Shown piece after piece: positions 1 through 25,561 of a stretch of 25,561 nt of DNA (position 1 is the stretch's first letter; each line of letters begins with the position of its first letter). Origin of the DNA: a virus; the IMG/VR virus record IMGVR_UViG_3300013133_000059, positions 1 to 25,561 of that record, one strand, 5' to 3'. The notes under the pieces are model-generated. The model was not told the DNA's origin and searched no databases. It saw nothing but the letters and a program-made list of their open reading frames with translations. The position numbers were made by a program, and so were the translations under genes.

Positions 1-107
1 CCACCGCGCAAGGGGTCCAGCGTGAGAGGTCGATGTAAGAATTCGCGTAGCGCAAGCTCGATCTTGGCCACGAGGTCCTTAGACGGCCCCGACGGTGCGT
101 CACTCAT
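1..107 (-). CDS. Hypothetical protein G, 3' end outside window
   Basis: The ATG overlaps the stop of gene F as ATGA, the usual coupling in this region. The 35 visible codons have no stop and read MSDAPSGPSKDLVAKIELAL, then an amphipathic helix (REFLHRPLTLDPLRGG). Too little is seen to assign a family or to say whether it is related to genes C and E. Confidence 0.55.
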   Translation of the reverse strand, partial: MSDAPSGPSKDLVAKIELALREFLHRPLTLDPLRG

Positions 108-388
108 GAAGCAGCCCCGATCACCGAAGCGGAAGCGATCACGATCACGCGGAGACCGTGAGGGCCCCGACGCTCGCGCACTGCGATCCCGGGGATCGCC
201 GAGATCCGCCCGCGGAGGGACTTCCGCGACCCCGCATAGTGCGCCCCCCACTTCGACGAGCGCCCCTTGAGGTCTGCGCCCGACCATCGGGCGCGCCCCG
301 CGAGAAGGGCCCGCTGATAGCAGCCGCGGGCGCAAGCGTCGACGCGGGCAAAGTCGGAGGGGAGGAGGTACGAGAGATCGATGTTCAT
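104..388 (-). CDS. Hypothetical protein F (94 residues)
   Basis: The ATG is placed 7 nt after AAAGGAAG in the fourth leader copy. The protein starts MNIDLSYLLPSDFARVDAC and is very basic afterwards (about a quarter Arg/Lys in the middle, such as GRSSKWGAHYAGSRKSLRGR). It ends with a hydrophobic tail (RVIVIASASVIGAAS). The basic character could reflect nucleic-acid binding, but no fold is recognised. Its stop overlaps the next start as ATGA. Confidence 0.6.
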   Translation of the reverse strand: MNIDLSYLLPSDFARVDACARGCYQRALLAGRARWSGADLKGRSSKWGAHYAGSRKSLRGRISAIPGIAVRERRGPHGLRVIVIASASVIGAAS

Positions 389-460
389 GGGGTGGCTTCC
401 TTTCGTCGGGCGGTTCGTCCGCCCATGCCCAGAACCTTAACCCCTACCCTTGACCGAGAT
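389..460 (-). promoter_or_regulatory. Degenerate fourth copy of the promoter/leader, before gene F
   Basis: The leader hairpin GGGCGG/CCGCCC (408-424) and AAAGGAAG (396-403) are intact. Upstream, however, about 6 bp are missing, so only the GGTCAAGG half of the operator remains (448-455). The -35 hexamer is lost, and the -10 position reads TAAGGT. Genes F and G may therefore depend on readthrough from P3 or on a weak promoter. Confidence 0.6.
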
Positions 461-1034
461 CTTTTCTCGCTATCGCACCAAGTTCTGGGAAGTACCCGAA
501 ACCCGCGGGTTTGACGGCGAATTGGTCGAGGACGCCGATCGAGACGGAGTAACCCCGAGCCCCGCCATCGGGGCGGCGAGCGGCCGCGCGGATCGCTCCG
601 CGGACGGGGTCGAGGTACGCGGGGACGCCGAGGTGCGCCACGGCGCGGAGCAGGGGGATCGACACGAGTCCGCGGAGGCCTTCCCACGTATCGATCCACC
701 CGTGGCACTGGCCGGGGTTCGGGGCGTACCCGAGCGGCGGATCGATCGTCTCGTACGCCTCCGCGGACCATGCGGCCGCTAGGCGTTGGGCCCACGTGCG
801 GCCCTCCGCGAGGTCCCACGGGCCGCCGATCCGCCGGCGCATGGCTTGCGCCCGCGGGTCGTCCGGACACGCCTCGAGGACGGTCTCCCGGGCCTCGCGC
901 GTTCGGGCCGCGCGGAGGTCCTTCACCCACCGGGCCGTGGCGTGCCAGTGGTCGATCACGAGCTCGCGTCGACGATACGGGGAGGGCGCGGAGAAGGACG
1001 ACCACTTGATCGGGGGTAGGACGATCTCGATCAC
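444..1034 (-). CDS. Hypothetical protein E, longer paralogue of gene C (196 residues)
   Basis: The GTG start overlaps the stop of gene D as GTGA. The start (MIEIVLPPIKW) and the C-terminal ~90 residues align with gene C (HGWIDTWEGLRGLVSIPLLRAVAHLGVPAYL, KPAGFGYFPELGAIARKD). Between them is an insertion of about 80 residues, charged and helical (RRRELVIDHWHATARWVKDLRAARTREARETVLE, then MRRRIGGPWDLAEGRTWAQRLAAAW). The final LGQG, absent from gene C, comes from a small deletion that removed the ancestral stop. No known family is recognised. Confidence 0.65.
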   Translation of the reverse strand: MIEIVLPPIKWSSFSAPSPYRRRELVIDHWHATARWVKDLRAARTREARETVLEACPDDPRAQAMRRRIGGPWDLAEGRTWAQRLAAAWSAEAYETIDPPLGYAPNPGQCHGWIDTWEGLRGLVSIPLLRAVAHLGVPAYLDPVRGAIRAAARRPDGGARGYSVSIGVLDQFAVKPAGFGYFPELGAIARKDLGQG

Positions 1035-1225
1035 GGCTCACCCCCACCCGCCTCGAGGACGATCCCGAGGTCGCCGAAGGGCCCCGACACCGTGGACCAC
1101 GCCTCTGCTCGTCCGTCGGGGAGGAGCGCGACCGTGCGCGCGTGCGCGTCGTCCTCGACGTAGGTCGTCCCCTCAGGGTAACGCGCGTCGAGAGCAGGGC
1201 GGATCACAGGAAACAATCGGTTCAT
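1031..1225 (-). CDS. Hypothetical protein D (64 residues)
   Basis: The ATG is placed by the P3 leader and ribosome site. The short protein (MNRLFPVIRPALDARYPEG, then TYVEDDAHARTVALLPDGRAEAW) looks like a small beta unit ending DLGIVLEAGGGEP. No family or membrane segment is seen. It occupies the same first-gene position as gene B but is not clearly related to it. The GTGA overlap leads into gene E, so the pair is probably translated together. Confidence 0.62.
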   Translation of the reverse strand: MNRLFPVIRPALDARYPEGTTYVEDDAHARTVALLPDGRAEAWSTVSGPFGDLGIVLEAGGGEP

Positions 1226-1299
1226 TGGGTGGCTTCCTTTCGTCGGGCGGTCCGTCCGCCCACGTCCAGACAATAGTTCCGACGCTTGACCCGGTCAAG
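1226..1299 (-). promoter_or_regulatory. Promoter/operator P3 with structured leader, for genes D and E
   Basis: The minus strand has -35 TTGACC (1293-1298), a 17-bp spacer and -10 TATTGT (1270-1275). The operator-like CTTGACCGGGTCAAG (7+1+7) is at 1285-1299. The leader has GGGCGG/CCGCCC with a 5-nt loop (1245-1261) and AAAGGAAG (1233-1240), 7 nt before the ATG. It is nearly the same as P2. Confidence 0.72.
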
Positions 1300-1651
1300 G
1301 ATCTTTTTTGACTACCGTGCCGATTTCGGGGAAGTGCGCGAAACCCGCTGGCTTTCTCGCGTACCGGGCTTCGGGGTCGACCAGTGCACGGTACCCCCGA
1401 GACCCCCGCACCGCGACGAGTCGAGGCAGGAACCGCCAATAGTCTGCCCAGATCACGACAGGCGGCCGCTCGGGGATCTCGAGGCGCACCGGGACCCCGA
1501 GACGTGCAACAGCAGCGAGCATGGGGCCCGAGATCGTCCCCCGGAGGCCACCCGGGAGGGTGATCCACCCATGATAGTGCGCGTCCTCCGGGCGCTCGGG
1601 GCGGAGTCCCCGAAGCGCTCGGAGGTCGGGGAGTACGACCTCCAAGGTCAC
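1295..1651 (-). CDS. Hypothetical protein C, paralogue of gene E (118 residues)
   Basis: The GTG start overlaps the stop of gene B as GTGA. The protein opens MTLEVVLPDLRAL and shares with gene E: HGWI, GLRG(T/L)(I/V)S, (A/R)AVA(R/H)LGVP, a GxRGY-type turn and KPAGF(A/G)(H/Y)FPE(I/L)G. No outside family is recognised. Its stop codon TGA is part of the -35 hexamer TTGACC of the next promoter, so gene end and promoter are fused. At the 3' end the DNA is about 85% identical over 26 bp to that of gene E, which indicates duplication. Confidence 0.65.
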   Translation of the reverse strand: MTLEVVLPDLRALRGLRPERPEDAHYHGWITLPGGLRGTISGPMLAAVARLGVPVRLEIPERPPVVIWADYWRFLPRLVAVRGSRGYRALVDPEARYARKPAGFAHFPEIGTVVKKDP

Positions 1652-1908
1652 CCCCTCGCCGTTTTCAGTTGGACCTCGAGGGAGAGGTCCGACCAGGAGA
1701 ATGATAGCTCCTCCGGGGTGTAGAGTCCCGTGGTCCCCTCGACGGAGAACAACCCGCCGAACTCGAACCCAGTGATCCTCCGGGGTTGCGGGAGATCCTC
1801 GAGATCGATCCCCGCACGTTGAAGGCCGCAGAGATACTCACAGGACCAGCGAACGTCGCAACCGACGCAGTCAGCAAGGATAGAGGCGGAGATCTTCGAG
1901 CAGCTCAT
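1648..1908 (-). CDS. Hypothetical protein B, cysteine-rich (86 residues)
   Basis: The ATG follows the leader of P2 with a good ribosome site. The first 30 residues contain five cysteines. The main cluster is C-V-G-C-x5-C-x3-C (residues 14-27), a possible zinc-binding site or disulphide group. The remainder is strand-rich (ITGFEFGGLFSVEGTTGLY, FSWSDLSLEVQLKT). No family is recognised. Its N-terminal frame is open upstream to a GTG at 2082, so a longer form is formally possible. The stop overlaps the start of gene C as GTGA. Confidence 0.65.
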   Translation of the reverse strand: MSCSKISASILADCVGCDVRWSCEYLCGLQRAGIDLEDLPQPRRITGFEFGGLFSVEGTTGLYTPEELSFSWSDLSLEVQLKTARG

Positions 1909-1984
1909 GGGGTGGCTTCCTTTCGGGGGGCGGTTCGTTCCGCCCATGTCCAGACAATAGTTCCGACCCTTGACCGGGTCAAGG
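1909..1984 (-). promoter_or_regulatory. Promoter/operator P2 with structured leader, for genes B and C
   Basis: The minus strand has -35 TTGACC (1977-1982), a 17-bp spacer and -10 TATTGT (1954-1959). The palindrome CCTTGACCCGGTCAAGG (8+1+8, 1968-1984) covers the -35 box, as an operator would. Downstream are a GGGCGG/CCGCCC hairpin with a 6-nt loop (1928-1945) and the ribosome site AAAGGAAG (1916-1923), 7 nt before the ATG of gene B. The same arrangement recurs at 1226-1299 and, degenerate, at 389-460. Confidence 0.72.
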
Positions 1985-2082
1985 ATCTTTTTCGCGTCCC
2001 TGCTCTTTTTTCTTTCGGCCCATGCCCGCCTTCGATGGCGCCAACGATCGAAGTCCGTAGAAAAGTCTTCGGAATGGTTCAC
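1979..2082 (-). CDS. Possible small gene A2, GTGA-coupled, frame uncertain
   Basis: GTG overlaps the stop of gene A. Read straight, the frame runs on through the next promoter and leader into gene B (1648-2082, 144 residues, beginning MNHSEDFSTDFDRWRHRRR). The canonical slippery heptamer A AAA AAG (2005-2011) is phased correctly in this frame. A -1 slip there would end the protein at REKDP-stop inside the next operator (1979), the same place and similar residues where gene C ends. It may be a separate 34-residue frameshift product, a longer form of B, or no gene. Confidence 0.35.
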
Positions 2083-2468
2083 AAAGCCACCTCCCCCGGC
2101 TCGCCGAACTGCTCGACGATCTCCGCGCGGACGGGGTGATCCGTGGGGATCGTCCCGTCCGTGAGGCGGAGCCAGACGAGGCGGGTCGTTGCGACGGTGT
2201 CCCCAGTGAGGGCGCACTCATCGTCAGCACAGTCCCGGAAGCGGATCGCGAGGGTAGCTACGGCAACGGGCCCGACGGGTCCACGCCCACCAAGGCGGGG
2301 GACCGCCGAGGCAAACTCGATCGCGTTCGCGAAGTCGAGCGCCAACTGAGCATGGAAGCGGAGATTCTCGAGGGCGGGGACGCGAACCTTCGGCGGGACT
2401 GCGCTGAGCGGCGCTCGGATGGACTGGATCTGCGAGGTGAGGTTCTCGAGGGTGGCTTTGATCGTCAT
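2079..2468 (-). CDS. Hypothetical protein A (129 residues)
   Basis: This is the first gene of the left module. The N-terminal half is helical and amphipathic (ATLENLTSQIQSIRAPLSAVPPKVRVPALENLRFHAQLALDF), suggesting a coiled or oligomeric part. A Pro/Gly-rich turn follows, then strands (VATLAIRFRDCADDECALTG, TRLVWLRLTDGTIP). I recognise no family. The ATG lies only 6 nt from the -10-like TATCAT of P1 with no upstream ribosome site, in keeping with a leaderless message. Its stop overlaps a GTG as GTGA, starting a second frame. Confidence 0.65.
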   Translation of the reverse strand: MTIKATLENLTSQIQSIRAPLSAVPPKVRVPALENLRFHAQLALDFANAIEFASAVPRLGGRGPVGPVAVATLAIRFRDCADDECALTGDTVATTRLVWLRLTDGTIPTDHPVRAEIVEQFGEPGEVAL

Positions 2469-2474
2469 GCCCCC

Positions 2475-2506
2475 ATGATATGACTCCCCTTGACCGCGTC
2501 AAGGGG
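2475..2506 (-). promoter_or_regulatory. Palindromic operator/promoter P1 (possible leaderless start)
   Basis: A 9+3+9 palindrome (CCCCTTGAC, GCG, GTCAAGGGG on the minus strand, 2486-2506) overlaps a -35 box TTGACG (2497-2502). A -10-like TATCAT lies at 2475-2480, with a 16-bp spacer. The predicted start is at or next to the ATG at 2468, so the message would be leaderless. The palindrome also follows the fibre stop closely and may end the structural transcript. Confidence 0.6.
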
Positions 2507-2509
2507 TTT

Positions 2510-3733
2510 CTACCTACCGAGGCGGATCGCCTCCGCGAGCTGGCAGACCCCCGCGGCCCGGTATCGTCCCGCGAGAAAACGGTTGCCCGCGAGGACGATT
2601 CGTCGGATCACGCCCACGGGGGCGGAGGTAATCCGCCGCGTGGGGTCTACACACGAAGTCCACGTGACCCCCGCGTCGCTCGAGATCAGGAGGCGCGGAG
2701 CGTGCGAGACACCCGCGACGATCGTCGCCCCGCGGACCGCGGAGCACCCGGGGGTGAACTGGACGTCGGGGAGATCGGCGACCTCCACCCACGCGGAGAA
2801 AGGGTCCTGGACTGTCCACACCTTCGCGCCGCCTCCGACCTCGTCCCCGCCGACCACGAACACTGAGTTTTCCTCGTCCCACACGACCCACCGGTACTCA
2901 TACCCTCCGGGGAGTCCGCCGGACGGCGCCGAGGCGGTCAACGCACCCGAGAGGTTCCCCCAGACGTGGGCGTGCACGGTCCCGATCGCAAGGCCGTGAT
3001 TCGGGGACCTCGCGATCATGGTGATCGCCTCGGTCACGCCTCCGCGCGTGAGGGTCGTAACCGTCGCGGTGTCGATGTCGCCCGGATCAGAGTCGTCGAT
3101 CACCCACACGCGAGGCTGCGTCAGGGTCGTCTGAAGTCCGCCCACGTAGATCTCTTGCCTCGAGTCCGACACCGCGAGACACGTTACGGTGTCCGCGCCC
3201 GCGAGAACGAGGCGCGTCCAGGTAGACGCGGACCCCGTCCCGTACCCGTAGACAGATTTGGACCCTCCCGCCGTACCGAGCACCGCGCACGAGCTCGATC
3301 GGTGCGTCGCAGCGACGAGGACCTCACCACCCAAGGTCGAGGCCTCGACGGTCCACGTTACCCCGTCCGTGCTCGTCCAGATCTGTCCGCTGCTGTTGCC
3401 CGCGAGGACGAAGGGATTCGGCCCGCCAACCGCGTCCCACCCCCGCCACGCGAGGCCCGCGAGGCCGTTCACGCCGCCGAAGGTGACCTCGTAAGGGGTT
3501 GTCCAGTTGCTTGCCTCCGCGAGGTCGAGGAATTGGAGGTACCTCCGGATCTCCCACTCGGCGAAGTTCGCATGCTGCGGGTTCGGCGGGGTGTTCGGCA
3601 CGTGTCCCGCCGAGAAAACGCCGTCCGCGGGGCGGACCTTCGTGGGCTCCCCCGCCCACGGATCAGGGCCCGCGGGGTAGAGATCGTCGGACGCGAGGAG
3701 ACGGAGCGAACCACTAGGACGTGAGGCAGTCAT
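2510..3733 (-). CDS. Asp-box (BNR-like) tail fibre or spike
   Basis: This 407-residue protein, the last of the structural run, probably contacts the host surface. Two Asp-box motifs, S-T-D-G-V-T-W at residues 121-127 and S-S-D-A-G-V-T-W at 351-358, plus repeated strands (IWTSTDG, VWVIDDSD, VWTVQDPF, LLISSDAG) indicate a beta-propeller as in sialidases and related sensors. Such propellers need not be enzymes. The N-terminal ~75 residues (SDDLYPAGPDPWAG, PPNPQHANFAEWEIRRYLQFLD) look like a virion-attachment part. It ends within 4 bp of a 21-bp palindrome. Enzymatic activity is not indicated. Confidence 0.78.
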   Translation of the reverse strand: MTASRPSGSLRLLASDDLYPAGPDPWAGEPTKVRPADGVFSAGHVPNTPPNPQHANFAEWEIRRYLQFLDLAEASNWTTPYEVTFGGVNGLAGLAWRGWDAVGGPNPFVLAGNSSGQIWTSTDGVTWTVEASTLGGEVLVAATHRSSSCAVLGTAGGSKSVYGYGTGSASTWTRLVLAGADTVTCLAVSDSRQEIYVGGLQTTLTQPRVWVIDDSDPGDIDTATVTTLTRGGVTEAITMIARSPNHGLAIGTVHAHVWGNLSGALTASAPSGGLPGGYEYRWVVWDEENSVFVVGGDEVGGGAKVWTVQDPFSAWVEVADLPDVQFTPGCSAVRGATIVAGVSHAPRLLISSDAGVTWTSCVDPTRRITSAPVGVIRRIVLAGNRFLAGRYRAAGVCQLAEAIRLGR

Positions 3734-3745
3734 CGCGTGAGCCTA

Positions 3746-4294
3746 TCACGCCTCGAATCCCGCCGCCCACACTCCGCCGCCCGACCCCGCCCACGACCAT
3801 CCGGGACCCGTCGACCACGTGAACACGTCGGGGCCTACCCCGAGGGTCAACGTCGTTGCGATCGCGTTACCGCGCGCGATCCTCATGTTTCCGACGACGC
3901 CCGAGAGATCTTCGATCGCGAGGTCAACGGCCCAGATCACCAGCGCCGCAGGGGGGTATTCGTCGAGGTGCCAGACGATCGGCGCGGGGACGCCGATCTC
4001 GAGGACCTCCCGAAGGTCCGAGATCCGTCCCTGCGATCGGTACGCGCGCCCGCGAGCTCGGAGCGCGACGCGATACGCCGCATCGGATCGACCGTCCCGC
4101 CCGAGGTGGAGCAGCGCACCGATCCGATCGAGGCCCACCCCGATCGAGGCGTCGGGGTCGAGGACGACCTCTCCGATCTCGCGGAGGGCGTCCGACATCC
4201 GCCCCGCTTGACGAACCCACGAGGTGAGGATCGCGACGGTCCGAGGGCGGCGGAACTCGTACGGGAGGAGCCTCTCCGTTGCGTGCGCAATCAT
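3746..4294 (-). CDS. DUF2612-like tail/baseplate protein
   Basis: The 182-residue protein is taken from the ATG in the ATGA overlap with the repeat-protein stop; an ATG 18 bp upstream is also in frame. The diagnostic central region is IGVGLDRIGALLHLGRDGRSDAAYRVALRARGRAYRSQGRISDLREVLE, which matches the DUF2612/tail-protein-I pattern: (L/G)D-x-I-G-x-L, R-x-G-x-x-D-x-x-Y-R, x-S-x-G-x-x-x-x-L. In other phages such proteins link baseplate to fibre. The C-terminal WSTGPGWSWAGSGGGVW strands may bind the fibre. The next gene starts 12 bp later. Confidence 0.78.
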   Translation of the reverse strand: MIAHATERLLPYEFRRPRTVAILTSWVRQAGRMSDALREIGEVVLDPDASIGVGLDRIGALLHLGRDGRSDAAYRVALRARGRAYRSQGRISDLREVLEIGVPAPIVWHLDEYPPAALVIWAVDLAIEDLSGVVGNMRIARGNAIATTLTLGVGPDVFTWSTGPGWSWAGSGGGVWAAGFEA

Positions 4295-5121
4295 GGTCGA
4301 TTCGTCGGACATCCCCAGATCTCTAGCACGACCGCGACACCCTCGACGGACGATCGAACACCCTCTCCGGTGACGTCCGCGACGACGTCCGCCGACCTCG
4401 CGACGGACACCCCTGAGGCGTCACCTGTGACGTCGCGGACGGCGTCCGGTCCGAGGACCCACCCGAGGGCCCACCCGTCCGCCTCGACCTCGAGGAGGCC
4501 CACCCCCGCGCCCGTGGCGGGGCCCGAGGTCGCGGAGGCGTCGGGGTTGATCGTGGCGTGCCACGTCCACCCGGGACCCGACGTCGAGGCCCTACCGTCG
4601 ACGACCTCGAGGGCGTCCGCGAGAGGCCCTAGCGCACCCCCGCCGCCGGCACCGAGGGGCCGCGAGGCGACGGACGACCCCGAGGCACCCCCCGCCGACG
4701 TCGACGCATCAGCGGCCGCCCGGGGCGCCATGGCGAGGGCCCACGCGTCCGTGGTCGTGACGGCCTCTCGCGCAAGGCCCGTCGACGTCGCGACGGGACC
4801 CTGTCCCGAACCCGCCGCGCGTCCGTCCACCTCGAGGCCCGTCGACGTCGCCCGAGGTGTCGCCGAACCCGCCGCGCGCCCGTCCGCCTCGAGGCCCGTC
4901 GCGAAGGTCCCGCGAGATCCCGCGCCCGCCGCGCGTCCGTCCGCCGAGGACCCCACCGCGCGCACCGCGATCAGCCCGAGGGCCCACGCGTCGATCGTCC
5001 CGCCGGGTGCGGGGTCGGGGTCGAAGAGTTCCGCGTCGAGGAGGAGGTGAACCCGATCGCCCCTTCTCTCCGGGTAGAGGTCCGACGTTAGAAACGGCCC
5101 CTCGATCGAGCGGTAGATCAC
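4291..5121 (-). CDS. Repeat-containing distal tail protein, Ala/Gly-rich
   Basis: The 276-residue protein is not of a recognised family. The first ~48 residues form a compact region (MIYRSIEGPFLTSDLYPERR, VHLLLDAELFDP). It then has three near-identical units of the type TGLEVDGRAAGSG (periods of 20 and 19 residues). Related forms (DALEVVDGRAS, LLEVEADGWALG) come later, and a DAWAL motif occurs twice (TIDAWALGL, TTDAWALAM). The C-terminus has V-T-G-(D/E) units. Compositionally it is Ala, Gly, Ser, Thr and Asp rich with almost no Lys, Asn or Cys. It lies among fibre genes, so a fibre shaft or adhesin is most likely. GTG is the start; the weak GGTGA upstream supports it. Confidence 0.65.
   Translation of the reverse strand: MIYRSIEGPFLTSDLYPERRGDRVHLLLDAELFDPDPAPGGTIDAWALGLIAVRAVGSSADGRAAGAGSRGTFATGLEADGRAAGSATPRATSTGLEVDGRAAGSGQGPVATSTGLAREAVTTTDAWALAMAPRAAADASTSAGGASGSSVASRPLGAGGGGALGPLADALEVVDGRASTSGPGWTWHATINPDASATSGPATGAGVGLLEVEADGWALGWVLGPDAVRDVTGDASGVSVARSADVVADVTGEGVRSSVEGVAVVLEIWGCPTNRP
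4774..4940 (-). repeat. About 60-bp tandem repeats in the tail repeat gene
   Basis: The segment aggcccgtcg occurs at 4775, 4835 and 4892 (periods 60 and 57 bp). A linked segment near cccgccgcgcg occurs at 4811, 4868 and 4926. Copy 3 lacks the gacgtc part. Periods are multiples of three, so repeat-number change keeps the frame. Confidence 0.75.
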
Positions 5122-5125
5122 GGGT

Positions 5126-5929
5126 TCACCCGTTTTTGATCTCGATGTTCAGATCGAAGATCCCGGTTTGGGTAGAGTCCGGCGCAACCATCGCGAAAAG
5201 CGCCGAGTCCTCGAAGATCTCGCGCATCTTCGAATCGACGAACGATAGGACACCGCCGTCGCTCGCGCTTCGCACGCGGAGGGTGAACAGCTCGCGGAGC
5301 ACGAGCACGTTGAAGGTCCCCGCCGTCGCGACTGTCCCCGCTACGTTGTTGATCCGCGAGACGCCCCGATCACCCGCGGCAAGAGTCAACTGCCACATGC
5401 GCCCGATGGTCGGCGCGGAGCCGATCCCGACGGCACCCGTCACCGAGGAGGCGGAGGCCTCGTTAAGGTAGGTGACGTTGACCGCTTGGTTTCCGGTCGC
5501 TGCGGTGACTTGCTCCACCCAGATCTCCGTTTCCCCTGCGGTGTCGGCCGCGGCCCCTCCGGGGACGCGCCCGAGAAACGAAGGTTGCGACGCAAGGGTG
5601 GTGTTCGCGTTGAAGTTGTAGGCTCCCGCCTTGAACAGGAGGTCGCACACGCGGATCCGACACGCGACGGTAGACCCGTAGTGCACCGCGCCGAGGTAGC
5701 CCGTGTTACCCCCGCCGAACGCGTTGATCGCGGGCGTCCCCGCCGTCGCATCGGTGGGGACGACCCCGTTCGCCGTGTTCGCGCCCGCGAGAACGCCCGC
5801 GCCGGGGCTGCCCGCGAGGTTGAACACGGAGAACCATTGAGCTGCGATCGCCGTCCGCGACGCGATCTTTTTCAGCGGGACGTTCTGCCGTGCGGCCGCG
5901 ATCCACTGGTCGAGAGAAGTGATGGCCAT
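5126..5929 (-). CDS. Conserved phage virion protein (267 residues)
   Basis: The protein starts ATSLDQWI-like (MAITSLDQWIAAARQN) and carries GTPAINAFGGGNTGYLGAVHYGS, FKAGAYNFNANTTLASQPSFLG, a EIWVEQVTAATGNQAVNVTYLNE strand and MVAPDSTQTGIFDLNIEIKNG at the end. I recognise this layout from uncharacterised proteins shared by several phages, where it is a presumed structural protein, possibly a fibre or decoration protein. The sequence is beta-rich and neutral. It follows the endolysin stop by 2 bp and precedes the repeat protein. Confidence 0.65.
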   Translation of the reverse strand: MAITSLDQWIAAARQNVPLKKIASRTAIAAQWFSVFNLAGSPGAGVLAGANTANGVVPTDATAGTPAINAFGGGNTGYLGAVHYGSTVACRIRVCDLLFKAGAYNFNANTTLASQPSFLGRVPGGAAADTAGETEIWVEQVTAATGNQAVNVTYLNEASASSVTGAVGIGSAPTIGRMWQLTLAAGDRGVSRINNVAGTVATAGTFNVLVLRELFTLRVRSASDGGVLSFVDSKMREIFEDSALFAMVAPDSTQTGIFDLNIEIKNG

Positions 5930-5931
5930 GG

Positions 5932-6624
5932 TTACCTCGAGGCGTCGAACGCGCGCACGATCGCGGCGCGGGTGAGGGGTCCAACGATCCCGTCCACGAC
6001 AAGCGGCGGGTGCGCGGATTGGAACGCCCGCGCGTCGACGTAGCCGAGCAGCGGGAGACCCGCGAGCGCGGGCATGGAGATCGCGAAGCGGTCGAACGCA
6101 ACGCGCATCGATCGGGCGTACGCGTCCGCCGGTGCGGTGTAGTACCGCAGGGTCTTCAACGCGTGCGCGAACGCCTCGGGCCCGTCCGCGAGAGTCACCC
6201 ACGCGCGCGCGAAGCGTCGACGCATCCCGTCGACGTAAGCGAAGATCCCCGCCTCCGCGGAGTCGAACGCTTGGAAATGGGTCTGCGGGTGCGGCGGTTG
6301 AAACGTTACGCGCCACGTTCCGTCTCCCTGGTCGATCGAGCTCGTCACGTGAGGCCCGGTCACTGGCGAGCGGAGGATCTCCCACGTGTTCCGAAGCATC
6401 GTGAAGGGCCGCCCCGGGATCCGTTTCTTGTTCCCGAGGTTCCAATTCCAACACGCGCGGCCCCCGCCCGTCTCGACGGACCATTGCGAGAGGAGGACGA
6501 GAAGCGATGTCCACGGGAGATCGGGGCACGCTCGCGCGAGCCCGACGAGGAGGACCTCGGGTGCGATCACGGTACGGGCCGGCGGACGGTAGAGAGGATC
6601 GATCGGCGAAGCCGGCGAGGTCAT
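5932..6624 (-). CDS. Endolysin: lysozyme-fold domain plus peptidoglycan-binding domain
   Basis: The 230-residue protein probably cleaves host peptidoglycan at lysis. The catalytic region is LLSQWSVETGGGRACWNWNLGNKK, with E51 in the position of the catalytic acid of glucosaminidase/lysozyme-fold enzymes and the conserved WNWNLGN. The rest of the domain (FAYVDGMRRRFARAW...YYTAPADAYARSM) is in keeping with that fold. Residues ~175-228 are a peptidoglycan-binding type 1 domain (VDARAFQSAHPPLVVDGIVGPLTRAAI). No signal peptide is seen, so export would need a holin. Alternatively it could be virion-associated, as it sits among tail genes. ATG is chosen from the ATGA overlap. Confidence 0.82.
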   Translation of the reverse strand: MTSPASPIDPLYRPPARTVIAPEVLLVGLARACPDLPWTSLLVLLSQWSVETGGGRACWNWNLGNKKRIPGRPFTMLRNTWEILRSPVTGPHVTSSIDQGDGTWRVTFQPPHPQTHFQAFDSAEAGIFAYVDGMRRRFARAWVTLADGPEAFAHALKTLRYYTAPADAYARSMRVAFDRFAISMPALAGLPLLGYVDARAFQSAHPPLVVDGIVGPLTRAAIVRAFDASR

Positions 6625-7223
6625 GAGATCACCAGATAGGTCTTCGTCGCGTAGTCGCAATGCAGATCGTCATGCTGCGGCCGCAACCCCCGTTGAATCC
6701 ACCCACCGCGCCCGTCGGACCACCCGCGGATCTTCCCCGTCCCCGGAGGTGTCGGACCGATCCAAAGCTTGCCGAAGTTCGCGACGGGATCTGTTCCGTT
6801 CCAAGCGGACTTCCGGAATTGCTCGAGCACTCGGAGATCGTGGCGTTCGAGCCACGCGAACGAGGCCATGTCCCGCCGCACGCGGCGTTCGTACGCCTTG
6901 GAGTCCTCGCCCTTACGGCGCGGGACCGCGGCGCGTTGCTCGAGGTCGGGGAGGATCACGGGCGCGAGGCGATACCCCACGCGATCGATCGCAGAGACCT
7001 CCCCGAACGTGGGCAGGCGTCCCCCAAGCGTCGACGTTGCGACGATCGCGGCGCGTGCCGTGAGCTGCGCGGAGAGGCCCGTACGACGGTCGCGGAGTGG
7101 GAGCAGCGACACGCGGAAGGATCCCCCGCCCTCGGAGCGGAGGAGGACGATCGGCGAGGACATACCTCCGTCCCAGATCTCGACGTCCTCGAGGTGCGTC
7201 CGGAAGACCTCGGGCTTGGGCAT
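6621..7223 (-). CDS. Phage protein of unknown function with LPTxxEV and HxxxxxDY motifs
   Basis: The 200-residue protein shows STLGGRLPTFGEVSAIDRVGYRLAPVILP in the middle. The C-terminal region has FGKLWIGPT, GKIRGWSDGRGGWIQ and HDDLHCDYATKTYLV. This order (LPT..., N-x-G-K, YGW-like, (Q/V)-x-x-x-x-x-H, DYS/DYA, x-L-V) recurs in proteins of many phages and some bacteria, but I know no assigned activity. The conserved His and Asp pair could be catalytic. It lies directly before the endolysin with an ATGA overlap, so a peptidoglycan- or host-surface-related role is possible. Confidence 0.6.
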   Translation of the reverse strand: MPKPEVFRTHLEDVEIWDGGMSSPIVLLRSEGGGSFRVSLLPLRDRRTGLSAQLTARAAIVATSTLGGRLPTFGEVSAIDRVGYRLAPVILPDLEQRAAVPRRKGEDSKAYERRVRRDMASFAWLERHDLRVLEQFRKSAWNGTDPVANFGKLWIGPTPPGTGKIRGWSDGRGGWIQRGLRPQHDDLHCDYATKTYLVIS

Positions 7224-7864
7224 CAGGGCATCCTCATTCGGACGGAGACGATCTGGACGGTCGACCCCGCGAGGATCGCGCCTGTGTTCGAGCCGATCGC
7301 GACGGCCACCGAAGCGAGACAGATCCGTTGAACCGCGGTCCCCGCGCCTCCGGGTGCGACGGCCGCGCCGCCCGGTGTTGCTGCGAGCTCGAGCGTCGAG
7401 CCCGAGGGGGTGAGTACGTAGTAGGTCGTATCCTGCGAGAAGTTCGGGGACAACGACCCGCCCGGTTCGGCGAACACGCGGACGGGGGTGCCCGCTGCGT
7501 ACGAGTGCGCCGCGTTCGTGGTGAGCACGCTACCCGACACCGTGTACGTGAACGACCCGCCGCACGTGAGGTGAACCACCCCGGTGGTCCCGTCTGGTTT
7601 CGTCAGCCTCGCGTGTGAGGGCGTCCCGCCCGCGGCCGATACCGCGTTGGCGATCGCGTTCGCTAGCGCGACCTTCGACCCGGCCGCGGAGAACGCGGGG
7701 TTCGCGAGGGTGTGCTGGGACACCAGCGTCCCCGACGCGGCCGCGTCCGGTCCGTCGTCCGCCCCGGATCGCAGCTGCAGCAGCGCCGTCGCACCGTTCA
7801 GGTTCGCCAGCATGGCGTCGAGTCCTTCGTTGCTCGCTTCGTTGGAAAAGATCGCCGTGGTCAT
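7223..7864 (-). CDS. Probable tail/fibre-associated virion protein
   Basis: The 213-residue protein starts at the ATG in the ATGA overlap (MTTAIFSNEASNEGLDAMLANL). The N-terminus is helical. The C-terminal half is beta-rich with many Gly, Ser and Thr residues: FTYTVSGSVLTTNAAHSYAAG, then QDTTYYVLTPSGSTLELAATPGG, a pattern I know from various phage tail proteins (the 'T-x-Y-Y-V...L-x-A-T-x-G-G' unit). It may decorate the tail or form a fibre stem. The exact role is unknown. The stop shares one base with the next ATG (TGATG). Confidence 0.6.
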   Translation of the reverse strand: MTTAIFSNEASNEGLDAMLANLNGATALLQLRSGADDGPDAAASGTLVSQHTLANPAFSAAGSKVALANAIANAVSAAGGTPSHARLTKPDGTTGVVHLTCGGSFTYTVSGSVLTTNAAHSYAAGTPVRVFAEPGGSLSPNFSQDTTYYVLTPSGSTLELAATPGGAAVAPGGAGTAVQRICLASVAVAIGSNTGAILAGSTVQIVSVRMRMP

Positions 7865-8199
7865 GTGCCCAACCATCCTGCTTTAGTCGACTCTACGCCG
7901 ACCGTGGTTTCGTAATCCGCCACCCACGCGCCCGCCGCGAGCGCGAACACGCGCACGGGGTAGACGCCGGGGTGAGGCCATTCGGTCCCGTTCGCCTCGT
8001 AGAGTCGACGCCCCGAGACCTCCGCGGGCGTCGCGACAATCGACGTAAGCGCGACCTCGCGGAGGAGACCCCCGCCGAACTCTCGAGGGTACGCGACGCG
8101 GATCCGCATCTCGTCGCACGTCGAGAGATCGATCCCCGAACCCCCAACCGAGAGGCGGAAGCGGAGGAACTTCGGCGCGCGGTCCCCGACGCGGATCAT
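7861..8199 (-). CDS. Beta-rich virion protein
   Basis: This 112-residue protein has no recognised family. The sequence alternates strands: DRAPKFLRFRLSVGGSGIDLS, CDEMRIRVAYPREF, LREVALTSIVATP, then HPGVYPVRVFALAAGAWVADYET. This is the pattern of a small beta-sandwich, like the N-terminal domains of baseplate upper (BppU-type) proteins, with 'D-L-(S/T)' followed by an (I/V)R(I/V) strand. It is probably a tail or fibre-attachment protein. It is ATGA-coupled on both sides. Confidence 0.6.
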   Translation of the reverse strand: MIRVGDRAPKFLRFRLSVGGSGIDLSTCDEMRIRVAYPREFGGGLLREVALTSIVATPAEVSGRRLYEANGTEWPHPGVYPVRVFALAAGAWVADYETTVGVESTKAGWLGT

Positions 8200-8312
8200 C
8201 GGAGAGGCTTGTTCCTACGCCCGCGGACGCGAATGCCCGCGAGCGTCAACGCGAGACCGAGGCCCGCGAGGACGAGCTCCCAGTTGTTCCCGATCGTCTC
8301 GAGCGTGTTCAC
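8196..8312 (-). CDS. Small 38-residue membrane protein, possible holin
   Basis: This short gene begins with GTG in a GTGA overlap and ends in an ATGA overlap, so it is bracketed by translational coupling at both ends. The product has an N-terminal ETIGNNWE, one hydrophobic helix (LVLAGLGLALTLAGI) and a basic tail (RVRGRRNKPLR). A single helix plus positive tail is consistent with a small holin or a regulator of one, but such peptides have little diagnostic sequence. I call the gene real on coupling and topology, not on homology. Confidence 0.6.
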   Translation of the reverse strand: MNTLETIGNNWELVLAGLGLALTLAGIRVRGRRNKPLR

Positions 8313-8842
8313 TGGCACCCCGTCTTGTCTTCGACCACGAGGCACAAGAGATCCCCGAACGCCTCCCACACGAAGTCCAGTCTGGCGAGGGCCTCCTCTA
8401 CGAGTTTCGAGGCCTCGGGATTCGAGGCGGTGCAACCCTTGGCTACCTCCGCCACCGCGAGGATCGCGGGTCTCGCTTCGTCCATCCTGTCGCGCACTTC
8501 CTCGAGGCCCCGCGAGACGGAGGCCGCTCCGCCGCACCCGACACCGAGGACGAGCAAGAGGACCGGGAGGACCGGCGGATCCTTAGGCGGGGGTCGCGTC
8601 GAGTCGACGGCCCGTTGCGCCTCCGCCTGGACGCCGGGCGCGCCCGCGAGGACCGCGACGGCGAGAGAGCGCAGGGCCTCACGCCACGTCGACGCACGCG
8701 ACGCGGCGAGCGCGAGCGGGACGATCTGTCCGAGTACGTCCGCCGCGCGTTCGTACCCGGCGCGTCGGAGGAGGACGATCGCAAGGTTCCCGAGGGCAGA
8801 CACGATCGCGAGGTAGAGCGCGAGATCTTCGAGGAGCAGCAT
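8309..8842 (-). CDS. Putative membrane protein with two hydrophobic segments
   Basis: This 177-residue protein is of no recognised family. A membrane segment near residues 5-25 (LALYLAIVSALGNLAIVLL) is followed by a helical Ala-rich stretch. A proline break and a second segment follow near 91-107 (LPVLLLVLGVGCGG), whose LGVGC looks like a lipobox but is internal. The C-terminal ~65 residues are soluble, with cysteines at the end (DKTGCQ). Its place between baseplate J and fibre genes, two coupled genes from a 38-residue membrane peptide and four from an endolysin, makes a lysis role (holin or spanin) possible. This is unproven. Confidence 0.6.
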   Translation of the reverse strand: MLLLEDLALYLAIVSALGNLAIVLLRRAGYERAADVLGQIVPLALAASRASTWREALRSLAVAVLAGAPGVQAEAQRAVDSTRPPPKDPPVLPVLLLVLGVGCGGAASVSRGLEEVRDRMDEARPAILAVAEVAKGCTASNPEASKLVEEALARLDFVWEAFGDLLCLVVEDKTGCQ

Positions 8843-8854
8843 GCTCCCAGCGTA

Positions 8855-9991
8855 TCACGGAGGGGGCGCGATAAACAGGGTGATCGCTGCCTCGTCAAGC
8901 GTCCCGACGTTCAGCGCACCGATCGTCAAGTTCGCTTGCACGAACACCCCCGCGGGGAACCGGAGGCGGACCTCGACAACGGACGCGACGCCAGCCCCGA
9001 GGGCGGCCGCGGAGGCAGCGGCGAAGAGGACCGCCGCGCCCGGGGTCTGCTCACGCTGGTACCGTTCGACGATCGCGGCCTTGACCGTATCCGGATCGTA
9101 ATCCGGTCCGCGGAACCCGTAGACTTGAACCTCGAAGGGCGTCGAGGTCGCGCGGAGCCACGAACCCGCGATCCCTCCTTGCCTGGACGCTTCGACGATC
9201 GCGTCCAGATCCTCGTCGGGGATCGGCGACGCGAGACCGTCCCATAGGACGACACGCCACGACTTCGGTGCGAGGCCCGTAACCGGATCGATCGCGTCGG
9301 AGGTGTTCTCTTGGTACCGCGCGGACAACACGCGGGGGTCCGCGAGGAAGTTCGCCAACGTCGCGGGCGGGGTCACCTCACCCGGGCGGAAGAGATCGAC
9401 GATCCGCCGGATCCGCAGCGCGGGATCGTCCTCGACCTCGAGGCCTAGCGTCGCGTCGTCGGGGTTGTTCACGGAGGTCCACCCCGCGATCGGCGTGTGG
9501 ATCGTCGTGATCGTGGTGGCGTTCGCAGGGACGGGCCCGAGGTTCTCCGACTCGAACACGAGGGACACAGTCGACGGAGGCCCCGGGGCTTGCGTGTGTT
9601 CGGCGACAAGGCGCCAAACGGACTGCGGATCGGAGCCCGTGACGCGAGCTCGCGTGGTTAGAGCAGGGAGGACGGTCCCCCCGTTGACGCCGCAGTCGAG
9701 GACGACCGTCGATCGCGTCGCGGGCCTCCGCGTCGTCCCGGTGATCCGAGAGACGCGATCGAGTCCCGCGCCCTCCGCGTCTCGGGGATCGATCCCCCAG
9801 ACTCCGACCTCCCCGACCTCGAGGCCCTCCCGGACCTTGGACGCGGCGATCGCGTTCAGGATCCCAAGGATCGAATCCATATCGTTCGCGAGGAGCGGAT
9901 CGATCGCGGCGCGTTGCTCGGCTCCGATCGCCTCGCGAAGCTCCTCGAGGGTGGGGATCAAGAGGCCCGTAGAATCGACGTAACTAGGCAT
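8855..9991 (-). CDS. Baseplate J-like protein
   Basis: The 378-residue protein matches gpJ/gp47: an N-terminal helix (IPTLEELREAIGAEQRAAI), GAGLDRVSRITGTTRRPATRS, a beta insertion, EDDPALRIRRIVDLFRPGEVTP, then VLWDGLASPIPDEDLDAIVEASRQGGIAGS and a C-terminal strand domain. J-type proteins form the wedge dimer core around the hub and hold the fibres. The central DPALRIRR motif is the family's best-known feature. A short gap of 12 bp separates it from the next gene. Confidence 0.85.
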   Translation of the reverse strand: MPSYVDSTGLLIPTLEELREAIGAEQRAAIDPLLANDMDSILGILNAIAASKVREGLEVGEVGVWGIDPRDAEGAGLDRVSRITGTTRRPATRSTVVLDCGVNGGTVLPALTTRARVTGSDPQSVWRLVAEHTQAPGPPSTVSLVFESENLGPVPANATTITTIHTPIAGWTSVNNPDDATLGLEVEDDPALRIRRIVDLFRPGEVTPPATLANFLADPRVLSARYQENTSDAIDPVTGLAPKSWRVVLWDGLASPIPDEDLDAIVEASRQGGIAGSWLRATSTPFEVQVYGFRGPDYDPDTVKAAIVERYQREQTPGAAVLFAAASAAALGAGVASVVEVRLRFPAGVFVQANLTIGALNVGTLDEAAITLFIAPPP

Positions 9992-10418
9992 TGAAACCCG
10001 CCCTCACTGTGATGTTCGGTCCACCCTTCGTCCGCACGGTGAAGGCCACGCGAAGGGACCGGTCCGCGCGATCAAGGGTCGAGGTGAAAGAGACGATCTC
10101 CGACACCCCTGGAGTTTCGAGGATCACGCGACGGAGCAGGGTCCGCGCGACGACCTCCCCGCCCCGGCGTCCGAGGATCCGTTGGCGCCACGGGACCCCG
10201 TCGCGGAGATCGAGGAAGTTGTCTCCGCGCCAACGGTAGAGACGGATCCGGAGACGTTGCGCGAGGGCCTCCGCGCCCTTGACGATCCGAAGGGGGACCT
10301 CGAGATCGAAGTCCGGCCCGAGCGCGAGATCGCGGATCGGTAGGAGGTCGAGGTCTTCGACGCCCGTTGCGGTTGCGACGTCGCTTGGGACGTCCTCGAT
10401 CTGTTGCTCCCAGATCAT
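9984..10418 (-). CDS. Baseplate wedge protein, gp25-like
   Basis: The 144-residue protein starts with MIWEQQIEDVPSD. Its C-terminal half has the gp25/gpW-type order: VVARTLLRRVILETPGVSEIVSF, a short loop, and a terminal RSLRVAFTVRTKGGPNITV strand pair. Synteny between spike and J fits a wedge component that nucleates the sheath. The family is inferred from length, order and this motif. It is ATGA-coupled to the spike gene and overlaps gpJ by 8 bp. Confidence 0.62.
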   Translation of the reverse strand: MIWEQQIEDVPSDVATATGVEDLDLLPIRDLALGPDFDLEVPLRIVKGAEALAQRLRIRLYRWRGDNFLDLRDGVPWRQRILGRRGGEVVARTLLRRVILETPGVSEIVSFTSTLDRADRSLRVAFTVRTKGGPNITVRAGFNA

Positions 10419-11044
10419 TCTCGCACCTTCACGAGGGTCGAGGCGACGTCGCCCGGGACGTAGGGCGACCCGTACGTCACGGGCCCGCCCGAGCCTCCGG
10501 GCGCGTTCGCCGAATTGAGGGCGGTTTGGATCTTGTCGAGCTCGCTCGCAACGAGTTCCGCGATCGCGACGTGGAGCGCCGAGGGGTGCCCGAGGTGGAT
10601 CTCCGGCGCTTCGCACACCCACGCGTTGACCGAACCCTGCGCGGCGGGGTCCGGATCGGGGTAGACGCCTGGAATGAACACCGCCGACGTGGGATGGTGC
10701 ATGCGTAGGTCGTCCGGATCGGACACGTCCCCCGTGCGCACCCATTGACCCGCGGGGACGTCGAGGCACACGACTAGCCCGTGAGTCCCCGGAGGGACGG
10801 GAAACGTCACCACGGCCGAACCCGTGCGAGGGAACAGGACCGGGACGGACGGGAGGATCGGGACCTCAAGGGGTACCGGGACACCATCGGCGGAGGGTGC
10901 CCATCGACGCATCCCGGGGCGCACGTCCGCACGTTGCGCGTTCGCGTCGTAAGCCACGACCGTTCCGACGGTCGCGGTGAAGATCTCCCGTACGCGCGAT
11001 TCGATCGCTCTCTCGATCAACTCTTCAAGGGTGGTGTCTGCCAT
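10415..11044 (-). CDS. Baseplate spike protein, Gp138 / gpV-like
   Basis: The product has 209 residues. The N-terminal helix (LEELIERAIESRVREIFTATVG) leads into an OB-fold-like domain: VVAYDANAQRADVRPGMRRW, then VPILPSVPVLFPRTGSAVVTFPV and GLVVCLDVPAGQW. This is the Gp138 N-terminal pattern. The rest, GEIHLG-like (PEIHLGHPSALHVAIAELVA), is the post-OB segment of spike proteins. The trimeric spike pierces the outer membrane. No ribosome site is clear before the ATG. The stop overlaps the next start as ATGA. Confidence 0.78.
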   Translation of the reverse strand: MADTTLEELIERAIESRVREIFTATVGTVVAYDANAQRADVRPGMRRWAPSADGVPVPLEVPILPSVPVLFPRTGSAVVTFPVPPGTHGLVVCLDVPAGQWVRTGDVSDPDDLRMHHPTSAVFIPGVYPDPDPAAQGSVNAWVCEAPEIHLGHPSALHVAIAELVASELDKIQTALNSANAPGGSGGPVTYGSPYVPGDVASTLVKVRE

Positions 11045-11054
11045 GGCTAGTACG

Positions 11055-11870
11055 TTAGTACGGTGTCCCGGTGATCTCGATCTCCCACTCCGTCCCGTGG
11101 GTGTCGCCCTTGTGGATCGTCTTGTCGATCCTGAACTGTCCCTTGAGCGTCTCGGAGTCTACCACGACGATCCGACCGGGAGCGATGTCCGGTTGCAACA
11201 GGCACCGGATCGAGGCCTCGCGCTTCGCGTTCTGCGACGGCGAGCCGATCAGCCCCGTCGCGGGTGAGAGGAAGATCGCGCGACCCTCGAGGGCCTTACC
11301 CCGCTCGAGAATCTGTAAAGCTCCGTCCTGAACGGACCACTCGAGGCCCAGGGAGAGACAGACGGAAGACATCTCGCGACGCCCCGATCCGAAGAGGACG
11401 CCCCCGGAGGCGAACAACTTTCGAGCGGACACGAGGGCCGCGGCGCTTTCGACGTTGCCTGGAGACACCCCGAGCGCGCGGACGAGGTCGCGGAGCGCGA
11501 GATCGGCGGAGGTCCCCGGGGACAGGGAGACGGCCGCGCGAGCGGATCGGATCTGTTGCTCGCCGTCTCCCGCGCCCGCTTCGGTGACCCACCCTAGACC
11601 GTCCTCATTCGGTCGCGATCGAAGGTTGCGAACGCGCCCGAGGAAGATCGTTGAGACGCCCTCGAGGTACCCCGCGTCGATCTGGATCGGAACGTCCGTC
11701 GACGCCTCGAGAGCCGCGCGCTTGTCCGGCCCGAGTCCCCACACGCGGAGACCGATCTTGTTCGGCGCGGGGGTGAGAGACTTTTCGACAACGAACGCGC
11801 ACCGCAGATCGGCGATCTGAGTCGTCCCGATCGTGACGGAGTAGGCGCGGAGAAATTGCCGCGTGGTCAC
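11055..11870 (-). CDS. Baseplate hub protein, Pam3 gp17 / gp44-like
   Basis: This 271-residue protein starts with GTG in the GTGA overlap with the plug stop, giving TTRQFLRAYSVTIG. The fold pattern (strand, IADLRCAFVVEKSLTPAPNKIGLRVWGL, FLGRVRNLRSRPNEDGLGWV, then LGLEWSVQDGALQILERG) follows the gpD/gp44-type hub. These hubs form a trimer that adapts the six-fold tube to the three-fold spike. The late segment ASIRCLLQPDIAPGRIVVVDSET fits the typical hub strand pair 'L-x-P-x-I-x-P-G'. It ends 10 bp before the spike start. Confidence 0.78.
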   Translation of the reverse strand: MTTRQFLRAYSVTIGTTQIADLRCAFVVEKSLTPAPNKIGLRVWGLGPDKRAALEASTDVPIQIDAGYLEGVSTIFLGRVRNLRSRPNEDGLGWVTEAGAGDGEQQIRSARAAVSLSPGTSADLALRDLVRALGVSPGNVESAAALVSARKLFASGGVLFGSGRREMSSVCLSLGLEWSVQDGALQILERGKALEGRAIFLSPATGLIGSPSQNAKREASIRCLLQPDIAPGRIVVVDSETLKGQFRIDKTIHKGDTHGTEWEIEITGTPY

Positions 11871-12208
11871 GTCCCCGCCGTTCCCGTCGTCCCCTCGGCG
11901 GCGGGGAACGGCTCGAAGAACAGGTTGACGGTTCGCCCGAGGTCGCGGAGTCCCGCCTCCGTGGGACCCGAAACGAAGAGGACACCCCCCGGGACCGTTG
12001 CAGCGGAGCGCCCGCCCTCGAGGCGATCCGTACCCCGGACGAGCGCGACGGAGCGCACGACCGTTTCGCGGGTCACGACGTCGACGATCGTGAGGCTCCA
12101 CCGGTCCGCGATCCCGTTGTAGCGGCACGAGCAGTCGTAATCCCGATCCCCGAGGCGCACGGTAAACGTGAAGCTCGCGGAGTCGGTAGGAAGCTGGATC
12201 TGGATCAT
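11867..12208 (-). CDS. Baseplate plug protein, Pam3 gp18-like
   Basis: The product has 113 residues, a normal length. It has the plug pattern of a strand-rich N-terminus with FTFTVRLGDRDYDCSCRYNGIADRWSL, the conserved YN...W segment, followed by VDVVTRETVVRSVALVRGTDRL. In Pam3-like minimal myophages this protein sits inside the baseplate hub below the tape measure. Two cysteines, C30 and C32, lie in the conserved strand. The GTGA junction with the hub gene supports co-translation. Confidence 0.72.
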   Translation of the reverse strand: MIQIQLPTDSASFTFTVRLGDRDYDCSCRYNGIADRWSLTIVDVVTRETVVRSVALVRGTDRLEGGRSAATVPGGVLFVSGPTEAGLRDLGRTVNLFFEPFPAAEGTTGTAGT

Positions 12209-12885
12209 CCCCCGAAGAATCCTTTCGCTGCTGCTTTCGCCGCGTCGATCAGCGCCGCGGCCTCGCTCTTAAGCTTCGCCTGCACCGCCTCGGGGGAACT
12301 CGTCGCGGGGTCTTTCGTCGGAGCCTTCCCCGCGTTCTTCGTCTTCTGTCCTCGAGGCTCCGCGGGGACGGGAGCTTGCACCGTCGCGGTGTCGGCCGTT
12401 TTGATCTCGACGAACTGCAAGCGGAATACGCCCTTCCCCCCACTGTTCGGTCCGCGGTTCAGTTGCGCGAAGGTGAGGACCATCGAAGGAAACTCAAGGG
12501 TCGAGGTGATCACCGTGCACGTAGTTCTTTCGCGGCGGAGCTTGTCTAGCCGCTCGTGCATCTCCGTGACGAGGGACCGGCCCGGTTTCCCCGGGACGTG
12601 GAGGTGCTCTGCTCCGATCTGCCCGATGCGCGGGTCGCCCGTGTCGAGGACTTGGACCCGCTTGTACCCCTCGCCGTAGAACGTCGGGGCGCTCGGGGTC
12701 TCCGTGATCACGACCTCCGCGGAGATCTGGATCGGGTCCACGCGGATCTCGTCCGTGACGGGTGCGCCTCGCTCGACGGGGTTCGCGGTGACCGATGCCG
12801 TGAGACTCGAGTCCTCGAGCGTGGTCGCGTCGAACCCGAGATCATCGAGTCCGGGCGCGTCGGGGGAGATCACGAGGGTCGACAT
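12205..12885 (-). CDS. Dit-like baseplate protein
   Basis: This 226-residue protein is the first gene after the tape measure. The N-terminal half carries the Dit-like pattern: VERGAPVTDEIRVDPIQISAEVVIT, matching the usual P-x-T-D-H-x...P-x-x-I-x-I-x-G-x-x-T motif, then LDKLRRERTTCTVITSTLEFPSMVLTFAQ. The C-terminal ~60 residues are low-complexity Ala/Lys/Pro, ending in a helix and FFGG. It probably forms the ring that joins tube to hub. ATGA overlaps the next gene. Confidence 0.72.
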   Translation of the reverse strand: MSTLVISPDAPGLDDLGFDATTLEDSSLTASVTANPVERGAPVTDEIRVDPIQISAEVVITETPSAPTFYGEGYKRVQVLDTGDPRIGQIGAEHLHVPGKPGRSLVTEMHERLDKLRRERTTCTVITSTLEFPSMVLTFAQLNRGPNSGGKGVFRLQFVEIKTADTATVQAPVPAEPRGQKTKNAGKAPTKDPATSSPEAVQAKLKSEAAALIDAAKAAAKGFFGG

Positions 12886-14483
12886 TAGGCCGTGGTCTCC
12901 AGGTACCCGAGGGCGCCCGCGTTCGCGTCGTCGATCCCCGCGAGGACATCCCCACGCGTGAAGGGCCCCGACGTGTTGATCGTCTGGTTGATCGTCTGGT
13001 TGATCGTCGGAGCCGGCGCGTTTGACGCGAACAGGGCAGACGCGGGCCCGAGAAGCGCACGTGCGCCGGTCCCGAGGATCCCGGGCGCCGATGTCCCGTC
13101 GGTGTTCCCTCCGCCGGGGGCGACGTCCCCGCGACCCCCGCCGAAGTCCAGGGAGGGCAACCTCAAGGCCTCGGCGAACGCGGTAGAGAACTCCGTTGCG
13201 ATCGTCGATGCGATCTCGGAGACGTTCGCCGAGGCCTTGAGCTTCTCGACGAACCGCTTCGCCGCGTCGACGGCCGCGAGCGCGAAGAACCCGGCGATCC
13301 CGAGAACCTGCGACTTCACGAATTCGACGAACCCCACGACGATCTTTTGCCCTTCCGTCGCTACGTTGTTCCCCACCGCATCGAACGCATCTTGCACACC
13401 CTGAGGGATCTCATCCGCGAACAGGGAGACGATCGACGCGCCGACAGAGGAGAGCGTCTCCTCGATCGCCTCGAACGGACTCTTATCCCGGAGGCGATCG
13501 CTAAGCGCGCCAAGGTCCTCTTTCGCCTGCTTGAAGATCGACGCGCCCGCGCCCTCCCCGAAGATCAGATCGAGGAGGCGACCCGTCGCGGACTCCCCGC
13601 CCTCGAGGCCTACGCGGAGATCGTCGACGATCAGATACGCCGCCGCGATCAACGCGATCATGGGCAGCCATGGTGCGAGCATTCGCAACCCCGCGACGGC
13701 ACCCGCAACGCCGAGGATAGCCATTGCTGTTTCGAGGCGTTGCGCTCCGCGTTCGCCACGCGTGAACGCGGAGACGGTCTCCCCGACCTTCGTGATCACC
13801 GTCTCAAGCGCGGGGAAGAGCTCCTTACCGATCGCGGCCTTGACCGCGCGCGTGCGGACTTCCCACCGCACCATGGAGTCGTCGAACGCGTTGATGTCGC
13901 GGAGGGCCTCCTCTCCGAGGCCTCCGCCGAGTCGATCGAGCTCGCCGAGTAGGAGGTCGAGGCCTTCCGCGCCGTTGGCGAACATCGGCGCGAGCTTCGC
14001 GCCCGGCTTGCCTAGGATCTCGAGCGCCGCCTTGACTCTCGCGCTCGGGTCCTCGAGCGATCCGATCGCGAGACCCACTTCGCGGAACAGGGCGGTCGTT
14101 TCCTTCGCGTTGCCGCCCGCGTCTCGCACGTCCACGCCAAGGGCCTTGAACGCCTTCTCGTTCCCCTCCGCGTTCTTCTGAAGGATCAGGAGACCCCGCG
14201 CCAAGGTGTCCTGGTTCGCGCCCGAGAGCTCCGCCGCAAGGCCCCACTTCTGAAGATCGCCCGTCGAGACGGAGAGCTGGTCCGAGAGGTCCTGTAGCTG
14301 CGTCGCCTGTTGCGTGAGCCCCTCGACGAACCCGCGGATCCCTTGGACGATCTCCGCGGAGGAGTAGAACTGCGCATAGCCTCGGAGCTGCTCCCCGAGC
14401 TTGTCGACGGCCTGACCGCCGGCCTTGATCTGCGCGGTCGGGATCCGAACGTCGAACTGTGCTAGGAGCTCTCTTAGTGCCAC
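12885..14483 (-). CDS. Tape measure protein
   Basis: This protein sets tail length and is threaded through the tube. The 532 residues are mostly helical. A hydrophobic stretch at about residues 253-287 (LGVAGAVAGLRMLAP, then PMIALIAAAYLIV) is of the kind thought to enter the host membrane. At roughly 1.5 angstrom per residue it predicts a tail near 80 nm. The C-terminal region is Gly-rich and then has three INQT/INTS units (PTINQTINQTINTSGPF) encoded by a 12-bp tandem repeat. The GTG start has a distant GGAAGG upstream, so the first residues are uncertain. The stop shares one base with the next ATG (TAATG). Confidence 0.88.
   Translation of the reverse strand: MALRELLAQFDVRIPTAQIKAGGQAVDKLGEQLRGYAQFYSSAEIVQGIRGFVEGLTQQATQLQDLSDQLSVSTGDLQKWGLAAELSGANQDTLARGLLILQKNAEGNEKAFKALGVDVRDAGGNAKETTALFREVGLAIGSLEDPSARVKAALEILGKPGAKLAPMFANGAEGLDLLLGELDRLGGGLGEEALRDINAFDDSMVRWEVRTRAVKAAIGKELFPALETVITKVGETVSAFTRGERGAQRLETAMAILGVAGAVAGLRMLAPWLPMIALIAAAYLIVDDLRVGLEGGESATGRLLDLIFGEGAGASIFKQAKEDLGALSDRLRDKSPFEAIEETLSSVGASIVSLFADEIPQGVQDAFDAVGNNVATEGQKIVVGFVEFVKSQVLGIAGFFALAAVDAAKRFVEKLKASANVSEIASTIATEFSTAFAEALRLPSLDFGGGRGDVAPGGGNTDGTSAPGILGTGARALLGPASALFASNAPAPTINQTINQTINTSGPFTRGDVLAGIDDANAGALGYLETTA
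12975..13008. repeat. 12-bp tandem repeat in the tape measure gene
   Basis: The unit gttgatcgtctg occurs twice exactly (12975-12986 and 12987-12998), then as a partial third copy (12999-13008). It encodes the repeated Asn-Gln-Thr-Ile of the C-terminal region. Repeat-number change here would alter the tape measure protein by four residues per unit. Confidence 0.8.
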
Positions 14484-14492
14484 GGTGTCCGG

Positions 14493-14720
14493 TCAACCTT
14501 CCGCCGCTTCGGCCTCGTCAAAGGCTCGCGCGATCTCCGCGTAGCTTACCACGTCTTCGAGCGACCATGACGCCTCGACCTCAACCAGCGTCGCGCGTCG
14601 GTCCCACACGGGACGCCAGATCCACCAGTCGATCCCCTCGGGGATCTCGATCCGCTTCGCGCCCTTCCGTGGTCTCAGGGGCGGGGCGCTGGCGAGTGCG
14701 GCCGCCCGGGTAGAAAATCC
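14493..14720 (-). CDS. T-type extension of the tail chaperone, reached by -1 frameshift
   Basis: This open frame has no ATG, GTG or TTG start near the end of the G-type gene. It lies in the -1 frame relative to that gene. Entry at the GGATTTT site would give a fusion of about 185 residues whose last ~75 come from this frame (with IDWWIWRPVWDRRATL and YAEIARAFDEAEAAEG). A Trp-rich core followed by an acidic helix is plausible for the domain that contacts the tail tube. It stops 9 bp before the tape-measure start. A CTG start at the G-type stop (CTGA) is an alternative. Confidence 0.6.
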   Translation of the reverse strand, partial: GFSTRAAALASAPPLRPRKGAKRIEIPEGIDWWIWRPVWDRRATLVEVEASWSLEDVVSYAEIARAFDEAEAAEG

Positions 14721-15049
14721 AGGACGTTGATCCGGAGGCACAGATCGAGGAGCGCCATGGTGTCGGGGAACCCGTAGAGATCGGTCTCCCGTAGCGCGCG
14801 CCACGCCCGCGCCTCGAGGAGTTCCACGCCCTCCGCCGTCTTCGGCGTCTGTGCGAACTCCGTCGACCCGAGCGCGAGATCGAAAAGCTTCGCGAAGTCC
14901 TCTTCGCCGAGGGCACCCACGGACGTCCCCGCGCCCGCGTTCGTCGCTCCGACGAGTCGACGCATGAGATCCCCCGCGGCGCGCGCGCCCAGTTGCACCA
15001 TGCGCACGTGAGCGCCGCTCGGAAGCGTCAACTCTTCGGTTCGTCTCAC
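14675..15049 (-). CDS. Tail assembly chaperone, G-type frame
   Basis: This 124-residue protein lies between tube and tape measure, where tail assembly chaperones are encoded. It starts with GTG in a GTGA overlap with the tube stop. The opening strand (EELTLPSGAHVRMVQLGARAAGDLMRRL) and the helical DLALGSTEFAQTPKTAEGVE region resemble the gpG-like pattern of a short beta strand plus alpha-helical body. The chaperone wraps the tape measure during tube assembly. A second ORF overlaps its end in the -1 frame, as in lambda G/GT, which supports the assignment. Confidence 0.7.
   Translation of the reverse strand: MRRTEELTLPSGAHVRMVQLGARAAGDLMRRLVGATNAGAGTSVGALGEEDFAKLFDLALGSTEFAQTPKTAEGVELLEARAWRALRETDLYGFPDTMALLDLCLRINVLDFLPGRPHSPAPRP
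14679..14720 (-). promoter_or_regulatory. Predicted -1 ribosomal frameshift signal
   Basis: On the minus strand GGATTTT (14714-14720) is phased GAT TTT in the first frame, so the A-site Phe tRNA can re-pair perfectly after slipping back one base. P-site re-pairing is poor. Six nt later a GGGCGG stem (14702-14707) can pair with CCGCCC (14679-14684) around a 17-nt loop, just before the zero-frame stop. Direction, position and spacing fit phage tail-chaperone frameshifting; the slip site itself is not canonical. Confidence 0.5.
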
Positions 15050-15450
15050 AGAAGGACCGCCTGGAGTACGCCCGTCGCGTTGAACGTCCACACGCGATCG
15101 GTGATCTTCGATCCGATCGTGACCTCCGCTTCTTGTGCGATCGTCGCCTCGCCGATGAACTTTTCCGTCTGCGAGTCGACGACAAGCGGGAGCTTGACGA
15201 GGCCCGCCTTTTTGATCGTCGAGAGGACGACGTTCATCGTGGACCCCTGCAAGAGGGTGAGCTCGATCGTGTAGTCCTTCGCGTTGCCGGGCAGGGCGCA
15301 GTGGACGGAGGTGTCCCCGATCACGTCCGTTACGACCTCGGAGAGAGGACCTCGAGGCGTGATCTTGACCCACCCACCTTCGCCCGCCTCTTGCGAGATC
15401 GTGCCGAAGAAAAAGGAGGACTTCCGGAGATCGTAGGTTTTCGTGCTCAT
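15046..15450 (-). CDS. Tail tube protein, DUF3277 family
   Basis: The product has 134 residues, a normal length for a tube subunit. It matches DUF3277: YDLRKSSFFFGTIS near the start, ITPRGPLSEVVTDVIGD, then LQGSTMNVVLSTIKKA and DSQTEKFIGEATIAQEAEVTIG, ending with the short strand VWTFNATGVLQ. Stacked rings of this protein form the inner tube inside the sheath. It is ATGA-coupled to the sheath gene and GTGA-coupled to the chaperone gene. Confidence 0.88.
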   Translation of the reverse strand: MSTKTYDLRKSSFFFGTISQEAGEGGWVKITPRGPLSEVVTDVIGDTSVHCALPGNAKDYTIELTLLQGSTMNVVLSTIKKAGLVKLPLVVDSQTEKFIGEATIAQEAEVTIGSKITDRVWTFNATGVLQAVLL

Positions 15451-16838
15451 ACGCTGATCGTCCCTTCAATGAAGGCCTTGTGAATCGCGCCCGCGAAGCG
15501 CGCACGGAAGCGGAGGTTCCGCAGCTCACGGTTCGCGCGGTCAGCCGTCGAGGTCTCCGCGATCGAGAGCGGGATCACCGTCGGGCCCTCCGAGATCGGG
15601 TTCCCCTGATCGTCGAACTCCGCCGCGGCGAGCGATCGCGCTTGCGTCGGGGTCGAGGTCTCCGCGTCGAGGACCTGTTGGACGACCGCCGTGATCACGT
15701 TGATCCCGATCTGGCTGAACGGGATCTTCGGGTTGTTCTTCTCGAGGCGGAAGATCGCCTCTTGGATCCGCGCCGCGATCAAGTCGCTCGAGATCCGGAG
15801 GTCGATGAACTCTCCGTTCGGGAGCTTGCCCTCGAACGTGTAGGGGGTCTGTCGCGCGCTCGTGTAGTACGTCGCGCGCTTCGCTCGTAGTGCGGCAACT
15901 TGCCCGCTCGTGAGGTTGTCCGCGACGATCCCCGTGAGTGTCTTGTAGGCCGCGGTCGAAGTTCCGGGGCCGTAGCTGAGGACCGTTGCGAGCATCGCAG
16001 CGTCGCGCATGTCGCCCGAGTCCGACGCGGCGAAAAGTACGAACCCGCAATCGTGCGCCAGCGGGATCAGATCGCTCGCGAGATCGTTCGACACCGCGCC
16101 GTCAGCGACCTCGGAGTTACACGAGCGGACCACCGCAACGCGGCCGTTCGCTTGGCACCAAGCGAGCAGGGCTTTCGCGCTCGCCTCCCCGACGATGTCC
16201 AGGGAGACGCCGTAGAACTCGGCGGCGAAACCCCCCTCCTCCGCCGCGGTGCCGATCGCGGCTAGGTCCGTAGCGAGACCGGGATCCGTAGTGGTCTCCT
16301 CGACGCGGAGCTGAGACGCGGGAGGAAGCTCGCGGAGGCGGAAGAACGTCCCCGCTGCGCCCGTCACGGTGATCACTCCGAGGGCCGCGGCAGCGGTGAT
16401 GTCGACCAGCGGATCGATCAGCGCCGCGATCGCGGTGGCCTCCGCGGCCACGGAGGACGCCGCCGGGACGACGCGCTCGATCTCCGTCGCAAGCCCGTCC
16501 TTGTCGACCACGGTGAAGCGGTAGACGTGACCCTCGACCGCCGTCAGGGGCGAGAGGCGGATCACCATCGTCGGGGGGAGGTTCCGCCGACCGATCACGA
16601 TCCGTTCAGGCTTGCGCGGGAGGGACCGGATCGCGTTCACCGCGATCGCGATCGGGTGCGCGGCGGGGACCCCTAGCGCGGTGATCTCCGAAGCGGCCGT
16701 AGCCGTCGAGAACGTCCGCAAGCGTTCGGGCCAAAACGCGTGGGACGCGAGGAACATCGGCGTACCGAACCCGAGAGCCGTTGGGCTCGCCGTCTGGCGG
16801 GTGATGTTGACCGAAAAAACCGTGTCGAGATCGCTCAT
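15447..16838 (-). CDS. Contractile tail sheath protein, DUF3383 family
   Basis: The sheath subunit contracts to drive the tube through the cell envelope. At 463 residues it shows the DUF3383 layout: an N-terminal VFSVNITRQTASPTALGFG handle strand, a domain with FYGVSLDIVGEASAKALLAWCQAN, a central SYGPGTSTAAYKTLTGIVADNLT segment (compare the usual A-x-K-x-L-x-G motif), and a C-terminal core ending GAIHKAFIEGTISV, the strand that completes the neighbouring subunit's handshake in sheath polymers. Its presence defines the phage as myovirus-type. It overlaps the neck gene by ATGA, and the tube gene likewise. Confidence 0.9.
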   Translation of the reverse strand: MSDLDTVFSVNITRQTASPTALGFGTPMFLASHAFWPERLRTFSTATAASEITALGVPAAHPIAIAVNAIRSLPRKPERIVIGRRNLPPTMVIRLSPLTAVEGHVYRFTVVDKDGLATEIERVVPAASSVAAEATAIAALIDPLVDITAAAALGVITVTGAAGTFFRLRELPPASQLRVEETTTDPGLATDLAAIGTAAEEGGFAAEFYGVSLDIVGEASAKALLAWCQANGRVAVVRSCNSEVADGAVSNDLASDLIPLAHDCGFVLFAASDSGDMRDAAMLATVLSYGPGTSTAAYKTLTGIVADNLTSGQVAALRAKRATYYTSARQTPYTFEGKLPNGEFIDLRISSDLIAARIQEAIFRLEKNNPKIPFSQIGINVITAVVQQVLDAETSTPTQARSLAAAEFDDQGNPISEGPTVIPLSIAETSTADRANRELRNLRFRARFAGAIHKAFIEGTISV

Positions 16839-17374
16839 GGGGTCCGCCTCACGAAGGACCGATCGATCGACTCGATCGATCCGGTGTTGGTGTGAACGCT
16901 AGCGTGAATGCTGAGATCGAGAAAGGTCAGAGATCGTTCTCGACCCTCGACGCGGTAGGGGAGCATCGCGGGGCCCGCGAGGACTTCCCCGAACCCGAGA
17001 TCGTGCGCCTCGAGGACGTCCGACCCTCGAGGCGATCCGAGAGTCGCGCGGAGGGTGCGAAGCGCGACCATCCCAACGTCGGACCTCGTCGGGGCGTTGT
17101 ACCGCACCCGAACCGTGAAGGTCTCACGCTCAACGACCGTCTCCGTCAGGAGGGGCGAAGTCTGCGTTTCGGGCCATGGCCACGCGTCGGGGTCCTCGGC
17201 TTCGCGCTCGCGTCGCACCTCCGACCTCCGACCCACGACGGACGTCGAGAGAAGCTCGAGATCGATCCATTCCGCAAGTCGAAGATCTCGAGGTGAGAGA
17301 AGCTCGAACACCGGGACGGAGACGAGCGATCCCACGACCGCGGCGAATCGACGGAAGGGAGACCCCTCGATCAT
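16835..17374 (-). CDS. Putative neck/tail-terminator protein
   Basis: This 179-residue protein lies directly before the sheath gene, where contractile-tail phages place their tail terminator. It has an N-terminal helix-strand unit (FRRFAAVVGSLVSVPVFELLSPRDLRL), a charged middle (RRSEVRREREAEDP) and C-terminal strands (RSLTFLDLSIHASVHTN). I do not recognise a named motif. The overall layout resembles gp12-like neck proteins. The role is inferred from synteny. ATGA overlaps occur at both ends. Confidence 0.55.
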   Translation of the reverse strand: MIEGSPFRRFAAVVGSLVSVPVFELLSPRDLRLAEWIDLELLSTSVVGRRSEVRREREAEDPDAWPWPETQTSPLLTETVVERETFTVRVRYNAPTRSDVGMVALRTLRATLGSPRGSDVLEAHDLGFGEVLAGPAMLPYRVEGRERSLTFLDLSIHASVHTNTGSIESIDRSFVRRTP

Positions 17375-17835
17375 GGTCCACCCGCCCGGACGCGTCCGCG
17401 GATCGCGGCGCGTTCCTGCCCGGTGTTGATTCTCGGGACGCTCGAACCCTTGCGCTCGATCGTCGCGGGTGCGTTCGGCGGAGGGATCCCCGCGGCGTAC
17501 CGATCTTGGATCTCCCCCGCGAAGACTTGCGCCATTTGATCGAGGGACTGCGCGATCGGCCGGCCCGCACCGACCCCGGACGCCGCGCGTTCTGCCATCG
17601 CGCGGATCGCCTCGGGGCCCTTCTGATCGGCGTAGACAGAGATCGCGGGACGCGCGGGGACCCCTAGTCCGAATTCGTTGATCTCCGCGACTTCGACGAT
17701 CGTTGCCCCACCGTCCTTCCCTGCGCCGCCCTCCTCCGCGTGGATCCCGACGGTCACGCGGAGCGCATCGCCCGAGGCAGTAAGCGCACGCATCACCTTC
17801 GAGTAACCTTTGTCGCGGTCGTAGAACTTCGCCAT
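17371..17835 (-). CDS. Neck/tail-completion protein, HK97 gp10-like
   Basis: The product has 154 residues. The motif AEINEFGLGVPARPAISVYAD at about residues 50-70 matches the conserved (H/N)EFG...PARPF signature of the gp10 / virion-morphogenesis group, which joins head and tail. An early VTVGIHAEEG strand and the C-terminal AGEIQDRYAAGIPPPNAPATIERKGS also fit, because these proteins usually end with a P-P-N-x-x-T pattern. The ATG overlaps the connector stop by one base (TGATG), and the stop overlaps the next start as ATGA. Confidence 0.75.
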   Translation of the reverse strand: MAKFYDRDKGYSKVMRALTASGDALRVTVGIHAEEGGAGKDGGATIVEVAEINEFGLGVPARPAISVYADQKGPEAIRAMAERAASGVGAGRPIAQSLDQMAQVFAGEIQDRYAAGIPPPNAPATIERKGSSVPRINTGQERAAIRGRVRAGGP

Positions 17836-18119
17836 CAGAACACCCGGAGGCCGATCGCGGCCACACCGATCAGCCGATCGAGCTGCGCGCGGTAGGTGGT
17901 GATCGATGCGCCCTTGGCGTCGACCATGCGCGCGTCGACGGAGAAGACACCCGACGCGAGGAGGTCCGCCGCGCGGAGTCCGTGCGCGGTGTCGACGCGA
18001 GGCCCGAAGACCTCGGGGTCCGTGAGGTCCGCGGCTTCCTCGAGCGCACGATCGACGATCGCCACCGGTGCGGAGGCGAACTCCGGGTAGGTCTCGAGGA
18101 AGCGCGCGCGGTCGATCAC
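17835..18119 (-). CDS. Head-tail connector, DUF4054-like
   Basis: This 94-residue helical protein opens with FLETYPEFASAPVAIVDRALEEAADL. It continues with GLRAADLLASGVFS, the pattern of DUF4054 and related gp6/gp15-type connector proteins (a YPEF motif, a helix, an A-x-x-L-L motif). Such proteins form the first ring under the portal. The GTG start overlaps the preceding stop as GTGA, and the stop shares one base with the next ATG. Function is inferred from motif and place. Confidence 0.72.
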   Translation of the reverse strand: MIDRARFLETYPEFASAPVAIVDRALEEAADLTDPEVFGPRVDTAHGLRAADLLASGVFSVDARMVDAKGASITTYRAQLDRLIGVAAIGLRVF

Positions 18120-18475
18120 CTCGAGGCCTTACCCTTCGGCGCCTCGGGAGGCGCGGCGGGTGCGGCGGGCGTCGAACCGTCCGGAGGAGCGGACGTGAGA
18201 GCGCGCGACACGTAGGACTTAGGGAACGAGGCGAGGCCCTCTTCCGCGGCCTCCTTCGCGAGCTCCGCGTGGCGTGCGCGCGCGCGAGGGTCCGTCGACG
18301 GATCCCCGTCGACGAACACGATCCCGGAGGCCTCCGCGTCTGCGATCTTCTTCGGCGTCCCGAGGAACGCGGCAACGTGACCGGCGGGGATCTCCGCGTG
18401 CGCACCCGGAGGGATCGCGGTCCCTGCGAGGTACACGAGGCGGGCGGTGGGGTTGTAGGCGATGCGTTTTTCCAT
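18116..18475 (-). CDS. Hypothetical head-region protein
   Basis: This 119-residue protein follows the capsid gene. The first ~45 residues look like a small beta unit (RIAYNPTARLVYLAGTAIPPG, then EIPAGHVAAFLG). A helical charged middle (RARARHAELAKEAAEEG) and a Pro/Ala-rich tail follow. I do not recognise a family. Similar short proteins occur between capsid and connector genes in phages, where they may bind the capsid or the neck. GAGAG lies directly before the ATG as a weak ribosome site. Its stop overlaps the next start as GTGA. Confidence 0.6.
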   Translation of the reverse strand: MEKRIAYNPTARLVYLAGTAIPPGAHAEIPAGHVAAFLGTPKKIADAEASGIVFVDGDPSTDPRARARHAELAKEAAEEGLASFPKSYVSRALTSAPPDGSTPAAPAAPPEAPKGKASR

Positions 18476-18490
18476 CTCTCGATCCTAGCA

Positions 18491-18542
18491 CGAAGGGCCC
18501 CGATCCAAGCTGCGGATCGAGGCCCTTCGACGCCCGAAGGGC
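18491..18542 (-). terminator. Paired alternative hairpins behind the capsid gene (putative attenuator)
   Basis: In the 74-bp gap after the capsid stop, hairpin I pairs GAAGGGCC (8 bp), then one mismatch and 6 more bp, around a 7-nt loop (18492-18528). Hairpin II pairs GCCCTTCG with CGAAGGGC around a 5-nt loop (18522-18542). Both use the segment at 18521-18529, so they exclude each other. No U-tract follows either, so this is a structured attenuator or mRNA-end protector rather than a textbook intrinsic terminator. Pairing is seen; function is inferred. Confidence 0.6.
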
Positions 18543-18549
18543 GGTGTGG

Positions 18550-19548
18550 TCAGTTGGCTCCGTCGAAGATCCCGTCCACGTAGAGGCAGGCCAGCGGGCG
18601 TTGGATCACCACCCCGCCGAACTCCCCCTCGACGTAGGTGTCGAGGTTGAACCCGCGCGGTTGGGGTGCCGTCTCCTGGTAGTCCACCGGAGCGATCGCG
18701 CGGAGGACCTCGGGGGAGGAGCGGAACATCACGATCCGCGGTCCGTCGGTCTGTGCGTCCGCGAGCGTCGCGTAGGGTGTCGAGACGATCTCGAGGTTGT
18801 CCGTCTGCGAGAGGAACACGTCCACCGTGCGGGAGTCGTAGATCGACACCTGCAACGTACGAAGGATCGTCATGATCGCGGGGCTCACGACCATGACGAA
18901 CGGGGGTTGATGCCGATCGAGGGACTGCTCCATGATCGTCGCAGCGAAGCGGCGGACGTCGCGGATCACTTCGGCACCGGTACGCGCCCCGGCGTCCCAG
19001 TTGCCCACGTAGCCGCTCGCGACGAGCGGGACGTTCGCGTTGTTCAGGAGGCCCGGGATCCCGGTCGCGGTGTCTCCGAGCATCATCACGCGCTCGCGAG
19101 CTTGCTCGATCGAGTCACGTGCCGTGCGCGCGAGCTCTGCGCTCGGGGACATGCCCGCAAGACCCGCGGCCGCGACGTCGCGAAGCGAGTAGGTGAACAT
19201 GGCGCCCCACGGACGGATCGGGGTCGTGATCTCGCGACCGACCGCGGACACGTTCGGGTAATCCGTCGCGTAGTTCGAGATCATCTTCGCCGCGCCGCTC
19301 GGGGTGAGTCGACGCCACGTATGCGTGCGAGATCCGGGAGCGACGCCACCGGGGTCCGGGAGGATCCGCCGGTTGATGTACTCGGGGAATTCGTCGCGGA
19401 CGACGCCCGCCTGGATCGACTCGAGGTCTCGCGAGAAGAGCACCGTGTCCACGGCGTCCTGACGCGTCGAGGTCCCGCGGATCGCGGAGAGCGCGCGACC
19501 CACGAAGGTCTCGCGTTGCGCGCGAGAGAAGAGTTTTACGACGCCCAT
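18550..19548 (-). CDS. Major capsid protein, DUF2184 family
   Basis: This 332-residue protein forms the icosahedral shell. It shows the DUF2184 pattern throughout: FSRDLESIQAGVVRDEFPEY near residue 38, a SGAAKMISNYATDYPNVSAVGREIT stretch, PIRPWGAMFTYSLRDVAAAGLAG, then a GDTATGIPGLLNNANVP loop and a C-terminal strand pair ending in GGVVIQRPLACLYVDGI. These proteins are taken to have the HK97 fold. There is no long N-terminal delta domain, which agrees with scaffolding being supplied by the upstream protease gene. It has the best ribosome site of the head genes and is followed by strong hairpins, consistent with high, separately tuned expression. Confidence 0.9.
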   Translation of the reverse strand: MGVVKLFSRAQRETFVGRALSAIRGTSTRQDAVDTVLFSRDLESIQAGVVRDEFPEYINRRILPDPGGVAPGSRTHTWRRLTPSGAAKMISNYATDYPNVSAVGREITTPIRPWGAMFTYSLRDVAAAGLAGMSPSAELARTARDSIEQARERVMMLGDTATGIPGLLNNANVPLVASGYVGNWDAGARTGAEVIRDVRRFAATIMEQSLDRHQPPFVMVVSPAIMTILRTLQVSIYDSRTVDVFLSQTDNLEIVSTPYATLADAQTDGPRIVMFRSSPEVLRAIAPVDYQETAPQPRGFNLDTYVEGEFGGVVIQRPLACLYVDGIFDGAN

Positions 19549-19551
19549 GGT

Positions 19552-20037
19552 TCAGGTTCCTCCGAGGTTCAGGTAGAAGAGTCCGAGCTGACCAGCGCCA
19601 GCGCCCTGGAGGCACCGCACGCCGATCGCTCGATCGTTCGCGTCGACAACGTTCGTCAGCCGTCCAGCGTCCGCGCCCGTGACGATCCACGAGAGCGTTG
19701 CGAAGTCCGACGGTGCGATCGCGACGGGACAGATCAGCCAGATCGCCCCGCGGCGGAGGAGAGAGACCTCCGCGCCGAGAGGAAACTCCGGCGTCGACTG
19801 CTCACGCGAGAACGGCAGACGGACCGTCACGCCAAGGATCTGCGCGGAGTGTGCGTCCGCGGAGAACACGAGAGCTTGCGTGGCAGGGTTGGTGCCCCAC
19901 CGCATCGCGCGACCCGCGCCGACACCGTCGGCGGTTTCGACGACTCGAGTGATCACCTCGGAGGGGACCCCCTCCGCGATCTGCCCTTCGACTCCGGGTA
20001 CGAACGCGGTGGACATGGAAGTTTGCGGTACGCTCAT
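19552..20037 (-). CDS. Small head protein, probably decoration/cement-like
   Basis: This 161-residue protein sits between protease and major capsid, the usual site of capsid decoration or cement proteins. It is low in charge and beta-rich, with short segments such as GVTVRLPFSREQ and IWLICPVAIAPSD. The early pattern GVPSEVITRVVETADGVGAGRAMRWG resembles gp24-like structural cement proteins, where a glycine-rich turn precedes repeated strands. The ATG follows the protease stop by 2 bp; a second ATG seven codons later is possible. The identification rests on position and general pattern. Confidence 0.6.
   Translation of the reverse strand: MSVPQTSMSTAFVPGVEGQIAEGVPSEVITRVVETADGVGAGRAMRWGTNPATQALVFSADAHSAQILGVTVRLPFSREQSTPEFPLGAEVSLLRRGAIWLICPVAIAPSDFATLSWIVTGADAGRLTNVVDANDRAIGVRCLQGAGAGQLGLFYLNLGGT
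19558..19563 (-). promoter_or_regulatory. Strong Shine-Dalgarno of the major capsid gene
   Basis: GGAGGA on the minus strand lies 9 nt before the capsid ATG and within the last codons of the preceding gene. It is the clearest ribosome site among the head genes, in keeping with the need for high capsid yield. Confidence 0.75.
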
Positions 20038-20039
20038 GA

Positions 20040-21158
20040 TCAGGATCCTTTCCGCGCGTGCGCGCCGAGGGTGAACGCGCGGCGTTCGTTGTACTCACGG
20101 GCCGCCGCCGTCGCGAGGTCGTCCGAAGCGGACGGGCCCCCATCGCGGCGGAGGTCGTCGAGGGCGTCCCTTCGGGGTTCCCCGTCCTTCGGCGCCTCCT
20201 GAGGCGCGGCGGGCGGAGGCTTGTCCGAGTCACCCATGGGGGCGGGCGGAGCGTCTCCGCCGAGCATCGCGGCCGCGAGCGCGCCCATCATGAACTCGGG
20301 AGACTTCCCCGAGAGGTCGAGGCCCGGCAACTTCTTGCCTAGGATCTCCGCGATGATCGATTCGTTCGAGGTCGTCTCTGCGGCGGGGTCCGACGCGTCG
20401 AGGCGTCGAGGGTTTCCCGTCACCGCGCGAAGCGTAGCGACGAGGTCCGCGCGTCGGTGTGCGTAGCGGATCGCCTCCGCCGCCACGGAGTCCGCGCGCT
20501 TGATCGCGGCGTCGCGTTGGCGCTCCACCGCGGCGAGGTGTTCGGGGGAGCCCTTGACGTACTCCACACCATCGATCGTGATCTTGTCCATGACAGGAAG
20601 CGTCCCCGCGATCTTAGAATCTAGCAAGATCCGAACTTCGGGCCCCGCGCGACCCTGTCCCGGGCGGAGTAACGCGAGGTGGTTGTAGCGGATCCCCCGC
20701 TGGATCGCGTCGTACTCCTCGCCGTCGGGGGACGTCCCCGGGGTCGGATCGAGCTCCGCGGTGTACCCGCTCGACACTTCGACGATCTCCTTCCCCTCGA
20801 CGGCCGCGATCGTCTCCGCGTCGTGAACGACCACCGCGACACGAACGAACCGATCTTCCTCCGGGACGCCATCCCCTGAGACGTGACCCACGGAGACGGA
20901 CTCCCACGTGGACGGATCCACCTCACCCTCCGCGGGGTGTTGCACTGTGACCGGTGCGTCGCGGAACGTGGCGAGGGACTCCGCGGCGAAGACCTCCTCC
21001 GGCGGGCGGTACTCTCGCCGCGTCGATCCGTCCTCGAGGGTGTACGCGAGGACGCCCACGCGGGACGCTCGACAAGGGACGCGGATCCCGCCGCCCGCCA
21101 CGCGTTCGATCTTCGACTTGCGGACCTCGTAACGGTCCGCCCGCTTCACCGTAGCCAT
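20040..21158 (-). CDS. DUF2213-type prohead protease / scaffold
   Basis: The product has 372 residues from the ATG giving MATVKRADRYEVRKSK, which lies 13 bp after the previous stop. The N-terminal ~190 residues match the DUF2213 pattern, with RDAPVTVQHP, a central EIVEVSSGYTAELD and YNHLALLRPGQGR. A histidine, a serine in SSGYT and a second histidine in NHLALL could form a Ser-His-His site as in S78/U35-like capsid proteases; this is inference. The C-terminal half is helical, acidic and Ala/Pro-rich, as expected of a scaffold that is processed away. No separate scaffold gene lies between portal and capsid, which supports the dual role. Confidence 0.75.
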   Translation of the reverse strand: MATVKRADRYEVRKSKIERVAGGGIRVPCRASRVGVLAYTLEDGSTRREYRPPEEVFAAESLATFRDAPVTVQHPAEGEVDPSTWESVSVGHVSGDGVPEEDRFVRVAVVVHDAETIAAVEGKEIVEVSSGYTAELDPTPGTSPDGEEYDAIQRGIRYNHLALLRPGQGRAGPEVRILLDSKIAGTLPVMDKITIDGVEYVKGSPEHLAAVERQRDAAIKRADSVAAEAIRYAHRRADLVATLRAVTGNPRRLDASDPAAETTSNESIIAEILGKKLPGLDLSGKSPEFMMGALAAAMLGGDAPPAPMGDSDKPPPAAPQEAPKDGEPRRDALDDLRRDGGPSASDDLATAAAREYNERRAFTLGAHARKGS

Positions 21159-21171
21159 GCGATCGGGCGTA

Positions 21172-21915
21172 TCACGAGAGGATCGGGATAGCCACGCATC
21201 GGCATTGGTAGTCCCCGCCCGGGTGGTTCCGGTCCCCTGCCACGTTCGTGACCGGTCCGTCACCTGACCACTCGAAGATCTGCCCGTCGAGCGCGCGATG
21301 CGCGGAGCGTACGCGCTCGTCCTTCGACGTGGACCACCGGTACTTCTCGATCCCCGCTTGGGTCTGTCGCGCTCGGGTGATCTGTCCGGAGAGCTTCAAG
21401 GTCTGATCCCTCGCGAGGAGCTGCGCGTGTCGTCGCGACACGCCGAGGCGATCTTGGATCTCGCGTCGGACCGTTTCAACACGCGCGCCCCGCTTCTCCG
21501 CGTCCACCAGGAGGGACTGAAGATCGGATACTTCCGAGCGCGCAAGACGCTTGATCAGGGCTAGGTTCTCCCGGCGGAACTTCTCGACGCGTCGACGCGT
21601 GACGAGGTCCGAGAGATCGATCCGCGGGAGTCGTGGTAACCCTAGGTCGCGGAGCATGCGATCGACTTCGGACGCTGCGCCCTCTTGCGTCGCGACGGAC
21701 GACCGATCGATCTCTCGTCGGAGGGTGTCGCTTGACGTCGACGTCTCAACCTCCGCGCGGAATTGCGCGAGCTTCGATCGGATCCATTCCGAGGCGTCCG
21801 CGCGGACATCCACGTTGGATCCATAGGCGTCCTCGAGGTCGCCCCATGGCCACGACCGGACAAGCGCAACGTACACCCGCGAGAGGCGCGCGAGGCCCCT
21901 AGGCTGAGGTCGCAC
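21172..21915 (-). CDS. MuF-like minor head protein (head morphogenesis)
   Basis: This is the Mu gpF / SPP1 gp7 type of minor capsid protein, usually placed beside the portal and packaged in the head. The 247-residue protein is highly charged and helical. The family core lies at about residues 165-240: a DQTLKLSGQITRARQ helix, IEKYRWSTSKDERVRSAHRALDG, then the terminal HPGGDYQCRC cysteine motif. The GTG start at 21915 overlaps the portal stop by 17 bp. A second in-frame GTG at 21876 is an alternative that would remove 13 residues. Its position between portal and protease supports the call. Confidence 0.85.
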   Translation of the reverse strand: MRPQPRGLARLSRVYVALVRSWPWGDLEDAYGSNVDVRADASEWIRSKLAQFRAEVETSTSSDTLRREIDRSSVATQEGAASEVDRMLRDLGLPRLPRIDLSDLVTRRRVEKFRRENLALIKRLARSEVSDLQSLLVDAEKRGARVETVRREIQDRLGVSRRHAQLLARDQTLKLSGQITRARQTQAGIEKYRWSTSKDERVRSAHRALDGQIFEWSGDGPVTNVAGDRNHPGGDYQCRCVAIPILS

Positions 21916-23527
21916 GCCACGCCCCGCGGTAGACGATCGATCCGGTGTCGTCGCGTTCTACGGACCACTCGCGCTCGACACCGCACAAGGGACACCGGTT
22001 CGATCGTCCGTGCGGGCACCGGTCCGCGCCGAGCTCCGACATCCGAGCCGCGAGCGCCGCGGGCGCGGAGATCGCACCCTCCGCTTCTTCGCCTTCAGCA
22101 TCGGCGACCCCGACGGGCGCGCCCGCGGGCGGGGGTGTCTCGGGCCCGGCGGCGGGGACGTCCCCTGCCTCCGCAGCCGCGGCCGTCGCGATCGTCTCCG
22201 CGTTTCTCGCCTTGAATTCCGCGAGCGTGAGATCGTCGTCCGGTGTCCCGAAGGGCGGGAGACCGACGGACGCGCGGGCCTCGCGGACGCGAACAACGGT
22301 CGCGATGTCGCTGGGGGTGATCTCGATCTTGGTGTCGACGCCCGCGGGCAACGGATCGGCGAAGCTCGAAGGGATCGAGGTCGCGATCCCGCGGAGCTCC
22401 GCGACGTCCTCCGGGGTCGTGACACCCGAGGCGATCCGAACCGCGTCCGTGTCCGCCTCGAGCTTCGCGAGGTTCGCGCGCTCGAGATCGGACGGCTCCC
22501 GCATGGAGGGCCACGCGTGATCGATCTCCCCCGCACCGTCAACCTCGAGGAGGCGACGGACGATCGGATCGATCACCTCCGCGCGCCAAGCTGCGACGGT
22601 CTCATCCCACGATCCGCGCGGGGCTTCGCCCGTCGCGTTCAGCCCTCCGGGGGACTCGCCGAAAAGGATCTGAACAGGGATCCCCGTGTCCGCCGACAGG
22701 CGGGACATGACGCGATCGAGGACCTCCGGGATCCCAGCGAACGATGCGGATACGTTCGTGTATGTCTCGCCTTCCTCGAGGAGCATGACGCTCGCCACGG
22801 ACCGCCCGAGGCGGAGGGCCTCCGCGCGCGCCTCGACAAGATCCTTGTCCACCGCGAGAGACTCGAGGAGGTGTTTCATCGTGAGGACACCTTCGCTCGC
22901 GCGTTGCATGAGAGACCCCGAGGCCTTGAACGCTGCGTTCAGATCCGTGAGGGCCTCGTAAACGATCTCGAGAATCGGGACGTCCCACCCGCCGCGAGCG
23001 GCGCGCCCGTCGTCGGTCGCCTCCTCTCCGCGGACGACGATCGCGCGCGACCGGTGCACGACCACCGATCGTCCGTCGCGACGGGTGACGCGGAAGCGCT
23101 CCGCGGTGTCGAGGTCAACAACGCCCTCCGCGGTGACGCGGTCCGCGCCGTACGCGCGGATCCATCGGAGGCCCGGCGCGCCCTCGAGGGGGCCCTCCGC
23201 CCCTCCGTCCGCCGCACCGATCACGATCAACGCACCGCCGAAGATCCTCGCGAGACGCGCCGCCCGCGCGACCTCCCCGAGGAACCCCGCGCGACGCCAT
23301 CGACGATCGAGATCGGACCGACCGGGGAACGTGACCCCGCGCCGCGTCGCGTGCCATGGGTGGGCCTGGACGATCCGCCGCGCGAGTCCGCTCCCGTTAT
23401 ACAGGGACTCGATCAACGTCAACGGGATCGGAGTCGAGGGAACCCATCCCATCGACGCCTGCGCATCGCGGCCCGGGACGTTCAGTCCGTTGACAAGGTT
23501 GGCCCACGCGTCGCTACGTTTTTCCAC
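21899..23527 (-). CDS. Portal protein, DUF1073 type, with C-terminal zinc-ribbon-like tail
   Basis: The portal forms the dodecameric ring at the capsid vertex through which TerL moves DNA. The 542-residue product shows the DUF1073 pattern: an early SLYNGSGLARRIVQAHP segment, then ARLARIFGGALIVIGA, a central helical LRLGRSVASVMLL region, and ADTGIPVQILFGESPGGLNATGE followed by WDETVAAWR. The last ~35 residues contain CPHGRSNRCPLCG, a CxH-x6-CxxC cluster suggesting bound zinc, joined through a Pro/Ala-rich linker. The chosen GTG start overlaps terL by 14 bp and has no clear Shine-Dalgarno, so the exact N-terminus is uncertain. Some DUF1073-related proteins carry an anti-CBASS Acb1 domain, but no HxT/HxS pair is visible here. 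Confidence 0.88.
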   Translation of the reverse strand: MEKRSDAWANLVNGLNVPGRDAQASMGWVPSTPIPLTLIESLYNGSGLARRIVQAHPWHATRRGVTFPGRSDLDRRWRRAGFLGEVARAARLARIFGGALIVIGAADGGAEGPLEGAPGLRWIRAYGADRVTAEGVVDLDTAERFRVTRRDGRSVVVHRSRAIVVRGEEATDDGRAARGGWDVPILEIVYEALTDLNAAFKASGSLMQRASEGVLTMKHLLESLAVDKDLVEARAEALRLGRSVASVMLLEEGETYTNVSASFAGIPEVLDRVMSRLSADTGIPVQILFGESPGGLNATGEAPRGSWDETVAAWRAEVIDPIVRRLLEVDGAGEIDHAWPSMREPSDLERANLAKLEADTDAVRIASGVTTPEDVAELRGIATSIPSSFADPLPAGVDTKIEITPSDIATVVRVREARASVGLPPFGTPDDDLTLAEFKARNAETIATAAAAEAGDVPAAGPETPPPAGAPVGVADAEGEEAEGAISAPAALAARMSELGADRCPHGRSNRCPLCGVEREWSVERDDTGSIVYRGAWRATSA

Positions 23528-24923
23528 CGCGCAAGATTGCCATGAGTCGGGCCGCGTAACCAGCGCCGCGCGAGAGGTACCGCAACGCTTGGGACATCGC
23601 GTCGATCTCGTCGTCGCGATCCATTCGGGGGAACTTCGGCCACTCGCGACGGATCCGCGCAACGTGGGGACCGTCGACAACATGCACGCGCCCCGCGCGC
23701 CAGAGGGGAGTAACCGCTACGGCGCGAGCTTCTTTCGAACCCTCGGGTGTGACGAGCTCAAGGCCTCCGATCTCCGCGCGGAGGACGTCCTCGCACGCGG
23801 GCCCGTTTGCCGCGTCCTCGATCAGCACTCGCGACGAGGGCCACGCGGACCGGTGCGCGACGATCTCCGCGATCGTCTCGACGAAGGAGGCCCGACGAAA
23901 CACCGTGTCCAACAGGTAAAACTGGTCGTCCCGCGTGCGTGCCCACCACTGCCCCGCGATCCAGTCGGAAGCGTCGCGACCCTTGAACGTGAGATCCCAC
24001 GACTGGATGAAGGTCGCGTCTCGGGGGACGACCTCGCGGGGGACGACGTCGATCCACTCGGGGAGGATCGCGCCCGACCCTTGGACGACGGGGCGTTGCT
24101 GATACTGCGCTTCCCACGTCCCGAGCAACCTCATGCCTTCCTCGAGGGTCGCGACGGCGTCCGGAGGGAAGCGCGCGGGGAAGAGGATCTCGCCATCCTC
24201 CCCGCGCGTGTCGAGGGTCGAGGTCTCCGCGTCCCGCACCGCGCGCATGGGGAACGCGTGGCGGGCCCACCCCGCCTCGATCGCTCGATCGAAGGGGTCG
24301 CCGATCGCGAGGCGTTGGCCGATCAGGAGACGGCCGAAGGTCGCGGGATCGATCGTGCGATTGCTGAACGCCGTGGAGATCGACTGCCACGCGAATTCGA
24401 GTTCCCCCGGGGAACGGATCACGTCCTGAGCTTTGTTCGGATCGTCGACGATCAGCGTGTGAGCATGCCACCCGGTGACGGCTCCGCGGATCGATGTCGA
24501 GAGACGTCCGCCACCCCCGCGGAGCTCGAAGTTGCCCACCGCGACGGGCCCGGGGCGGAGGACGTCCCCGAAGGTCTCGCGGTACCACCGAGACCTAAGG
24601 AGCCCGAGGAGGATCTCCGCGTCACGGTGGAGCAACGCGGAGTCGTAAGACGCGTAAATGAAGCGGTGCGACGGGTCGATCGTCCACACCCACGCGGGAA
24701 AGAGGACGCCGGAAAAGAGACTCTTCCCCGTCGCGGGCGGGACGTTGATCACGAGGTCCCGCGGGTCCCTTCGGCGGAAGGCCTCGAGGAGATCGCACAA
24801 GGTTGCGAGGTGCCAATTCGGACGGAACGAGGAACCGCCCGGGACCTCGAGGTGGGGCCACGCGAGGCGAGCGAAGCGGTACAACGATCGGGACAGATCG
24901 CGCGTAACGTCTCGCGGGGTCAT
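23514..24923 (-). CDS. terL: Terminase large subunit (TerL)
   Basis: The packaging motor ATPase and headful nuclease cuts concatemeric DNA and pumps it through the portal. The 469-residue protein has a Walker A-like loop VPPATGKSL at about residues 61-69 and a Walker B strand LIVDDP at about 157-162. The C-terminal RNase H-type nuclease motifs are SWD (D310), LIEDAAN (D370) and DDEID (around D441). The start is the ATG that overlaps the methylase stop as ATGA; a longer open frame upstream lies inside the methylase gene and was not used. Length fits the family. No small terminase is seen, so it is either upstream of the window or too divergent to recognise. The stop overlaps the portal gene by 14 bp. 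Confidence 0.95.
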   Translation of the reverse strand: MTPRDVTRDLSRSLYRFARLAWPHLEVPGGSSFRPNWHLATLCDLLEAFRRRDPRDLVINVPPATGKSLFSGVLFPAWVWTIDPSHRFIYASYDSALLHRDAEILLGLLRSRWYRETFGDVLRPGPVAVGNFELRGGGGRLSTSIRGAVTGWHAHTLIVDDPNKAQDVIRSPGELEFAWQSISTAFSNRTIDPATFGRLLIGQRLAIGDPFDRAIEAGWARHAFPMRAVRDAETSTLDTRGEDGEILFPARFPPDAVATLEEGMRLLGTWEAQYQQRPVVQGSGAILPEWIDVVPREVVPRDATFIQSWDLTFKGRDASDWIAGQWWARTRDDQFYLLDTVFRRASFVETIAEIVAHRSAWPSSRVLIEDAANGPACEDVLRAEIGGLELVTPEGSKEARAVAVTPLWRAGRVHVVDGPHVARIRREWPKFPRMDRDDEIDAMSQALRYLSRGAGYAARLMAILRGGKT

Positions 24924-25561
24924 GGCGTGAGACAGTGCGGCGAGAGCCACAGGCGTTCGCGTTTCTGGTTCGTGCCGCCGGTCCCCTGGTTCGCCATTCC
25001 GCCGCGCAAGAACCCGCCGGCGTACCACTCAACCTCTCGCCACCCGTGCTCTGTCACGAGCGATTCATGCCCCTCGCCGGCGAACCCTGCGAGCACGATC
25101 CGATACCGCTCGTCACCGCCCTTCTCCGCGCACCACGCGCGCACGTCCGCCGCAACGTCGTGGTCGTCGTGCGCGTAGAGGTCCTTAGCTCTCGCCTCGC
25201 CCGAATAGGGCGGATCCAAAAACACACCCGCGGGGCTCTTGCCCTGCCTCACCGGGAGCGTGAGAGCCGCGCCATCGGTGCACGCTCGCGACCAATCACC
25301 ATGGAGGATCCGCACGTGCCGGAGCCTCGCGCCGAGGAACGCGAGCCACCGGACGAGCTCGGGCATCGTCATGGGGTGGTAGGGCTCACCTACGCCCGGC
25401 TCGCCCTTGCCGTCGTCGCTTAGGTGCGGGAGTTGCCGCGACACGCCCGGCTCGCGCAATTGCGGCCGGTTCACGCCTATGCCGTCGTCGCCTAGGTGCG
25501 GGCGCTGCCGCTTCACGCCCGCGCCCGACGAACCACGAGCGCGACGGTAGAAGACCCCGTC
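24920..25561 (-). CDS. DNA adenine-type methylase, 5' end outside window
   Basis: The reading frame is open to the window edge, so the N-terminal part, which should carry the SAM-binding motif, is missing. The visible part has the catalytic motif IV, FLDPPYS, followed by a region with DERYRIVLAGFAGEGHE and a C-terminal WYAGGFLRGG segment. This resembles phage-encoded D12/Dam-like N6-adenine methylases. The presumed role is methylation of phage DNA, for example against host restriction; the target sequence is unknown. Before the catalytic motif is an imperfect 24-residue duplication (KRQRPHLGDDGIG and SRQLPHLSDDGKG) matched by a 72-bp DNA repeat. The stop overlaps the terminase start as ATGA. 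Methylase class is fairly secure from DPPY; adenine rather than cytosine-N4 specificity is inferred from family resemblance. Confidence 0.8.
   Translation of the reverse strand, partial: DGVFYRRARGSSGAGVKRQRPHLGDDGIGVNRPQLREPGVSRQLPHLSDDGKGEPGVGEPYHPMTMPELVRWLAFLGARLRHVRILHGDWSRACTDGAALTLPVRQGKSPAGVFLDPPYSGEARAKDLYAHDDHDVAADVRAWCAEKGGDERYRIVLAGFAGEGHESLVTEHGWREVEWYAGGFLRGGMANQGTGGTNQKRERLWLSPHCLTP
25409..25520 (-). repeat. Imperfect 40-bp direct repeat inside the methylase gene
   Basis: Two 40-bp segments, 25409-25448 and 25481-25520, start 72 bp apart and differ at about five positions. Both begin gccgtcgtcg and contain taggtgcggg. The spacing is exactly 24 codons, so the protein carries the same duplication in frame. 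Confidence 0.75.

Follow-up and report, generated by a model that had tools for sequence, protein, structure and literature searches.

The small-gene end of an uncultured contractile-tail phage carries repeated copies of a regulatory cassette in which a palindromic operator overlaps the core of a sigma70-type promoter, and a sister phage places a palindrome of different sequence at the same kind of site. This arrangement is likely to mark an operator regulon that spans the phage genome and answers to a single dedicated DNA-binding protein, probably a repressor, with the cassette reused ahead of small operons.

The window analyzed here covers an entire IMG/VR virus record (25,561 bases), itself a fragment, with nearly all of its genes on the minus strand. 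Family matches and orthology with the sister phage identified the late genes, which run through terminase, portal, capsid, sheath, baseplate and fibre down to position 2510 and include:

23514-25028, minus strand: terminase
15447-16838, minus strand: sheath

The cassette region (1-2507) lies downstream of this late operon and is the small-gene tail of the phage, which is distant from all cultured phages: the nearest cultured terminase, from Aeromonas phage 56, shares 35% identity, and that phage is without the cassette design. No relatives were found when a genome collection was searched for the host. A terminase search retrieved three contigs of the sister phage (67% terminase identity), which represent one species (99.9% at the DNA level); contig labels used below are G1 (L015/L016) and G3 (L019/L020).

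Exact CTTGAC-N3-GTCAAG dyads occur three times in the window (1285-1299, 1969-1983 and 2489-2503), with no others present and an expected count of 0.00 over 100 shuffles. Each supplies the TTGAC of a sigma70-type minus-strand promoter, with the -10 box at 16-17 nt, directly ahead of a gene. Promoter-like sites in positions 1-5000 number three against 0.2 expected, all on the minus strand and each with its -35 inside a dyad. The full dyad has an 11-1-11 geometry, with 11-bp arms around a 1-bp centre. The initial annotation had placed a dyad or its remnant before each of four units, which is borne out by the three exact copies and a remnant before unit A, where the promoter has decayed and the unit A+A2 is cut by the contig end:

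2485-2507, minus strand: operator dyad of unit F, ACCCCTTGACGCGGTCAAGGGGA, holding the -35 box TTGACG
2475-2502, minus strand: promoter of F, TTGACG-16-TATCAT
1965-1987, minus strand: operator dyad of unit D, GATCCTTGACCCGGTCAAGGGTC, 10/11 arm positions paired
1954-1982, minus strand: promoter of D, TTGACC-17-TATTGT
1281-1303, minus strand: operator dyad of unit B, GATCCTTGACCGGGTCAAGCGTC
1270-1298, minus strand: promoter of B, TTGACC-17-TATTGT
447-461, minus strand: operator remnant of unit A, GATCTCGGTCAAGGG, which has lost its left half and the -35 by deletion

Between the A-tract and the start codon, 72 of 79 positions are identical in the D and B cassettes, and similarity drops to background beyond these limits; this near-identity has sharp edges, beginning ~8 nt upstream of the dyad and ending at the start codon. 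The F cassette has little in common with either except the dyad, in which 9 of 11 arm positions are paired, and the promoter boxes. Its ATG stands exactly 6 nt past the -10, with no hairpin or ribosome-site leader between them, and the F mRNA is predicted to be leaderless. Leaderless genes elsewhere carry TANNNT ~12 bp before the start and are commonest in Actinobacteria and Deinococcus-Thermus (PMC3160421); the same signature, a -10 box directly ahead of the ATG, is found here. Promoters of this type would suit a phage of 68% GC.

The remaining units, A, B and D, share a leader hairpin and the ribosome-site leader GAAAGGAAGCCACCC, as initially annotated, with two of the cassettes intact and that of A decayed in its promoter:

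1928-1945, minus strand: leader hairpin of unit D, beginning a few nt or less from the predicted 5' end
1910-1924, minus strand: ribosome-site leader GAAAGGAAGCCACCC of D
1245-1261, minus strand: leader hairpin of unit B
1227-1241, minus strand: ribosome-site leader GAAAGGAAGCCACCC of B
408-424, minus strand: leader hairpin of unit A, kept despite the decayed promoter
390-404, minus strand: ribosome-site leader GAAAGGAAGCCACCC of A, likewise kept

These hairpins fold better than shuffled sequences (z from -1.7 to -3.6) and match nothing in an Rfam search. Across four sequences only, pairing is kept through two compensatory changes between the window phage and its sister, around a near-constant ACGA loop. 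The hairpin therefore probably acts in RNA, given these compensatory changes, the near-constant loop and its retention where the promoter has been lost. We also considered the 5'-proximal ATG/GTG codons in the leaders, which would encode a peptide of 13 residues that terminates on the ATG of the gene in A and B, and an N-terminal extension in D; neither arrangement is kept in the sister, and both were set aside.

The genes behind the cassettes are small and packed end to start:

2079-2468, minus strand: gene F, 129 aa, no family match
1984-2082, minus strand: 'G' frame, which opens with a GTG overlapping the stop of F and stays open into D; it lacks coding signal and is probably not a gene
1648-1908, minus strand: gene D (86 aa), without a family match; its N-terminus is Cys-rich (C-x2-C-x5-C)
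1295-1651, minus strand: gene E (118 aa), a paralogue of C that overlaps D by GTGA and has its stop codon within the next dyad
1031-1225, minus strand: gene B, 64 aa, no family match
444-1034, minus strand: gene C (196 aa), overlapping B by GTGA; its C-terminal half is homologous to E
104-388, minus strand: gene A, 94 aa
3-107, minus strand: start of gene A2, overlapping A by ATGA and truncated at the contig end

The region had been read as four two-gene units joined by GTGA or ATGA, and this holds for A/A2, B/C and D/E but fails for F/G. From its GTG at 2082 the 'G' frame meets no stop ahead of D and continues to 1648, and the stretch before the dyad scores -0.16 per codon for coding signal, against +0.09 to +0.33 for A-F. 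Since 'G' has neither a stop nor a coding signal of its own, a fourth two-gene unit is unsupported; 'G' is probably not a separate gene, leaving F as a one-gene unit or 'G' as an N-terminal extension of D.

In agreement with the initial annotation, which recognized no family among these proteins, A-F have no matches in Pfam, PHROGs, NCBIfam or PADLOC. Searches of cultured phages found no relatives of A, C or F and chance-level hits only for E and D, and IMG/VR gave no relatives for a C/E profile and no matches for the baseplate protein. A WhiB-like identity for D was not supported at the profile level (no Whib match at E 10), leaving the C-x2-C-x5-C run as a lead only. The predicted structure of C is unusable (pLDDT 39). 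Among the module genes, only A has a homologue detected in the sister (43-46% identity), and a homologue is also present in L022/L023.

The module had also been proposed to grow by duplicating promoter-plus-gene cassettes. C and E, a relationship absent from that account, are indeed paralogues (42% over 100 aa, E 9e-18), and their duplication included a cassette; the repeated segment is otherwise regulatory only, the unit-first genes A, B, D and F being mutually unrelated and C/E the sole paralogue pair. Gene E ends in the B dyad and C ends in the A remnant, and the C/A and E/B junctions share 75.7% identity over 136 nt, across the gene end and the cassette. This conserved DNA spans both junctions and shows a single duplication that took in a gene end together with the cassette; C/E is the only gene-level duplication.

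The same layout recurs in the sister phage with another operator. There, CTTGACT is followed by the dyad CTTGYAAYGTC-N-GACRTTACA running into the -10, a 23-bp, 11-1-11 palindrome unlike that of the window in sequence, and downstream come either 6 nt and the ATG or a GC hairpin, GAAAGGAACACGAACC and the ATG. The window dyad is absent from the sister contigs, and the sister dyad likewise from the window; in our reading, their centres would lie ~11 bp apart relative to the predicted start. The sister promoter-dyad sites are:

G1 1878-1907, minus strand: before a gene in the small-gene tail
G1 3092-3121, minus strand: before a gene in the small-gene tail
G3 147-176, plus strand: upstream of the L019 183 gene, close to the early side's left end
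G3 15104-15133, plus strand: upstream of L019 15140, which heads the Mom-like/terminase (packaging) operon, where a Mom match is found

The initial annotation had proposed following dyad placement into related genomes, and in both phages every copy (3/3 in the window, 4/4 in the sister) sits on a promoter that directly precedes a gene start. The four sister copies have diverged, yet both half-sites are kept. Strong matches to the sister motif (scores 33-38) all fall at these four promoters; two weak matches (scores 14-17) lie at L019 near 608 and 837, in an AT-rich non-coding stretch. The pattern TTGAC-N16-18-TA-N4-N6-ATG is matched twice in the window, twice in G1 and three times in G3 (once without a dyad), averages 0.0 matches in shuffles and is absent or single in other phages; an ATG exactly 6 nt past the -10 recurs at two sites in G1 and two in G3. 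The sister homologue of gene A (L015 2548-2835) has its hairpin and ribosome site behind a deletion-shortened promoter, and an F-like promoter (G1 3747-3775) keeps its -35 and -10 with a poor dyad; the protein at the F position shows no detectable homology to C/E. Within IMG/VR, no other contig has the sister promoter-dyad motif, and the window dyad-promoter with TATTGT has no matches. Relaxing the -10 to TANNNT gave 10 single matches, discarded for having no leader in context and no module protein on their contigs. The design is carried by two species only.

These placements also bear on what the module is. It had been described as an accessory or early module, and in the sister the dyad additionally precedes a left-end early-side gene and the packaging operon, so that the operator is probably phage-wide instead. 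Co-regulation by a dedicated DNA-binding protein, part of the same proposal, is well supported by the dyads on promoters and by the identical sister layout with another dyad. Because the palindromes lie over promoter cores and differ in sequence while retaining the 11-1-11 shape in two related phages, a dimeric DNA-binding protein whose specificity changes is the best explanation for them.

The placement data are also compatible with a phage activator or timing factor that binds the dyad and switches the promoters on. The operator shared by the sister early-side and packaging operons would fit a common timing signal, and a dyad centre near -29 in the window is compatible with activation. However, with near-consensus -35 and -10 boxes 16-17 nt apart, host sigma70 should read these promoters unaided, and the sister dyad covers the spacer and -10, a position typical of repression; we regard an activator as unlikely. 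It is also conceivable that no protein reads the palindrome, which would be a by-product of a promoter cassette copied by recombination, a strong -35 with an accidentally symmetric flank. The window copies are close enough to share non-functional sequence, and CTTGAC itself contains the -35. Yet the F cassette, which shares so little with D and B, still pairs most of its dyad arms, and the sister keeps both half-sites of a different palindrome in its four diverged copies, which makes a by-product very improbable.

Retention of the hairpin and ribosome site in unit A and in its sister homologue, where promoter and dyad have decayed, could indicate a start-associated sequence conserved chiefly for translation, with the promoter secondary. 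Against this, F and the leaderless-type sister promoters have the promoter, and mostly the dyad, but no such leader, and we consider this reading improbable. Read on the plus strand, the dyads followed by ATCTTTTT resemble intrinsic terminators at 1285-1299 and 1968-1984; every gene here is on the minus strand, however, the stem spans no more than 6-7 bp, the T run corresponds to the A-tract that precedes the -35, and the F dyad has no T run, so that termination has next to no likelihood.

Among described systems, the nearest is the SAS/ESAS of cluster K mycobacteriophages, a design of the same kind, and the initial claim of an undescribed system was accordingly too strong. SAS/ESAS elements are repeated before many unrelated small genes and combine a SigA-like promoter, in which an inverted repeat lies, with a conserved, extended ribosome site that follows it beside the start codon; the repeat consensus varies by subcluster, and only some sites have the two parts together (Pope 2011, PMC3203893; Adephagia, PMC11373665). 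The cassettes here likewise place a SigA-like promoter and inverted repeat upstream of small genes, with a repeat consensus that changes between window and sister. In contrast, the sequences are unrelated: the 13-bp SAS GGGATAGGAGCCC was not found before start codons, where the leaders read GAAAGGAAGCCACCC in the window and GAAAGGAACACGAACC in the sister. Here the -35 is overlapped by a compact 11-1-11 dyad, a GC hairpin lies near the predicted 5' end, and the sister dyad extends to early-side and packaging promoters; the phage itself has a contractile tail and stands far from every cultured phage. Cluster A stoperators share the regulon idea, one phage repressor acting at many genome sites whose consensus changes with the repressor, leaving relatives heteroimmune; they number 20-30 per genome and are asymmetric and mostly off promoters (PMC6550527), whereas the operators here number three (window) or four (sister), are palindromic and all lie on promoters. 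Phage P1 C1 is one repressor with 22 operators dispersed over the genome, asymmetric 17-mers (PMC8546580). The sites here are instead palindromes within a leader-hairpin cassette. The cassette system thus works like all three without being a member of any, since sequence, repeat geometry and hairpin differ. It also resembles the promoter-early stem-loop cassettes of T4-type phages in combining promoter and stem-loop as a portable regulatory unit; those cassettes, reportedly described by Arbiol in 2010 in Genome Biol Evol, are said to help shuffle small genes. To our knowledge, they contain no repressor operator.

Under the repressor reading, each small operon in the tail would be driven by a reusable cassette consisting of a host sigma70-type promoter with a palindromic operator over its core, delivering either an immediate start codon or a 5'-terminal RNA hairpin and ribosome site. 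One phage-encoded dimeric protein, most likely a repressor, would bind all operator copies and block RNA polymerase by covering the -35 in the window phage and the spacer and -10 in the sister; occlusion is the simplest action, as the promoters look complete. The small operons would form one switchable regulon, joined by early-side and packaging operons by analogy with the sister. The hairpin would most likely stabilize the mRNA or help translation, the second genes of B/C and D/E would be translationally coupled through GTGA, and the cassette would persist as one piece as the genes downstream of it are swapped. More tentatively, and with some doubt, one operator may sit on every major promoter (early, packaging and small-gene) with leaderless and hairpin-leadered formats interchangeable, and all copies may differ together between sisters, geometry and promoter staying, to give a new immunity specificity.

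If so, small genes behind such cassettes could be recognized as one regulon from DNA alone in phages without cultured relatives, the sister pair would allow a compact test of how all operators of a phage change simultaneously, and leaderless and leadered classes under one operator would separate transcriptional from translational control in one genome. Should every phage possess a master regulator of its own, a different palindrome in the same layout is what would be expected. The sister-phage proteins that were scanned include no recognized integrase. The sister module does contain an XRE-type HTH gene (L015:1294-1563; HTH_3, 1.1e-07; phage transcription-regulator families), which is a candidate for the regulator; no regulator gene is visible in the window, where the matching position falls beyond the contig end at position 1. 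The predicted structure of gene A is of moderate confidence (pLDDT 72), with helices followed by a beta hairpin, and a fold search with it returned nothing significant; its best viral matches were HTH proteins (E 0.18), which is no more than a weak hint.

The leaders of genes A and B, first genes of small minus-strand units in the window, each contain a 13-codon frame (window 385-426 and 1222-1263, respectively) that begins at the predicted 5' end and finishes on the ATG of its own gene in an ATGA overlap, and the two peptides that they would encode are almost identical. Gene D (window 1648-1908), which heads another such unit, encodes a WhiB-like cysteine run, ADCVGCDVRWSC, despite which it yielded no profile match.

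A further start-associated repeat is the leader CCGAAGGGAGCCGAAAAATG, found in L022, a phage contig that also encodes a gene A homologue, before every one of three consecutive small genes (L022:5930-6970), two of which encode Ala-rich repetitive proteins. Internal repeats also mark an adjacent pair of related proteins in the sister phage (L015:290-900; 81% DNA identity over 106 nt), which carry many Gly/Asp/Tyr repeats, one being nearly pure GYGDGDGS-type repeat. In the window, the gene upstream of the fibre region (4291-5121) contains 57-nt tandem repeats with a 39-nt core present three times.

The primase gene of the sister phage is preceded by an AT-rich, non-coding stretch (L019:480-1130), possibly an origin or regulatory hub, containing partial copies of the 23-bp sister operator at 608-630 and 837-859. 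On the same contig, a gene for a Mom-like DNA modification protein (L019:15385-15942) is directly followed by the terminase gene; the equivalent position in the window holds a DPPY-type methylase-like frame.
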